Shown here piece after piece: positions 1-60,120 of a stretch of DNA of 60,120 nucleotides. Position numbers and translations under genes: made by a program. This DNA comes from Deltaproteobacteria bacterium (GTDB lineage: Bacteria; Bdellovibrionota; JACOXK01), in contig JACPKQ010000001.1 in NCBI GenBank assembly GCA_016186995.1, forward strand, positions 1 through 60,120, read 5' to 3'. The notes under the pieces are model-generated. The model was not told where the DNA came from. It was given only the letters and a program-made list of their open reading frames with translations, and made no database searches. Within the stretch, counting starts at the first letter, position 1; each line of letters begins with the position of its first letter.

Positions 1-1
1 A

Positions 2-907
2 AGCGGGGTTACTGAGTATGCTGTTTCAAATAGTTTGAATGATTATTTATGTTATCAAATACGTTCCGATGGTTGTTTAACAACAGTGTGTGAAGGTGAT
101 GAACAATCCTCTTCTTGGAATTCCTGGGCTGGAAAAAGTTTTAAAACTTTAGATATTAAAGAATATACAGAAGATTTTATTTTTCGCTCACTTCTTTCAC
201 GAAAACCACAAGATATTGAAGCAGGTACTTATCCTGTAATTCTTTCTCGCTTTGCTGTCAGCACACTTCTTCAATATATGATGTGGCTTGCCCTTTCGGG
301 GAAGACTTTTGAAGAAGGAACAAGTGCCTTTTCTGGAAAGTTAAATTCCCAAGTTTTTGATCCACAATTTAATTTAAGCGATGATCCAATTGTATCAACT
401 GATTTTCCTCAAATTTTTGATGCTTATGGCGAGGAAAAAAAGAAGCTTTCTGTTATTGAAAAGGGCGTTCTGAAAAATGTTTCTTATAATCACTATTATG
501 CCAATCGCTTTCAAAAACCTTCAACGGCATCTGAAGTTTTTGGGAGCGGCTCAGGGTTTACGCATTTAAAATTACATGCTGGTAAAAAATCTTTTCAAGA
601 GCTTATTCAAGAAACAGAGAAGGCAATTCTTGTAACGCGTTTTTGGTATGTGAACGCCTCAAACCCTAGAAGTCTTACTTTTACAGGTGTGACCAAGGAT
701 GGCACTTTCTTAATAGAAAATGGAAAGATTGCAAAACCCATCCGCAAATTACGCTTTACAGAAAGTTTACTTAAAGCCTTTTCAAAAGTAGATGCTATTT
801 CAAAAGACGCGGCATGGGTTCCTGAAACAAGTTTTTATGAAGGACGTTATCTTTTTGCTTATTGGTGTCCGGCAATAAAGCTTTCAGAATTTCATTTTAG
901 TAGTTAG
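2..907 (+). CDS. pmbA: TldE/PmbA-family metalloprotease, 3' part (gene cut by window edge)
   Basis: This is the C-terminal two thirds of a TldD/PmbA (TldE) family protein. TldD/TldE form a heterodimeric zinc protease that degrades unfolded or modified peptides in the cytoplasm. The visible part holds the C-terminal domain: an EAGTYPVILSRFAVS stretch, a glycine-rich SEVFGSGSGFTHL segment, and a TRFWYVNASNPRSLTFTG block followed by GTFLIENGKI, all typical of the family. There is no HExxxH motif in the visible part; in this family that motif lies in the N-terminal half of TldD, and TldE lacks it. The frame is open from the first bases of the window, so the TTG at 35 is an internal codon and the true start lies to the left. 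The 3' end overlaps the convergent DUF155 gene by four bases. Family sure; E rather than D paralogue likely. Confidence 0.85.
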   Translation, partial: SGVTEYAVSNSLNDYLCYQIRSDGCLTTVCEGDEQSSSWNSWAGKSFKTLDIKEYTEDFIFRSLLSRKPQDIEAGTYPVILSRFAVSTLLQYMMWLALSGKTFEEGTSAFSGKLNSQVFDPQFNLSDDPIVSTDFPQIFDAYGEEKKKLSVIEKGVLKNVSYNHYYANRFQKPSTASEVFGSGSGFTHLKLHAGKKSFQELIQETEKAILVTRFWYVNASNPRSLTFTGVTKDGTFLIENGKIAKPIRKLRFTESLLKAFSKVDAISKDAAWVPETSFYEGRYLFAYWCPAIKLSEFHFSS

Positions 908-1695
908 TATTTAAAAAGAATTTCATATCCTACAAGAAGTAAATCTAAAACAAAGAGTCCAACAATAGCAGCTTCCATAACAAGCATCTGCCGGTTGCTT
1001 GTAAAACTAGCAAGCAAAGTTGTATCTTCTTGAATGGTTTGTAATTCATAATCAAGGGTTTTAAATCTGTCTTTCAGTTCAAACATAGAACTTGTGTTTT
1101 CATAGAGTTCATACATTTCTTTTGAATTCCATGTGCTTTCAGGCTTTTCAAGTAAATAAACAGAACCAATGATTTTTCTCTTAATGCGAATAATGTCTTC
1201 AATAAAAGGAAGAATATTTTTTTCAGAAATTCGAAAGAACCTTCTTTTTGAAAAGTTTTTAGAAACGTTTTCAATTTCTTTCAAAAGTGAACTTACTTCA
1301 TTTTCAAAATATTCCAGCGCTGTGGATTGAGCAAGAACAAGCGAAATCAGTTCAACAATGTGTGTTGTCATTTTTTTAATAGTGAGTTTATTAAAATCAA
1401 TAGTAGGTTTATTTTGAGGATCTACTTCTACAAGAAAATCGTCTGAAGTAATAAAAGATTGAGTGTATTCAAGAGCACTTTGAATTTTGTTCAGATATTC
1501 ACCTCTTATTTTTTCTTCAACGTTAAAAAAGACAACAGATCCAAAATTATAAACAAGACAAAACGATCTATCAGAAAGTTTATAGATAATACGTTGGGCA
1601 TTAGCATCGAAGGGTGTATCTGGAAAAAGGCCTGAAAACTTCTTCAGTTTAAGGCTTTCTGTAAGGTGATAAGCGGAAACAAAGAATTGATCCAT
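904..1695 (-). CDS. DUF155 (RMD1/YagE-like) family membrane protein
   Basis: A 263-residue protein of the DUF155 family, the bacterial relatives of yeast Rmd1 and mitochondrial RMND1. The N-terminal half (about 1-160) has the family's alpha/beta pattern. The C-terminal half is helical and ends with the characteristic RFKTLDYELQTIQED segment, then one hydrophobic helix (about 238-260) that would anchor it in the inner membrane. Biochemical function in bacteria is unknown to me; the mitochondrial members are linked to translation. It is transcribed divergently from queF with about 110 bp between them, and its stop overlaps the end of the TldE gene. Family assignment is good; role is not inferred. 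Confidence 0.75.
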   Translation of the reverse strand: MDQFFVSAYHLTESLKLKKFSGLFPDTPFDANAQRIIYKLSDRSFCLVYNFGSVVFFNVEEKIRGEYLNKIQSALEYTQSFITSDDFLVEVDPQNKPTIDFNKLTIKKMTTHIVELISLVLAQSTALEYFENEVSSLLKEIENVSKNFSKRRFFRISEKNILPFIEDIIRIKRKIIGSVYLLEKPESTWNSKEMYELYENTSSMFELKDRFKTLDYELQTIQEDTTLLASFTSNRQMLVMEAAIVGLFVLDLLLVGYEILFKY

Positions 1696-1808
1696 GCTAT
1701 TTTTGTATCATGGGTAGAGCAAGAACAAAAGAGACAGTCTCGCTTTACCTAAAGCCTCTTTCTTGGGCAAATTTTGACTTTTGAGGGGAAACTCGTTAAG
1801 AAAAGTAC

Positions 1809-2201
1809 ATGCTTTACGGTGAAGAACAGATTAAAAATGCAAAATTAGAGGTTTTTGAAAACAGAACAAAACACAGGGATTATGAGGTGGCTTTCACCAT
1901 CACTGAGTTTACCTGTGTGTGCCCTCGTTCTGGGTTTCCAGATTTTGCAACACTGTACATCACATATTTTCCTAAACAGTGGTGTATCGAACTTAAATCT
2001 TTGAAACTTTATATTAATAAATTTCGTGATCAGAAAGTGTTTCATGAGGATGTTGTAAATGTGATTTTGGATGATCTTGTAGAAGTGCTCAGTCCTCAAT
2101 ACATTGAGGTAGTGGGGGATTTTAATGTACGAGGTAATATTAAAACAGTTATGACTGCTTCTCATGGGGAAAAACCCCAGTTATCACAACCCAGTGCCTA
2201 A
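1809..2201 (+). CDS. queF: NADPH-dependent 7-cyano-7-deazaguanine reductase (preQ0 reductase)
   Basis: QueF reduces the nitrile of preQ0 to the amine of preQ1 with NADPH, the last step of queuosine precursor synthesis before insertion into tRNA. At 130 residues it is the short, single-domain (YkvM-type) form. The catalytic Cys is C38 in the segment [13 protein letters not shown], with Asp45 as the proton donor. The substrate and NADPH-binding motif is IELKSLKLY around residues 62-70, followed by FHEDVVN and the [14 protein letters not shown] stretch. No other queuosine gene is nearby. I looked for a preQ1 riboswitch in the upstream 110 bp and saw no convincing match. Assignment is secure. Confidence 0.95.
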
Positions 2202-2287
2202 AGTTTTTGGTAAAAAGTCCCAAAACTCTTGATCCACTCTTTCTTTAAATTGTCAGGTGATGCATGCTGTGTTAATTTATTTCAAAA

Positions 2288-2851
2288 ATGTCACGATTAA
2301 AACTACTGTGCACTTTGTTTTTTTTAACACTTGTTATTATTGAAGCCTCTCTCTTCTACCAATTTGTGCAAAACATGAACGTTAAGACAAAAACTTTTGA
2401 AAAGGTAGACGCTATTGTTGTTTTAGCGGGAGCCCAAGGTCGCATACCTTTTGCACTTAAACTTTTTGAAGAGGGAAAGGCAGATTATTTTATCATTTCT
2501 GGGGTTGGAAAAAAGTTTAAATTAGAAACCCATAAAGTTTATGGAAAGCTTGCTACCCATCCTCAGGTTTTTGTCGATAAATCTTCAGCAAATACTTTAG
2601 AAAATGCCCTTGAAACAGAAAAGCTTTTACGGAAATTTTATGTTTCAAAAATGGCACTTGTGACTTCTAATTACCATATGTATCGATCCCTCTATGTTTT
2701 TAGAAAGATTTTCCCTCAAGATATCGAAATTTATCCTTATGTACTTAAAAGTAAGAATTTTGATATGGATTACTGGCATAAGCGTTTTGTAAGCTCATTT
2801 ATTGTTTTTAAAGAATTTTTGGCCTATCAGTGGTATAAGACCCTCCTCTAA
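2288..2851 (+). CDS. DUF218 (YdcF/ElyC/SanA-like) membrane-anchored protein
   Basis: A 187-residue DUF218 protein. Residues 1-25 form an uncleaved signal anchor. The domain starts at VDAIVVLAGAQGRIPFAL and continues with ADYFIISGVGK, then the family's S/TxxNxxEN-type element seen here as SANTLENALETEKLL, and ALVTSNYHMYRS near residue 120. Members include ElyC (envelope peptidoglycan/undecaprenyl phosphate metabolism) and SanA (vancomycin barrier); the reaction is not established for most. Its stop codon shares one base with the start of lipB, so the two are probably cotranscribed. Family confident; the exact cellular role is open. Confidence 0.85.
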   Translation: MSRLKLLCTLFFLTLVIIEASLFYQFVQNMNVKTKTFEKVDAIVVLAGAQGRIPFALKLFEEGKADYFIISGVGKKFKLETHKVYGKLATHPQVFVDKSSANTLENALETEKLLRKFYVSKMALVTSNYHMYRSLYVFRKIFPQDIEIYPYVLKSKNFDMDYWHKRFVSSFIVFKEFLAYQWYKTLL

Positions 2852-3462
2852 TGAAAGTAAAAGATTTAGGACTTATTTCTGTTCTTGAGGCACAGAAACT
2901 TCAAATAGAGGAAAGAGAAAAAATTTTTGAAGGAAGGTCTCAAGGTTGCATCTTTATCTGCGAGCATCCTCATACAGTAACTTTAGGAAGAAAACTTGAG
3001 AAACAAGCTTCCAAGTATCGATCTTTTTTGCCACAAGAAATAGAAGTTGTTCCTTTAAACAGAGGAGGAGAGGCAACTTATCATGGTCCTGGGCAAATAG
3101 TGGTTTACCCAGTTTTTTCCCTTTTTGAGAAAAAAATGTCTGTCAAAGAATACATTGCAACACTTGAAAATGGGGTGATCAACTTTCTTAAAAACTATGG
3201 AATTAAAGCCTATAGCAACCCCGAACATCGAGGTGTGTGGGTTCAAGACCAGAAAATTCTTTCTTTAGGAGTTCATATTTCAAGAGGTGTGAGCATTCAT
3301 GGCATTGCCCTTAATGTAAATTGCAATCTAAAATATTTTTCTTATTTTGAGCCCTGTGGTTTGTGTCATACTCAGATTACCAGTATGAAAGAAGTGCTTC
3401 GTGGGGAAGTCGATTTTATGGATATTAAAAGGCAAATCATAGAAACATTTTCTTCATGGTAG
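2851..3462 (+). CDS. lipB: Octanoyltransferase (lipoate-protein ligase B)
   Basis: LipB transfers octanoate from octanoyl-ACP to the lipoyl domains of 2-oxoacid dehydrogenases and the glycine cleavage H protein. The 203-residue length is normal. The motif RGGEATYHGPGQIVVYP (71-87) is the family's signature, and the catalytic pair is visible: Lys135 in DQKILSLG and Cys169 in EPCGL, followed by the SIHGIALNVN segment's usual context. These two positions coincide with the E. coli numbering. The gene overlaps the DUF218 gene by one base. No lipA is in the window. Confident. Confidence 0.96.
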   Translation: MKVKDLGLISVLEAQKLQIEEREKIFEGRSQGCIFICEHPHTVTLGRKLEKQASKYRSFLPQEIEVVPLNRGGEATYHGPGQIVVYPVFSLFEKKMSVKEYIATLENGVINFLKNYGIKAYSNPEHRGVWVQDQKILSLGVHISRGVSIHGIALNVNCNLKYFSYFEPCGLCHTQITSMKEVLRGEVDFMDIKRQIIETFSSW

Positions 3463-3564
3463 TGTTCAGTAAGCCTCAAACTTTCACATAAACTCGAATA
3501 CTCTCCTCAAAAAACTGATCTTCGTCATACTCTTTTGTATAAGAAGGGAGTTTATTAAATTCTT

Positions 3565-5460
3565 ATGACAAAAGTTAAATATCCTGGAATACCAACGACG
3601 GCCGATGGCACGGGTATGGTTGTGTGGGTAGATACTCATATTACCCAGGCGGCTTGTGCCTATCCTATCACTTCATCGACTGAAATGGGCCAAAGCTATG
3701 AGCATCAAGTTTCTGAAGGTAAAAAAAACTTATGGGGTGAACCTTTAGGATTTTTAGAATTAGAATCTGAACATAGCTCTGCAAGCAGTTGCGAAGGTTA
3801 TGCATTGGCAGGAGGGCGTGTTTCAAATTTTACATCAGGACAGGGTTTAGTTTTGATGAAAGAAGTCCTTTTTACGATTTCAGGAAAGCGTTTACCTCTT
3901 GTTTTTCATATTGGAGCACGCGCTCTTACATCACATTCACTGAATGTTCATGCAGGGCATGACGACGTGATGGCAGTTGCTGATGTCGGGTGGGGAATTG
4001 TTTTTGCAAAAAATGCCCAGGAGGCAGGAGATTTGGCTTTGATTGTAAGACGTACTTCTGAAGATTCAAAAATCCCTTACCTTAATGTTCAAGATGGTTT
4101 TTTAACAACACATGCAATCGAAAATGTTCTTTTACCGGAACCTGAAATGATGAAAGAGTATGTGGGTGCACCTCAAGAAAAACTTTATAATTTTATGGAT
4201 CCTTCACAAGGTTTGATGGTGGGCGTTGTTCAAAACCAAGATAGTTATATGAAGGGCAAAATTGCACAGAGATTTTATTATGATAACGCAGCAGAAGATC
4301 TTAAAAAGGCTATGAGAGATTTTACAAAACTTACGGGTCGAAAATACGATCTTGTGGAATCTTATAGACTTCAAGATGCTGAATATGCTGTCGTCGGCAT
4401 GGGAAGTTTTATGGAAACAGCTAAGGCTTGTGTTGAATATATTAGAAAGAAATGCTGCATTAAAATAGGGATTTTAAGTATAACTTCTTTTCGACCTTTT
4501 CCCTCCCAAGAAATTGTTTCTGCTTTAAAAAATATAAAAGCTTTGGCGGTGGTTGAACGAGTGGATGTACCTCTCATGCAATCAAATCCTCTTACAACTG
4601 AAATTAAGGCAGCGTTTGCAGATGGTATTTCTAAAAAAATACCTATTATTTATTCTGGCACAGCTGGATTAGGAGGCAGAGATGTTGCTCCAGCTGATTT
4701 TGTAGCGCTGGCGCACATGATGAAGAATTCAAAGCCTAAAAAACGTTATTTTACTTTGGGTATCGATCATGGGGCTGCCCTTAAAAGAGGGGAGCAGATT
4801 GATGTGAGACCTCAGGGTAGTTTCTATATGCGTGGCCACTCTGTGGGTGGTTATGGTTCTGTTACAACCAATAAAATTATTGCAACACTTGTAGCAGATC
4901 TTTTTGGATTGTATGTGCAGGCTTTTCCAAAATATGGCTCTGAAAAAAAGGGGCTACCTACGAATTATTTTTTGGCTGTTGCAAGAGAAAAGATTTTTAC
5001 TCACAATGAACTGACGCATGTTGAGTTTGTTGTTCTTAACGACATGAATGCATTTAATTTAGGAAATCCCCTGGAGGGACTAGCAGATAATGGGGTGCTT
5101 TTCATTCAAACATCTCAAAAACAATTAGAGGATATCTGGGGTTCTATACCAGAATATGCTCACAAAATTATAAAAGAAAAAAAGATAAAGGTTCTTGCTT
5201 TAGACACAGTTCAAATTGCTCAAGATATTGCTACCAAACCAGAACTGATTCAGCGAATGCAGGGAATTGTTCTTTTGGGGATTTTCTTAAGAGCAACCCC
5301 ATTTTTAAAACAATTTAAAATGACGGAAGAAAAACTGTTTGAGGGAATTGAACGCTCTATTAAAAAATACTTTGGTAAAAAAGGTGACGATGTCGTCCGT
5401 GATAATATAAAATGTGTTGAGCGTGGATATAAAGAAGTGATGGAAATATGGCAGAAATGA
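3565..5460 (+). CDS. porA: Pyruvate:ferredoxin oxidoreductase, fused alpha-gamma subunit
   Basis: This 631-residue subunit joins the alpha part (domains I and II, about 1-375) to the gamma part (domain III, about 395-625) of 2-oxoacid:ferredoxin oxidoreductase. Near the N terminus AYPITSSTEMGQ is the pyruvate-contacting loop, and GARALTSHSLNVHAGHDDVMA with NVQDGFLTTH resembles single-chain NifJ-type PFOR more than four-subunit archaeal enzymes. The gamma part contains RGHSVGGYGSVTTNK and DMNAFNLGNPLEGL. The partner beta-delta chain starts 13 bp before this stop. Together they would oxidise pyruvate to acetyl-CoA and reduce ferredoxin or flavodoxin in the cytoplasm. A start with AGAAGGGAG about 12 bases upstream is reasonable. 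Pyruvate as substrate is an inference from the NifJ-like loops. Confidence 0.93.
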   Translation: MTKVKYPGIPTTADGTGMVVWVDTHITQAACAYPITSSTEMGQSYEHQVSEGKKNLWGEPLGFLELESEHSSASSCEGYALAGGRVSNFTSGQGLVLMKEVLFTISGKRLPLVFHIGARALTSHSLNVHAGHDDVMAVADVGWGIVFAKNAQEAGDLALIVRRTSEDSKIPYLNVQDGFLTTHAIENVLLPEPEMMKEYVGAPQEKLYNFMDPSQGLMVGVVQNQDSYMKGKIAQRFYYDNAAEDLKKAMRDFTKLTGRKYDLVESYRLQDAEYAVVGMGSFMETAKACVEYIRKKCCIKIGILSITSFRPFPSQEIVSALKNIKALAVVERVDVPLMQSNPLTTEIKAAFADGISKKIPIIYSGTAGLGGRDVAPADFVALAHMMKNSKPKKRYFTLGIDHGAALKRGEQIDVRPQGSFYMRGHSVGGYGSVTTNKIIATLVADLFGLYVQAFPKYGSEKKGLPTNYFLAVAREKIFTHNELTHVEFVVLNDMNAFNLGNPLEGLADNGVLFIQTSQKQLEDIWGSIPEYAHKIIKEKKIKVLALDTVQIAQDIATKPELIQRMQGIVLLGIFLRATPFLKQFKMTEEKLFEGIERSIKKYFGKKGDDVVRDNIKCVERGYKEVMEIWQK

Positions 5461-6995
5461 TCGATGTTGAATATTTTAATGAACATATTGTAGGTGCCTA
5501 TAATAAAGGGCATGCATCTGAAGAATTAGCTTGTGATATTGGAATTGCGCGCTCCATTATACCTCCAGGAACTGCCGCTCTCAGAGATTTTAGTTATATT
5601 GCACCTGATATTCCCGAACTGATTCCTGACCAATGCGTAGGGTGTATGGATTGTGTCATTGAGTGCCCAGATACAGCTATTTTAGGAAAGGTTGTAACAC
5701 AGGAAGTTCTGGATAGAGAACTGAGTACAATGAAAGATCCTCAAGAAAAAGAACATCTCCAAAAACTTTATATTAAAACTAGAAAGTATTATGAAATAAA
5801 AGAAAAAAAAGGCGAAACCCCCGGGCTTTTTACTATCGCTATTGATCCTACCAAGTGTAAAGGGTGTGGAGAGTGTGTTCAAGTGTGTGCAGATAAAAAA
5901 GCTCTTAAAATGATTCGAAAAAATGATCAGATTATGAAAGAAGCTCGTTCTCATATGAGTTTGTATCGACAACTTCCAGAGACGCCTCGTGAATTTATTA
6001 ACGAAAAACTTCTTTCAGATATGATGCTTTCTGAAAGAAGTTTGCTTTATACAGGTGGCGCTGGGAGTTGTATGGGTTGTGGAGAAGCAACTGCCATACG
6101 CATGATGTTAGCCGCAACGGGTTTTATTTATGAAAAAGAGAACATGGGTATTGTTGCAGCAACAGGGTGTAACACAGTTTATTGTTCAACCTATCCCTAT
6201 AATCCATTTCGTGTGTCGTGGACAAATTCTCTTTTTGAAAACGCCTGTGCCGATGCTATGGGAGTTCGAATGCGGTGGAATCAATTAGGCTGGCAGAATA
6301 AAAAAATATGGGTTATTGGTGGAGATGGCGCTATGCTTGATATAGGATTTCAATCTATGTCGCGGTTGCTTGCTTCGGGTATGGATATTAATATTATGAT
6401 TTTAGATACTCAAGTTTATTCTAATACAGGGGGACAAGCTTCTACAGCTTCCTTTATGGGACAAAATGCTAAAATGTCGACGATAGGAAAGGCACATGCT
6501 GGAAAAACAGAACATAGAAAGGAAATTTGTAATATTGCTATGATGCATCCACAAGCCTATGTAGCACAAACAACCGCAGCTCTTTCAAATCATTTTTATA
6601 GAGCTATTATGGAGGCCAATGAATATAAAGGGCCTTCTGTTGTGAATGTATACACAACGTGCCAGCCAGAACATGGTGTGGCAGATGATGCATCTGTACG
6701 TCAGGAAAAAATGGCAGTAGATTCCAGAGCCTTTCCCATTTTGATTTATGACCCAAGGCTAGGAGCTAGGATGAAAGAACGACTTTCACTTCGAGGAAAT
6801 CCTCAAATGAAAGAAGACTGGTACCATCATCCTCAGACTGGAGAAGCACTTGATTTTATAGCTTTTGCTAGAACAGAAGGGCGTTTTGCAAAACAGTTTG
6901 ATAAAGAAGGGCATCCATCAGGAGCGCTTAAACGATCACAAGAGGATCGTTTAGCTAATTGGCATCTTCTACAAGAGTTAGCTGGAATTATATAA
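5448..6995 (+). CDS. porB: Pyruvate:ferredoxin oxidoreductase, fused delta-beta subunit
   Basis: A 515-residue iron-sulfur and thiamine diphosphate subunit. Two [4Fe-4S] motifs lie in the N-terminal part: CVGCMDCVIECP near residue 64 and CKGCGECVQVCA near 139. The TPP domain follows, with SCMGCGEATAIR, ATGCNTVYCS and TTCQPEHG supplying the four Cys of the proximal cluster, and GGDGAMLDIGFQ ... DTQVYSNTGGQAS binding TPP-Mg. Domain order is the same as the second half of NifJ, so the two genes look like a NifJ chain divided after domain III. Overlaps porA by 13 bp, which suggests translational coupling, and is followed 13 bp later by the transhydrogenase genes. Confidence 0.93.
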   Translation: MAEMIDVEYFNEHIVGAYNKGHASEELACDIGIARSIIPPGTAALRDFSYIAPDIPELIPDQCVGCMDCVIECPDTAILGKVVTQEVLDRELSTMKDPQEKEHLQKLYIKTRKYYEIKEKKGETPGLFTIAIDPTKCKGCGECVQVCADKKALKMIRKNDQIMKEARSHMSLYRQLPETPREFINEKLLSDMMLSERSLLYTGGAGSCMGCGEATAIRMMLAATGFIYEKENMGIVAATGCNTVYCSTYPYNPFRVSWTNSLFENACADAMGVRMRWNQLGWQNKKIWVIGGDGAMLDIGFQSMSRLLASGMDINIMILDTQVYSNTGGQASTASFMGQNAKMSTIGKAHAGKTEHRKEICNIAMMHPQAYVAQTTAALSNHFYRAIMEANEYKGPSVVNVYTTCQPEHGVADDASVRQEKMAVDSRAFPILIYDPRLGARMKERLSLRGNPQMKEDWYHHPQTGEALDFIAFARTEGRFAKQFDKEGHPSGALKRSQEDRLANWHLLQELAGII

Positions 6996-7008
6996 AAGGA
7001 GGAAAGCT

Positions 7009-8124
7009 GTGAATGTTGTTATACTCAAAGAAGTAAAGAGCGGAGAAGCTCGAGTTGCTATTGTGCCAGGTGTTATAGCCAAACTAAAAAATTTAAATCT
7101 TAAAGTCAAAGTTCAAAAAGGGGCTGGAGAGAAATCTTTTTTTTCAGACGCAGAATATGCTCAAGCAGGAGCAGAACTTTCTGATAGTCATGCTTCTCTT
7201 TTAGAGAATGCAGATGTTGTTTTAAAAGTACAACCTCCAGAAAAAAATGAACTTGATGCTTTACAGCCAGGAACTCTACTCATTGGATTACTCAATCCTT
7301 ATGGCAACCCGGAGCTTGTAAAGAGTTTAGCAAAAAAAAAGATTACAGCTTTTGCTTTAGAGTTCATTCCTCGAATCAGTCGTGCTCAGAGTATGGATGT
7401 TCTTTCTTCCCAAGCTGCTATCGCCGGCTATAAAGCAGTTTTGTTAGCGGCAATGCATCTTGGAAAATATTTTCCTATGCTGACAACGGCAGCTGGCACT
7501 ATGAAGCCTGCTAGGGTTCTCATTGTAGGGGCTGGTGTAGCTGGACTTCAAGCGATTGCTACAGCACGAAGATTGGGGGCCATTGTTGAGGCTTACGATG
7601 TTCGATCTCAAGTTAAAGAAGAAATTCAAAGTTTGGGCGCAAAGTTTGTGGATGTGACACTCGACGAAGATACAGCAACACAAGGTGGATATGCAAAAGA
7701 AGTTTCTTCTGCCTCCAAAGAAAAAATTAAAAATATTTTAAAAGAACATGTTAAAAATGCTGATGTTGTGATTACAACCGCGCAGGTTCCTGGAAAAAAG
7801 GCGCCTCGTATTGTAACTGAAGAAATGATTTCTCAAATGAGCGCAGGTTCTGTCATAGTTGATTTAGCTGCAGAGCAGGGGGGTAATTGCGATTTTACAA
7901 AGGCTGGTGAAACTGTTGTTCATAAAGGTGTTTCTATCCTTGGGCCCGTTAATCTACCAGCCACGATTCCGGTTCATGCTAGCCAAATGTATGCAAGAAA
8001 CGTTGTAACTTTGCTTCAAAGTATTATTAAAGAAGGAACTCCTTGTTTTAATTTTAATGATGAGGTTCTTAATGCATGTTGTATTACACATGAAGGAAAG
8101 ATTCGTGTAGAGGAGTTAAAATGA
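7009..8124 (+). CDS. pntAA: NAD(P) transhydrogenase subunit alpha part 1 (NAD-binding)
   Basis: The soluble domain I of proton-translocating transhydrogenase, which binds NAD(H). The 371 residues match the stand-alone alpha-1 subunit of the three-gene (Rhodospirillum-type) arrangement. N-terminal KEVKSGEARVAIVPG is the alanine dehydrogenase/PNT N-terminal domain; LIVGAGVAGLQAIATARRLG (about 168-187) is the Rossmann NAD site; QAAIAGYKAVLLAA precedes it, and the mobile loop and DLAAEQGGNCDFT follow. The start is GTG at 7009 behind a strong AAGGAGGAAA Shine-Dalgarno. The 3' end overlaps pntAB by four bases (ATGA). Cotranscription with the PFOR genes is likely. Confidence 0.95.
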   Translation: MNVVILKEVKSGEARVAIVPGVIAKLKNLNLKVKVQKGAGEKSFFSDAEYAQAGAELSDSHASLLENADVVLKVQPPEKNELDALQPGTLLIGLLNPYGNPELVKSLAKKKITAFALEFIPRISRAQSMDVLSSQAAIAGYKAVLLAAMHLGKYFPMLTTAAGTMKPARVLIVGAGVAGLQAIATARRLGAIVEAYDVRSQVKEEIQSLGAKFVDVTLDEDTATQGGYAKEVSSASKEKIKNILKEHVKNADVVITTAQVPGKKAPRIVTEEMISQMSAGSVIVDLAAEQGGNCDFTKAGETVVHKGVSILGPVNLPATIPVHASQMYARNVVTLLQSIIKEGTPCFNFNDEVLNACCITHEGKIRVEELK

Positions 8125-8417
8125 TGACAAGTGTTTTTATGATGGCGTTATTTATTTTTGTTTTGTCCATATTTGTGGGTTTTGAATTGATCGGAAAAAT
8201 TCCTCCAACACTTCATACACCTCTGATGAGTGGAGCTAATGCTATCTCTGGTATTGCTATTATTGGAGCTCTTATTGTATCAGGGCCACGAGAGTGGAAC
8301 TTAGCAGTTATTTTGGGCTTATTAGCTATTGTCTTTGCCATGATTAATGTTGTCGGTGGGTTTCTCGTTACTGATCGAATGTTGCAAATGTTTAAAAAGA
8401 AAGAGGAGAAAAAATGA
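8121..8417 (+). CDS. pntAB: NAD(P) transhydrogenase subunit alpha part 2 (membrane)
   Basis: A 98-residue integral membrane protein forming part of the proton channel (domain II) of transhydrogenase. Three hydrophobic helices are visible: about 4-22, 36-55 and 61-84. The segment HTPLMSGANAISGIAIIGAL is the conserved family core, and GGFLVTDRMLQMF near the end is also typical. It overlaps pntAA at its start and pntB at its end, each by ATGA, so all three subunits should be translated in a coupled way. Confidence 0.95.
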   Translation: MMTSVFMMALFIFVLSIFVGFELIGKIPPTLHTPLMSGANAISGIAIIGALIVSGPREWNLAVILGLLAIVFAMINVVGGFLVTDRMLQMFKKKEEKK

Positions 8418-9817
8418 GTACTTATATACCTACCCTTATACAACTTTCTTATTTGGTGGCCTCTTCATGTTTTATTTTAGGACTTCGTTATTTGGGTTCT
8501 CCTCAGACAGCTCGTCGAGGCAATGGGCTTGCCTCTATTGGAATGCTCATCGCTATTGTTGTAACGCTGTTAGATAAAAGTGTTTTGAATTATGAAATGA
8601 TTTTTGTAGGAATGATTTTAGGGTCTATCATAGGTGCTTTTTCAGCACGTCTTGTCAAAATGACAGCCATGCCTCAAATGGTAGGACTTTTCAATGGTTT
8701 TGGAGGGATAGCTTCAGCACTTGTCGCTGTAGCTGAATATCTGCGACTTGTGGGAAGTACAGAAGTGATACCACTGAATACTTTACTTATTATCTTTCTA
8801 GGACTTTTAGTAGGAGCTATTACTTTTTCAGGAAGTCTTGTTGCTTTTGGAAAACTGCAAGGTTTAGTAAGGGGTTCACCTATATCTTTTCCATTCCAAC
8901 AACCCTTTAATATTTTGTTAGTACTTGGATTTTTTGCAGGTTGTGTTTTCTTAAGTTTTCAAGGGGTGAACTTTCCTGTTTTTGTGGGGCTCATTTTTAT
9001 TTCAACTCTTTTAGGGGTTCTTTTTGTCATTGCTATTGGTGGGGCTGATATGCCTGTTGTGATTTCTCTTTTGAACTCATTTTCAGGGGTTGCAGCGAGC
9101 ATTGCTGGTTTTTTAATTATGAATAATGTTCTTATTATTTCAGGGGCTTTGGTTGGAGCTTCAGGGCTTATATTAACACAGATTATGTGTAAGGCTATGA
9201 ATCGACCTCTTTCCAATGTTCTTTTCGGAGCTTTTGGAACAGGAGATTTAGATGCTGGTGCTGGAGGTGTAGGAGCCACTGACAAATCAGTCAGATCCAT
9301 TGACGCTGAAGAAGGATCTATAATTTTAGCTTATGCTCGTTCTGTTATTGTTGTTCCTGGTTATGGAATGGCAGCAGCTCAAGCTCAACATAGTGTGAAA
9401 GCTTTGGCGGATCAACTTGAAAAACGCGGTGTTGACGTCAAATATGCCATTCACCCGGTTGCAGGTCGTATGCCAGGGCACATGAATGTTTTATTAGCTG
9501 AAGCCGATGTTCCCTATACACAACTTGTGGATATGGATGATATCAATCCAGAATTTGAAAGGACAGATGTAGTTCTTGTTATCGGTGCTAACGACGTTGT
9601 GAATCCTGCAGCTCGTCATGAGCAGACAAGCCCTATTTATGGTATGCCCATTCTTGATGTTGATAAGGCACAAAACATCATTGTGATCAAGCGAAGTCTT
9701 AATCCAGGTTTTGCAGGTATTGATAATGAATTGTTTTACAACAAAAAAACAATGATGCTTTTTGGAAATGCAAAAGATATTGTAGCTAAATTGGGTAGTG
9801 AAGTTTCTCAACTTTAA
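8414..9817 (+). CDS. pntB: NAD(P) transhydrogenase subunit beta (NADP-binding)
   Basis: A 467-residue subunit with about nine transmembrane helices (1-260, domain II) and the cytoplasmic NADP(H)-binding domain III (about 290-460). Domain III has VVPGYGMAAAQAQHSVKALAD, the conserved HPVAGRMPGHMNVLLAEA, and GANDVVNPAARHEQTSPIYGMPIL. The enzyme uses the proton gradient to reduce NADP+ with NADH. Its position immediately after the PFOR genes suggests joint control of reduced ferredoxin/NADH production and NADPH supply. Last gene of the operon; about 80 bp later comes tRNA-Val. Confidence 0.96.
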   Translation: MSTYIPTLIQLSYLVASSCFILGLRYLGSPQTARRGNGLASIGMLIAIVVTLLDKSVLNYEMIFVGMILGSIIGAFSARLVKMTAMPQMVGLFNGFGGIASALVAVAEYLRLVGSTEVIPLNTLLIIFLGLLVGAITFSGSLVAFGKLQGLVRGSPISFPFQQPFNILLVLGFFAGCVFLSFQGVNFPVFVGLIFISTLLGVLFVIAIGGADMPVVISLLNSFSGVAASIAGFLIMNNVLIISGALVGASGLILTQIMCKAMNRPLSNVLFGAFGTGDLDAGAGGVGATDKSVRSIDAEEGSIILAYARSVIVVPGYGMAAAQAQHSVKALADQLEKRGVDVKYAIHPVAGRMPGHMNVLLAEADVPYTQLVDMDDINPEFERTDVVLVIGANDVVNPAARHEQTSPIYGMPILDVDKAQNIIVIKRSLNPGFAGIDNELFYNKKTMMLFGNAKDIVAKLGSEVSQL

Positions 9818-9900
9818 AAAAAATGATTTTTAGGAATGCTCTTGCCAATTCATTTCCACAACAATAATCTGTTTTTCGAAATATTTAGTTCTGATTTTCT

Positions 9901-9975
9901 AGGCGCGTAGCTCAGGGGTAGAGCGCTACGTTGACATCGTAGAGGTCGGCGGTTCGAGACCGCCCGCGCCTACCA
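9901..9975 (+). tRNA. tRNA-Val (anticodon GAC)
   Basis: A complete cloverleaf can be folded. The acceptor stem pairs AGGCGCG (9901-9907) with CGCGCCT (9965-9971); the discriminator A and CCA are encoded (9972-9975). The D arm is GCTC...GAGC, the anticodon stem CTACG/CGTAG closes the loop TTGACAT with anticodon GAC, and the T arm is GGCGG TTCGAGA CCGCC. GAC reads GUC (and GUU by wobble only poorly), so this is valine. I saw no duplicated copy of its 3' end downstream that would mark an integrated element. Confidence 0.95.
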
Positions 9976-10014
9976 TTTGTCAAGGTATTCGAACCCGGAT
10001 TCAAATTTTTTTTT
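9975..10014 (+). terminator. Possible terminator after tRNA-Val
   Basis: ATTTG (9975-9979) can pair with CAAAT (10002-10006), enclosing a partly complementary segment, and is followed by a run of nine T (10006-10014). The stem is weak; the T run is the main evidence. Confidence 0.3.
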
Positions 10015-10050
10015 GTCATTCTGAGGCGAAGCCGAAGAATCTTGGATTTT
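10015..10050. repeat. Dispersed intergenic palindrome, GTCATTCTGAG/GAAGAATC type
   Basis: GTCATTCTGAGGCGAAGCC followed by GAAGAATCTTGGAT. The core GGCGAAGCC can pair as GGC/GCC, and the flanks contain the CATTCT.../AGAATC half-sites. Similar words recur at 55501, 55791 and 60010, so this belongs to the window's family of small intergenic hairpins. It sits between the tRNA and the arsenic operon. Confidence 0.6.
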
Positions 10051-10107
10051 GAGCTAGGTTTCATAACTGTGTATTTGAAATTTATAAGAAATAGTATCGT
10101 ATTGCTT

Positions 10108-10127
10108 TTATCGTAAAATTACGATAA
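10108..10127. promoter_or_regulatory. ArsR operator palindrome
   Basis: A perfect 9-2-9 inverted repeat, TTATCGTAA-AA-TTACGATAA, ends ten bases before the arsR start codon. ArsR repressors bind such A/T-rich palindromes over the promoter, so autoregulation and induction by arsenite are expected. A further half-site-like TATCGTA lies just upstream at 10095-10101. The promoter itself cannot be fixed: several weak -10-like words overlap the palindrome. Confidence 0.7.
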
Positions 10128-10137
10128 AGAAACAACA

Positions 10138-10479
10138 ATGACTCAAAAAAATAATTCCTGTAAGCCCGCAAATTGCTTGAAGGCAAAGGCACGCGTTTTC
10201 GAAAGTACCGCCAATGGAGATCAAGCCTTAGCTATCCTTGCTAAAGCTATGGGACATCCAATACGGGTTTCTATAATTCGAATGCTTTTGAAGGAGAAAC
10301 GCTGTGTTTGTTCACAAATAGTAGATAAATTGCCTTTAGCTCAATCTACGGTTTCTCAACACTTAAAAGTATTAAAAGATGCCGGATTGATTCAAGGTGA
10401 AATTAAAGGGCCAAGCACTTGCTACTGCATAAACAGAAATGGATTGAAACAATTAAAGAAATTAGTGGCTCTTTTTTAA
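10138..10479 (+). CDS. arsR: ArsR-family arsenical-responsive repressor
   Basis: A 113-residue winged-helix repressor. Residues 34-86 form the helix-turn-helix, with [18 protein letters not shown] as the recognition helix. The metalloid site is likely RCVCSQIV (Cys56 and Cys58), equivalent to the ELCVCDL motif of plasmid R773 ArsR. Extra Cys pairs occur at C8/C13 and C95/C97 near the ends; similar terminal Cys are used as alternative As(III) sites in other ArsR groups, so the actual ligand set is uncertain. It precedes acr3 by 19 bp and has its own palindromic operator. Dissociation on arsenite binding would derepress acr3 and arsC. Confidence 0.92.
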
Positions 10480-10498
10480 TAAGAAAGGACATCAGGAT

Positions 10499-11584
10499 AT
10501 GGAAAAGGTTTTTCAAAAAGAAAGAAAATTAAGTTTTTTTGATCAGTATTTAACATTATGGATTTTTTTAGCTATGGCACTGGGAGTTTCATTAGGATAC
10601 TTCTTTCCAAAAGCTTCGGGGATATGGAATATGCTTCAGGTGGGAACAACGAACATCCCAATTGCCATGGGACTTATTTTCATGATGTATCCCCCTTTGG
10701 CAAAAGTAAGGTATGAAGAATTAGGAAAGGTATTTTGTGATACCAAGATTCTTGGGCTTTCTTTGGTTCAAAACTGGATCATTGGTCCGATACTCATGTT
10801 TGTCTTGGCTTTAGTATTTTTGCATGGCTATCCTGAATATAGGGTGGGGCTTATCATGATTGGGATTGCCCGCTGTATCGCCATGGTCATTGTTTGGAAT
10901 GATCTAGCCAAAGGGGATACGGAGTATTGTGCAGGTCTTGTGGCATTTAATTCAATATTTCAGGTTTTGTTTTATCCCGTTTATGCATGGGTTTTTATTA
11001 CTATTGTTCCAACGTGGTTTGGGTTTCAGGGAAGCGCAGTCAACATCACGATCACTCAGATCGCACAAAGCGTATTCATTTATTTAGGAATCCCCTTTAT
11101 TGCAGGCATGATGAGCCGGTTTTTGTTACTTAGAATAAAAGGAAGAGAATGGTATGAGAAAAAATTTATTCCCAAAATAAGCCCTCTAACATTAATAGCA
11201 TTGTTATTTACAATTATCGTTATGTTCTCTCTAAAGGGAGAATATATTGTTGAGCTTCCGATGGATGTTATCATCATTGCTATCCCGCTACTTATTTATT
11301 TTGTAGTCATGTTTTTAATCTCTTTTTATATGAGTCATAAACTTAATACTGTATATTCAAAGGCTGCAACGCTTTCGTTTACGGCAGCAAGTAATAACTT
11401 TGAGCTTGCGATTGCTGTGGCTATAGCAGTTTTTGGTATTCATTCCGGAGCCGCCTTTGCAGCTGTCATTGGGCCATTGGTCGAAGTACCTGTGATGATA
11501 AGTTTAGTGAATGTTTCGCTATTTTTCAGGAAAAAGAGCCAAGCGGCAAAAGAATTCTTAGAGCCGCTAGCAGATGTCAAATAA
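10499..11584 (+). CDS. acr3: Arsenite efflux transporter, ACR3 family
   Basis: A 361-residue inner-membrane protein with about ten hydrophobic helices. It matches ACR3 (bile acid/arsenite/riboflavin transporter fold), not ArsB. Residue Cys126 in [16 protein letters not shown] is the conserved As(III)-interacting Cys, and the conserved Glu is in [10 protein letters not shown] near residue 334. [19 protein letters not shown] and [18 protein letters not shown] are further family signatures. It exports arsenite using the membrane potential. Good Shine-Dalgarno (AGAAAGGACATCAGGAT). Its stop shares one base with arsC. Confidence 0.95.
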
Positions 11585-12015
11585 TGAAAAAAAATGTACC
11601 TGTAAAATCAATACTATTTTTGTGTACAGGAAATTCTTGTAGAAGCCAGATGGCAGAGGGTTTTGCTAAAAAATATGCACCCAAAGAAATGAAAATTTAT
11701 AGTGCTGGTATAAAAGCTCATGGTTTAAATCCATTCGCTGTTCAAGTTATGAAAGAGGCAGGAATTGATATCTCAGATCAAACTTCTAAAACCGTTGATA
11801 CTATTCCTCAAAGTGAAATAAATATGGTTATTACAGTCTGTGGCCATGCCCATGAAACGTGTCCTGTATTTCCTGGAAATGTAAGACGTCTTCATTGGGA
11901 TATTGAAGATCCAGTAAAAGCGAAGGGTTCTGAAGAAGAAATGTTAGATGTCTTTAGAAAAATCCGAGATATTTTACAAAGAAAAATTGAGAACTTTTTT
12001 CAAAACTATAATTGA
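11584..12015 (+). CDS. arsC: Arsenate reductase, thioredoxin-coupled (LMW phosphatase type)
   Basis: A 143-residue arsenate reductase of the low-molecular-weight tyrosine phosphatase fold. The P-loop is CTGNSCRSQ with nucleophile Cys14, Cys19 and Arg20. The redox relay Cys are Cys86 and Cys93 in VCGHAHETCPVF, matching C82/C89 of the staphylococcal pI258 enzyme, so the disulfide is presumably reduced by thioredoxin. The general acid lies in WDIEDP (about 107-112). Converts As(V) to As(III), which Acr3 exports. Overlaps acr3 by one base. Confidence 0.95.
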   Translation: MKKNVPVKSILFLCTGNSCRSQMAEGFAKKYAPKEMKIYSAGIKAHGLNPFAVQVMKEAGIDISDQTSKTVDTIPQSEINMVITVCGHAHETCPVFPGNVRRLHWDIEDPVKAKGSEEEMLDVFRKIRDILQRKIENFFQNYN

Positions 12016-12258
12016 TCTTTTTAAACTGAAACCGACACTCACTAAGACAACTAGGTAGAGATATCTCTGGATCCCCGCCTTCGCGGGGATGACCACAGAA
12101 GATGTCATCCTGTCAAAACTTGCATACATTCACCAGCGATAAGATGCTGCCTTAAGTAATTCAAATTCTACCCTGGGGAGTCTTGGCTCTCCGGGATACC
12201 TTTGGAAGATTTTTTGAAACAGTTATGGGAGAAGTGAAGCCTACCCTCAGGTTGTACA
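12016..12258. other. Non-coding interval with a hairpin repeat
   Basis: Between convergent arsC and a lipoprotein gene. It contains the perfect hairpin ATCCCCGC-CTTC-GCGGGGAT at 12071-12090 followed by GAC, one of the dispersed GTCAT-type palindromes, and a weaker GC-rich inverted pair near 12173-12200 (CTGGGGAG / CTCTCCGG). These may end transcription from both sides. No gene seen. Confidence 0.6.
12069..12093. repeat. Dispersed intergenic palindrome with CTTC loop
   Basis: GG followed by perfect 8-bp arms ATCCCCGC / GCGGGGAT around a CTTC loop, then GAC. Same layout as the copies at 33966, 34333 and 55771, where the arm sequence differs but the outer GGAT/ATGAC words are kept. Confidence 0.65.
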
Positions 12259-12993
12259 TTAGAAGTGTTTAATTGAAGCTTTGATATTTTGCTCAATAGT
12301 AGATCTGTTATTTTGATCTACAGGATCCACAAGCTGGCCTCCTACTAGAAACCACTTATCTAAATCGACTGTTAAATTAACATCAATTGATGTTTGTCCT
12401 TCTTTTATTTCTAGTGGGGAACGCAGAAAATAAACTTGAGTTTCATTAAGACGATTCTTAAATTCAAAAGATTTTGCAGAAATCCCATCTGTCGTATCAT
12501 TATCATAAGTCCCTTTAACGTAAATGCTATAACCATTATCTTTAACAAACTCTGTAAACTCGGGATTTTTACTGAGGTCAATGGCAGCTATTTCAATTGG
12601 ATCAAGTTTATGAATATCAAATTTTATTCTATCATAAGTCGCAAAGGGTAGTTGTGAAACGGCAACGATATTTTTTGTATTATCTAATTTAATATCAACG
12701 ACAAAAGCATTCGTTTTGAAATCAGCTTCAGGACCTGAAGTTTTTCTAAATTGAATTCTTCTTAAAACTAGCGCAGCTTTTTCTACACTTATTTGAGAAG
12801 TACCTTGTGTAAATGTCTTGATAGCACTTGTGGTAGTGCCAAGAGGAGAAACCACCGGTGCTGTCGAAGGACTTACGACCCCACCACTTGATGTAAAACT
12901 TAATGTAGTAGATGATTCTTCAGCACAGCTTTGTAAGCCGAAAATACAAATCAGAGTAAGGGCAAAGACATATAAAAAACTTCTTTTTTTCAT
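12259..12993 (-). CDS. Lipoprotein of unknown function
   Basis: A 244-residue lipoprotein. Residues 1-23 are a signal peptide ending in a lipobox, GLQSC, with lipidated Cys23. A Ser/Thr/Pro/Val-rich linker follows (about 25-65), then a beta-rich domain (70-244) with repeated statements such as VEKAALVLRRIQFRK, YDRIKFDIHKL and DVNLTVDLDKWF. The pattern is reminiscent of DUF4382-type surface lipoproteins, but I am not certain. Monocistronic, with a fair Shine-Dalgarno (AAGGAGTTATTCCC) before the ATG. No functional clue from neighbours. Confidence 0.7.
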   Translation of the reverse strand: MKKRSFLYVFALTLICIFGLQSCAEESSTTLSFTSSGGVVSPSTAPVVSPLGTTTSAIKTFTQGTSQISVEKAALVLRRIQFRKTSGPEADFKTNAFVVDIKLDNTKNIVAVSQLPFATYDRIKFDIHKLDPIEIAAIDLSKNPEFTEFVKDNGYSIYVKGTYDNDTTDGISAKSFEFKNRLNETQVYFLRSPLEIKEGQTSIDVNLTVDLDKWFLVGGQLVDPVDQNNRSTIEQNIKASIKHF

Positions 12994-13218
12994 GGGAATA
13001 ACTCCTTCTTGAGGACAATATGACTTTAATGATAATTATATCAAACGCTCTATTTTAAATCTAGAAGATTAAGTAATCGTTCTAACATGCTGTTTTTATT
13101 TGACTTATTAATTCAAGGATTCGAGATCGGTTTGAATTGCGACACCGAGGTCTTGCTTTGAAAATTCCGACGTCTAGATTCATAAAGATAATTTTCCAAA
13201 AGGCCGATACACTGTATT

Positions 13219-14343
13219 ATGGGAGCTCACGCTAAAAAAACACATCCAGACTTGATATCCTCAGATCAGGGTTTTTTAGCTACTCTTAAAGAACTTACAG
13301 AATTTAAAGATGCTCTTAATGAAATTTTTGAAATTGCCGTTACGGACTCTGAGGGCCACATTATTTTTGCTAACGATCGTTTTGTAAAACTTTCTGGCTA
13401 TACACGTCACGAGCTGCTTGGAAAGACTCATCAAATATTAAAATCAGGGGAGCAGGGACTTGCATTCTATAAAAATCTTTGGGGTACTATTATTCAAGGA
13501 AAAGTGTGGCATGGTGAAGTAAAAAATCTTCGTAAAGATGGTTCCTATTATTGGCTTGATACCATTATTGTTCCCGTAATGGGAAAAAATGGTTGCCCCG
13601 AAAAATACATTGCTATTCGCAAAGATATTACAGTCTTGAAAGAGGCACAAAAGAATGCACAATTACAGACTGAATTTACTTCCATAGTTTCCCATGAATT
13701 GCGCACCCCATTAGCTGCTATTCAGCAAAGCGTTGATCTTCTCTTAGAAGGAGTTGTAGGAGAAACTACAGAAAAACAACACAGTATTTTAAAAATACTT
13801 AAGAGGAATATTCATCACTTAGTTCAGTTAACGACATCGATATTGGATTTTTCAAAAATCCAAATGTCTGGATATACTTTATCTCTGAGTACTTTAAACT
13901 TGAACAAACTTGTTTATGAGTACATAGAACAATCCATGCCCTTGGCTGTTTCAAAAGGAATAGATTTAACATATTCACTTGATCCACAGTGTGAAGAAGT
14001 TCCGGGTGATAAAGAAAAAGTTATCCAAGTCTTAAGTAATATTATTCATAATGCCATCAAATTTACATCTCAAGGAAAAGTGGAGGTAACATCATACATG
14101 GATAAAAAACAGGTGGTTATAGCTGTACGCGATCAAGGGCCGGGTATTAGCAAAGAAGACTTACCCAAATTATTCCAATATTTTTCCCAAATAAATAAGA
14201 GTGAGAAGGCAGATTTAAAGGGTTCGGGATTAGGACTCTTTATTTCAAAAAAAATTATGGAATTGCATGGTGGAGTCATAGACGTACAATCTGAAGTAGG
14301 ACGTGGTAGTATGTTTTTCATTAAGTTTCCAAGAAAAAAATAG
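13219..14343 (+). CDS. PAS-domain sensor histidine kinase (orphan)
   Basis: A 374-residue soluble histidine kinase. A PAS domain with PAC tail covers about 33-140 (TDSEGHIIFANDRFVKLSGY ... YIAIRKDITVL). The dimerisation domain has the phosphoacceptor His159 in SHELRTPLAA. The ATPase domain (about 255-372) shows N box IHNAIKFT, G1 box RDQGPGIS, and G2 box KGSGLGLFISKKI. No transmembrane helix or signal peptide is visible, so it senses a cytoplasmic signal. No response regulator is adjacent. The Shine-Dalgarno before the ATG is poor, and the upstream 225 bp hold nothing I can recognise. The gene is convergent with cusA. Confidence 0.9.
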   Translation: MGAHAKKTHPDLISSDQGFLATLKELTEFKDALNEIFEIAVTDSEGHIIFANDRFVKLSGYTRHELLGKTHQILKSGEQGLAFYKNLWGTIIQGKVWHGEVKNLRKDGSYYWLDTIIVPVMGKNGCPEKYIAIRKDITVLKEAQKNAQLQTEFTSIVSHELRTPLAAIQQSVDLLLEGVVGETTEKQHSILKILKRNIHHLVQLTTSILDFSKIQMSGYTLSLSTLNLNKLVYEYIEQSMPLAVSKGIDLTYSLDPQCEEVPGDKEKVIQVLSNIIHNAIKFTSQGKVEVTSYMDKKQVVIAVRDQGPGISKEDLPKLFQYFSQINKSEKADLKGSGLGLFISKKIMELHGGVIDVQSEVGRGSMFFIKFPRKK

Positions 14344-14366
14344 CTTGGAAATGAATTCGAAGCCTT

Positions 14367-17300
14367 CTAACTCATTATAGGTTTTGACTTCCACATATAA
14401 TAAATAACAGGGTACACCAAAAGTTCAAGAATGAAGCTTGTTGCAAGGCCTCCGACCATCGGAGCTGCAATACGTTTCATAACGTCTGCTCCTGTTCCCA
14501 TCGTCCACATAATAGGTAAAAGCCCCATAAAAGCAGCCATGACCGTCATCATTTTGGGTCTAATTCTTTTAACAGCTCCTTCAATGATGCCTTCTTTAAG
14601 ATCTTCAAGTGTGTTCATCTTGTTAGCTTTGACTCGATCATCATAAGCAATATCAAGATAAAGAAGCATAAAAACTCCTGTTTCTGCATCGAGCCCCATC
14701 AACGCAATCATGCCCACCCACACTGCGATAGACATGTGATACCCCAAAATATAGAGAAGCCAGACTCCACCAATCAGTGAAAAAGGCACTGCAAGCATGA
14801 CAATGCCTGTTTTCACTAGGGATTGTGTGTTCATATAAAGTAAAAGAGCTATCAAAAAGAGAGTGAGTGGAATAACGGCTTTAAGCCTTTCTTTGACACG
14901 AGTCATGTTTTCATATTGTCCACTCCATACGAGGTTGTAACCACTGGGCACTTCGATTTGATTTTCAACTATTTTTTTTGCATCTTGAATATAGCTTCCC
15001 ATATCTCGATCTAAAAAATCAATATAGATGTATCCAGCGCGTAATCCATTTTCATTTCGAATCATGGCAGGGCCTTTGACCATTTGAATGTCTGCTAATT
15101 GGGCCATAGGAATATGCACACCGCTGGGTGTAGAAACGAGAATTCTTCGTAAAGCTTCAATGTCTTCTCTAAATTCTCTGGCATAGCGGATGTTGATAGG
15201 ATATCGTTCAAGGCCTTCAACAGTGTGACTGATATTTTCACCACCCACAGCAGAATTAACAATCATCTGTGCTTCACTAATAGAAATACCATAGCGAGCA
15301 AGTTCGTCTCGGTTTAAAACAAAATCAAGATAATAACCATCGGCGGCTCTTTCAGCATACACATTACGTGTTCCAGGCACTTGTCTTACAACCGCTTCAA
15401 TTTTTTCGCTTATTTCTTGAATGATTTTAACATCCGATCCTAAAACTTTAATGCCAATGGGGGTGCGAATGCCTGTTGCAAGCATATCAATTCTATTTTT
15501 GATGGGCATTGTCCAAATATTAGGAATACCTGCAAATTTTAATTTTTCATTCATGTCATTTTGAAGTTCTTCAAATGTTCGAGAGGTTTTGAAAAAGAAA
15601 AACTTTTTTTTAACTCGAGGCCACTCAGATTCTGGTTTTAACACAACCGTTGTTTCAACCATGGAAAAGGGGGCAGGGTCTGTAGAAGTGTCTGCTCTAC
15701 CTGCCTTTCCAAAAACCGTTTGAACTTCCGGAAACTCTTTTAAAAGTTTGTCTTGTTTTTGAAGAATTCTTTGTGCCTCTGTGACAGACATGCCCGGAAA
15801 AGCCGTTGGCATATAAAGATAAGCCCCCTCATTTAAAGGAGGCATAAATTCAGAACCCAAATTCATAAAAGCTGGAATAGTCGAGAGGAGTAAAAAACCC
15901 ACAACAATCAGTGTTTTTTTACTGTGTTTTAAAACAAAGTGAACGGCTGGTTCATAGTAGCGAAAGAGAATACGACTAATAGGATGCTTTTCTTCTGCAT
16001 AATATCTTCCTACAAGTGTGTGGTTGGCTAAAGTACAAAGCCATTTTGGTTTAAAAGAAAAAAAATCCATTCTTGCAAAGAGCATTCGAAGCGCTGGATC
16101 AATAGTGATAGCTAAAACAGCTGCTAGAGCCATGGCGAGCGTTTTTGAAACAGCAAGGGGTGTAAAAAGTCGTCCTTCTTGGTCGACAAGGGTAAAAATA
16201 GGTAAAAAAGAAACAGCAATAACAAGAAGAGAAAAGAAAACAGAGGGGCCTACTTGTTTAAGAGCATCTAGGCGAACTTTATGAATATCTCCATGTCTTC
16301 CTGTGGCGTTCCACAATTCTAATTTTTTATAGGCGTTTTCAACTTCAACGATAGCACCATCCACCAAAACCCCAATTGAGATAGCAATACCTGCCAAAGA
16401 CATAATGTTTGTTGTGAGTCCCATAAAATACATAGGGATAAATGCTAGAAATACAGAGATGGGAATCGTCATAATAGGCACAATAGCTGAGGGGATGTGC
16501 CAAAGGAAAAGAAGAATCACAAGACTTACAATAATCATTTCAAGTACAAGTTCGTGTTTTAAAGTGCCAATAGCTCTTTTAATAAGATCAGAGCGATCAT
16601 AGGTTGAAATAATTTTTACACCTTTGGGTAAGGTGGGTTTTAATTCGTCAATACGTTTTTTAACTCTATCAATAACATTCAGCGCATTTTCTCCCTGACG
16701 CATAACAACAATACCGCCAACGGTATTTCCCAATCCATCTAAATCAGAAACACCTCTTCTCATATCGGGCCCTAACTCTACATTTCCAAGGTGTTTGACA
16801 AGAATAGGAACCCCGGATTTGGAATCTGTTGTCACAACAATTTTTTCTATATCAGAAATATTTTTAACATAACCACGTCCTCGAACCATGTATTCGGTTC
16901 CTGAAAATTCTAAAACTCTTCCACCTGTATCGTTATTGCCGTCTTGTACAGCCTTAATAAGTTGACTGAGTGAAATATTGTAGGTGATGAGTTTATTAGG
17001 ATCGATATTGATTTGATATTGTTTTACAAAACCACCTATGGTGGCAACTTCGGCAACCCCGGGCACCGCTTGAAGGTGAAACTTCAAATTCCAATCTTGA
17101 AGGCTTCGAAGTTCTGCTAAGTTAAGATTTCCTGAATCATCTTGAAGTGCATACTGATAAACCCATCCTATACTTGTCGCGTCAGGGCCTATTTCTGTTT
17201 TTACATCAGCAGGAAGTTTTGGAAGAATTTTGCTTAAATATTCAAGAACTCTACTTCGGGCCCAATAAAGATCAGTTCCATCTTCAAAGATGACATACAC

Positions 17301-17573
17301 ATAAGAAAAACCAAAATCAGAAACCCCTCGAATAGCTTTGATTTTAGGAGCTCCTAAAAGAGAAGTAACAACGGGGTAGGTGACTTGGTCTTCAATAATA
17401 TCTGGAGAACGATCCCATTTTGAATAAATAATAACTTGGGTGTCGGAAAGATCTGGAATGGCATCGAGTGGTATGTTTTGAATGGTCCAAGCGGCTGCTA
17501 AAATGGCAGCGGTCGTAAAAATAAATATGAGAAATTTATTATGTGCGCTGAATTCTATAATTTTTTCAATCAT
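14367..17573 (-). CDS. cusA: Heavy-metal efflux RND transporter, CusA/CzcA type
   Basis: A 1068-residue inner-membrane RND pump of the heavy-metal-export group. It has the N-terminal helix (about 12-30), two large periplasmic loops and 12 predicted membrane helices. TM4 contains GVLVDGAIVEVENAYKKLE, whose Asp and Glu residues are typical of metal RNDs, and the C-terminal half has MPPLNEGAYLYMPTAFPGMS and KNRIDMLATGIRTPIGIKV, characteristic of CusA. Third gene of a cusC-cusB-cusA operon read leftwards, 10 bp after cusB. Substrate is most likely Cu(I)/Ag(I), inferred from the CusA-like motifs and the CusB metal-binding modules; Zn/Co/Cd cannot be excluded. Confidence 0.92.
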   Translation of the reverse strand: MIEKIIEFSAHNKFLIFIFTTAAILAAAWTIQNIPLDAIPDLSDTQVIIYSKWDRSPDIIEDQVTYPVVTSLLGAPKIKAIRGVSDFGFSYVYVIFEDGTDLYWARSRVLEYLSKILPKLPADVKTEIGPDATSIGWVYQYALQDDSGNLNLAELRSLQDWNLKFHLQAVPGVAEVATIGGFVKQYQINIDPNKLITYNISLSQLIKAVQDGNNDTGGRVLEFSGTEYMVRGRGYVKNISDIEKIVVTTDSKSGVPILVKHLGNVELGPDMRRGVSDLDGLGNTVGGIVVMRQGENALNVIDRVKKRIDELKPTLPKGVKIISTYDRSDLIKRAIGTLKHELVLEMIIVSLVILLFLWHIPSAIVPIMTIPISVFLAFIPMYFMGLTTNIMSLAGIAISIGVLVDGAIVEVENAYKKLELWNATGRHGDIHKVRLDALKQVGPSVFFSLLVIAVSFLPIFTLVDQEGRLFTPLAVSKTLAMALAAVLAITIDPALRMLFARMDFFSFKPKWLCTLANHTLVGRYYAEEKHPISRILFRYYEPAVHFVLKHSKKTLIVVGFLLLSTIPAFMNLGSEFMPPLNEGAYLYMPTAFPGMSVTEAQRILQKQDKLLKEFPEVQTVFGKAGRADTSTDPAPFSMVETTVVLKPESEWPRVKKKFFFFKTSRTFEELQNDMNEKLKFAGIPNIWTMPIKNRIDMLATGIRTPIGIKVLGSDVKIIQEISEKIEAVVRQVPGTRNVYAERAADGYYLDFVLNRDELARYGISISEAQMIVNSAVGGENISHTVEGLERYPINIRYAREFREDIEALRRILVSTPSGVHIPMAQLADIQMVKGPAMIRNENGLRAGYIYIDFLDRDMGSYIQDAKKIVENQIEVPSGYNLVWSGQYENMTRVKERLKAVIPLTLFLIALLLYMNTQSLVKTGIVMLAVPFSLIGGVWLLYILGYHMSIAVWVGMIALMGLDAETGVFMLLYLDIAYDDRVKANKMNTLEDLKEGIIEGAVKRIRPKMMTVMAAFMGLLPIMWTMGTGADVMKRIAAPMVGGLATSFILELLVYPVIYYMWKSKPIMS

Positions 17574-17583
17574 AGTCTATCCT

Positions 17584-18810
17584 TTAATGTTGATGCTGTT
17601 TGGGTGTTCCTAATTGTTTAATCACAGATCGTAATCTTGATTCAGAATCTAAAAGAAAGTTGGCAGCTGTTGCTACTGTTTCTCCTTCTTCAAGGCCCAC
17701 AATAATTTCATAATACTCTTTTGTTTTAACACCCACAGTCACAGCGCGTGGTTCAAAAATGCCTTTTTCTTTAATAACAAAAACAAAGTTTTGATCTCCA
17801 GAATGGATAATAGAGTCCAGTGGCACAGCTAATTTTCTGCCGTATTCCATTTTGATTTTGACGTTTACAAAAGTATCTGGGCGAAGTTCTCCTTGTGGAT
17901 CAGGAACTTCTGCTCTTACTCTAAAAGTTCTTGTAGGTGCGTTGAGTACCGGACTGATGCTTGAAACTTTGCCAAAAAAAGATTTTCCGGGAAGTGAGGG
18001 TACAAGCACTTCAATCGATTGCCCTGTTTTAAGTCCTGCTATTTCATATTCAAAGACTTCAGCATAAATCCATACAAATCCTTGTGGAAGTAGTAAATTA
18101 ATAGGGTCAGAACTTTTTGTTCCAAGCATGTCAATTTGCTCTTTGGTAAGGCCCAAAAGTTGAAGTTTAATTTCTGTAGATTTCACAAGAGCGCGAGTTT
18201 GTTCTTGTAAGTCTATATAGCTACTTTCTGACATTTCTTTTTGTGCTGAAAGAGCCTGAAGATATTCTTCAATAGTTGTAAAAAGTTCTGGATCAAAAGC
18301 TACTTTTCCACTGGCTCTAATTTCTTGTGAAAGTGCTTGATATTTTACTTGGGTTGAGGTTACGCCAATTAATTGCTGTCTTTCTTGTGAAAGTCGAAAT
18401 GAAGCTCTTCCTGTTACATCTCCTGAAGGAGTTTCATCCATGTCTTCTTCATACACAGGTATGTAATCCATTCCCATTTCATCTTTGCTTGGAACAGGAG
18501 AGGTCACTTCAGGTTGCATAGGATGGCGGTAGAATAATATTTTTTTCTTTGTTGTTTTTATAGGGGTTTCTGTTTGAGTTTCCATTTTTTGTAAATCCAT
18601 ATGACAAATAGGGCATTTGCCTGGTTTGTCAGAGGTAATGTGTGGGTGCATAGAGCAAAAATACACATCTTTTTTTGTTTCGAGTTGTGTGTGATTAATA
18701 TGGGTATTCGAAGTGTGACGTTTAAAAATAACAAAAAAAGTTATCAGCACACCCACAAGAATAAGAGAAATATAAATTTTATTTTTTAATATTGGCTTTA
18801 TTATATTCAT
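17584..18810 (-). CDS. cusB: Heavy-metal RND efflux periplasmic adaptor, CusB type
   Basis: A 408-residue membrane fusion protein. An N-terminal anchor (about 10-30) is followed by a heavy-metal-binding module, YFCSMHPHITSDKPGKCPIC-HMDLQKM (about 50-76), and a second, CusB-typical segment FYRHPMQPEVTSPVPSKDEMG-MDYIPVYEE (about 92-121) that keeps Met and His but lacks Cys. Barrel-sandwich, alpha-hairpin and beta-barrel domains fill 135-400, ending in a His-rich tail KQHQH. It links CusA to the outer-membrane channel and may capture periplasmic metal. It starts nine bases after the cusC stop. Confidence 0.92.
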   Translation of the reverse strand: MNIIKPILKNKIYISLILVGVLITFFVIFKRHTSNTHINHTQLETKKDVYFCSMHPHITSDKPGKCPICHMDLQKMETQTETPIKTTKKKILFYRHPMQPEVTSPVPSKDEMGMDYIPVYEEDMDETPSGDVTGRASFRLSQERQQLIGVTSTQVKYQALSQEIRASGKVAFDPELFTTIEEYLQALSAQKEMSESSYIDLQEQTRALVKSTEIKLQLLGLTKEQIDMLGTKSSDPINLLLPQGFVWIYAEVFEYEIAGLKTGQSIEVLVPSLPGKSFFGKVSSISPVLNAPTRTFRVRAEVPDPQGELRPDTFVNVKIKMEYGRKLAVPLDSIIHSGDQNFVFVIKEKGIFEPRAVTVGVKTKEYYEIIVGLEEGETVATAANFLLDSESRLRSVIKQLGTPKQHQH

Positions 18811-18819
18811 ATTTTTAAC

Positions 18820-20109
18820 CTATATAGAAGAGCCGGTTAAAGATTCTAGCTCTGCTATTTTATTTTCATAGTTCACGATTGTTTCATGGTAACTATATTC
18901 TGCTTGAAAGCGTTGTTGCACAAGATTTAAAAGGCTTGTGTATTCTAGTTTACTAGCCTGATAGGCAGATTTTCCAGAGGCGATAGCCTGTCTTGCTAAT
19001 GGGAGAATCCCTGTTTTATACAGGTCGAGTCTTTTATGTGCTTCTTTAAGCTCTGAGTACAGTGTTTGTGTACTACGCAGTAAGGTATTTTGTTCCTCAT
19101 AAAAAAGAGCATCTGCCTTTGCTTTTTCAGCTCGAGCCCCTTTAATTTGCTCAGATTGTTTAGTGAAGGCCCACAGGGGTATGCTTAACCCAATTTTTCC
19201 AGAAGCCATATCAACCCCACGGGTATTGCCTGGGGAGGGTTCTCTATACATATAGGCAAGCATGAATTCAAAATCGGGTAAATATCCTAATTTTGCATGA
19301 GTGAGTTTTTTACTGGCCGCTTGCACTTGATAGTGCGTAGCTTTAAGTCCAGGGTTTTTGTTTTGAATTTTATCTGCAATCGATTCAGGTGTGAGTTTTG
19401 AAAATTGAAGTGGTGTTATAGTAATATCTTCAGGCCTGCCAGAAAGACTTTCTCTTCTACCCAGGAAGTAATTAAGATTGCTTTTCTTAACCTGGATTTC
19501 TCTTTCTGCTTGTAACAGTTGATTAATCAACTCTGCCTCTTCTAATTGCAGATTAAGAAGTTCTGCTTGAGGAATGCTTCCTAACGTATATTTGTTTCTA
19601 GCTACAACAATCAGTTGGCGAATAACACTTCTTTGATCTTTTAAAATGCTTTGTTTTTTAGCGGCCAAATAAAACTCATAGTAAGCAACTTTAACACTTT
19701 TAATAAGATCTAATTGTTTCTGATTTAATGTTTCTTTTTTTGAATTATATTCAAATGTAGTTGCTTTTTTGAGTAAAGAAAGTTTCCCTGGGAAAGGAAT
19801 TTTTTGGGAAAGGCTTATTTCATTTCCGGTCATACCATCTTGTCTACGACTCCATGTATCTACAGGATAGTTTTTAGCTTCAAAGCCAAACATAGGATCT
19901 TCGTAAGATCCTGAAGGGCCTATCATGGCTTGATGACTACTTACTTCATGTTCTGCTGCCTTTTGAAGAGGATTTTTTTCAAGAGCTTCTTTGATAAGAT
20001 CGTGAAGTTTGAGTACTTTTTGTTCTTCTTGTGGGGTAGCATTTAAGGATACACCTAACCCCATTGAGAGAATAAGAAGAACCCATTTTATTTTGTAATA
20101 CCTTTTCAT
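18820..20109 (-). CDS. cusC: TolC-family outer-membrane efflux protein, CusC-like
   Basis: About 429 residues with a signal peptide (MKRYYKIKWVLLILSMGLG...NA). The OEP repeats are visible as two helical hairpins, including NPLQKAAEHEVSSHQAMIG, KYTLGSIPQAELLNLQLEEAEL, and KLGYLPDFEFMLAYMYREP. The reading frame can be extended upstream by 37 codons, but that part is a translation of a palindromic repeat and lacks a ribosome site. The ATG at 20109 has AAAGGAG at a good distance, so I use it. First canonical member of the operon with cusB and cusA. Forms the outer-membrane channel of the metal pump. Confidence 0.9.
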   Translation of the reverse strand: MKRYYKIKWVLLILSMGLGVSLNATPQEEQKVLKLHDLIKEALEKNPLQKAAEHEVSSHQAMIGPSGSYEDPMFGFEAKNYPVDTWSRRQDGMTGNEISLSQKIPFPGKLSLLKKATTFEYNSKKETLNQKQLDLIKSVKVAYYEFYLAAKKQSILKDQRSVIRQLIVVARNKYTLGSIPQAELLNLQLEEAELINQLLQAEREIQVKKSNLNYFLGRRESLSGRPEDITITPLQFSKLTPESIADKIQNKNPGLKATHYQVQAASKKLTHAKLGYLPDFEFMLAYMYREPSPGNTRGVDMASGKIGLSIPLWAFTKQSEQIKGARAEKAKADALFYEEQNTLLRSTQTLYSELKEAHKRLDLYKTGILPLARQAIASGKSAYQASKLEYTSLLNLVQQRFQAEYSYHETIVNYENKIAELESLTGSSI

Positions 20110-20147
20110 AAAACTCCTTTTTAGTACCTCTAAAATTCCTATCTGCT

Positions 20148-20242
20148 CCGTCATCCCTGGATTCCAGGATTTATTCAACTTTGGTTCTGAGAGGAGGTGC
20201 CCTGAACGCACCCCTGTCACCCTTCATTACATTCAGGGTGAC
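20148..20242. repeat. Compound intergenic palindrome cluster
   Basis: Two repeat units lie back to back between cusC and the small upstream gene. CCTGG-ATT-CCAGG (20156-20168) follows GTCAT. GTCACCCT (20216-20223) pairs with AGGGTGAC (20235-20242) across an 11-base loop. The 24-base word ending in TCAGGGTGAC (20219-20242) recurs at 55553-55576 and 60048-60071 with only a few changes. Confidence 0.7.
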
Positions 20243-20263
20243 AAGAAAAATGTGGAGTTTTTC

Positions 20264-20623
20264 TTAAATAAGAAAGTGTTGAAGTTCAAGATAAGTAGAG
20301 CACCCATCTCGAATTTTTTGAGATTGAAAAGAAACATGAAGAAGAGTGTGTGACAGAACAAACTCTTTTCTTGTTGTAAACACAACATCAGAAGAAACAT
20401 TGTGTTTATGAGAGAAGAGGGCTTCTTTCAGTTTTGTTTGGCTTTTTTGGGATGGTGAGGCCATGTTGCAGACTAGAATTTCACAATGAAGCGCTTTTAC
20501 ACTTGAAATGTTTTGCATGTTATAAGTACAGCATGGCATATTTTCGCAAGCGTTAGGTGCAAAAGCACTGACAGCTCCAAAAACCCAAGTACTTAGAAAT
20601 ATTAAAGAAATTAACTTCTTCAT
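20264..20623 (-). CDS. Small exported Cys-rich protein, candidate metal-handling factor
   Basis: A 119-residue protein with a clear signal peptide (MKKLISLIFLSTWVFGAVSA). The mature N-terminal half is rich in Cys: CENMPCCTY, then HCEILVC, with several Met. The second half has scattered His (HKHN, SHTLLHVS). I do not recognise a family. It lies upstream of cusC on the same strand, separated only by a repeat cluster, so it may be part of the efflux operon. Its composition would suit periplasmic Cu/Ag binding, but this is inference from composition and position. The Cys could equally form disulfides. Confidence 0.6.
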   Translation of the reverse strand: MKKLISLIFLSTWVFGAVSAFAPNACENMPCCTYNMQNISSVKALHCEILVCNMASPSQKSQTKLKEALFSHKHNVSSDVVFTTRKEFVLSHTLLHVSFQSQKIRDGCSTYLELQHFLI

Positions 20624-20711
20624 AGACTACTCTTACTATTATATCATAGCTTCTTTGACATAAACAAGAGGCTTTACTTAGTGCTCTGTTGCTGTTAAAA
20701 AAAGCACTGTC

Positions 20712-21995
20712 ATGTTTTTTAAAAAGCCTTTCCACTGCATCATAGTAATGATTTTATGGGGCTTTTTTATTACTGCTCAGGCAACACCCGAGGTGCTTTC
20801 TTTGGATGAGGCGATTGCCCTTGCTCTTCACACGCACCCTACACTCACACTTCAAAAAGAAAAAACCTACGAATTGCGTTTTAAAGTAGAAGAATCCTGG
20901 GTTGATTTTTTTCCCCAGTTAGCGTTAGAGGGAGGCTCCTCTCATTTTGAAAATCGAGATTTAAGAAATGTTGGAATTCGTCTTCGCTATCCTCTTTTTG
21001 AAGGAGGTAGGGTTGTCTATGAATACAGAAAAAATGAAGCACAAGAAAAGGCGGGCCAAGCTCGTGTCCAGATAACAGAACAAAAATTGATTCTCAATGT
21101 AAAACGTGCCTATGTGAATTTACTTCTTGAAGAAGAACTCTTGAAAGCTTCTCAAACAGAAAAAGATAATCTTGCGAAGCTTTTTTCCATTGCAGAAGTA
21201 TTGTTTTCAACTGGCCAGGTTCCCCAATCTGATCTTATACGCATTAAGACCCAACTTTTAGAATCAGAAAACAGAATGATTCAAGAAGAGAAAAATAGAG
21301 ATGTAGCACACTCTGTTTTGTTACAACTTTTAAGTCTTGATCAAACAAGCGATATAAAAGTAAGTTCTGATCTGTCCCACGTTATTTCTGAAAGGCTTTC
21401 CTTGGAGGAAGCTTTAGAGACAGCTCACATACGAAGACCTGAGTTCAAAGATTTTTATTACAGAGAGAAAGGAATTAAATCAGAACTCAATGTAGAAAAG
21501 TCAGATTATTGGCCACGCATTTATTTAGATGGACAGTATGGTGGGTCCAATAACCCTATGGGTATGAGAAGAGACATAGGCAGTTTTGAAGAATATTGGA
21601 GTATTGGGATTAATATTGAAGTTAATTTTTGGAACTGGGGAAAGGCTCGTACGCGAGCACGGCAAACCGAGTCTCGTGCTCGTCAACTGCGGCATGAAAA
21701 AAATGGTTTTTCAAATACTCTTTCTTTTGAAGTGAAGGAGGCCTATCTTTTATGGAAGACAGCTCAAAAAAGTCTTATCAATGCTCAGGAGCTTTTAAGT
21801 TCTTCTACTCAGGCTTATGAGATTCTTTTAGAAGATTATCAAACAGGCAAAGCCTCAAATGAAGTTATTTTAGAGTCTCAAAACCAACTTCACCAAAGTC
21901 AGAAAAACTACGAGAATTCTTTTTTTGAGGTTTTTAATACCGAATTTAACCTTGAACAGATGTTAGGGTTGTTGGGTGAGGTAAGCGGAAGATGA
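20712..21995 (+). CDS. TolC-family outer-membrane efflux protein
   Basis: A 427-residue OEP-family protein with a signal peptide (about 1-24) and two repeated helical hairpins: SLDEAIALALHTHPTLTLQK, GGRVVYEYRKNEAQEKAGQ, and SLEEALETAHIRRPEFKDF. It is a second channel besides cusC, read divergently from the small Cys-rich protein with 88 bp in between. A lipoprotein gene overlaps its stop by four bases. No adaptor or pump gene accompanies it here, so its inner-membrane partner is unknown; sharing the Cus pump or serving a distant pump are both possible. Confidence 0.88.
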   Translation: MFFKKPFHCIIVMILWGFFITAQATPEVLSLDEAIALALHTHPTLTLQKEKTYELRFKVEESWVDFFPQLALEGGSSHFENRDLRNVGIRLRYPLFEGGRVVYEYRKNEAQEKAGQARVQITEQKLILNVKRAYVNLLLEEELLKASQTEKDNLAKLFSIAEVLFSTGQVPQSDLIRIKTQLLESENRMIQEEKNRDVAHSVLLQLLSLDQTSDIKVSSDLSHVISERLSLEEALETAHIRRPEFKDFYYREKGIKSELNVEKSDYWPRIYLDGQYGGSNNPMGMRRDIGSFEEYWSIGINIEVNFWNWGKARTRARQTESRARQLRHEKNGFSNTLSFEVKEAYLLWKTAQKSLINAQELLSSSTQAYEILLEDYQTGKASNEVILESQNQLHQSQKNYENSFFEVFNTEFNLEQMLGLLGEVSGR

Positions 21996-22516
21996 AAAAT
22001 AAATTTTCTTGTTTTTGTTGTGGAGTACTCATACTTTTTCTTAATTCTTGTGGAGACTCCTCTCCTGATTTAACAGGTCGAGACATTGCTAAACTGCAAC
22101 GAGAAGAAAACATGGCACTCAGAAGTGATGAACTGATTCCTATCTTAGGAACCTATAGAGGCGCACGGGAAGATAATACTGGTCTTTATCTTATAAGAGA
22201 AGATAGATGGGTTCCCTTTGAACTTGTTCTTACGATGCACAATGTGTCTGTAGGGGATACAGGCACTATTGATTCTATTGTTGTGCCAGAACTTTCTGGA
22301 AGTGCACGGCAATGGATAGAAGGAACGGGTGTTTATACTGAACTTGAAGTGGAATCGGGAAGTTATAATCCCCAGACACGAAGAATTTATCTAAAGTTTA
22401 AAAATGCTTCTGTTTCACTTGAAGGTTATTTCATTAATGATGAAGTTCATGCTAATTGGAATTCTTCACTACGGGGTGACATCGCTGGAAAGATATCTGT
22501 AAAAAAAGTAAACTGA
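21992..22516 (+). CDS. Lipoprotein of unknown function
   Basis: A 174-residue lipoprotein with lipobox LNSC (Cys20) after a Cys-rich signal peptide (CFCCG). The mature part contains a beta-rich domain with ILGTYRGAREDNTGLYLI, WVPFELVLTMHNV and ARQWIEGTGVYTELEVESG. No family recognised. It begins within the stop of the TolC-family gene (ATGA overlap), so the two are translationally coupled and the lipoprotein may help or regulate that channel. Convergent with the next gene with no gap. Confidence 0.7.
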   Translation: MKNKFSCFCCGVLILFLNSCGDSSPDLTGRDIAKLQREENMALRSDELIPILGTYRGAREDNTGLYLIREDRWVPFELVLTMHNVSVGDTGTIDSIVVPELSGSARQWIEGTGVYTELEVESGSYNPQTRRIYLKFKNASVSLEGYFINDEVHANWNSSLRGDIAGKISVKKVN

Positions 22517-23251
22517 TTAAATCCCTAAAGAAAGTCCTACAAAATAATTTTTTTGTGAAAAGTCTATTTTTTCTTTATTGAGAGGCTGTCTCACTTCACG
22601 ATATTGTGTTTCTATAAAATAGGATGTTTCAAGTTTTGTAGAAAAAAGAGTTGATAAAATATTATTAACATCAATCCTTAAGCCACCTGTCCAATGAGGG
22701 TGTAAGGAACCACCGCTTGTGTAGGAAGCATCTGTTTTTCCCAATTGGACATAAAAAAAGTATTGCATTCCGGCTTCGAAGAAGGGGACAATCCATTGGT
22801 TTTTAAAGTATTGTAACCCGTATGTAAGGCTTGCCCCGACAGGAATAATGTTTAGATAATGGAGTGCATTAGGTTCATTGTATGCATGTGTTTTTATAAA
22901 TGCATATCCCACATGTGTTTTTAAACCCCAACGTCCCAGAAGTTTAAAAAGTGTGCTATCCCAAGCCCCTTCTAAGAGAGAAGTTTTAAGAGCTTTGGCT
23001 GAATAATCATATTGATACTTTTCATTTTTTATACTGATTTTTTGAGGCTGAAAAAAACCAAGCTTAAATTGAAGAAGGGTGGAAGAAGAATCATCTTCAA
23101 AAAGGGCTTCTTTAAAAGCAAGGGAATCTACTTCTTCTGGATCCTTGCCAGAGTCAAAATAAAAAGTAGGAGGCGCTTGGGTTGTAAGGGTTGCTGACCA
23201 CGCAAAAAATGAAATGTGAAGAAGAAGAAAAATCACCACTATTTTTTTCAT
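22517..23251 (-). CDS. Probable outer-membrane beta-barrel protein
   Basis: A 244-residue exported protein. Signal peptide about 1-19. The mature sequence has alternating hydrophobic strands ended by aromatic residues: LLQFKLGFFQPQ, GLKTHVGYAFIKTHAY, VPFFEAGMQYFFYVQLG, GGLRIDVNNILSTLF, ETSYFIETQYREV, and ends YFVGLSLGI. This resembles the MXAN_2562-type small barrels of delta-like bacteria; family match is tentative. It follows the beta-propeller lipoprotein gene with a four-base overlap. Confidence 0.65.
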   Translation of the reverse strand: MKKIVVIFLLLHISFFAWSATLTTQAPPTFYFDSGKDPEEVDSLAFKEALFEDDSSSTLLQFKLGFFQPQKISIKNEKYQYDYSAKALKTSLLEGAWDSTLFKLLGRWGLKTHVGYAFIKTHAYNEPNALHYLNIIPVGASLTYGLQYFKNQWIVPFFEAGMQYFFYVQLGKTDASYTSGGSLHPHWTGGLRIDVNNILSTLFSTKLETSYFIETQYREVRQPLNKEKIDFSQKNYFVGLSLGI

Positions 23252-24426
23252 AAACCATCCTCACTTAATAAAATAGCGGGGTTATAGAAATCAACAAAAA
23301 TATTATCTGTAAGAGGGCGTGTTTTTCCTGTAGAAAGATTGTAATTATAGATGTTTCCATACCATCTGTTGAAGCTGCCAAAAATAATATTCTCACTATC
23401 TTGTGTCCACACAGGATGCACTCGTTTGTGACGATAAGCGACTTCATGTATGTGCGGCACAGAGAGAGGGGATAGGAGTGTTCTATTTTTTGATAAAACA
23501 TTATAAAGCCATAACTCTTGACCTTGATATGATTCAGTCCAAAAAGTAAGAAACAGGTTATTGGGAGAGAGTGAAAGTTCATAAATATTTTCCATTTCAA
23601 AGAGCAACGTTTCTTCGCCTGTTTTTAAATCTAAAATTTTAAGCTTTGAAAGAGCATCTTTTTTCTCTACAAAATAAAGCTCTTCTGCTGTGGCATTCAT
23701 GGCTGTATAAGGAAAGCGTACGCCTTCTTTTTCAAGTAGAATGGTTGAGTTTCCAAAATTTTCTTTTTCTATATTCATTTTAACAAGGGAACTTTTATTT
23801 TCTTGAGCTTCAGCGTAGATGAAAATATTTTGTTTCTCTGAAAACTCATAAGATGTTACTTCGCTATTTTTAAAATCTTGTTTTTTTAACTCATTGTTTT
23901 CAATAAAAAAAACATTTAAACTTTGATGGTTCACAGTTTCTTGTTTGAGAAAAGCTATCTTTAATGGGCCCAAAGGCTTAAGATCAAAAGCCTTTCCTAC
24001 GTTAAAAATAAGAGGACGGAAAAAGTTTGTTTTACTATTAAATTCACCCAGTGTTCTTACACCCCTTTCTTCTGTAAATGTATAGAGAAAGTGTGGATGA
24101 GGGGATGAAACCATTTCTATAAATTGTGTGTGATTTTTTCCGAGAAGTTGTGGAGTGCCTCTTTCAGCGCGAGAAGATATTGTATAAAGTCTTTGTTCAG
24201 AAGAGGAAAGATACCCTTTAAATACAATGATAGAAGCTGGAGGCGAACCAACAGGGTTTGTGATCGTTTGAGGATCTCTGAGCTCCTGGGGTTGAAGAAG
24301 AGTTTCATCTTCTACATTGTCTTGTTTTGAAATGGAAACGATCTTTTCATCTCCGCTACAGGATGAAAATAACAATCCAAAAAGAAGCCAGGAAAAAAGG
24401 AAGAGAATTTTTCTTGTGAATAGCAC
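23248..24426 (-). CDS. Lipoprotein with TolB-like beta-propeller repeats
   Basis: A 392-residue lipoprotein, lipobox LFSSC (Cys23). After a short linker it has several beta-propeller blades of the TolB/PD40 kind: LYTISSRAERGTPQLLGKN, ISPNN-like LSLSPNNLFLTFW, and HPVWTQDSENIIFGSFN. Such folds usually bind partner proteins at the envelope. The downstream beta-barrel gene overlaps it by four bases, suggesting the two products work together at the outer membrane. No enzyme motif seen. Confidence 0.7.
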   Translation of the reverse strand: MLFTRKILFLFSWLLFGLLFSSCSGDEKIVSISKQDNVEDETLLQPQELRDPQTITNPVGSPPASIIVFKGYLSSSEQRLYTISSRAERGTPQLLGKNHTQFIEMVSSPHPHFLYTFTEERGVRTLGEFNSKTNFFRPLIFNVGKAFDLKPLGPLKIAFLKQETVNHQSLNVFFIENNELKKQDFKNSEVTSYEFSEKQNIFIYAEAQENKSSLVKMNIEKENFGNSTILLEKEGVRFPYTAMNATAEELYFVEKKDALSKLKILDLKTGEETLLFEMENIYELSLSPNNLFLTFWTESYQGQELWLYNVLSKNRTLLSPLSVPHIHEVAYRHKRVHPVWTQDSENIIFGSFNRWYGNIYNYNLSTGKTRPLTDNIFVDFYNPAILLSEDGL

Positions 24427-24465
24427 AACACCTCCAAGGGCCTAAAACGCAGTCAAAGTAACAGT

Positions 24466-24948
24466 TTAAAGCCCCTCACGCAATATTTTTTTTGACTGTT
24501 GAACCCAGGTGACTATGGCGAGCCTTTCTTTTTTTGTAAGCCTGCAATTCCAGTGAAGTAGCCAGTAACGCATAGGGGGCATGGTTCTTTCTTTGACAAC
24601 TTTTTCTATAGCTTTTAAATCATCGAGTGGGCTTCCATGTCCTTTAAATGGAAAACCACTAGAAATATCAAGGTGTTTTTTTCCTTCTCTGACATCATCA
24701 TCCATCAGCTGTTTTGCTATGGGAAGACGGTGATACCATGGAAACTGGGATGGGCCTCCATGACAGTCCAAACATTTATTTTTAAAAATAGGTTGAATTG
24801 CTTGAGAATAAAGGTTGTTGATAGATTCTAGTTTTTCTTTGGTTACATGTGGTTTCCTAGATTCAGTGTGTTTTTTATTTTGGTGAGCATAAACTTTAAA
24901 TCCTATGATGAAGAGAACACTAACAACAAAATGTATAGAAGCCTTCAT
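24466..24948 (-). CDS. Exported one-haem protein (Haem_bd-like)
   Basis: About 160 residues. The ATG at 24948 (MKASIHFVVSVLFI...) gives a proper signal peptide; the longer frame from 24987 puts 13 charged residues before it. One CxxCH haem c motif is present, CLDCHGG, near residue 61. TMPPMRYWLLHWN and LTKKERLAIVTWVQQ are typical of the haem-binding domain family PF14376 found beside cytochrome c peroxidases and related electron carriers. Likely periplasmic electron transfer. Divergent from the DUF547 gene. Confidence 0.78.
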   Translation of the reverse strand: MKASIHFVVSVLFIIGFKVYAHQNKKHTESRKPHVTKEKLESINNLYSQAIQPIFKNKCLDCHGGPSQFPWYHRLPIAKQLMDDDVREGKKHLDISSGFPFKGHGSPLDDLKAIEKVVKERTMPPMRYWLLHWNCRLTKKERLAIVTWVQQSKKILREGL

Positions 24949-24999
24949 AGATATTTCTCTTCTTGTTTTTATTGTTGAGGGTAGCACTGTAGTAATATA

Positions 25000-25029
25000 T
25001 TGTGAATTAAAATATTTTTTATTTATAAA
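25000..25029 (+). promoter_or_regulatory. Possible sigma-70-type promoter for the DUF547 gene
   Basis: TTGTGA (25000-25005) and TATAAA (25024-25029) with an 18-base AT-rich spacer, about 50 bases before the start codon. Confidence 0.4.
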
Positions 25030-25079
25030 GCATTTAAGCTTTGGAACATGATTATGTTGGTATCTGGAGGTATTAAATA

Positions 25080-25820
25080 ATGAGAAAAATGGTACTTATT
25101 TTTTGTAGTTCATTGTTTTCTTTGAATGCATTTTCAAACGTTGATCATGTTCTTTGGGATCAGATTTTAAAAAAGCATGTGAGGGGTGGGTGGGTCCATT
25201 ACAAAAAACTGCATGAAGGCTGGGGTGAAGAAACCCATCCTTTAAAGCTTTATTTAAAAACCATTGAAAAATATACAAGAAAAGAAGTGGAAAGATGGTC
25301 TCACAATGATCAAAAGGCTTTATATATTAACGCGTATAATGCCTATACTCTAAAATTAATTTTGGAACATTATCCCTTAAAATCGATTAGAGATTTGTCT
25401 GATCCTTGGAAGCAACCCATTGTAAAACTTATGGGAGAAACTCACCATTTAGACTGGATTGAACATGAGGTATTGCGGGTGATCTTTAAAGAACCAAGAA
25501 TTCATGCTGCGGTCAATTGTGCATCTAAAAGTTGTCCTCCCTTAGCATCGTTTGCCTTTGAAGGATCAAAATTAGATCAACAGTTGAATGGTATTATGAA
25601 GGCATTTGTAAATGATTCGGTGAGAAATCAATATGATCTTTCCAAAAAGCAAGCTCATCTTTCAAAGATATTTAAGTGGTATGCAGATGATTTTAAACCC
25701 TCTGTAAGAGAATATCTTTTAACTTTTTCTGATGGAAAAGCAAAGGAGACTTTGAAGAATCCTGATGTGGAAATAGATTATTTAGACTATGATTGGTCCT
25801 TAAATGAGCTTCCGTCCTGA
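25080..25820 (+). CDS. DUF547 family exported protein
   Basis: A 246-residue DUF547 protein with a signal peptide (about 1-19). Family landmarks are KALYINAYNAYTLKLIL, the block ending in IEHEVLRVIF, and IHAAVNCASKSCPPLASFAF, followed by KIFKWYADDF near residue 205. Function unknown; the conserved Asn, His and Cys residues suggest an enzyme of papain-like or transglutaminase-like type, which I infer only from their pattern. Good Shine-Dalgarno, GGAGGT, eight bases before the ATG. Confidence 0.85.
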   Translation: MRKMVLIFCSSLFSLNAFSNVDHVLWDQILKKHVRGGWVHYKKLHEGWGEETHPLKLYLKTIEKYTRKEVERWSHNDQKALYINAYNAYTLKLILEHYPLKSIRDLSDPWKQPIVKLMGETHHLDWIEHEVLRVIFKEPRIHAAVNCASKSCPPLASFAFEGSKLDQQLNGIMKAFVNDSVRNQYDLSKKQAHLSKIFKWYADDFKPSVREYLLTFSDGKAKETLKNPDVEIDYLDYDWSLNELPS

Positions 25821-25853
25821 AAGTTCAAAGCCACATAGGGCAAGTAAAAAACC

Positions 25854-25881
25854 TTGATAAATCTTTTTTTCAGACTATAAA
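25854..25881 (+). promoter_or_regulatory. Sigma-70-type promoter for the 173-residue exported protein
   Basis: TTGATA (25854-25859) and TATAAA (25876-25881) with a 16-base spacer; each box differs from consensus at one position. It precedes a near-perfect AAGGAGG ribosome site at 25903. Confidence 0.55.
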
Positions 25882-25913
25882 TTAGGCAACTGTTTTTTTC
25901 AAGGAGGTAATGT

Positions 25914-26435
25914 ATGAAAAAAATAATGATTGTGTTTTTGGCGCTTATTGTTTCGAATGTAGCTTTTTCAGAAGTCAAACTTGTTGATGGATCGGAGAAT
26001 GTCCTTGCATCAAATGTAGCAGGAGAATGGGTTATTGATGCAGCACTTACTGAAAGACTTTGGGACAAAGGCACGGCAGAGGCATTTTCTGGTCTGAAAG
26101 TGACTTTTGCTGAAGATAAAAAAGTGCTTAATGTTCTTAACTCAAAGGAAAATGGAAAAACTCTAAAGTATGAGGTATATAGTGTTGGAAAAGCCGCTTA
26201 CATTACTTCAACAGGTGAAGATTTGAGTAAAGAATATAAGTATTATGCTGTTGTTAATAGAAGTGGAAATCCAACTCTAGCTTTTTTTAACCCAGATATG
26301 AAAGATGGCAGTGGAGATTGGGAATTTAATATTACTATGTTGGCTAAAGCCGAAGAGACTAAAAATGATCTTTTGTTTTTAGGTGGTGATCGTGCCGATG
26401 AGTCTATGTATGCACTGAAGAGGGTTGTTGAATAA
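25914..26435 (+). CDS. Exported protein of unknown function
   Basis: A 173-residue protein with signal peptide (about 1-20, cleavage after AFS). The rest looks like a small all-beta domain: GEWVIDAALTERLWDK, LKVTFAEDKKVLNVL, KYYAVVNRSGNPTLAFF, GDWEFNITMLA. The layout is lipocalin-like, but I recognise no family. Signals suggest strong, independent expression: its own promoter, an AAGGAGG Shine-Dalgarno and a hairpin directly after the stop codon. No functional hint from neighbours. Confidence 0.75.
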   Translation: MKKIMIVFLALIVSNVAFSEVKLVDGSENVLASNVAGEWVIDAALTERLWDKGTAEAFSGLKVTFAEDKKVLNVLNSKENGKTLKYEVYSVGKAAYITSTGEDLSKEYKYYAVVNRSGNPTLAFFNPDMKDGSGDWEFNITMLAKAEETKNDLLFLGGDRADESMYALKRVVE

Positions 26436-26458
26436 GGGATTAGCCCTTGCTAAATCCC
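26436..26458 (+). terminator. Hairpin after the stop codon
   Basis: GGGATTAGC pairs with GCTAAATCCC (one bulged A) around a CCTT loop. It begins at the base after the stop codon. No T run follows, so it may be a transcript-stabilising hairpin or a factor-dependent end. Confidence 0.5.
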
Positions 26459-26539
26459 AATATGAATTGAAAACGGATTAAGCTCGTCACTTTCTTTATT
26501 AAATTTTTCTTCTCATTGGACTCTTTTTTTAGCAATTTG

Positions 26540-26567
26540 TTGTCTTAATTTTTCTTACTCTTATATA
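26540..26567 (+). promoter_or_regulatory. Possible promoter for thrS
   Basis: TTGTCT (26540-26545) and TATATA (26562-26567), 16-base spacer, about 95 bases before the thrS start. The leader is pyrimidine-rich and AT-rich; I found no T-box or clear operator fold in it. Confidence 0.35.
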
Positions 26568-26661
26568 TATCGGTTAAATCATATTGAATATTAAGACAAG
26601 GGGTTTGGTATTGAAGAAACTATGATTGATATGTATATTTATTTAATTGGAAAGATTTCTT

Positions 26662-28578
26662 ATGTCTAAAAACATCACTATACAATTACCTGATGGCTCT
26701 CAGAAAAAATATCCTCAAGGGGTCACAGCAGGGGACATTGTCAAAAATATTGGAGCGGGGCTTGCTAAAGCCGCCGTAGGCGCCCTTGTTAATAATGAAA
26801 TCAGAGATCTACAAACCCCTATTCAGAAAGACTCTAAAATTAGAATCTTAAAAGAAAAAGATAAAGAAACACTTGATATATTACGTCATTCAGCCACACA
26901 CATTATGGCACAAGCCATTAAGAGACTGTATGGCAAAGATGTCGAAATCACGATTGGCCCTGTTATTGAAAATGGCTATTTTTATGATTTTTCTTTTAAA
27001 AAAGAGTTTTCTGAAAAGGATTTAGAACGCGTTGAAAAAGAAATGGCTAAGATCGTCAAAGAGAACCACACCATCACTCGCCATGAAATGAAACGTGGTG
27101 AAGCTGTAAAGTTTTTTAAAAAACAAGGGGAAAATTACAAAGCTGAAATCATTCGTGATTTGAATGAAGATAGTGTGAGTATTTATGAACAAGGCGAGTT
27201 TAAAGATCTTTGCCGAGGGCCGCACATGCCCACAACTGGAAAGCTTAAAGCATTTAAGCTTTTGAAAGTAGCTGGAGCTTATTGGCGTGGAAACGAAAAA
27301 AATGAAATGCTCACGCGTGTGTATGGCACCGCATTTTATTCTCAGAAAGAACTTGAAGAATACCTTCATCTCTTAGAAGAATCTAAAAAACGAGACCATC
27401 GGAAATTAGGAAAAGATTTAGACCTTTTTAGTTTTCATGAAGAAGCCCCTGGTGTGGCCTTTTTTCATGAGAAGGGAACAATCCTTTATGAGCTTCTTTT
27501 AGACTACTGTCGAAGTTTTCTTAAAAAAGAAGATTATAAGTTAGTAAGAACACCCTATATTTTTACAGATGATCTCTGGCATCAAAGTGGCCATTACGAG
27601 AATTACAAAGAAAACATGTATTTTACAGAAACTGAAGGTAAGCACATGGCCATTAAGCCTATGAATTGCCCTGGGCATTGTCTTATTTATAAAAACGCAA
27701 AACATTCTTACAGGGAACTTCCACTTCGTATTGCAGAATTTGGTTTTGTCCATCGGTATGAAAAGTCAGGTGTTTTACATGGATTGATGCGTCTGCGTGG
27801 TTTTGCTCAAGATGATGCTCATATTTATTGTACAGAGGAGCACATCGAAGAAGAAGTCGTGAAGCTTGTGAAGCGCGTTATTAAAACTTATCAGGATTTT
27901 GAATTTAAAGAGTACAAAATTGAACTTTCAACACGACCCGAAAAATCGATGGGCTCAAAAGAAATGTGGGATAAAGCAGAAAAAGCTTTAGAAAATGCTC
28001 TTAATAAATTGAAAATACAGTATCAATTAAATCCAGGAGATGGTGCTTTTTATGGCCCTAAGATTGATACTCATATTAAAGATAGTTTGGGACGATTGTG
28101 GCAGTGTGGGACCATCCAGCTTGATTTTTCAATGCCCGAAAGATTTGGACTGACTTATGTTGGAAGTGATAGCGAAGAACATCGTCCTGTTATGATTCAT
28201 AGGGCTATTTTTGGAAGTCCTGACCGATTTTTAGGGGTGCTTATTGAACACTTTGGAGGTGCTTTTCCTGTATGGCTTTCACCTGTGCAAGTTGTGGTTT
28301 TAAACCTTACGGATGCTCAGTTAAGCTATGCAACAGATGTTTTCCATGAACTTAAAACTCAAGGGTTTCGGGTTATTTCCGACTTTAGAAATGAGAAGCT
28401 AGGATTTAAAATTCGTGAAGCGCAATTGCAAAAAGTGCCTTACATGGTGATTATTGGCGATAAAGAAGTGCAGTCTAAGAAAATAGCTTTGCGGGAGAGG
28501 AAAGGGGAACAAAGTACTACAGATTTGGATGAATTTGTGGAACGTTTAAAAAAAGAATCCCACTTCCCAAGAACCTAA
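26662..28578 (+). CDS. thrS: Threonine--tRNA ligase
   Basis: Class II threonyl-tRNA synthetase of normal length (638 residues from the ATG at 26662; a TTG at 26647 extends it by five codons but the GGAAAG before the ATG favours the later start). TGS domain 1-62, editing domain with HSATHIMAQA (HxxxH) and CRGPHMP, catalytic core with zinc ligand Cys in MNCPGHC, motif 2 GFVHRYEKSGVLHGLMRLRG and motif 3 with HRAIFGSPDRFLGVLIEH, then the anticodon-binding domain. First gene of the translation block. Secure. Confidence 0.98.
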   Translation: MSKNITIQLPDGSQKKYPQGVTAGDIVKNIGAGLAKAAVGALVNNEIRDLQTPIQKDSKIRILKEKDKETLDILRHSATHIMAQAIKRLYGKDVEITIGPVIENGYFYDFSFKKEFSEKDLERVEKEMAKIVKENHTITRHEMKRGEAVKFFKKQGENYKAEIIRDLNEDSVSIYEQGEFKDLCRGPHMPTTGKLKAFKLLKVAGAYWRGNEKNEMLTRVYGTAFYSQKELEEYLHLLEESKKRDHRKLGKDLDLFSFHEEAPGVAFFHEKGTILYELLLDYCRSFLKKEDYKLVRTPYIFTDDLWHQSGHYENYKENMYFTETEGKHMAIKPMNCPGHCLIYKNAKHSYRELPLRIAEFGFVHRYEKSGVLHGLMRLRGFAQDDAHIYCTEEHIEEEVVKLVKRVIKTYQDFEFKEYKIELSTRPEKSMGSKEMWDKAEKALENALNKLKIQYQLNPGDGAFYGPKIDTHIKDSLGRLWQCGTIQLDFSMPERFGLTYVGSDSEEHRPVMIHRAIFGSPDRFLGVLIEHFGGAFPVWLSPVQVVVLNLTDAQLSYATDVFHELKTQGFRVISDFRNEKLGFKIREAQLQKVPYMVIIGDKEVQSKKIALRERKGEQSTTDLDEFVERLKKESHFPRT

Positions 28579-28582
28579 CGTA

Positions 28583-28610
28583 TTGACTTTTTTAAATAAA
28601 TTATTAATAT
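28583..28610 (+). promoter_or_regulatory. Possible promoter for the infC operon
   Basis: TTGACT (28583-28588) and TAATAT (28605-28610) with a 16-base AT spacer, about 45 bases before the infC start codon. Overlaps the region just past the thrS stop, so infC may have both read-through and its own transcript. Confidence 0.5.
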
Positions 28611-28654
28611 CCAGACTCTAGATATGAGACAGGAAGAAAAAAGAGAGGAACCCC

Positions 28655-29173
28655 ATAGCACGCCCACCAAGGATTAACACCACAATTCGAGTTCCTGAGA
28701 TTCGCGTTGTAGACGAAAAGGGGAAGCAATTAGGGGTTATGCAAACCCATATTGCTCTTAATATTGCGCGCGATAGGGGTTTAGATCTTGTAGAAATTTC
28801 TCCTCAAGCAAAACCTCCTGTTTGTAAAATTATCGACTACGGGAAGTACAAGTACGAACAAAGTAAACGAGAAGCTGAAGCTAGAAAAAAACAAGTTAAA
28901 GTTGCTGTTAAGGAAGTAAAATTAACGATTGGCATTGCTGATCATGATTTTAATACGAAACTAAAACAGATCAGAACTTTTTTAGAAAGAGGAGATCGAG
29001 TTAAAGTGCTCGTATGGTTTAGAGGACGAGAGATTGCGCGTCCTGAATTAGGCAAAACACTTTTGATAAAACTCGCTGCTAACATTGAGGATATTGGGTA
29101 TTTAGACCAGCAGCCTAGATTGTTTGGGCGAGCTTACAGTATGTTTGTGATCCCCGGAAAAAAGAATAAATAA
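28655..29173 (+). CDS. infC: Translation initiation factor IF-3 (ATA start)
   Basis: IF-3 binds the 30S subunit and checks the start codon. The first ATG (28739) would lose the conserved N terminus. In frame upstream, from ATA at 28655, one reads IARPPRINTTIRVPEIRVVD, the normal IF-3 beginning, preceded by GAGAGGAA as Shine-Dalgarno; a stop codon occurs in frame at 28625. This gives 172 residues, the usual size. The rest matches IF-3: GLDLVEISPQAKPPVCKI, linker helix, then RGDRVKVLVWFRGRE. Rare AUU/AUA-class starts are the known basis of infC autoregulation, so this choice fits the family. ATT at 28673 is a less likely alternative. Confidence 0.93.
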   Translation: MARPPRINTTIRVPEIRVVDEKGKQLGVMQTHIALNIARDRGLDLVEISPQAKPPVCKIIDYGKYKYEQSKREAEARKKQVKVAVKEVKLTIGIADHDFNTKLKQIRTFLERGDRVKVLVWFRGREIARPELGKTLLIKLAANIEDIGYLDQQPRLFGRAYSMFVIPGKKNK

Positions 29174-29188
29174 AGGTTAGGTGAAGTC

Positions 29189-29389
29189 ATGGCAAAGATA
29201 AAAATAAAAACAAGAAAATCTGCTCAAAAGAGATTTCGAAAAACAGCTAGTGGTAAGTTTAAAAGAGCTAAAGCTAACAGACGACATATTTTAAGTGCTA
29301 AACCTCCTAAAAGAATGAGACAACTTCGTACAGGTGGAATGGTCCATCCAGCAGATCAAAAACAAGTAGCAAGAATGCTACCTAATTAA
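29189..29389 (+). CDS. rpmI: 50S ribosomal protein L35
   Basis: The 66-residue L35, highly basic, with KIKTRKSAQKRFRKTASGK and the conserved KPPKRMRQLR near the end. Lies 15 bp after infC and 27 bp before rplT in the usual order. In E. coli L20 represses this operon through the rpmI leader; I did not identify the corresponding structure here. Confidence 0.98.
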   Translation: MAKIKIKTRKSAQKRFRKTASGKFKRAKANRRHILSAKPPKRMRQLRTGGMVHPADQKQVARMLPN

Positions 29390-29416
29390 TATAGAAAGAT
29401 TTAAAGGAGTATTACC

Positions 29417-29761
29417 ATGCGAGTTAAAAGAGGTGTTAAAGGACGACGTAAAAGAAAAGAGGTTTTAAAAGCCGCTAAAGGCTTCCGAGGTGGGCGAAGT
29501 ACACTGATTCGTTCAGCTTATTCATCCGTAGATAGAGCTCTCCGGTTTTCTTATCGTGATCGTCGCGTTAGAAAAAGAAATTTTCGCGCTCTTTGGATCA
29601 CTCGCATTGGTATTGCAGCGGGGGAATCTCAAGTTTCTTATAGTCAATTCATGGGTGCTTTGAAGAAAAAAAATGTTCAACTTGATCGTAAAGTTTTAGC
29701 TGATTTAGCAGTATCTCATCCACGAGATTTTGATCAAATTGTTGCATTTGCTACAAAGTAA
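29417..29761 (+). CDS. rplT: 50S ribosomal protein L20
   Basis: L20, 114 residues, basic and helical. MRVKRGVKGRRKRKEVLKAA and GFRGGRSTLIR at the N terminus, then RKRNFRALWITRI are standard. Assembly protein of the large subunit and known autoregulator of the infC-rpmI-rplT operon in other bacteria. Strong AAAGGAG ribosome site. Confidence 0.98.
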   Translation: MRVKRGVKGRRKRKEVLKAAKGFRGGRSTLIRSAYSSVDRALRFSYRDRRVRKRNFRALWITRIGIAAGESQVSYSQFMGALKKKNVQLDRKVLADLAVSHPRDFDQIVAFATK

Positions 29762-29767
29762 GTTTCA

Positions 29768-30808
29768 ATGTCGCATCTTTCTAAGATCGAGGAAATTAGA
29801 ACCAAAGCCTTTTCTGAGATCGAAAGTTTAGGCTCTTATCCTGAGCTTCAAGAAATTGAAGTCATTCGTGTGCGCTACTTGGGGCGCAAAAGCGAACTTA
29901 CAGAAATTTTAAGAAGTATTCCTAGTCTCCCACAAGATGAAAGAGCCCCAGTTGGGAAAATGGGGAATTTAGTCAGAAAACAAATTGAAGATCATCTCAA
30001 TGCTATCATTGAAAAAGCAAAAAAGCTTGAACAAGATCAAAAGCTTCATCAAGAAAAAATTGATATAACCGTGCCTGGAAAAAGAATAGAAGAAGGGGGG
30101 CTTCATCCAACAACCTTAACAGCACAAAGAATGATCGAGATTTTTACAAAAATGGGTTTTGATATTGAATATGGCCCTGAAGTAGAAACTGATTATTATA
30201 ATTTCGAAGCTTTAAATGTGCCCAAGCACCATCCTTCTCGTGACATGCAAGACACTTTTTATATGAGTGATGATACTGTTTTAAGAACACATACTTCACC
30301 TGTTCAAATCAGAACGATGGAAAAGATGAAGCCACCAGTGCGCATTCTTTCTCCTGGTTTTGTCTATCGCCATGATCAAGACATTTCTCACTCACCTATG
30401 TTTTTTCAAATAGAAGGACTTTATGTTGATAAAAATGTTTCATGTGCTCAGCTTAAAGGAGTTTTAACTGAGTTTTTTAAAAACTTTTTCAGTGAAGAGA
30501 CGAGGCTTCGTTTTAGACCTTCTTTTTTTCCTTTTACAGAGCCGAGCGCTGAGGTCGATATTTCTTGTGTTGTGTGCAAACAAAAAGGGTGTCGTTTGTG
30601 TAAAAACACAGGTTGGTTAGAGGTTTTAGGTTGCGGTATGGTACATCGAAATGTTTTTAAAGCTGTAGGGTATGATCCTAAAAAATATACAGGTTTTGCT
30701 TTCGGCGTAGGGATTGAACGTTTGGCTATGCTTAAGTATGGCATTTCTGATATGCGACTTCTTTTTGAAAACGATTTAAGATTCTTAAAACAATTTAGAA
30801 CATTATGA
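29768..30808 (+). CDS. pheS: Phenylalanine--tRNA ligase alpha subunit
   Basis: A 346-residue class II synthetase alpha chain. The N-terminal coiled coil (1-90) binds tRNA. HPTTLTAQRMIEIF begins the core, RTHTSPVQIRTM is motif 2 context, and GFAFGVGIERLAMLKYG is motif 3. Also present: CVVCKQKGCRLCKNTGWLEV, a CxxC...CxxC insertion near residue 265, which resembles a small zinc-ribbon and is known in many bacterial PheS proteins. Starts six bases after rplT; overlaps pheT by ATGA. Confidence 0.97.
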   Translation: MSHLSKIEEIRTKAFSEIESLGSYPELQEIEVIRVRYLGRKSELTEILRSIPSLPQDERAPVGKMGNLVRKQIEDHLNAIIEKAKKLEQDQKLHQEKIDITVPGKRIEEGGLHPTTLTAQRMIEIFTKMGFDIEYGPEVETDYYNFEALNVPKHHPSRDMQDTFYMSDDTVLRTHTSPVQIRTMEKMKPPVRILSPGFVYRHDQDISHSPMFFQIEGLYVDKNVSCAQLKGVLTEFFKNFFSEETRLRFRPSFFPFTEPSAEVDISCVVCKQKGCRLCKNTGWLEVLGCGMVHRNVFKAVGYDPKKYTGFAFGVGIERLAMLKYGISDMRLLFENDLRFLKQFRTL

Positions 30809-33201
30809 AGATTAGCTTATCCTGGTTAGAAAATTATGTTTCTTTGGGGGCTTTCAAAAAGAATATTCCTTTTTTATCTGAAAAACTTACTCTCCGTGGA
30901 ATTGAAGTAAGTAGTATTGAACATATTCAAGCTTCTTCAAGTGGGGTTGTGGTTGGGCAAATTTTAAAAATTGAAAAACATCCTCATGCAGACAGGCTTT
31001 CGGTGTGTGAAGTCACCGATGGCAAAACAAAATACCAAATTGTGTGTGGAGCCCATAACATTCAAGAAAAAAACAAAGTTCCTTTTGCAAAACTAGGAGC
31101 GATACTTTCAGGAAATTTTGAGATTAAAAAAGCGAAATTGAGAGGGATTGAGTCTTCTGGAATGCTGTGCTCTCAAAAAGAACTTGGATTACCAGGAGAT
31201 TCAGAAGGCATTTTTATTCTGCCGGATGAGACACAAGTGGGTATTCCTTTTGAAAACGCCCTTCAGTGTGAAGATACGATTTTAACGTGTGAAGTGACAC
31301 CCAATCGTGGAGATTGCTTAAGTCACTTAGGAATGGCTCGTGAAATAGTAGCGTTTTCCAAGAAAAAAGTGATAGTGCCTAAAATAAAAATTCCAGTTTT
31401 ACCGAAAACCATTAAAACAGTGACTTCAATTCGCATTCAGCATGAAAAGTGTTTGCGTTATGCAGGAGTTGTATTAGAAGATGTTCGCGTCAAACCTTCG
31501 CCACTGTGGCTTCAATCTCGTTTACGTTCTGTAGGACTCAAACCTATTAATAATATTGTTGATGTCACTAACTTTGTTCTCATGGAGTTGGGACAACCCC
31601 TCCATGCTTTTGATTTTGATAAACTTTCAGGGCAAAAAATTATTGTTCGTAAACCCAAAAAAGGGGAGAAGATCAAAACCTTAGATGGAGTTTTAAGAGA
31701 TTTAGAAGCAGAAGATATTGTTATTGCAGATAGCGAAAAAGCTGTTGCTATTGGAGGAGTTATGGGGGGCTTTGAATCACAAGTAACCCCAAGCACGCAA
31801 CGTATTCTTATTGAAAGTGCATGTTTTGATCCTGTCAGTATTCGAAAAACCAGTAAAAGACTCAAACTTCAGTCTGAATCAAGCTATCGTTTTGAAAGAG
31901 AAATTGATAGTGAGGGTGTTGTTCCTGCACTTCACAGAGCTGCTGCTCTTATGTGTGACTTAAGTGGTGCTAAAGCTTGTAAAGGATTTATTGATATTTA
32001 CCCAGTTAAGAGAAAAATTAGAAAAATAAAACTTATCAAAGAAAACGTAGATCTTCTTTTAGGAGAGAGTTTTTCTTCACAAAGTATTGAAGAACATTTA
32101 AGTGCTTTAGGGTTTAAGCTCAAAAAAAATAAAAACCAATCTTTTGATGTAGAAGTTCCTTCTTATAGAAATGATATTTACTGTGAAGCAGATCTTATCG
32201 AGGAAGTCCTCCGATGCATTGGCTTTGACAAAATTCCTTCTGCTTTTTTACCTAGCCCAGAAAAAATTAACGATGCTCATTATCATGTTTTTAAACTTAA
32301 AAAGTTTCTGGCCGCAAAGGGTTTTTTTGAAGTTATGAATTTTTCTTTCATTTCTCCTAAATTATTAGAAGAATGCAATGTAGAAGGAGAAACTCGAGCA
32401 CTTTTGAACCCCATCAGTGAAGAATTCTCTGATTTAAGACCTGTTCTTTTCCCAAGCCTTATTAAAACGTTACTTTATAACTATAATCGTAATATTAAAA
32501 CAATGAGACTTTTCGAAATTAGAAAAACATTTCATTTTAAAAAGGGAGAAAAACTACCTATTGAAGAACCGCATTTCTCGCTTCTTGTATCAGGAGAAGA
32601 AAAGGTAGTGACTCCTTGGAAGGAATTTAAAACAAAATATGATTTTTTCGATTTAAAGGGTGTCCTTGAAGGGATTTTTGAAAATTCTCCTCATTTACCT
32701 AAAATTGAATGGGAGTTTTCCAAGAAACCTTTTTTACACCCAGGTAAGCAGGCAATACTTCTTTTTGAAGGAGAAGAAATTGGTTTTATCGGAGAGGTTC
32801 ATCCTCACATTTTAGAAAAAAAGGGAATTGAGCAAGCCGTTATTATCGCTGAAGTTAAATGTAAGCCTATTTTAAGTTATAAAGAACACAAACAACCCGA
32901 TTTTCATATTTCTAAATATCCCCCTGTTTTTAGAGATATAAGTTTTGTGGTTTCAAAAGAGATAACGCATGAAAAAGTTATCGAATGCATAACAAATGTT
33001 AATAATAATTATTTTCAAAACTGTGAACTTTTTGATGTATATCACGATGAAAAACATCTAGGGCAGGGGAAAAAATCTTTAGCTTATCGCCTTTATTATC
33101 AATCGTTAGAACACACCCTAACCTATGAAGAAGTCGAAAAGGCACACAATGAAATACTTAAGGCATTGACTGAAAAACTCTTTGCTTCTATCCGAGTATA
33201 G
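30805..33201 (+). CDS. pheT: Phenylalanine--tRNA ligase beta subunit
   Basis: A 798-residue beta chain. It has an EMAP-like tRNA-binding domain (about 40-150, with GVVVGQILKIEKHPHADRL), the B3/B4 editing module, B5, a catalytic-like core (SYRNDIYCEADLIEEVLRCIG) and the C-terminal ferredoxin-fold anticodon-binding domain (ISKYPPVFRDISFVV). Partner of PheS in the alpha2beta2 enzyme that charges tRNA-Phe and edits tyrosine. Coupled to pheS through a four-base overlap. Confidence 0.98.
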   Translation: MKISLSWLENYVSLGAFKKNIPFLSEKLTLRGIEVSSIEHIQASSSGVVVGQILKIEKHPHADRLSVCEVTDGKTKYQIVCGAHNIQEKNKVPFAKLGAILSGNFEIKKAKLRGIESSGMLCSQKELGLPGDSEGIFILPDETQVGIPFENALQCEDTILTCEVTPNRGDCLSHLGMAREIVAFSKKKVIVPKIKIPVLPKTIKTVTSIRIQHEKCLRYAGVVLEDVRVKPSPLWLQSRLRSVGLKPINNIVDVTNFVLMELGQPLHAFDFDKLSGQKIIVRKPKKGEKIKTLDGVLRDLEAEDIVIADSEKAVAIGGVMGGFESQVTPSTQRILIESACFDPVSIRKTSKRLKLQSESSYRFEREIDSEGVVPALHRAAALMCDLSGAKACKGFIDIYPVKRKIRKIKLIKENVDLLLGESFSSQSIEEHLSALGFKLKKNKNQSFDVEVPSYRNDIYCEADLIEEVLRCIGFDKIPSAFLPSPEKINDAHYHVFKLKKFLAAKGFFEVMNFSFISPKLLEECNVEGETRALLNPISEEFSDLRPVLFPSLIKTLLYNYNRNIKTMRLFEIRKTFHFKKGEKLPIEEPHFSLLVSGEEKVVTPWKEFKTKYDFFDLKGVLEGIFENSPHLPKIEWEFSKKPFLHPGKQAILLFEGEEIGFIGEVHPHILEKKGIEQAVIIAEVKCKPILSYKEHKQPDFHISKYPPVFRDISFVVSKEITHEKVIECITNVNNNYFQNCELFDVYHDEKHLGQGKKSLAYRLYYQSLEHTLTYEEVEKAHNEILKALTEKLFASIRV

Positions 33202-33253
33202 TCCAAGAAGTGCTTGAAATCATTTAGGAGTTATGTTAGCGTTTTAGTTAGGT

Positions 33254-33583
33254 ATGGTTGAACAAGAACAAACTCATAAAGGCAAAACTATTACGAAAGC
33301 AGAGCTGATCGAGCAGGTCTATGAAAAAATAGGCTTCTCAAAGAAAGAGTCTGCTGATCTTGTTGAATATCTATTCGATCTCATGAAAGAAACCCTTGAG
33401 CGAGGCGAAAAAATCAAAATATCAGGTTTTGGCAATTTTGTTGTAAGGGAGAAAAAATCACGTGTAGGTCGTAACCCGCAAACAGGAGAATCTATTAAAA
33501 TTACAGAACGACGTGTTCTTACTTTTAAACCTAGCCAGGTTATGAAGAATGCGTTAAATGCTTCTATTAAAGCCAACCCATGA
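33254..33583 (+). CDS. ihfA: Integration host factor alpha / HU-family DNA-binding protein
   Basis: A 109-residue HU/IHF protein. TKAELIEQVYEKIGFSKKES begins the dimer fold and ISGFGNFVVREKKSRVGRNPQTGE is the beta-arm signature. The position right after pheT is the conserved location of ihfA, which is why I prefer IHF-alpha over HU. Bends DNA in transcription, replication and recombination. Overlaps the merR-type gene by four bases. Confidence 0.92.
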   Translation: MVEQEQTHKGKTITKAELIEQVYEKIGFSKKESADLVEYLFDLMKETLERGEKIKISGFGNFVVREKKSRVGRNPQTGESIKITERRVLTFKPSQVMKNALNASIKANP

Positions 33584-33948
33584 GTGAGTTTAACGAAATC
33601 CAAATACCAGACCGTCTTTTTTTTAAGATAGGTGATGTTAGTAAAATTACAGGGTTAAAGCCTTATGTTTTGCGTTATTGGGAAAGTGAGTTTAAAACTA
33701 TCAGCCCTAATAAGTCTCAAAAAAATCAGAGAGTCTATCGCCGTGAAGACATTAAAAAAATTCTTCTTATTAAACAACTCCTTCACAAAGAGCGTTATAG
33801 TATTGAAGGGGCTAAGAAAAAAATCAAAGAACTAAGACAAGAGAAAAGAGAACTCCGTAAAAATTCTATTATTGATGAACGAGAACTCAAGTATATTCGA
33901 GATAAACTCTATGAACTTGTTGATTTCACTTCCTCTTTTAAATTTTAA
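33580..33948 (+). CDS. MerR-family regulator (ihfA-linked)
   Basis: A 122-residue MerR-family DNA-binding protein. The winged helix covers about 14-80 (FFKIGDVSKITGLKPYVLRYWESEF ending in VYRREDIKKIL, written here in parts), followed by a dimerisation coiled coil (EGAKKKIKELRQEKRELRKN). There is no C-terminal ligand or metal-binding domain. Short MerR proteins of this kind regularly follow ihfA in Proteobacteria; their target is not known. Ends just before a hairpin. Confidence 0.88.
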   Translation: MSEFNEIQIPDRLFFKIGDVSKITGLKPYVLRYWESEFKTISPNKSQKNQRVYRREDIKKILLIKQLLHKERYSIEGAKKKIKELRQEKRELRKNSIIDERELKYIRDKLYELVDFTSSFKF

Positions 33949-33965
33949 AAACGTTGTTTTTTCCT

Positions 33966-33990
33966 GTCATTCCCTTGCAAAAGGGAATCT
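33966..33990. terminator. Hairpin repeat, probable bidirectional terminator
   Basis: After GTC, perfect 8-bp arms ATTCCCTT (33969-33976) and AAGGGAAT (33981-33988) enclose a GCAA loop. It lies between the convergent merR-type and cytochrome genes and is one of the dispersed GTCATTCC-type palindromes. T-rich DNA is found on the left side (GTTTTTTCC). Confidence 0.6.
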
Positions 33991-33993
33991 AAT

Positions 33994-34356
33994 TCATTTA
34001 AAAGAATTTAGATAAGCTTCCAAGGCATGGAGATCTTCGTCTGTCATGACTTTCATGGGATTGGTTAATGTCATAAGTTGTGTTTGTCTTTTAGGTGTGT
34101 AACTTTCTGGATACTGATTTTGAGTTACTTTTAGTTTTAGAAGTTCGAAGTGAGATCCAACAAGTTCTGGACCCAAAACACCTGATATTTTTGGATTCAT
34201 ATTATGGCATACAACACAGTGACTATTATAAATAACTTTACCTTTTGTGATTAACTCATTGTTTTGTAATGAAAATTCTTTCTTTTTTGTGCAAGAAATC
34301 AATAAGATTATTATCAGTAGGAATAAAATACTGGATCCCGGACAGTGCTTGAGCAC
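33994..34356 (-). CDS. Lipoprotein cytochrome c, single haem
   Basis: A small cytochrome c with CVVCH (CxxCH) and a distal Met in PMKVMTDEDLHALEAYL. The signal region is SILFLLIIILLISC, a lipobox with the Cys as lipid anchor. The frame is open up to an ATG at 34437, but the codons between are the translation of a palindromic repeat and the tail of the upstream gene. GTG at 34356 gives MLKHCPGSSILFLL..., a well-shaped lipoprotein signal, and lies 29 bases after the upstream stop. I take GTG, with ATG 34437 as the alternative. It is cotranscribed with a PuuD-like membrane protein, probably its electron donor or acceptor. Confidence 0.75.
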   Translation of the reverse strand: MLKHCPGSSILFLLIIILLISCTKKKEFSLQNNELITKGKVIYNSHCVVCHNMNPKISGVLGPELVGSHFELLKLKVTQNQYPESYTPKRQTQLMTLTNPMKVMTDEDLHALEAYLNSFK

Positions 34357-34367
34357 TTCCGGGATAA
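34333..34367. repeat. Dispersed palindrome overlapping a gene start
   Basis: ATCCCGGA (34335-34342) pairs with TCCGGGAT (34358-34365), and inside them AGTGCT pairs with AGCACT around a TG loop; a single C (34343) is bulged. The result is a 14-bp stem. It lies at the 5' end of the cytochrome c gene and contains its preferred GTG start. Confidence 0.75.
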
Positions 34368-34384
34368 CAGGTTGGTATGTTTGT

Positions 34385-35080
34385 TTAAACAAAAAATTCG
34401 ATAATGCCATAAAGAACCGCAGTGAGTGCAAAACCACTTACAATAACACCTTTAACAGTTTTCATAGGGCCCAGCTGTCCCACAATAGCATTCAGCTCCA
34501 AAGCAAGAATGATGACACCCAAGGTAATCACAAGAGGTAAGAAATCCATGTCATAACCCACTTGGACAGAAAGGTGTCTTGCTCCCCCCATAAAGAAAAG
34601 CATAGGAATGGAAAACAAAGTATTGGTACGTGATACCAGTCCTGCCTTTGCACCATAAGCAGCCGCTTGTGGTATCGCTTCGCCACCCCCCATCACTTGA
34701 GATGTTGATTGAATGACTACTTTTTGAGCCGGCCAAATGACAAACCACACATTTGCCCACATCAAAGTTCCAAGAAGAGCTCCGGTTAAAATGAGAACTC
34801 CCCACGAAGTACTTAAAAACTCATATCCTGCTTGATGAACAGTTAAACCAATGAGCAAAAGCCCCGAGATAAAGGTCAACATGGCCCCCCATCTAAACCA
34901 CCAGAGAGCCCGGGGGACAAGTTTTTGAATGCATCCATTTTTGGTAGACGTATCTGTTTCTGCAAAGAAACTTCCTTGAACAAAGTTAAAATAATAAAGA
35001 ATGCCAATCCACGTAACACCAGCTAAAAAGTGGATCCAACGAAAAAGAAAGAGCAATCCTTCCTGTGTCAACAACGCCAT
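34385..35080 (-). CDS. Membrane protein with urate oxidase (PuuD) N-terminal-like domain
   Basis: A 231-residue integral membrane protein with about six to seven helices. The start (GLLFLFRWIHFLAGVTWIGILYYFNFVQG) and the ending of the domain (FFMGGARHL...LGVIILALELNAIVG) match the PF06181 domain, first described in membrane-bound urate oxidase PuuD, where it is followed by a cytochrome c domain. Here the cytochrome c is a separate gene directly downstream. Conserved His and Trp residues in the first helix could bind haem b. Urate as substrate is not supported by any neighbouring purine gene; a general quinone or haem-linked redox role is equally possible. Strong AGGAGG ribosome site. Confidence 0.8.
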   Translation of the reverse strand: MALLTQEGLLFLFRWIHFLAGVTWIGILYYFNFVQGSFFAETDTSTKNGCIQKLVPRALWWFRWGAMLTFISGLLLIGLTVHQAGYEFLSTSWGVLILTGALLGTLMWANVWFVIWPAQKVVIQSTSQVMGGGEAIPQAAAYGAKAGLVSRTNTLFSIPMLFFMGGARHLSVQVGYDMDFLPLVITLGVIILALELNAIVGQLGPMKTVKGVIVSGFALTAVLYGIIEFFV

Positions 35081-35174
35081 TTCATCCTCCTCATGTATAG
35101 TTTCTAAACACTGAATTATGTTAACAAAAAAAACTTTGATGGCAAGGAGTAGATTTTAAAAAACGGTGTGTTTT

Positions 35175-37613
35175 TTATTTAAAAAGTGAATCATTGTGCA
35201 TGATATCTGTAAGAAGACTCATGATGAGAAGCCTGTTTGTTTCGATTTTTTTTTCTTCAAGAAGAGCCAGTTTTTTATCAAGTTCAGCTTGTTGATCTTG
35301 AGAAAGGGATTCCCAAAAATAACGATTCTTGTTTGCCTCTGCCTTTACTTTTTCTTTCTGAGCTTCAACTTTTTCTAATTTCTTATCTAATTTCTCAAGA
35401 TCTTTATAGATAATAGTCACTTCTCCAAAACAAACAGCATAATCAAAAAATTTTCTTTTAATTGTGGTATTATCTTCTGCAAACCAATTTTCATAAAATC
35501 GAAGTTTAGTTTTTGATTCTTTAATTTTTTTCTCAAGAACAGGGCCAAAGAAAGGTTCTAAATCTGTATAGAGAAGGTCAAGTTCTGTTTTATAGAGAAC
35601 ACCATTTAAATCAAGATCATATTTTGTAAAAATCATTTCAATAAGTCGAATCATACCAAAAATAATCTCAATATCTTTAAAACTCACTTGTTCATCTAAA
35701 GTTTTACCTAAAGCCCCAAGTATTTTTGAAATATATTTTTCTAAATCTTCTTTTGAAAGTTCAAAATGAGAGTGGGGGAAGTATTTAAAAATAAGTGAGG
35801 TGTCTCTTAAGTTTCGAACGGTTTCATCATTTTGAGGAAGTTCTCGTGCTTCAGCCAAGATATAATGCGGATCTTCTATTTTTTTTGTTTCTTCAAAAAA
35901 GGCTCTGGCATTTTTTCTCGTTTCGAAAAGAAAACTGATCACTTCAAGAACTTCGTATTTATCTAAAATACCATTACCATTACTATTATGAAAAAAACGG
36001 TCTGTTAAAAAGCTTAATATCTTGGAGAAAAAGAGAGATTCTTCTTCGTTTAATTCAAAGAGTTTTGTATTAGAATCTGTGGCATTGGGGTTACTAATAA
36101 GAAGGTAAAAACCCTTCACAAGAAGTTGAATAGTTTTCATCAAAGAAGAGAGTTCAGTTTCATTAATCTCACCTAAAGCAACTTCACTATTTTTATCTTT
36201 GTCATAGGCATCTAAAATAGACTCCGTAATAGTAAGAGCTATTTGTGAAAGAATAAAGTCATATTTTTGAATGCCCTCGGTTACTTCAAAAGGAGATTTC
36301 CAATACTGTGTGATACGTGGAAAATTTTCATACATTTTTTGATAGCTTACAAAATCGTTTCTAGAGAATCCTTCTTCATTATTTTTAAATTTTTCTAAAT
36401 TATTTATTGTAAAACGATTAATGTCATGCCTTGTAACACTTTCTTGCCTTAAACCTTCAAAGAGTCTTAAAGATCTTTCATAGTCTTGAAAGATCTTTTG
36501 ATTGATGGCTCGTAATTTTCGAACTTCATTGGCGGTGAGAAGATCAGGGCTTCCTCCGCAAATATAAATTTTGAGTTCAAAAAGGCCTTGTACAAAAAGG
36601 TGTGAATTTCCATTGATTTCAGTTTGGAGAAGGTTAAAAAGCTTTGTTAAATCTTCTCGAGAAATGGTTTTTTGATGGTTATCTTCAAATAACTTAAAAA
36701 TGTATTCAAGGAGTTTATAATAATGAACTAGAAATTGAACAGAGCTTTCTGTCGTAATATCTGTAAGATTTTGGTAATAGTGAATATCTGAAAAAATGCC
36801 ATACATATCTTCTATGTTTTTAAAGAGTGGTACTAGAATATCTTTTAAAAGGTTCTCTTCAGGATGACCATAAAGTAGGCGATGGCTTAAATAAGTCGCT
36901 TCAATGTAATGCTTTCCAATTCCCTTATCTAAGCCGTCCCAAAGATTGTACTGATTGAGAACTAAATCACGTGGGAGATCATGAATAACTTTACCTCTTT
37001 CATTTTGAAGCATTGTTTTTATCATTTTGATATATAAAGAGAGAATTTCTTTACGTAATTGATAACTGTGTGGATCGAGTGTTTTATAGGTTTTAAGTTC
37101 TTGAAATTTCTGCGAAGCCATTTCTATTTCAGGGCTTATTTTTTGAAATCGATTGAGAACCTGAGTCATTTCAGAGTATTTAAAGATTCTTTGTTTTGTA
37201 GGGTTTTTAGGTCCTAGAATAAGATCTTTAAGAGAAAAAATTCTCTCTATCCAAATATCAAGTTTTATTTGACCTCCTGAAACTTTGGGTAAAAAGAAGC
37301 TTTTTATCAAGACTTTAATTTCATTATCTGTCACTTCACCTTGAGTTTTAGTAATAATTTTTTCTTTATTCTCTTCTAAAGTAGTGAGCGCACACACAAT
37401 GATATGATTTATTTCTTCTTTATGAATGGTGCCACTGATAAATTTATTTGATATTTCTTCAAAATTAAAGGAACAAGGCCCTTCTGTGGTGGTAGTATTA
37501 AAGTTTTCTCCCTTCCAAATCCCATTTTCTTGTTGCTTTCCTCCCCACCAATTACTACAACCTGTTAAAATTAAAAAAGAAAATATAAAAAAGAATATTC
37601 TTTTAAAAAACAT
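35175..37613 (-). CDS. Large lipoprotein with EF-hand calcium-binding motifs
   Basis: An 812-residue lipoprotein, lipobox LTGC (Cys19). Mostly helical, with three canonical EF-hand loops: DKDKNSEVALGE (about 467), NSNGNGILDKYE (about 541) and DLDLNGVLYKTE (about 663); a weaker EF-like segment NHQKTISREDL lies near 310. The C-terminal 90 residues are a charged coiled coil (KDLEKLDKKLEKVEAQKEKVK). No enzymatic motif is visible. It is the second gene after an outer-membrane barrel, overlapping by 11 bp, so it may be a Ca2+-dependent surface or periplasmic partner of that barrel. Family unknown to me. Confidence 0.75.
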   Translation of the reverse strand: MFFKRIFFFIFSFLILTGCSNWWGGKQQENGIWKGENFNTTTTEGPCSFNFEEISNKFISGTIHKEEINHIIVCALTTLEENKEKIITKTQGEVTDNEIKVLIKSFFLPKVSGGQIKLDIWIERIFSLKDLILGPKNPTKQRIFKYSEMTQVLNRFQKISPEIEMASQKFQELKTYKTLDPHSYQLRKEILSLYIKMIKTMLQNERGKVIHDLPRDLVLNQYNLWDGLDKGIGKHYIEATYLSHRLLYGHPEENLLKDILVPLFKNIEDMYGIFSDIHYYQNLTDITTESSVQFLVHYYKLLEYIFKLFEDNHQKTISREDLTKLFNLLQTEINGNSHLFVQGLFELKIYICGGSPDLLTANEVRKLRAINQKIFQDYERSLRLFEGLRQESVTRHDINRFTINNLEKFKNNEEGFSRNDFVSYQKMYENFPRITQYWKSPFEVTEGIQKYDFILSQIALTITESILDAYDKDKNSEVALGEINETELSSLMKTIQLLVKGFYLLISNPNATDSNTKLFELNEEESLFFSKILSFLTDRFFHNSNGNGILDKYEVLEVISFLFETRKNARAFFEETKKIEDPHYILAEARELPQNDETVRNLRDTSLIFKYFPHSHFELSKEDLEKYISKILGALGKTLDEQVSFKDIEIIFGMIRLIEMIFTKYDLDLNGVLYKTELDLLYTDLEPFFGPVLEKKIKESKTKLRFYENWFAEDNTTIKRKFFDYAVCFGEVTIIYKDLEKLDKKLEKVEAQKEKVKAEANKNRYFWESLSQDQQAELDKKLALLEEKKIETNRLLIMSLLTDIMHNDSLFK

Positions 37614-38931
37614 GTTTCACCTTAAGCCACACTCGATCTTGCCGATCATATTGTCCCCAATAGGTATTTTTAGGCCCTTTAAAAAGGTCTATGCCGCCTC
37701 CGATTTGGAACGATTCTGTAATATTGTAAAAGAGTGCATTTGTAACAACGGTATCATCTAATTTAAAATCTGATTCTGTGAAAAATGACAGTGTTAATTG
37801 AGGTAGTACTTGAAGTTTCAAATCATAAAAGAAGAGAGTAGATGCATGGTTTAAGCCAAAAAGACCAACTTCTGGGGTTTTTTCGAGTTCTTTTGAATAG
37901 AGAAGCCCCGCTGTAAAATTTTTTAGAAACCGATTTTGTCCTAAATATGAAACTGCAAATGTGTTATTTAACTTTGTGGGCTTAAACATGATATTTTTTA
38001 AATTACTTGGATTTTCTGGTTTGATATAAGCACTTTCAGCAATAAGATTGACGCTTTGAAATTTTAATTTAGTTTCAAATCCGTAAACTCTTTGTCTATA
38101 AAACTCAGGATAAATTTTAACGTTTCCTTGGAGTGAAGACTCATCTTTAATTTCAACTTTAGGATCAATGCGAAGCCTTGGTTGAGGATCCACTGTATCT
38201 GCAGCTGTCAATGCTAGATCTGCATACTTTGATTGAAAGGCAAGTCTTCCAGCAAAACTATTTTTCAAAACTGTTTTTTTGATATTAGGCATGATGAGAT
38301 GATAATTAATAGGTTTGTAACCATCTTTTGCTTCAAACTGGTAGTAAAGGGGCATGGCCCATCGTGAAGCAGGTAAAATAGTATCGTCGTTATCCTGTAC
38401 ATAACGAGCTCCACCCATATGTGGAATATAAAGAGGGCTAACCATAAGCTCATAAGACCAAGAGCCTGTATTGAGTGCTGTGTAAAGCCCCGAAAGACCA
38501 TTGATTTGATAGTTAATAGGATCAATCGTAAATTGAGGAAAAATCTCTTGAATAGGGCTGTAGCGGAGTAGGGCCCCCCATTCTGGGCGAACTCTTCCTA
38601 AAATCATACTGAAATAATGAGTTCGATAGCTTAAATGCGCTTGAGATATATTAAACCATTGAGAAGCTTCTTGTGGGGACATAGCCCAAAGACTTGAATC
38701 AAGACTCCATTGCAGTCCAGGAAGGTAAGACTGATCTCTTTGAAATCGAACGCCTAAACGAAACTCTTGTAACTTACCATTATGCTTTTCAGCATAAGAC
38801 ATACCCTCCACTTCAGTTTGAAGGTGTACTTCTGGAAAAGCGTCTGCCTGCTCAGTGACAAGAAACTCCGCATAGGTTTTTGAAAACCCTAGTAATATGG
38901 TTAGTAATATAAGAGCTCTGAGTGTTTTCAC
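37603..38931 (-). CDS. Outer-membrane beta-barrel (porin-like) protein
   Basis: A 442-residue protein with signal peptide MKTLRALILLTILLGFSKTYA (in parts), many amphipathic strands (LQEFRLGVRFQRD, AHLSYRTHYFSMILGRVRPEWG, GAFGFETKLKF-like VYGFETKLKFQS, LTLSFFTESDF) and a C-terminal Phe in WLKVKHVF, the usual sorting signal for barrel assembly. It resembles alginate-export-type or substrate-specific porins, but I cannot name the substrate. Starts with GTG behind GAGGAG. First gene of a two-gene unit with the EF-hand lipoprotein. Confidence 0.75.
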   Translation of the reverse strand: MKTLRALILLTILLGFSKTYAEFLVTEQADAFPEVHLQTEVEGMSYAEKHNGKLQEFRLGVRFQRDQSYLPGLQWSLDSSLWAMSPQEASQWFNISQAHLSYRTHYFSMILGRVRPEWGALLRYSPIQEIFPQFTIDPINYQINGLSGLYTALNTGSWSYELMVSPLYIPHMGGARYVQDNDDTILPASRWAMPLYYQFEAKDGYKPINYHLIMPNIKKTVLKNSFAGRLAFQSKYADLALTAADTVDPQPRLRIDPKVEIKDESSLQGNVKIYPEFYRQRVYGFETKLKFQSVNLIAESAYIKPENPSNLKNIMFKPTKLNNTFAVSYLGQNRFLKNFTAGLLYSKELEKTPEVGLFGLNHASTLFFYDLKLQVLPQLTLSFFTESDFKLDDTVVTNALFYNITESFQIGGGIDLFKGPKNTYWGQYDRQDRVWLKVKHVF

Positions 38932-39208
38932 AGTTTTCTCCTCATCCTCTAATGGCCTTTTCTATCCTTAATAACCCTATGAAGCAAGCCTTATGCCAGT
39001 TTTCTGATGTTTTATTAATCATATAAGTTATTGTAATTATTATATAAAATGAATTACCCTTCATTTTTTAAAAGGTAATGGTATCACTTAAGAATGGCCA
39101 CAAAATGACATTTTTGACAAAAAAAAGCGTTAAGATTACTTAACATATTGAAATTATTGTATATAATGTAATTTTAAGCTCTTTCAAGCTCAAGAGAAAA
39201 ATAGAAGA
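38932..39208. other. AT-rich non-coding interval
   Basis: A 277-bp interval upstream of the porin-like gene and downstream of the CPBP protease. Very AT-rich, with runs such as TATTATATAAAATG. TTGACA at 39114 and TATAAT at 39162 occur on the + strand but are not spaced as one promoter and no + strand gene follows. I see no gene or repeat. Confidence 0.5.
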
Positions 39209-40066
39209 TTATTGTTTCAAGTTTGATTTCTTGTTTTTATAAATAAAAAATAAAAGCATCAGGGAAAAGACGGCCCATGTTATCAGTGCTGTTCGAGGGT
39301 CATCGATAACACCAAAGAGAAGATTATTCTGGGTGTCATCAATATCATACTTAAAAAGATGAGTTTTTCGTATCAATAATCGATAGGTAACAAATCCGGC
39401 ATGAAGTCCAATAGGAAGGAAAAGTGATTTTCTCCATAATTTGGCACTGCAAAACATGTTTCCTAAAATGAAGAGACCTATGAATTTAAAAATCTGATCA
39501 GGCCTTGTCCAATCAGCGAATGTTTTTAGATTATGTGAAAAGGCAAAGAGAAAGCTTGATAGAAGAGATGCCGTAACTTTGGAATATCCTCTTTGAAAAA
39601 GGTTTAAAAAGAAACCCCTAAAAAGAGTTTCTTCTGCGAAGGCCACAAAAAATGGAAACAGAAGAGAAGCACAAAAAGCAAGCCATTGTTTTAAAGGAGC
39701 GTCAAAAGAAAGTGTCATTTTCTGTGCCAGAACTCCAAATACGCCGTAGCTTAAGGCTAAGAGAAAAGCGGTGATATATGCTAGAAAAAGTTCTTTTTTC
39801 CAAGAGGGGTATGCATTAAAGCCCAGCTCTTGAATAGGAAGTTGAAATACCTTTTTTTGATAGAATAAGACAAGCAAGAGAAACAAAAGATAGAAGATGA
39901 CAACGCCTGCACCGCTTTTTTTAAGAAGATCAATTTTATGAGTAAAAAAAAGCCCGCTTGCTTCTGTCACCAAAAAACTTAAGATCAACAAGGCACAAAG
40001 AAAGCTTAAGAGAATGAGGCTTACTTGAAGCTTTTTCGGCATGGCATTTGACGTATCATGCAGCAT
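39209..40066 (-). CDS. CPBP-family intramembrane metalloprotease
   Basis: A 285-residue membrane protein of the CAAX-protease/bacteriocin-processing (Abi, Rce1-like) family. The three motifs are present: EETLFRG (Glu145, Glu146, Arg150), FAFSH with His178, and LPIGLHAGF with a third His near 218. About eight hydrophobic helices. Substrate unknown; such proteins are often housekeeping and only sometimes linked to bacteriocin immunity, for which there is no sign here. MPKK at residue 9 is an alternative start. Confidence 0.85.
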   Translation of the reverse strand: MLHDTSNAMPKKLQVSLILLSFLCALLILSFLVTEASGLFFTHKIDLLKKSGAGVVIFYLLFLLLVLFYQKKVFQLPIQELGFNAYPSWKKELFLAYITAFLLALSYGVFGVLAQKMTLSFDAPLKQWLAFCASLLFPFFVAFAEETLFRGFFLNLFQRGYSKVTASLLSSFLFAFSHNLKTFADWTRPDQIFKFIGLFILGNMFCSAKLWRKSLFLPIGLHAGFVTYRLLIRKTHLFKYDIDDTQNNLLFGVIDDPRTALITWAVFSLMLLFFIYKNKKSNLKQ

Positions 40067-40087
40067 GATTTGATGTCAATATTGTAC

Positions 40088-41170
40088 TCAAGTATGGATG
40101 TATTTTATTTTGTTAATAAAACTTTGAAACTCCTGTGCCTTTTTTTCTAGTGAAAAATATTCTGATTTTTTTCTGGCATTGACGCTGAGTGAGGATAGAT
40201 TATTGATGACTTGCTTCATTTTTTGAGCCAATTCTTCATGAGATAAATGATCATTTAATATATAACCTTCTTTTCCATTTTCGATCATTTCTGATGCCCC
40301 ATTATTTTTACTTGTAATCACAGGTAAGCCTGATGCAAGTGCCTCAAGAACAACGTTACTCAATGGATCATAAATGGTGGGGAGTACTAAAATGTGCCCT
40401 GAATGATATATGTGAGAAATCTCTTTTTGTGGTCCCAAAAATGTGACTCTCTCTAATACATTCTCTTCTTGAGCTATTTTTTTATATTTATGAATATTTC
40501 CCTTTCCAACAACATTCAGTTTAATATTGGAGGGTAGGAGTTTTAATGATTTTAAAACCACCTCAAGACCTTTTCTTTCAAAATCTGAGCCTATGAAAAG
40601 AAGCGTGAAAGGTCTTACTTCTTTATTAATTGTGGGTGTAAAATAATGAGTATCAACTCCATTGTAGAGAACCTGTATTTTTGAATCCAAAACTTTATAA
40701 TATCGAATGATCTGATCTTTTACATAATGAGAGTTGGCAATAATATATGGTGTTTTAGTGAATATCTTTTTATCAAAATGTAATAAGGTTCTATGGAGTG
40801 GAGAAAAATAAAAAGATAGTTTTTTAAACAGAGAAGAACTTTTTTTTCTTTGCGCCAACCACTCTTGGTGACAACCATCGCCAGCTCTATAAATATCTTG
40901 GCACGTAGTTCGTTCAAAACTAATGGTAAGATCGGGTTTTAAGGCATCTACCATGTGAGAGGCTTTTTTATTAAAACTCCAGGTTGAAAGAGTGGAATCC
41001 CATGAAATGTGATTTACAAAGTGTTGTGTAATACCTTTTATTTCTGGCCAATCCGCTGAAATAATATGAATATCTTCTTTTTCTTTTTTTAGGTGATGAA
41101 TAAGAGTGAGCAAATACTTTTCTGCTCCACCATAGGGATTGAATTTTTTTTTAATAAACACAAGTCGCAT
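40088..41170 (-). CDS. Glycosyltransferase family 4 (LPS core type)
   Basis: A 360-residue GT-B glycosyltransferase. It starts MRLVFIKKKFNPYGGAEKYL, a WaaG-like N terminus, and ends with the GT4 donor-site pattern PTIYDPLSNVVLEALASGLPVI (in two parts) followed by ASEMIENGKEGYI. RDR-like and GSDFERKGLEVVLKSL are the usual central elements. It adds a sugar to the LPS core using a nucleotide sugar. Last gene of a five-gene LPS cluster read leftwards. The exact sugar cannot be read from sequence. Confidence 0.87.
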   Translation of the reverse strand: MRLVFIKKKFNPYGGAEKYLLTLIHHLKKEKEDIHIISADWPEIKGITQHFVNHISWDSTLSTWSFNKKASHMVDALKPDLTISFERTTCQDIYRAGDGCHQEWLAQRKKSSSLFKKLSFYFSPLHRTLLHFDKKIFTKTPYIIANSHYVKDQIIRYYKVLDSKIQVLYNGVDTHYFTPTINKEVRPFTLLFIGSDFERKGLEVVLKSLKLLPSNIKLNVVGKGNIHKYKKIAQEENVLERVTFLGPQKEISHIYHSGHILVLPTIYDPLSNVVLEALASGLPVITSKNNGASEMIENGKEGYILNDHLSHEELAQKMKQVINNLSSLSVNARKKSEYFSLEKKAQEFQSFINKIKYIHT

Positions 41171-41176
41171 AATAAA

Positions 41177-42286
41177 TTACCTGAGATCTAACTCAGTATA
41201 GAGATTTTCTGTTTTTTTAATCATTTCATCTAAAGTATATTTTTCTAAAAAAAGTTTATAGGCTTGTTCGGTAAGGTTTTGTTTCAAGTGATGATTTTCA
41301 ATAAGAAATGCTATTTTTTGTGCTAAAACCTGTGAGTTCTTAGGGGGGGCTAGTAGGCCTGTTTCTCCATCTTTAATCACTTCTTTGATGGGTTCTAAAT
41401 GAGAAGCAATAATAGGAGTTTTCATAGCCATCGCTTGTAATAAGGTTTGGGGGATACCTTCGTTTGCATAAGAAGGATGAACAAGAACATTGAGTGACGC
41501 AAGAATATGAGGTATGTCTTCTCTATATCCTAACAATAGAATGTTATTTTGAAGTCTTTTTTCGACAATATTTTTTTTTATAACGTCATAGCAAGGGCCA
41601 CTTCCGACAATAAGAAATTTCACCTGAGGAAGTATGTTAAGCAGAAATTCACAGGCTTCGATAAAATATTGATGCCCTTTCCAACTTCTTAGAACAGAAA
41701 CCATTCCTACTAATAAAGTATTTTTTGATAGTTGTAGTTCTTCGCGGACATCTTTTTTAATATTTTTAGATGAAAAAAATTTAGAGTTAATACCTGTTGG
41801 GATAGAAACAATCTTTTTTGGATTCATTTTATTATTTTTAATCAATTGGGTCCTAATGGCTTCTCCTGTGGTAACAACTTTATGAGGAATGTTTTCATAA
41901 ATGAATGAATTAATAATATTTTTTGAAACCGGAGTTGAAAGGTGCCTTGTCCTAATAATTTTAGTTTTGGATCCAAAGGCTCGAGTAGCTAAACCTCCAA
42001 TCCAACTGTCTTTAGAGCTGTGCGTGTTAACAAAATCAGGTTTGTATTTGTGGAGTAACTCATTAAGTTTTAAAAATGTTTTTAGAGTGTCTTTTTTTTG
42101 GAAGGAAATGGTTGCTGTTTCTAGGTTTGCTTTCTTAGCTTTTTCAAGTAAACAACTTTCTTCCTGGGTTACAATAATAACATGATGTCCTTTTTTTTGC
42201 ATTGCACTAGATTCAGTAAGAATTCTTATTTCTTGACCTCCCCAGCCTGTGGAAGCTTCGGTATGAATAACAGTCCATTTCTTCAT
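41177..42286 (-). CDS. Glycosyltransferase family 4
   Basis: A 369-residue GT-B enzyme. N terminus WTVIHTEASTGWGGQEIRI is of the WaaG/RfaG-like type, and the donor site is HPSYANEGIPQTLLQAMAMK-TPIIAS with GETGLLAPPKN following. SVLRSWKGHQYFIEAC is the usual loop before the donor domain. It lies between another GT4 and a GT2 gene, separated by six and eight bases, so it belongs to the LPS core operon. Acceptor and sugar unknown. Confidence 0.87.
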   Translation of the reverse strand: MKKWTVIHTEASTGWGGQEIRILTESSAMQKKGHHVIIVTQEESCLLEKAKKANLETATISFQKKDTLKTFLKLNELLHKYKPDFVNTHSSKDSWIGGLATRAFGSKTKIIRTRHLSTPVSKNIINSFIYENIPHKVVTTGEAIRTQLIKNNKMNPKKIVSIPTGINSKFFSSKNIKKDVREELQLSKNTLLVGMVSVLRSWKGHQYFIEACEFLLNILPQVKFLIVGSGPCYDVIKKNIVEKRLQNNILLLGYREDIPHILASLNVLVHPSYANEGIPQTLLQAMAMKTPIIASHLEPIKEVIKDGETGLLAPPKNSQVLAQKIAFLIENHHLKQNLTEQAYKLFLEKYTLDEMIKKTENLYTELDLR

Positions 42287-42294
42287 AATTGGAT

Positions 42295-43038
42295 CTATTT
42301 CTTATTTTCCTCAAATAGTTTTATATACTTAAAAAATACACAACTCGCATTGTAAAATGAAATAATAAGACCCTCATAGCCATCAAGCAAACCCCTTTGA
42401 ATAAAATAACTTTTTATAAAAGAAAAAAAAGCCCTTATGAAGGCTTTAAATGGAGTGCTTCTTTTTTTATGCTTATTTTGCTCGGCGTATAAAGAAGAGT
42501 ACTGTTGCATTTTTGTGATAAGCTCGACTGAAGAATTAAATGGATAATGTAAAATTGGGTTTTTAAGATCAATAATTTTAGATATTTCAGAGGGAACAAT
42601 ACTTTCATGAACAAGATTTTCGTTAAAGGAGTGTGTTTTTTTATTATACAAACGTAAAACTTTATCAGGATACCACCCACATCCTTGAAGCCACTTTCCA
42701 TTAAAATGGTTTTTTCTTCTTAATCTAAATATCAAAGTTGGAGATTCTTTTTTTAAATTTTTAATTTCTTGAAAAAGTTCAGGGGAGACGATCTCATCGC
42801 TATCGATATTGAATATCCAGTCATTTTTTGCTTTTTTTGCAGCTAAGTTTTTAAGATGCCCAAAACCTGTAAATGGAGACTGAATCAGTTTAATATTTGG
42901 GTAAGTGAAAGCTATTTTTAGTGTATTATCTGTAGATCCATTATCGAGAATAACAACTTCATCAAAGTTTTGAAGTGCTTTTAAACACTGATTTAGAAGT
43001 CTTTCGCTATTTTTTGTAAGTATTGTTACGCTCATCAT
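42295..43038 (-). CDS. Glycosyltransferase family 2 (WaaE/KdtX-like)
   Basis: About 247 residues. MSVTILTKNSERLLNQCLKAL and VVILDNGSTDNTL are the GT-A nucleotide-binding start, and NIDSDEIVSPEL carries the DxD-type metal site. The FTGFGHLKNLAAKKAKNDW stretch matches the WaaE group of LPS core beta-1,4-glucosyltransferases. A longer frame from 43122 would extend far into the upstream gene; ATG at 43038 makes a four-base ATGA overlap with its stop, so I use it. Confidence 0.87.
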   Translation of the reverse strand: MMSVTILTKNSERLLNQCLKALQNFDEVVILDNGSTDNTLKIAFTYPNIKLIQSPFTGFGHLKNLAAKKAKNDWIFNIDSDEIVSPELFQEIKNLKKESPTLIFRLRRKNHFNGKWLQGCGWYPDKVLRLYNKKTHSFNENLVHESIVPSEISKIIDLKNPILHYPFNSSVELITKMQQYSSLYAEQNKHKKRSTPFKAFIRAFFSFIKSYFIQRGLLDGYEGLIISFYNASCVFFKYIKLFEENKK

Positions 43039-44042
43039 AAAATATTTATAATTTTTTGATAAACATCCTGAGGGGTGAGTTGTTTTAAACAACTGAGGTG
43101 TTGGTTTCCTTTTTGATAACAAGTTTTTTTAAAACAAGGTGCACAAGGCAGAGAAATGTTGAAAACCTTATCACTATGTCCGTAAGGGCCTGTTCGCAGA
43201 GGATTCGTACTTCCAAAAAGTGCATAGACAGGTATTTTAAGAGCAGCTGCAATATGAATGGGGCCTGTATCATTGCCGATGACAAATTGAGCTTGTTTGA
43301 TAATCGAAATAAGATCTTGTAATGAAGTTTGATCGCTAAGATCAAGAGTGAATTCTGGCACTGCATGACATATTTTTTGTGCTATTTCTCTATCTTGTGA
43401 ACTACCGATAATAATAGCTTTTTTATTTATTTTTTTAATAAGCTCAATAAAGTAGTACGATGGCCACCTTTTTGTGGCCCACCTAGCTCCAGGAACAACG
43501 ACATAATAGGGACATGTTTTTTTAAATGTATTTTTTGGAGCAGGGAGTGGAAATTCTATTTCATATTTGTTGATTCCAAGTGGGCTTAATAGTTTAAGAT
43601 ACCTTTCAACCGCATGGATAGGTTTTCCACCTGTTATTTTAATATTATAAAAGAGAGCGCTTAGTTTTTCTCTTGCATCTAGAAAACCGATTCTTATTTT
43701 TGATTTTGTGAGATAAGTAAAAAGTGCACTTCTTAAAAGTCCTTGAATATCAATAACAACATCAAATTTTTCTTGAATAAGATTTTTTCTAAGAGCTAAA
43801 ACTTCACGACTTGTTTTAAGCAATTGTGAAGGTTTTTTCCATGCTTCTTTTTTAAAAAACCACAGTTTTGTGATCAATGGATGTGCTTCAAGTATATTTT
43901 TGAAATCTTCATCAATGAGCCAGTGAATGTGAGAAGATGGGGCTGACTTTTTAAGATTATGCAATACGGGAAGGGTATGAATAATGTCTCCAAGTGAACT
44001 GGGTTTAACAATAAGTATTTTTTTGTTGGAAAGGTCTAACAT
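43035..44042 (-). CDS. ADP-heptose:LPS heptosyltransferase, family 9 (WaaC/RfaF-like)
   Basis: A 335-residue GT9 enzyme. ILIVKPSSLGDIIHTLPVLHNL is the family's start, IGNDTGPIHIAAALKIPVYALFG (in parts) the ADP-heptose site, and a Cys-rich tail CAPCFKKTCYQKGNQHLSC is typical. Probably adds the first heptose to Kdo2-lipid A (WaaC-like), because the start resembles WaaC and the neighbouring gene resembles WaaF. Overlaps both neighbours by a few bases. No waaA (Kdo transferase) or heptose synthesis gene is visible. Confidence 0.88.
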   Translation of the reverse strand: MLDLSNKKILIVKPSSLGDIIHTLPVLHNLKKSAPSSHIHWLIDEDFKNILEAHPLITKLWFFKKEAWKKPSQLLKTSREVLALRKNLIQEKFDVVIDIQGLLRSALFTYLTKSKIRIGFLDAREKLSALFYNIKITGGKPIHAVERYLKLLSPLGINKYEIEFPLPAPKNTFKKTCPYYVVVPGARWATKRWPSYYFIELIKKINKKAIIIGSSQDREIAQKICHAVPEFTLDLSDQTSLQDLISIIKQAQFVIGNDTGPIHIAAALKIPVYALFGSTNPLRTGPYGHSDKVFNISLPCAPCFKKTCYQKGNQHLSCLKQLTPQDVYQKIINIL

Positions 44043-45067
44043 TTTAAGTCTTTAAGTAAGCGTTCACACTGGTTTAATACTTTTGAAACAGATATGTGAG
44101 TCATACACTTATGATGCTCAAAAGGACACACTTTTTTATGACAAGGAGAGCACTCAACCTTTTCAAGAATCACATCAGTCAGAGCGTGATCAGTATCTGA
44201 TAAACCAGGATGATTAGGTCCCATTAAAACTACTGTGGGAATATTAAAGGCTGCTCCAATGTGCCTAGGGCCTGTATCCAGAGAAATAAGACAGGCTGCT
44301 TTATGAATCAGTGATTTAAGAAGACCTAATGTCATGGAGGTTGATCTTGTTGTTGTAAATTTATTATTTGCAACATACTCAAGTTTTGAAAGTAGTTTGT
44401 TTTCTGTAGGGCTACCTGTAAAAATGATCGAGTATCCAAAGTTTTTTTCTATTTGACTTGCTAACTCAATCCATCTTTCTTCAATCCAAAGTTTAGAAGA
44501 TCCAAAATTAGCTCCAGGAGCTAAAACTACGTATTTTTTTTCCTGAATATTATTTTTTTGAAGGAAAGATTGTATTTTAAAATCATCTTCATTGTTAATT
44601 CGTAACTCTAATTTAAGATCTTCTGATTTCCATTGAGAAGGAGTGAGCAAGTTCATATAATAACGATGCATTGCTAAAGTGCAGATTTTCCCTTGAAAAT
44701 GTATAGGAGAAATAGGGATTGCATGAGTGAGAAGGAGGGATCGCATAGTGCGATCATATCCAATAATTTCACGAGCTCCTGATAACACCCCCTCAAAAGC
44801 GCTTGAAAAAGAATTGGGGCAAAGAAAAACTTTATCAAAGCGGCTGTGTCGCAGTTCAAAAAATTGTTTTAAGTTTTTTTTTGCGTTTATAGGTATATAT
44901 TCATTAAAGTAGGGGAGACCTTTTAAAAGATCAAAAAAGAAAGGCTTACCTAGTAGTGAAATAGTGGATTTGGGATGGCTTTTGTAAAGAGCTCTGAGCA
45001 AAGGAGTTGCCATAACAACATCCCCAACCCAATTAGGAAGTCTTACAAGAATAGCTTTTGTTTCCAT
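44036..45067 (-). CDS. waaF: Lipopolysaccharide heptosyltransferase II (WaaF-like)
   Basis: About 343 residues from ATG 45067, which has AAGAAG at a good distance; the frame opens 12 codons earlier but that part shows no conservation signs. METKAILVRLPNWVGDVVMATP is the WaaF start, VLAPGANFGSSKLW(IEERW) and SLDTGPRHIGAAFNIPTVVLMG (in parts) bind the donor, and CSPCHKKVCPFEHHKCM is the conserved Cys cluster. Adds the second L-glycero-D-manno-heptose to the LPS inner core. First gene of the cluster; divergent from msbA with about 100 bp between. Confidence 0.9.
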   Translation of the reverse strand: METKAILVRLPNWVGDVVMATPLLRALYKSHPKSTISLLGKPFFFDLLKGLPYFNEYIPINAKKNLKQFFELRHSRFDKVFLCPNSFSSAFEGVLSGAREIIGYDRTMRSLLLTHAIPISPIHFQGKICTLAMHRYYMNLLTPSQWKSEDLKLELRINNEDDFKIQSFLQKNNIQEKKYVVLAPGANFGSSKLWIEERWIELASQIEKNFGYSIIFTGSPTENKLLSKLEYVANNKFTTTRSTSMTLGLLKSLIHKAACLISLDTGPRHIGAAFNIPTVVLMGPNHPGLSDTDHALTDVILEKVECSPCHKKVCPFEHHKCMTHISVSKVLNQCERLLKDLKC

Positions 45068-45170
45068 ATATCTTCTTATTAATACTGATTCATTTTTTGG
45101 CAAGTTGAAGTTAAATTGAAAATATTGGACTCTTGATTCTCTCTATGAGAGAGAAATATAGAGATAACTT

Positions 45171-46916
45171 ATGAAAGTCATGAAACGTTTTTATTTTGAA
45201 TATGTGAAATCAAGAATGTGGCTCTTCGTCGCAGCCGTATTTTTAGGCATTATAGCCTCGGCTGTAGAACCTGGATTATTATTTTACGCAGGGGACTTTA
45301 TTATTGATCTTTTTAAAAATAAACAACAAGAGTTATTAAAAGTTTTGCCATTAGCCATTTTCATCTTTTTCACAATACAAAACATTGCAAAGGCAGGGTT
45401 AGCATACATTGCTAAATATGTTGGAGAAAAAATTATCTATGAGTTACGAGAAAATGTTTTTAATAAGTGTATTGATCTTTCTCTTGATTACCATCAGAAA
45501 GCATCAACAGGAACACTTATATCTCGTGTCACTTATGATATAGAGATGGTGAATTACTTCCTTTATTCTGTACCAGGATTGATTAAAGAACCCTTCACAA
45601 TCATTGGGTTATTATTTGTAAGTTTTATTAGAAATTGGAAATTAACACTCGGAGTTTTGATTATTACACCTCTTTGTATTTTTCTTATGAAAAAAGTTGG
45701 AGAGGCTATTAAGAAGTACTCTCATCGCATACAAGTTCAATTTGGGGACGTGAATCAAGTTTTACAAGAATCCTTTTATGGGATCCAAATGATCCAAGGA
45801 TTCAACTTAGAAAAAGAAATCAAAGAAAGATTTGTGAAAAAATTAGCGCCCTATTTTCGTTCAAAAATGAAATCTAACGGTGTTGAAGTTATTTCAACGC
45901 CCTTGGTTGATTTTCTGGGTATTAGTTTTATTTGTCTTATTTTATTTTTTCTTTTGAATTACTCTCAACACAAAATTGAAGCAGAGAGTTTTCGAGATGT
46001 CGCAACTATTTTTATTGCTTTAGGAATGTTATTAGTACCTTTAAGAAGACTCAATGGGTACAATATTTCAACTCAAAAAACTCTTTCTGCTCTTGAAAGA
46101 ATTTTTAGCCTTTTGGATTCTCAACCTACAATTCAAAATAGAGAAAATCCAATCATGTTGAAAGAGTTTGAGAAAGAGCTGGTTTTTGAAAATGTATCTT
46201 TTAAATACCACAAAGACTGGGTTTTGAAGGATATTAGTTTTAAAGTAAAAAAAGGAGAGTCTATTGCCTTGGTTGGAGCTAGTGGCGCAGGAAAAAGTAC
46301 CATAGCTAATGTTATCCCGCTATTTTATTATGTTAATGAGGGGGTTATTTATCTTGATGGGTATAATATTAAGGATTATGACGTTGTATCCATAAGAAAA
46401 AATATTGCCACTGTTTCTCAGGAAAGTATTTTATTTAATGATACTATTTATGAAAATATTCGTTTTGGTAAACCTGAAGCAACATGTGAAGATATTCAAA
46501 AAGCAGCACAAGCAGCCTATGCGCATGAATTTATTTTAACTTTACCCAATCAATATCAAACCCATATTGGTGATAGAGGAATCAAACTTTCAGGGGGTCA
46601 AAAACAAAGAATTGCTATAGCGCGAGCTATTTTAAAAAATGCTCCTATTCTCATTTTAGATGAAGCAACGTCAGCACTTGATTCAGAGAGTGAACGTATT
46701 GTTCAAAAAGCTTTCGATAGTCTCATGGAAGGGCGTACTGTTATTGTCATAGCGCACAGACTTTCCACAATAGAAAATGTAGATCGTATTCTTGTTTTAG
46801 ATCAAGGTCATTTAGTTGAAGAGGGAACCCGAGAAGAATTACTGAGAACAAAAGGGCATTTTCATCGGTTTTATACACTTCAAAAAATACAAACTTATAC
46901 CGAAACCGCACTTTGA
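45171..46916 (+). CDS. msbA: Lipid A / LPS ABC exporter, MsbA type
   Basis: A 581-residue ABC half-transporter. The transmembrane domain with six helices covers about 1-310; the ATPase domain has Walker A GASGAGKST, signature LSGGQKQR, Walker B ILILDEATSALD and the H-loop IAHRLST. Head-to-head position with the LPS core genes supports MsbA, which flips lipid A-core across the inner membrane, over other exporters of the same fold. Small inverted repeat (TCTCTC/GAGAGA) lies in the leader at 45138-45152. Confidence 0.88.
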   Translation: MKVMKRFYFEYVKSRMWLFVAAVFLGIIASAVEPGLLFYAGDFIIDLFKNKQQELLKVLPLAIFIFFTIQNIAKAGLAYIAKYVGEKIIYELRENVFNKCIDLSLDYHQKASTGTLISRVTYDIEMVNYFLYSVPGLIKEPFTIIGLLFVSFIRNWKLTLGVLIITPLCIFLMKKVGEAIKKYSHRIQVQFGDVNQVLQESFYGIQMIQGFNLEKEIKERFVKKLAPYFRSKMKSNGVEVISTPLVDFLGISFICLILFFLLNYSQHKIEAESFRDVATIFIALGMLLVPLRRLNGYNISTQKTLSALERIFSLLDSQPTIQNRENPIMLKEFEKELVFENVSFKYHKDWVLKDISFKVKKGESIALVGASGAGKSTIANVIPLFYYVNEGVIYLDGYNIKDYDVVSIRKNIATVSQESILFNDTIYENIRFGKPEATCEDIQKAAQAAYAHEFILTLPNQYQTHIGDRGIKLSGGQKQRIAIARAILKNAPILILDEATSALDSESERIVQKAFDSLMEGRTVIVIAHRLSTIENVDRILVLDQGHLVEEGTREELLRTKGHFHRFYTLQKIQTYTETAL

Positions 46917-46917
46917 T

Positions 46918-47706
46918 TTAGGATTTTTTTATTTCCTGTAAGACAATTTTATTAAAAGAAGGAAAGAGTTGTTTAGCTGATCCTTCGACAATGGCTATCT
47001 CAAGATAACCAGAACTGCCAAAAAGTGCTACAAGATTATTTTTAGGTCTATCAAAGTAGGTTTTTGAAATATCTTCTATTGTCTTATCTTGAATTTTCAT
47101 TGAATAGTGCGCGTGAGGCTTTAAATCTTTTTTTTGAATATTACTGACTAGGTTTCCAAAATGATCAGCATAAAGGACTTCTCCTTCAACACTTTTTTCA
47201 TTTTGATGTACACTGGGAGCATCCAAAGACTTTATCTTTTCTAAAGCAGGTCCAAACTGTTGAGGCTTCATGCCCAGGGATAAATGTGCGGCAACGGGTG
47301 TAAAAATATCTCGTCCATGAAAAGTAATACTGACATTTTTAAGATGGTATTCTGAGTTTTTAAGCTCAATGATCGACTTTATTTTTTCGTTCTCTAAAGC
47401 AAAGGTGAAAATACCATTATCAGGGCCAATAAAAAAGTAATTTTCTGTTTCTATTAAAATAGCTTTTCTGGAGGTTCCAACCCCTGGATCCACGACACAA
47501 ACATGAATTGTTTTTTTAGGGAAATAAGAATAAACCGTTTTAAGTAAAAAACCTCCTTCAAGAATATTGTGGGGTGAAACTTGATGGCTCACATCTACAA
47601 TCTTTAATTGTGGATTCATAGAAAGAAGAACCCCTTTCATTTGAGGTACATAGGTGTCTTTAGTGCCAAAATCTGTGAGCAAAGTAATAATAGATTGTGA
47701 CTTCAT
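46918..47706 (-). CDS. SAM hydroxide adenosyltransferase (DUF62 family)
   Basis: About 262 residues from ATG 47706 (GAGGG Shine-Dalgarno); an ATG at 47736 would add ten residues. The family hydrolyses S-adenosylmethionine to adenosine and methionine and is related to fluorinase and chlorinase. ITLLTDFGTKDTYVPQMKGVL is the N-terminal signature; HVCVVDPGVG and FIGPDNGIF bind SAM; FHGRDIFTPVAAHL carries the conserved Arg and His. C-terminal domain with DHFGNLVSNI. Convergent with msbA (one base apart), divergent from the PLD genes. Physiological role unclear. Confidence 0.9.
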   Translation of the reverse strand: MKSQSIITLLTDFGTKDTYVPQMKGVLLSMNPQLKIVDVSHQVSPHNILEGGFLLKTVYSYFPKKTIHVCVVDPGVGTSRKAILIETENYFFIGPDNGIFTFALENEKIKSIIELKNSEYHLKNVSITFHGRDIFTPVAAHLSLGMKPQQFGPALEKIKSLDAPSVHQNEKSVEGEVLYADHFGNLVSNIQKKDLKPHAHYSMKIQDKTIEDISKTYFDRPKNNLVALFGSSGYLEIAIVEGSAKQLFPSFNKIVLQEIKKS

Positions 47707-47761
47707 GCAGCCCTCAATATATGCATTTAATAACAAAAGTTCAATGAGATTTTATTTTTGT

Positions 47762-47790
47762 TTGACATCTTACACTTCCCATTTTAGAAA
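47762..47790 (+). promoter_or_regulatory. Possible promoter of the PLD-family cluster
   Basis: TTGACA (47762-47767, perfect) and TAGAAA (47785-47790) with a 17-base spacer. The start codon of the first gene is only ten bases beyond the -10 box, so a transcript would have almost no leader; no Shine-Dalgarno is seen either. Either a leaderless message or a coincidental match. Confidence 0.4.
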
Positions 47791-47800
47791 ATATTTTACG

Positions 47801-48334
47801 ATGAAGGCTCAACTTAAAAAATATTTCTTCCTCACTACACTGTTTCTACCGTTCTTTCTTTCTGCAGAAGTTGAAACCTATTTTTCACCTAAGGGTGGGT
47901 TTAGGGAGAATCTTTTAGAAAAGCTTGATCAAGCTCAAAAAACTCTTGATATTGCTGTTTATCATGTGGAACCCCGCTTGCTTAAAAAACCAGTTTTGAA
48001 AGCCCTTGAGAGGGGAGTTCGAGTGCGGATTTCTCTTAACTATGGGGCTGATTGGGCACGGGCCGATCATAAAGAAATTTATGAAGAGTTTAAGAATAAG
48101 AAAAATATTAAAATTCGAAAGCTCGCTAAAAACAACCATCAAAAGTTTGTTATTATTGATGGGGATACTGAACAATTTACCATTATAAATGGAAGTGCCA
48201 ACTGGGCTTACAGTGCCGATCATACCTATGATGAAGACACCCTTTTTATTTCAGGGAGTGATGAAAACCATTTAAGAGACCAGTTTGTAGAGGAATTTGA
48301 AAAAATATGGAAACTCAGTTCAGAAAAATTTTAA
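47801..48334 (+). CDS. Exported phospholipase D-family protein, one HKD motif (first of three)
   Basis: A 177-residue protein with signal peptide (MKAQLKKYFFLTTLFLPFFL then SA). The mature part is a single PLD domain: NLLEKLDQAQKTLDIAVYHV begins it and the HKD motif is His113, Lys115, Asp120 with GSANW at 131-135. Single-HKD proteins of this size (Nuc type) work as dimers, often as non-specific nucleases. A frame extension to 47654 has no signal-like start and overlaps the neighbour's leader, so it is rejected. Start overlaps none; end overlaps the next PLD gene by 28 bp. Substrate (DNA, RNA or phospholipid) cannot be told from sequence. Confidence 0.85.
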   Translation: MKAQLKKYFFLTTLFLPFFLSAEVETYFSPKGGFRENLLEKLDQAQKTLDIAVYHVEPRLLKKPVLKALERGVRVRISLNYGADWARADHKEIYEEFKNKKNIKIRKLAKNNHQKFVIIDGDTEQFTIINGSANWAYSADHTYDEDTLFISGSDENHLRDQFVEEFEKIWKLSSEKF

Positions 48335-49125
48335 AGTTAAAAGTATTTTTTCTATTTTTGCCAGTATTATTGAGTGCAGAATCTGGAAGCTTTTTTTCTT
48401 CAGATAACCACGAGCTAGTGCAAAGTAGAAGTGGCAGTTATTCTTTAAAGTTGAATCCAGAGAGTACTGTTGTGGCTGACCAGATTATCGATGCCATTAG
48501 GAACGCTCGAAAATCTATTTACATAGCAACAGCTCATTTCAATTATGTAGATATTGCTGAAGCACTTGTTGAAAAATCTCTTTTGCGAGATTGGAAGGGT
48601 GACATCAAAGTACTTATTGACCAAAGCGATGGTTCTAATATTTCACAAAGGGATCATCTTAGTAAAAACCTGCCAGAGGGGAGTGTTCGAACAAAGTATT
48701 ATCAATTTAAAGTGTTTCATCCAAAAGCAAAACTCATGCATCATAAATTTATGATTGTGGATGGAAAGATTCTTTTTACAGGGAGTTATAATTGGTCAGA
48801 AACAGCAGAACAAAGTAATTTAGAAAACATGGTTGTTTTTGAAGGAAAGAAATATCAAGATCTTATTCAAAAATACAGTGATCAGTTTGATAAGGTGTGG
48901 AATTACAATCGTGATCAACTAGATGCCCTGTATGATTCCTGGGAAAAGGAAAACGTCATAGCACTTCATTGGAAGGTAGGATATTCTCTAACACAGAAAG
49001 AGTGGAATGATCTTCGTGCCACAGCTAAAAAACTGATTGGAAAAAAATTCTTGAGTTCATTTGCAGCGGAACACCTCTATTATGACAAAAAAACAGGACG
49101 TGCTTGGGGTGCGGAAGCTCACTAA
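48307..49125 (+). CDS. Exported phospholipase D-family protein, one HKD motif (second of three)
   Basis: A 272-residue protein with signal peptide (KVFFLFLPVLLSA, 12-24). Core: VVADQIIDAIRNARKSIYIATAHF, then HKD motif His145, Lys147, Asp152 and GSYNW (159-163). Beyond the PLD domain, a 90-residue charged helical extension (about 185-272) includes WEKENVIALHWKVGYS and the tail KLIGKKFLSSFAAEHLYYDK, not found in the first copy. AGGA lies about nine bases before the ATG. The gene overlaps its neighbours at both ends (28 bp and about 17 bp), implying one polycistronic message. Confidence 0.85.
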   Translation: METQFRKILKLKVFFLFLPVLLSAESGSFFSSDNHELVQSRSGSYSLKLNPESTVVADQIIDAIRNARKSIYIATAHFNYVDIAEALVEKSLLRDWKGDIKVLIDQSDGSNISQRDHLSKNLPEGSVRTKYYQFKVFHPKAKLMHHKFMIVDGKILFTGSYNWSETAEQSNLENMVVFEGKKYQDLIQKYSDQFDKVWNYNRDQLDALYDSWEKENVIALHWKVGYSLTQKEWNDLRATAKKLIGKKFLSSFAAEHLYYDKKTGRAWGAEAH

Positions 49126-51085
49126 CTTCGTTATTTTAGGTGCCTTGGGGCTTCTGCTTGTTTTTCCAGTCAAAGCAGAAAAGATAAGATTTTTTCATAA
49201 TTCTCCTCCACTCGAAGGAAATTTGCGGGGAGGGTTATTAGAGTTTTTAAATAGTGTTTCTTATGAGGGTCAGATTAAGGCTGCTATTTATCAGTTTTCT
49301 GATCCCATTATCGTCGAGCGGCTTTTATCTTTAAATAAAAATAAAAAAATTCAATTACAGATGGTAACAGATAGAGATTATCATAGATATCCAGAAGCCT
49401 ATGCCACTATTCATCAACTGTATACTGAAAAACTAGAAGAAAAAGATCTTACAGAAGAGTATGTGCTTTTTTATTTTGATAAAGCTTTATTTCACCCTGA
49501 CTTAGTTAAAGACATTCTTCTTGAACGGGGCCTCAATGTAAGTAAAGTTGTTTTAAAAAATGCTCGGACTACTGTTTTAGAAAAAACAAAAGAGTGGACG
49601 GCGTCACAAAAGTTTCACATTACAAAAAGTTATCATCTAGAATATTTAAAAGCTTTTTATGAATTGAAAAAAGCAGGGGTTCAAATTGTAGCTGATGTAG
49701 GGCTTCCCTTGTCACACAACAAATATTTTATTGTAGATAAAAAAAGAGTATGGGTAGGGTCATACAATATTACGGAGAGATGCGCTAAAAAAAATGCTAA
49801 TCAAGCTGTGTGGGTAGAAGATGAAAAAGTAGCAGAGTTTTTTATTCACGATTTCAATCAAATGTTTTTTGAAAAAAAATTCCAAAAGAATAAAAAACGT
49901 GTTTCAGATGAATTTCCACGTGTGATTGATTTAGGGGGAGGCGAAAGAATTGAAATCTATTTTTCACCCCAGGATGATATTGAGTGGCGCTTAGCTGAGT
50001 TGCTTGATTCCGCTAAAAAATCTATTTTCTTTAATACGTATGTATTTACCCATGAAAGCATGGGAAATCTTCTCATTAATAAATTTTTAGGGGAAGAAAA
50101 ATTGCCTATGAAATTTCGAAAGCGTGTAGAAGAAAACACAGACAGAAAAAAAATAGATTTTCATTTAACAGAATCTTTCAAGACGCCTGTTTATGGTGTT
50201 TATAATAATTTAAGTCTTGATGACTCTCATTTCCTAAAATTAAGAGAGTATCAATTACCTGTTAAGATATGCGCTTATGAGGGTGAGCATCATAATAAAT
50301 TGATGGTTATAGATGGAGATACTCAAGCAGGCTATGTTATTACAGGTTCTTATAACTTTTCTGATTCTTCTGTTGATAATGATGAGGTTCTCATAGTCAT
50401 TTACAGTCCTGAAATTGCTAGAAAATACCAATCTTATGTTAAAGAAAATTATCGCAATGCTCATCCACAATATGGCGATGAAGAAGGTTATCCAGCATGG
50501 GGTCGACTTTCCAGAATACCTCTTGCTATAACCGAAATTATGTATAACCCAAAACTTAAAACTATTGAAAAAAGAAGCCCTCAAGATATTGGAGAGTTTG
50601 TTGAAGTTTATAATTATGGAGAGGAGGCACAAGATCTGACAGGTATTAAAATATGTACGTTACAGCAAGACAAACCCTCTTTGAATGAGAGGCGCTGTGA
50701 TGAACTGACAACCCCCCTTGCAGAACCGCTGCTAGCGCCCCACGAATTCGCCATCATTATCGATCGTGATTTATTTGATATGAAGGGCGCTTATGCTGAC
50801 TACTACAAGGAAATTACAAAAAATGCTTCACTGGTTTTAACCACCCATGAGGGGAGGGTGAGCTTAGGAGATGGTCTTAAAAACAATGTGCATGTATATC
50901 TGATGCACCGTGATACTTATACTGTTTTAGATAAGTACTTAGGGTCACAACAAACAAAACCAGGGCAATCTGTTGAAAGAATTAAAAAACCTGTGTGGGG
51001 TGGTGATGAAATTCATTTTGATTTAAAAGAATGGAGATTAAATCCTCAATCCTCGCATTCAGCCGGTCATCCTTCGTGGCAATAA
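49109..51085 (+). CDS. Exported double-HKD phospholipase D-family protein with lamin-tail domain
   Basis: About 658 residues. GTG at 49109 gives MRKLTNFVILGALGLLLVFP-VKA, an ideal signal peptide with AGGA nine bases upstream; ATG 49082 and TTG 49061 are longer alternatives. First PLD domain: HNKYFIVDKKRVWVGSYN near 202-219. Second: HNKLMVIDGDTQAGYVITG-SYN near 394, with a longer spacer between Asp and GSYN. The last 190 residues form a lamin-tail (LTD) domain: PLAITEIMYNP, GEFVEVYNYGEEAQDLTGIKI and HEFAIIIDRD, ending ...WRLNPQSSHSAGHPSWQ. LTDs in secreted bacterial proteins accompany nucleases and attach them to DNA or surfaces. An extracellular nuclease is my inference. Confidence 0.85.
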   Translation: MRKLTNFVILGALGLLLVFPVKAEKIRFFHNSPPLEGNLRGGLLEFLNSVSYEGQIKAAIYQFSDPIIVERLLSLNKNKKIQLQMVTDRDYHRYPEAYATIHQLYTEKLEEKDLTEEYVLFYFDKALFHPDLVKDILLERGLNVSKVVLKNARTTVLEKTKEWTASQKFHITKSYHLEYLKAFYELKKAGVQIVADVGLPLSHNKYFIVDKKRVWVGSYNITERCAKKNANQAVWVEDEKVAEFFIHDFNQMFFEKKFQKNKKRVSDEFPRVIDLGGGERIEIYFSPQDDIEWRLAELLDSAKKSIFFNTYVFTHESMGNLLINKFLGEEKLPMKFRKRVEENTDRKKIDFHLTESFKTPVYGVYNNLSLDDSHFLKLREYQLPVKICAYEGEHHNKLMVIDGDTQAGYVITGSYNFSDSSVDNDEVLIVIYSPEIARKYQSYVKENYRNAHPQYGDEEGYPAWGRLSRIPLAITEIMYNPKLKTIEKRSPQDIGEFVEVYNYGEEAQDLTGIKICTLQQDKPSLNERRCDELTTPLAEPLLAPHEFAIIIDRDLFDMKGAYADYYKEITKNASLVLTTHEGRVSLGDGLKNNVHVYLMHRDTYTVLDKYLGSQQTKPGQSVERIKKPVWGGDEIHFDLKEWRLNPQSSHSAGHPSWQ

Positions 51086-51619
51086 TTTATTTTGGATTTT
51101 AAGTATTTCATTTTGATAATCTAGATTTTCATTTTGATAATGATGTTCTAAGTCAATCACTTCAGTTCCTGCAACAATATCATGCCAGCACTTTTTATCT
51201 TTCTCCCAAAGACTTGAAAGAAATCCAATTCCAAACGAAAAAAATGAAATAAAGTAACCCAGTGTTCTTATCCAAGACTGAAAAAAACTCATCTCGCTAG
51301 TATAAGTAGAAACAATTCTAATTTTCACTATTTTTTTTCCAAGAGTTTGTCCTGTTCTATATGTTAGCATTTGAAAATAAATAAGATTTAAAAAAAGAAT
51401 AAGAGAAGTACTAAAAACATGGAGGTTTTCTAAAAGCACATGAGGATAAAGAGGTGTTAAAATTTTGATAATGGCTTGAAATAGTGCATTAAAAGTTAAA
51501 AGAATGAATCCATCGAGGAAAAATGCAATGAGACGCTTATGAAAGTGTGCTGATTCATAAATGTTTCTCAGTTCTAAAGAGGTGAGAGGTCTTATAAGAT
51601 TAAGCTGCTTCTTTTTCAT
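51059..51619 (-). CDS. RDD-family membrane protein
   Basis: A 186-residue RDD protein. HKRLIAFFLDGFILLTFNALF begins the domain (Arg and Asp signature), a second helix pair follows, and the third has YRTGQTLGKKIVKIRIVS and WIRTLGYFISFFSFGIGFL. The family has about three to four helices; function is mostly unknown, with some members proposed as Na+/H+ antiporters. The start overlaps the rhomboid gene by 20 bp; the 3' end overlaps the convergent third PLD gene by 27 bp. Confidence 0.85.
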   Translation of the reverse strand: MKKKQLNLIRPLTSLELRNIYESAHFHKRLIAFFLDGFILLTFNALFQAIIKILTPLYPHVLLENLHVFSTSLILFLNLIYFQMLTYRTGQTLGKKIVKIRIVSTYTSEMSFFQSWIRTLGYFISFFSFGIGFLSSLWEKDKKCWHDIVAGTEVIDLEHHYQNENLDYQNEILKIQNKLLPRRMTG

Positions 51620-53090
51620 AAGGTACTTCCTTTTTGTATTTTTCGATAAGATTTATAAATTCTTCTTCAAGGGGAGAGGTAGAAAAATATTTTTTAAATA
51701 GTTTGGAGCATCTTGTATGTATGTCCTTAGAATATCTTGAATGAGGATAATATTTCAAAAATTCCATATAAACATAAGCTGTGAGTTCATGTTTTTTACA
51801 GGATTGGTAGAAGTTTGCTAATTTAAGATAGGTAGAACTTTCTAAAGGTGTGTTGTAAGAAAGGGTTGCAATTTTTCTTTCATAAACAAGAGCAAGCTTT
51901 CTGATGCCATAAGTTTCTTCAATAGTGTGAACCATACTTCTTAAAAAAGAGGGAAGAGGGGAGAATTGTCCCAGTTTTAGGCTTAAATGGAGAACCATAA
52001 GCTGTGTCACTGGGTGAAAGGGGTTGATATTTAAAGCTTTATTGAAATGTTCTAAGGCAAGACGAGTACAATGTGCATGAAAAAACTTAAGTCCTCCTTG
52101 GAAAGCTTCTTTTTCAGCATGCGAAATAAATTCTATATTTTTAAGCTTAAGAGGCGCATCAATAAATAAACGTGTAATAAGAATTCCCCCTAGAAATCCA
52201 CCTAAATGGGCTTGAAATCCGATATTAGAAATGGGAAAGGAACTCAAACTTTCAATAATGCCTGCCATTTGAGAGAGCCCCCAAAAAATAACAAGCGTGA
52301 CTGTTGAAACATAAAAACTTCCAAACCATGCCGGAAAAATAAAATAAAAAAGTTTTACCTTATTTCTAAAATTACTGACAAGATAAGCACCTAAAAGAGC
52401 AGAAACAGCACCACTAGCTCCTAAAAGTGGTGTTTCTTTAAAAGGAGTTGTGAGTGAGTGAAAGAGAATTGATAAAAATCCACCTAAAAAGAAAAGAAGA
52501 AGAAAGTTTGCACTTCCATAACGCTCTTCAATAAACCTTCCTAAAAACCAAAGAAAGAAAAGGTTGATAAAAAGATGAAAAATATGCCCGTGGAGAAAGA
52601 GAGAAGTGAAAATACCACTCATACGGGGAAAAGAAGGTACAAAACCATAATTCCATAAAAATAATTTCTTTTTTTTATTTTTAAGATCTTGATGGTTTTG
52701 CTTCCACTGCGTGTAATCTGATGCAGATGAAAAAGCAGGTTTTCTTTGAAGTGTTTCTTGAAAAGCAATATCTTTTTGAGAAAGTAACCAAAGAACAGAG
52801 TCTTCAAACTCAAAGCTAAGAGGTAGTGTTGTTTCTTCCCACTCAAGAGTTTTTTTGATGGCGTAAAAATCAACATTTTTTCCTGTTTCTTTTAAATACT
52901 TACGATAAAATTGAGCCTCAAGATAAAATTGCTTTTCATATTCTTGATGAAGTGCTGATAAAGTTCTTTCATCCTGTATGACCTTAGGAAGAGTTTGAAT
53001 CGAGATCATGCTTATGATAAAAATAAGTATCCACACAAAGGGTGTTTTTTTGACGATTTTATTTTGGTGTTCGATGGGGAATAGAATCAT
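51600..53090 (-). CDS. Rhomboid-family intramembrane serine protease with C-terminal TPR-like region
   Basis: A 496-residue membrane protein. The rhomboid core (about 155-320) has catalytic Ser226 in LLGASGAVSALLGAY and His295 in FQAHLGGFLGG, plus HLFINLFFLWFLGRFIEERYG. An extra helix lies at 17-35, followed by a 110-residue soluble insertion. Residues 325-490 are helical with TPR-like spacing, including GLKFFHAHCTRLALEHFNKAL and YLKLANFYQSCKKHELTAYVY. Rhomboid plus TPR is known from other bacteria. Cleaves membrane proteins within the bilayer; substrate unknown. Cotranscribed with the RDD gene. Confidence 0.9.
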   Translation of the reverse strand: MILFPIEHQNKIVKKTPFVWILIFIISMISIQTLPKVIQDERTLSALHQEYEKQFYLEAQFYRKYLKETGKNVDFYAIKKTLEWEETTLPLSFEFEDSVLWLLSQKDIAFQETLQRKPAFSSASDYTQWKQNHQDLKNKKKKLFLWNYGFVPSFPRMSGIFTSLFLHGHIFHLFINLFFLWFLGRFIEERYGSANFLLLFFLGGFLSILFHSLTTPFKETPLLGASGAVSALLGAYLVSNFRNKVKLFYFIFPAWFGSFYVSTVTLVIFWGLSQMAGIIESLSSFPISNIGFQAHLGGFLGGILITRLFIDAPLKLKNIEFISHAEKEAFQGGLKFFHAHCTRLALEHFNKALNINPFHPVTQLMVLHLSLKLGQFSPLPSFLRSMVHTIEETYGIRKLALVYERKIATLSYNTPLESSTYLKLANFYQSCKKHELTAYVYMEFLKYYPHSRYSKDIHTRCSKLFKKYFSTSPLEEEFINLIEKYKKEVPYEKEAA

Positions 53091-53146
53091 AGTAATACCT
53101 ATATCGGAACATTAAATAAAATTATTAAGCTATTGAATCTAGGTGA

Positions 53147-54535
53147 CTATTTCGGAAAAAGCATAGAGGATGGGTCCAGGGCTTTTTGAAGCTCTTTTTC
53201 CGAAAGAACTTTTTCTTCCAAACAGATTTCTCGAATTGTTTTTCCTGTTTTATAAGCTTTTTTAGAAAGCTCTGCTGCTTTATCGTAACCAATAAGTGGA
53301 ACAAGGGCAGTACACAGAGCTAAACTTTTTTCAATTGTGTTTTCACAGTTTTTGACGTTTGCTTCAATACCTCGAACACATTTTTCTTCAAAAATAGTAA
53401 CTCCATTTGTAAGGAGTTTAATAGAGTTTAAAAGATTACAAATGATCAAAGGCATCATGACATTGAGTTCAAAATTTCCTGCTTGAACACCGATTGTAAT
53501 AGCAGCATCATTTCCAATAACTTGGGCACAGACTTGTAAAAGAGATTCTGCAATGACCGGGTTGATCTTACCTGGCATAATGGATGAACCAGGTTGTGTT
53601 GCGGCAATTTCAATTTCAGAAAATCCACATCGTGGACCACTTGAAAGCCAGCGAATATCATTAGCAATTTTAGTAAGGCTTGCAGCTAAGGTTTTTAAAG
53701 CCCCACTGACTTCAAGCATGGAGTCTTTGTGGCTTTGAGCTTCAAAATGGTTTTCTGCTTCTTTAAATTTTATTTTAGTTATTTTTGAAATCTCTTGGAT
53801 AGCACGTTTTGCAAATTGTGGATGCGTATTAATACCTGTTCCCACAGCTGTACCACCCAAGGCAAGTTCAGAGAGAAGAGGGTAGGTAGCCTCAATTCTT
53901 TTAATATTATTTCCTACAGCTCCTGCGTATCCGCTAAACTCTTGGCCTAGCGTAATAGGCGTGGCATCCTGAAGGTGCGTGCGACCAATTTTAATAATCT
54001 TTTTATAAGCAATTGCTTTACTTAAAAGAGTTTTCTCTAATGCCTTAAGTGCAGGAATAAGTTTTGTTTTAAGTGTTACATAAGTAGCAATATGCATTGC
54101 TGTGGGTACAGCATCGTTACTCGATTGCCCCATGTTGACGTGATCATTAGGGTGAATAGGGTGCTTTGACCCAACTTTTCCGCCCAACTTTAAGTTTGCA
54201 ATATTTGCAATCACTTCATTAGCATTCATATTAGAGGATGTGCCGGAGCCTGTTTGAAAAACATCGATGGCAAAATGATTGTCGTACTTACCTTGAACTA
54301 CTTGAAGTGAAGCATCAACAATGGCTTGTGCGTTCTTAGCATCTAATTTTTTAAGTTGTTTATTGGAAAGGGCGGATGCAGCTTTAATAATTCCTAAGGC
54401 GTGAATAAAATCTAAAGGCATTTTCCAGCCACTTACAGGAAAGTTGAGCACGGCACGCTGTGTTGAAGCACCATAGAGCATGGAGTTATCAACGTGCATA
54501 CTTCCCATCGAATCTTTTTCAATCCTAGTGCCCAT
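53147..54535 (-). CDS. fumC: Fumarate hydratase class II
   Basis: A 462-residue class II fumarase, iron-free. RIEKDSMGSMHVDNSMLYGASTQRA (in parts) is the N terminus; GSGTSSNMNANEVI, the His motif NDHVNMGQSSNDAVPTAMHI (in part), and the signature GSSIMPGKINP (about 315-326) with the catalytic Ser are all present. Converts fumarate and malate in the TCA cycle. Monocistronic. A palindromic element lies upstream. Aspartase is the main alternative and is less likely given GSSIMPGKINPV and the fumarase-like length and N terminus. Confidence 0.95.
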   Translation of the reverse strand: MGTRIEKDSMGSMHVDNSMLYGASTQRAVLNFPVSGWKMPLDFIHALGIIKAASALSNKQLKKLDAKNAQAIVDASLQVVQGKYDNHFAIDVFQTGSGTSSNMNANEVIANIANLKLGGKVGSKHPIHPNDHVNMGQSSNDAVPTAMHIATYVTLKTKLIPALKALEKTLLSKAIAYKKIIKIGRTHLQDATPITLGQEFSGYAGAVGNNIKRIEATYPLLSELALGGTAVGTGINTHPQFAKRAIQEISKITKIKFKEAENHFEAQSHKDSMLEVSGALKTLAASLTKIANDIRWLSSGPRCGFSEIEIAATQPGSSIMPGKINPVIAESLLQVCAQVIGNDAAITIGVQAGNFELNVMMPLIICNLLNSIKLLTNGVTIFEEKCVRGIEANVKNCENTIEKSLALCTALVPLIGYDKAAELSKKAYKTGKTIREICLEEKVLSEKELQKALDPSSMLFPK

Positions 54536-54603
54536 AACACCTGAATCTTAACGCCTTGTTTTAAAAATGAAAAGCTATAAATTTTAATAGGTGTTGCGAT
54601 TTT

Positions 54604-54763
54604 ACATAAAGTTACCTGGCATATTTCTCAGGCACAGCGGTTGTTTTTCCCTGCGAGAAAAACACCGCACGCCTCTCGGCCTCGCTCTTTTTTACTTCGT
54701 AAAAAATCCATGCCCGCTTAGGCCTCCGAGACGGCCTTCAAAACATGCCAGGTAACTTTATGT
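54604..54763. repeat. 160-bp multi-hairpin element with 19-bp terminal inverted repeats (MITE-like)
   Basis: Left end ACATAAAGTTACCTGGCAT (54604-54622) is an exact reverse complement of the right end at 54745-54763. Inside, three more inverted pairs fold: GCGGTTGTTTTTC with GAGAAAAACACCGC (about 54637-54680, one bulge), TTTTTTAC-TTC-GTAAAAAA (54688-54706), and TCTCGG (54674-54679) with CCGAGA (54726-54731). No open reading frame is inside. The rest of the fumC upstream interval (54536-54827) shows nothing else recognised. A related end begins at 60096. Confidence 0.8.
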
Positions 54764-54827
54764 CTACCAACTTAACTCAATTTCATATTTATGAAAAAAA
54801 CATGTGCTGCAATCGCAACTTCCTTTT

Positions 54828-55367
54828 TTAGATTTTATGACGATAGTCATAAACAATTCTTATTTTGGGTGAGTTGTAAATATAGCCTGGGTTGATACCT
54901 GGCTTTCCTTGAGGAATGTGTCGATTTCCAAAATATTTTTTCCAGTGCTCCCAAGCATCTTTAAAATTCATGGGTTTTAAGGTAAAAAAATCTTGATCCT
55001 CATTGGCTAATCTAAAGGCATAATAAATGAGAGAAGCACAATAAAGTTTTTCTGAAGTTTCTTCATAATAATGATTGTAAGGGCGTCCTAAAAACCCTAA
55101 AGCTCTATAGCTCGCTTCATGAGCAATAGGGTTATATTTTTCGAGAACACGCCCTACAGCTATTCTTTTTTGACAGTTTTGAAGCCATTCCTCTATGGAA
55201 GTCAGTTTAACTAAACCCCAGGCTTCAATAATAAACATTTTTTGATCCTTAAAATGAGCAATGCCCACATGAGTGTATGGTGATTGTGTCGATGTCTGAA
55301 TAGCATTGCCTTCATCACAATCCATATTGGAAAAGATAATGTCACCAGGCTTATAGTCTTGAAACAT
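54828..55367 (-). CDS. Permuted NlpC/P60 (YiiX/YaeF-like) cysteine peptidase-family protein
   Basis: A 179-residue protein of the circularly permuted papain-like (DUF830/YiiX) group. KPGDIIFSN starts the fold; His33 in YTHVGIAHF and Cys110 in KLYCASLIYYAF are the likely catalytic pair, with Glu48 in FIIEAWG. RPYNHYYE lies just before the Cys, as is usual. No signal peptide is seen, so it is cytoplasmic or exported by another route. Members are lipid-linked hydrolases or acyltransferases, or peptidases; substrate unknown. Flanked on both sides by repeat elements. Confidence 0.8.
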   Translation of the reverse strand: MFQDYKPGDIIFSNMDCDEGNAIQTSTQSPYTHVGIAHFKDQKMFIIEAWGLVKLTSIEEWLQNCQKRIAVGRVLEKYNPIAHEASYRALGFLGRPYNHYYEETSEKLYCASLIYYAFRLANEDQDFFTLKPMNFKDAWEHWKKYFGNRHIPQGKPGINPGYIYNSPKIRIVYDYRHKI

Positions 55368-55500
55368 GAAAGATTCATATCATAAATTATAATATTATGA
55401 AGTAGACCCTCATGTTGGGTACTATCCAGTTATTGACATAATATATATTCTCAGACGTTTTATGTGCCACCCAAAGACCTCACCTATTCCATTAAAGCAA

Positions 55501-55576
55501 TGTCATTCTGAGGAGTGACAAAATCACGACGAAGAATATACTTCGTGATTATACCCTTCGTTACACTCAGGGTGAC
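55501..55576. repeat. Dispersed palindrome cluster
   Basis: Begins with TGTCATTCTGAGGAGTGACA. AATCACGACGAAG pairs with CTTCGTGATT (about 55522-55550, three-base bulge). A 24-base unit ending TCAGGGTGAC (55553-55576) matches those at 20219-20242 and 60048-60071; a shorter TTAGGGTGACAGAATTCGAG copy follows at 55588. Confidence 0.7.
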
Positions 55577-55641
55577 AGGGAAAGCACTTAGGGTGACAGA
55601 ATTCGAGCCCATGAGAGAGTTTAAATTCGTGTTCATATGAA

Positions 55642-55712
55642 GATGGCCTGGAGGTTTTGAAGGGGAGGATCCACACTGGGCGGAGGGGCCCCTGAGGAAC
55701 CTCCAGGCCATC
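55642..55712. repeat. Long hairpin with perfect 15-bp arms
   Basis: GATGGCCTGGAGGTT (55642-55656) pairs exactly with AACCTCCAGGCCATC (55698-55712). The 41-base loop is G-rich and contains GGGGCCCC (55686-55693). GC content is far above the surroundings. Not seen elsewhere in the window. Confidence 0.7.
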
Positions 55713-55770
55713 AAGAACTTAACTATCGAAAAAATACCACCCCTCTCAGAACAAAAGTTGTAGAAGAAGA

Positions 55771-55800
55771 ATACTAGATTCCAGCTTTCGCTGGAATGAC
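55771..55800. repeat. Dispersed palindrome with TTTC loop
   Basis: ATTCCAGC-TTTC-GCTGGAAT (55778-55797) followed by GAC. Same plan as 12069-12093. Confidence 0.7.
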
Positions 55801-55822
55801 AGAAAAGCTATCAAGAACCTCA

Positions 55823-57331
55823 TTATGCTGATAAATGGGAAAGAAATTGAATAGTTTCCGGTAATATTTCAAGTAAATCTGAAGCTATAAATCCTGCAAC
55901 ACCTTTTTTTTCTTTAAGATGATCGCCGGAAAGTCCATGAAGATAAACACCCAGTTGTGCTGCTTCCAGTGGATTCAATCCTTGGCCTAAGAATCCTGAA
56001 ATGATACCTGTAAGCACATCACCCATACCTGCAGTAGCCATTCCTGGATTGCCTGTAGGATTAATAAATATTTCTCCTCGTGGAGATGCTATGACTGTTC
56101 CGCTTCCCTTAAGGACAAGAATAACATTCCATTTACGAGCGTACTCAAAGGCACATTCAGCCCTATTTTTTTGAATCTCTTCTGTTTTATAATGTGTGAG
56201 ACGTGCAAACTCTCCTGGATGTGGGGTCAAAATGGGCTCGTGATCCCTACTTTTCAAAAGTTTTTCCAAATCTGCATCTTTTTGTATTTCTGATAAACAA
56301 TTCAGTCCGTCTGCATCTATCACCAGATGATCTTTATAATTTTTTAAAATAAATTTAAGTATTTTCTTTGACTTATGAGAAATACCTAAACCAGGGCCTA
56401 AAGCCAAAATCTTCTTTTTTAAAAAAAGTTTTTTAAGTTGCCATGGCCAGAAAAATCCCAATTTTTGATGCATCACTTCAAGAGATTGGGTTCTTAATTT
56501 TGAAAGGCTTGCAATAGTAGTAAGTCCTGCCCCTACTTTTAATGCGCCTAAGGCTGTCATTTGAATAGCCCCTTCCATTCCATAAGCCCCCCCAACACAA
56601 AGAATATGTCCAAAACTTCCTTTGTATGCATCCACTCTACGTTTTGGAATCAGTTGAGTGATGATTTCTTGAGTGAGAAGTTTTTTAGAAGCGTTAAGCA
56701 GAGGCTTTGGAATACCTATATCAATAACATGGAGTTTACCTACATAGGAAGCTGCTTGGGTAAGCACAAGCCCTACTTTTGCCCCTGCCAGGCACACTGT
56801 CATTTTAGCTTTGATAGCTACACCATGAGGTTCCCCTGAATTTCCTTGCAGCCCGCTTGGGATATCAATGGCTACAACCTCTTTTTGAAGCGCATTGATA
56901 TAGTTAATAATTTGTTTGTATGGATCTCTTACTTCATCTTTGAGTCCGGTTCCTAAAAGTCCGTCCACAATCACATCGCACTCTTTGAGAAGCTCAAGAT
57001 GCGAGTGATCATAGATTTTTATTTTTGTTTGATCTATTTTTTTAAAATGCTCAAGAACCTCCCCTTTTAAATTATCTATTTGAGGTATAAGAATAATAAG
57101 AATTTTCTGAAAGCCTTTTTGAAGTAAATATCGAGCAACGACTAAACCATCTCCACCGTTATTTCCACGCCCACAAAGTATGCCTACAGAAAGATTTTTA
57201 GGGTAGTGGGAGGCAATGAGAGTAGACACCCCCTTCCCTGCTTGATCCATCAAAGAAAATGGGGATACCCCGTGCTTTTCAATTGCCTCATCATCCATGT
57301 GCTGCATTTCTTCTATGGTATAGAGGTTCAT
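55823..57331 (-). CDS. nnr: Bifunctional NAD(P)HX epimerase / ADP-dependent NAD(P)HX dehydratase
   Basis: A 502-residue two-domain repair enzyme. The N-terminal YjeF_N domain (about 1-215) epimerises hydrated NADH and NADPH: LCGRGNNGGDGLVVARYL and VDGLLGTGLKDEVRDPY are its signatures. The C-terminal kinase-like domain (about 225-495) dehydrates NAD(P)HX with ADP: ILTPHPGEFARLTHY and NPGMATAGMGDVLTGIISGF are diagnostic. Overlaps acpS by four bases. Last gene of the glmM-pdxJ-acpS-nnr operon. Confidence 0.95.
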   Translation of the reverse strand: MNLYTIEEMQHMDDEAIEKHGVSPFSLMDQAGKGVSTLIASHYPKNLSVGILCGRGNNGGDGLVVARYLLQKGFQKILIILIPQIDNLKGEVLEHFKKIDQTKIKIYDHSHLELLKECDVIVDGLLGTGLKDEVRDPYKQIINYINALQKEVVAIDIPSGLQGNSGEPHGVAIKAKMTVCLAGAKVGLVLTQAASYVGKLHVIDIGIPKPLLNASKKLLTQEIITQLIPKRRVDAYKGSFGHILCVGGAYGMEGAIQMTALGALKVGAGLTTIASLSKLRTQSLEVMHQKLGFFWPWQLKKLFLKKKILALGPGLGISHKSKKILKFILKNYKDHLVIDADGLNCLSEIQKDADLEKLLKSRDHEPILTPHPGEFARLTHYKTEEIQKNRAECAFEYARKWNVILVLKGSGTVIASPRGEIFINPTGNPGMATAGMGDVLTGIISGFLGQGLNPLEAAQLGVYLHGLSGDHLKEKKGVAGFIASDLLEILPETIQFLSHLSA

Positions 57332-57711
57332 TTTTCTAAAATAGCAAATGAAATACAGGTTTCCTTTTCATAAGAAAGCGATAAGTGATATTTTCTGACT
57401 TTAAGTTTATCACAAAGTTCTTTCATCTTACCATAAGATAATATTTCAGGGCGACCTTGCTTGTTTCTCTGAACTTCTAAATCGGTAAACCACATACCTT
57501 CAGTAAAACCCGTACCACAGGCTTTTGAAAAAGCTTCTTTTGCAGTAAAGGTAGAGGCAAGTCTACGTACTTTTTGAAAATGATTTTTCGGAAGTTTTTT
57601 TATTTCTTGAGCTCTACAAATTTTTTTCTCAAAACGGCCTGGATATTTTTCAAGTAGTATTTCAATTCTTTTAAGTGAGACAATATCAATACCAATACCT
57701 AGAATAGACAT
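57328..57711 (-). CDS. acpS: Holo-[acyl-carrier-protein] synthase
   Basis: A 127-residue AcpS, which moves phosphopantetheine from CoA to the ACP serine. ILGIGIDIVSLKRIE provides the Mg2+-binding Asp9, and STFTAKEAFSKACGTG holds the second metal ligand Glu near residue 59. The length is normal. Two bases separate it from pdxJ and it shares four with nnr. Confidence 0.95.
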   Translation of the reverse strand: MSILGIGIDIVSLKRIEILLEKYPGRFEKKICRAQEIKKLPKNHFQKVRRLASTFTAKEAFSKACGTGFTEGMWFTDLEVQRNKQGRPEILSYGKMKELCDKLKVRKYHLSLSYEKETCISFAILEK

Positions 57712-57713
57712 AC

Positions 57714-58448
57714 TTAGCCTTTTTCAGCTTCTCGAATAAGATTTCTCATATCAGTGACAGCTTTTTGTATCCCTGTAAAAAGAGAACGTGCAATAATACT
57801 ATGCCCAATATTATATTCATGAATCATTATTTTATTTTGTTTTAAGTAAGAAACAAGTATCTGTACATTTGAATAATCAATACCATGTCCGGCATTGCAA
57901 ATAAGCCCCAAACTTTCTGCAAACTGAGCTGCTTTAACAAGACGATCTAATTCTTGGTTTTTGTGTGCTGCTTCACAATAAATGCCCGTGTGAAGTTCGA
58001 TCATGGTGGCGCCCGCCTCTTTAGCCAATCCTATCTGCTCGCAATCTGGATCAATAAAAAGGCTTACTAAAATATTTTTTGATTGAAGCTTGTGAAGAGC
58101 TTCTTTTATTTCTTGAAATCGACCTTTAACATCGAGTCCCCCCTCTGTTGTTAGCTCTTCTCTTTTTTCAGGCACAAAACAGGCTGTATTTGGCTTGAGG
58201 TCACTTGCTATTTTTAGCATTTCTTCTGTCACAGCCATTTCAAGGGTGAGCTTTGTTGTAACAAATTTACGAAGTAAAAAAACATCATCGTCTTGGATGT
58301 GCCTTCTATCTTCACGAAGATGGCACACAATGGAATGAGCCCCCCCTAACTCAGCAAGCCTGGCAGCAGAAGCTGGATCTGGATAGAATGTTCCTCGAGC
58401 CTGTCTTATAGTTGCAATATGATCAATATTGACTCCAAGATATGACAT
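57714..58448 (-). CDS. pdxJ: Pyridoxine 5'-phosphate synthase
   Basis: A 244-residue TIM-barrel enzyme condensing 1-deoxyxylulose 5-phosphate with 3-amino-2-oxopropyl phosphate to make pyridoxine phosphate. GVNIDHIATIRQARG is the N-terminal signature, CHLREDRRHIQDDD the phosphate and catalytic region, and AGHGIDYSNV with EYNIGHSIIARSLF the C-terminal phosphate site. Directly abuts glmM. Conserved operon position. Confidence 0.96.
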   Translation of the reverse strand: MSYLGVNIDHIATIRQARGTFYPDPASAARLAELGGAHSIVCHLREDRRHIQDDDVFLLRKFVTTKLTLEMAVTEEMLKIASDLKPNTACFVPEKREELTTEGGLDVKGRFQEIKEALHKLQSKNILVSLFIDPDCEQIGLAKEAGATMIELHTGIYCEAAHKNQELDRLVKAAQFAESLGLICNAGHGIDYSNVQILVSYLKQNKIMIHEYNIGHSIIARSLFTGIQKAVTDMRNLIREAEKG

Positions 58449-59798
58449 TTAAACCCCACTATTTTTTTGAATGATATGAGTAAGATCTTCTACCACATTC
58501 TCTACTATTTGAGAATCTTCTCCCTCTGCCATAACTCGAGCAAGGTTTTCAGTGCCCGAGTATCGAACAACAAGTCTCCCCCACTTTCCTAATTTTTCCT
58601 CTGCTTTTTCATAAACTTCTTTAAAATGTGGAATTTCAGAAAAAGGACGTTTTTCTTTAACTGAAAAGCTCCTCAAAATTTGAGGAAATTTTTTGATAAA
58701 AGAAACAAGTTCTGAAAGGGTTTTATTTTCTTCTTTCAGCATTTTACAAACTTGAAGTGCTGAAAGAATACCATCCCCCGTGGGAATCAAATCCTTGTAA
58801 ATAAGATGCCCTGAAGGTTCTCCTCCTAAATTATAATCTTCTTTCAGCATCTCTTCTAAAATATAACGATCTCCAACATCTGTTCTTACAATGTGGATAC
58901 CGTAGGGTTCTAGTGATTTATCAATGCCGTAATTGCACATACTTGTTGAAACAAGTGTATCTTTTTTGAGAAGATTTTTATTTTTAAGATAAACTGCCCA
59001 TGCAGCTAAGATATCCGCCCCATCGACGATATTTCCTTTTTCATCAACAAGAATAAGCCTGTCTCCATCACCATCAAACGCACAACCAAGCGTTGCATTT
59101 TCTTCAAGAACTTTTTTTGAAAGATTTTCTGGATAAAGCGCGCCTGAATTTTCATTAATATTGTGACCGTCAGGCTCTATATTAATAGCAACAACTTCTG
59201 CCCCCACATTTCTAAATACCTGAGGAGCAATGGAGTAAGTAGCTCCGTGAGCACAATCAAGAACAATTTTAAAATCTGAAAGATGATAGGGTTTGATACT
59301 TCCTCTCAAAAATTCTAAATAGATTTTTTTAATACCATCATCCGTAGGAAAAGTTTCTGTAACTCTTAATCCTTTTTTTGGTAAGTGTGAGGCTTCAATG
59401 AGTTCTTCTATTTGAATCTCGGCATCATCGTTAATTTTTTTACCTTGAGGTCCAAATATTTTAAGTCCGTTATCTTGATATGGATTATGAGATGCAGAAA
59501 TAACAATAGCTGCATCAAAATCTTGGATATAAGTTATAAGACACATGGAAGGTGTTGGAAGTATCCCTGCATGGTGTGGATGAGCCCCTCCTGCTAGAAG
59601 TCCTTGATGAAGGGCTAATTCTAATTCTTTTCCAGATTCACGCGTGTCTCTGGCTAAAGCTATTTTTATGTTTTGACCTTGGGTTTCATGAATAAAGTAG
59701 GTAGCCACACTATAGCCTACTTTATAGGCGATTTCAGTGGTCATTGGGAACGTGCCGAATTCTCCACGTATCCCATCTGTCCCAAAGTATTTCTTCAT
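58449..59798 (-). CDS. glmM: Phosphoglucosamine mutase
   Basis: A 449-residue mutase converting glucosamine-6-phosphate to glucosamine-1-phosphate for peptidoglycan and LPS. It starts MKKYFGTDGIRGEFG. The phosphoserine is Ser103 in ISASHNPYQDNGLKIFG; the metal site is FDGDGDRLILVD; the sugar-binding GGEPSGHLI and the phosphate loop RYSGTENLARVM are in place. First gene of the operon in this window; the usual upstream partners (folP, cdaA) are absent, and a repeat-rich interval lies upstream. Confidence 0.97.
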   Translation of the reverse strand: MKKYFGTDGIRGEFGTFPMTTEIAYKVGYSVATYFIHETQGQNIKIALARDTRESGKELELALHQGLLAGGAHPHHAGILPTPSMCLITYIQDFDAAIVISASHNPYQDNGLKIFGPQGKKINDDAEIQIEELIEASHLPKKGLRVTETFPTDDGIKKIYLEFLRGSIKPYHLSDFKIVLDCAHGATYSIAPQVFRNVGAEVVAINIEPDGHNINENSGALYPENLSKKVLEENATLGCAFDGDGDRLILVDEKGNIVDGADILAAWAVYLKNKNLLKKDTLVSTSMCNYGIDKSLEPYGIHIVRTDVGDRYILEEMLKEDYNLGGEPSGHLIYKDLIPTGDGILSALQVCKMLKEENKTLSELVSFIKKFPQILRSFSVKEKRPFSEIPHFKEVYEKAEEKLGKWGRLVVRYSGTENLARVMAEGEDSQIVENVVEDLTHIIQKNSGV

Positions 59799-59891
59799 AG
59801 TCCTTCAGTCATAATGGCTTCCTGAACCTTTGTCATCAACACTATTAAAAAGATTTTGTTCAAAAAGCACTCATGTCATTCTTAGGTTCTT

Positions 59892-59988
59892 AAAAATGGT
59901 TACTATCTTCCGCTTCATGGCTCGCTCTTTATTCGGCAAGGCCTCATAGAGCTCCGCTTTATTTCCGCTCCAGACAGTAACCATTTTT
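59892..59988. repeat. 97-bp element with 13-bp terminal inverted repeats
   Basis: AAAAATGGTTACT (59892-59904) pairs exactly with AGTAACCATTTTT (59976-59988). The interior shares the word CTCGCTCTTT with the larger element at 54604-54763 and the general pattern of C/T-rich blocks, so it may be a distant family member. Confidence 0.7.
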
Positions 59989-59999
59989 TGACATAGACT

Positions 60000-60090
60000 C
60001 GAATTTTTTGTCATCTTGAGCATAGCGAAAGATATAATTCGTATTATACCCTTCACTGCGTTCAGGGTGACAGGAGTGCATTCAGGGTGA
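60000..60090. repeat. Dispersed palindrome cluster
   Basis: TTGTCATCTTGAGCATAGCG begins the cluster (60008), followed by a 24-base unit ending TCAGGGTGAC (60048-60071) and a second TTCAGGGTGACAC copy (60081). The arrangement is the same as at 55501-55600. Confidence 0.65.
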
Positions 60091-60095
60091 CACGG

Positions 60096-60120
60096 ACATA
60101 AAGTTACCTAGTAATGCAAA
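60096..60120. repeat. Start of another 54604-type element at the window edge
   Basis: ACATAAAGTTACCT (60096-60109) is identical to the outer 14 bases of the element at 54604. The following bases (AGTAATGCAAA) differ, so this is a diverged or related copy cut by the window end. Confidence 0.5.

Follow-up and report, generated by a model that had tools for sequence, protein, structure and literature searches.

A predicted split form of an exported two-domain phospholipase D in a metagenome-assembled bacterial genome

Three overlapping genes encoding predicted exported phospholipase D-family proteins

We analyzed a window of 60,120 nucleotides (the whole stretch of DNA, with positions counted from its first letter) taken from a metagenome-assembled genome of 1.68 Mb in 30 contigs that is 93% complete (G000). 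Three successive open reading frames of 177, 272, and 667 aa were identified on its forward strand. The first overlaps the second by 28 bp (48307-48334), and the second overlaps the third by 44 bp (49082-49125). All three proteins match the Pfam family PLDc_2 (PF13091; E-values of 3.9e-19, 6.5e-25, and 1.2e-29, respectively), the third one over two stretches. The first two proteins have a single intact HKD motif and the third has two, and a GSxN follows each of these motifs. The combination of PLDc_2 with HxKx4D and a downstream GSxN places the three of them in the phospholipase D (PLD) superfamily. Their N-termini pass a rule-based scan for signal peptides, in which a positive n-region is followed by a hydrophobic core and by xLSA/E or VKA/E, the slash marking the end of the predicted signal peptide. 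An earlier note on this DNA had described three successive overlapping genes, each with a predicted signal peptide and with one, one, and two HKD motifs, and the reading frames, the PLDc_2 matches, and the scan bear this description out. Beyond these genes, PLDc_2 matches were found in one further frame of the genome, of 714 aa.

The features of the locus are given below, under the gene names A (in two parts, A-N and A-C) and B that follow from the comparison with related genomes.

47801-48334, + strand: A-N (protein 1), predicted exported single-HKD PLD protein of 177 aa; PLDc_2, aligned to the N-terminal half of fused A of G002, G004, G005, G006, and G007
47801-47866, + strand: predicted signal peptide of A-N, MKAQLKKYFFLTTLFLPFFLSA/E, from the rule-based scan
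48137-48160, + strand: HKD motif 1, HQKFVIID (H113, K115, D120), from the translation; column invariant in fused A
48307-49125, + strand: A-C (protein 2), predicted exported single-HKD PLD protein of 272 aa; PLDc_2, C-terminal half of fused A including its C-terminal extension
48307-48334, + strand: putative fission junction, where A-N and A-C overlap by 28 bp, from the reading frames and the alignment
48307-48378, + strand: predicted signal peptide of A-C, METQFRKILKLKVFFLFLPVLLSA/E, which would replace the hydrophilic linker of fused A, from hydropathy and the alignment
48739-48762, + strand: HKD motif 2, HHKFMIVD (H145, K147, D152), from the translation; column invariant in fused A
49082-51085, + strand: B (protein 3), predicted exported two-HKD PLD with a C-terminal lamin-tail-like domain, 667 aa, from identity to B orthologues and trees
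49082-49177, + strand: predicted signal peptide of B (...LLLVFPVKA/E), from the rule-based scan
49715-49738, + strand: HKD motif 3, HNKYFIVD (H212, K214, D219); invariant in B orthologues
50291-50314, + strand: HKD motif 4, HNKLMVID (H404, K406, D411); invariant in B orthologues
50522-51082, + strand: lamin-tail-like C-terminal region of B; Pfam LTD with an E-value of 8e-5, below the cut-off, the orthologue in G002 being above it

The lamin-tail domain previously assigned to the third protein could be recovered in part: its match in the window stays below the Pfam cut-off (23.4 against 34.3 bits), but that of the G002 orthologue passes it (36.4 bits).

The A-B cassette in related genomes

In five of the six sister-family genomes of the same class (G002, G004, G005, G006, and G007), the cassette consists of two genes, A and B, and not of three, the pair being interrupted by contig ends in G006. 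There, gene A is a single open reading frame of 472-493 aa with two HKD domains and one signal peptide, while gene B encodes 736-753 aa with two HKD domains and a lamin-tail domain, and the two genes overlap by 1-4 bp. The gene B of G004 is seemingly split, which is actually caused by a run of undetermined bases (N) in the assembly. Proteins 1 and 2 of the window match the N- and C-terminal halves, respectively, of the single frames of 475-502 aa found directly upstream of the B orthologue in G002, G004, G005, and G007, with about 30-36% identity to fused A per domain, and protein 3 is 31-34% identical to its B counterparts in four genomes of the sister family. Placed end to end, proteins 1 and 2 can be aligned along fused A, and their junction then falls inside the inter-domain linker. 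The order of the cassette is kept in the window, i.e., A-N, A-C, and then B in an overlapping frame, and A is not a single two-domain chain there, since it is split at 48307-48334.

The locus had previously been described as a modular series of growing enzymes, in which a helical extension of protein 2 elaborates on protein 1. We had to abandon both ideas. Proteins 1 and 2 appear to derive from one ancestral two-domain enzyme, the former being its N-terminal half and the latter its C-terminal half, and the match of protein 2 to the C-terminal half of fused A reaches residues 252-269, beyond the PLD domain, in several homologues. Hence, the extension is the usual C-terminal region of A. The proposal of a joint exported PLD system, which was to be given up if the genes were scattered in relatives or if the HKD residues were not conserved, fared better: A and B are overlapping neighbors in sister-family genomes and the orthologues have kept every HKD residue, so that neither objection applies.

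Across 369 genomes of the phylum, the two-domain matches, about 62 as counted by eye from the listing, are in frames of 412-577 aa, and the single-domain matches are in frames of at most 231 aa, a few of which are cut by contig ends. The sole match of intermediate size among these genomes is protein 2 of the window (274-aa frame), and no second split A gene was found among the matches. As the fused form of A is shared by the sister family with several families that are more distant, a single fission in the lineage of the window would be the simplest history. The window's family has a single further genome, G001, which has no match to A. G001 encodes an exported B-like two-HKD PLD of 453 aa without a lamin-tail domain (L054:3413-4774), which has an EF-hand-like DVNQNGIIELWE insert at about the position of an insert in protein 3. 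A second PLD of this genome, of 684 aa, was also aligned and showed no clear likeness to A or B.

In the domain trees, protein 1 is placed within the A-N domain clade (support of 95/94 with 43 rows and of 97/90 with 73 rows) and protein 2 within the A-C domain clade (98/96 and 100/99, respectively). The N- and C-terminal domains of protein 3 group with B-N and B-C, and the single-domain Nuc proteins of the phylum form a separate clade (99/99). An AU test only just rejects proteins 1 and 2 as sisters (p 0.0497), and a placement of either one with the Nuc singles is not rejected. The branch of protein 1 is long (1.76), which suggests fast change. Taken jointly, the trees, the alignment, the C-terminal extension, and the synteny make the fission of an ancestral gene A into proteins 1 and 2 appear well supported. 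Judging from these sequence comparisons, the locus is a lineage-specific split form of an exported two-domain PLD of known type, located beside a second two-domain PLD and seen in one metagenome-assembled genome.

A possible heterodimer outside the cytoplasm

The usual explanation for PLDs with two HKD motifs is a fusion of single-HKD ancestors. If our reading is correct, the window has the reverse case, where a fused enzyme was split and its second half gained an export signal of its own. Ancestral A would have been one exported protein in which the two HKD domains together formed one composite active site. It would have been divided by a stop and an overlapping restart within the inter-domain linker, the linker having become the second signal peptide, and A-N and A-C would now be secreted separately via Sec. 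An A-N:A-C heterodimer would then rebuild the ancestral two-histidine phosphodiesterase site outside the cytoplasm, and the overlapping frames would keep the synthesis of the two chains coupled and about equal. B has both HKD motifs in one chain and may be held at the envelope by its lamin-tail domain. In this scheme, A and B are most likely periplasmic or surface phosphodiesterases.

The AlphaFold model of the fused A of G002 is one compact fold (pLDDT of 81.9, pTM of 0.84), whereas the one of B, made from 5 sequences, had a mean pLDDT of 34 and was discarded. Single-HKD PLD nucleases are known to form dimers whose active site lies at the interface, and the two histidines of Nuc are the nucleophile and the general acid (PMC5714352, PMC10783504). 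From such interface sites we infer the A-N:A-C heterodimer; export, coupled synthesis, and substrate are likewise our deductions. A literature search for split PLD heterodimers found no direct precedent. We regard it as on balance probable that the split A reassembles as an exported heterodimer beside B and acts as a phosphodiesterase, rather a nuclease than a phospholipase. The chances seem slightly better than even that A is a natural split enzyme, in which two secreted single-HKD chains have to meet outside the cytoplasm before one active site can form and a new signal peptide replaces the linker.

Alternatively, the fission may be real and the halves may have become two separate homodimeric enzymes with diverged substrates. 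This would agree with the full HKD and GSxN set present in each half, with the fast change of protein 1, and with the typical homodimerisation of single-HKD proteins (PMC5714352). We nevertheless consider it unlikely, as the adjacent genes and overlapping frames favor equal synthesis and each half retains the motif surroundings specific to the subfamily of its own domain. If a fused A was indeed split, the locus would allow a test of whether the two halves still need each other, for which the fused relatives are the controls. It also shows that the number of exported PLD genes in an operon can exceed the number of enzymes.

Likely activity and resemblance to known systems

The family and fold matches, both of which are weak, slightly favor a nuclease acting on DNA or RNA over lipid hydrolysis. 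The closest structures to the fused A model in the PDB are PLD3, Serratia PLD, PLD4, and E. coli phosphatidylserine synthase. PLD3 and PLD4 are nucleases. These two (8v5t, 8q1x) are the best PDB match and share with the model a bilobal fold with two HKD motifs and a single composite active site, but the identity is about 17% and the TM about 0.6, and the protein studied here is bacterial and split into two chains. Matches by sequence in the PDB are Nuc, NucT, and mitoPLD. Nuc and NucT (1byr, 6ehi) resemble proteins 1 and 2 in having PLDc_2, one HKD per chain, and a signal peptide. They differ from them in that the window proteins score at most 41 bits with the NucT models, whose curated cut-offs of 211-351 bits are not reached, and in that proteins 1 and 2 group with the halves of the two-domain A, and not with Nuc, in a free tree, although the AU tests do not reject a grouping with Nuc.

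An action of the cassette on lipids, as phospholipase D or transferase, is rather doubtful. Two of the fold matches, E. coli phosphatidylserine synthase and Serratia PLD, would agree with it, but the best ones are the nucleases PLD3 and PLD4, and the best named-family matches include NucT, although well under its cut-off. Lipid-active PLDs typically have two HKD motifs in one chain (PMC10783504), whereas lamin-tail domains are carried by secreted nucleases such as ExeM (PMC6085458). An envelope-directing role was suggested for this domain in ExeM (PMC6085458), and by analogy the one of B may direct it to the envelope. Both ExeM and B have a signal peptide and a lamin-tail domain on an exported phosphodiesterase (PMC6085458), but the catalytic domain is EEP in ExeM and PLD in B, and the lamin-tail domain is N-terminal in the former and C-terminal in the latter. 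We also considered DrmC of the DISARM system, which has a PLD domain in common with the window proteins. It was rejected because it matches proteins 2 and 3 weakly (41 and 29 bits against a cut-off of 133) and the window proteins are predicted to be exported. No other DISARM gene was found beside the locus.

The junction between the two halves of A

The maximal hydropathy over 12 residues is 2.62 at the window junction (VFFLFLPVLLSA), whereas the linkers of twelve fused two-domain homologues do not exceed 0.83. The leader of A-C starts with basic residues and ends in LSA/E like the one of protein 1. Just ahead of the linker, an invariant Trp is retained in the frame of protein 1, past a run of six A (A6). 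The chance rate of such hydrophobic leaders is about 4-6% of open starts or shuffles in the AT-rich DNA found here. Hence, the predicted leader at the junction is strong in context, if short of proof.

A frameshift introduced by sequencing or assembly, with the organism making a single fused A protein, is thus very unlikely, as the linker is hydrophilic in the fused homologues and a predicted signal peptide here. One could argue that the split is known from one genome, that short homopolymers (A6, A5T4) are present at the junction, and that a one-base change there would fuse the frames and leave a linker of about the same length. However, in the joined product KVFFLFLPVLLSA would be part of the linker, whose counterparts in the twelve fused homologues are hydrophilic, and a shift of frame at A6 would abolish the invariant Trp. 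In addition, the A-C leader has a positive n-region, the LSA/E site of the protein 1 type, a start codon, and GAGG upstream. Just as improbable is a reading of proteins 1 and 2 as unrelated single-domain nucleases of the Nuc type, each forming a homodimer, that were joined by tandem duplication or acquisition. Exported single-HKD Nuc proteins are common in the phylum and the AU tests, given the short domains and the diverged window sequences, reject neither protein 1 nor protein 2 with the Nuc singles (p 0.15 and 0.13), but the trees place protein 1 in the A-N clade and protein 2 in the A-C clade, protein 2 has a C-terminal extension homologous to fused A, and the order and position ahead of B are the same as in fused A.

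Surroundings of the cassette

The locus is flanked by a divergent gene (46918-47736) and a convergent one (51059-51619). The latter, on the minus strand, encodes an RDD-like membrane protein and shares 27 bp with the 3' end of the third PLD gene. Scans for promoters and terminators gave no excess relative to shuffles.

In the sister family, the genes d1-d4 are directly downstream of B, a position that they do not occupy in the window. Orthologues of d3 (a beta-barrel-like exported protein of 442 aa at 37603-38931, minus strand, with E-values down to 4e-66) and d4 (an EF-hand lipoprotein of 812 aa at 35175-37613, minus strand, with E-values down to 2e-34) are found around 9 kb from the cassette, on the opposite strand, and may belong to the same envelope system as the PLD genes. 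A search for d1 in G000 found none, a weak result because it had no positive control in this genome. The d3 and d4 orthologues (35175-38931, minus strand) have almost no Pfam match, and their counterparts close the PLD operon of the sister family. Divergently upstream of A, two sister-family genomes (L057:13706-16058 and L059:14912-17798) encode a secreted protein of 437-444 aa together with a clostripain-family protein, an assignment (Pfam Peptidase_C11) that was tested in L057. The corresponding pair of secreted protein and clostripain adjoins the A fragment of G006 (L068).
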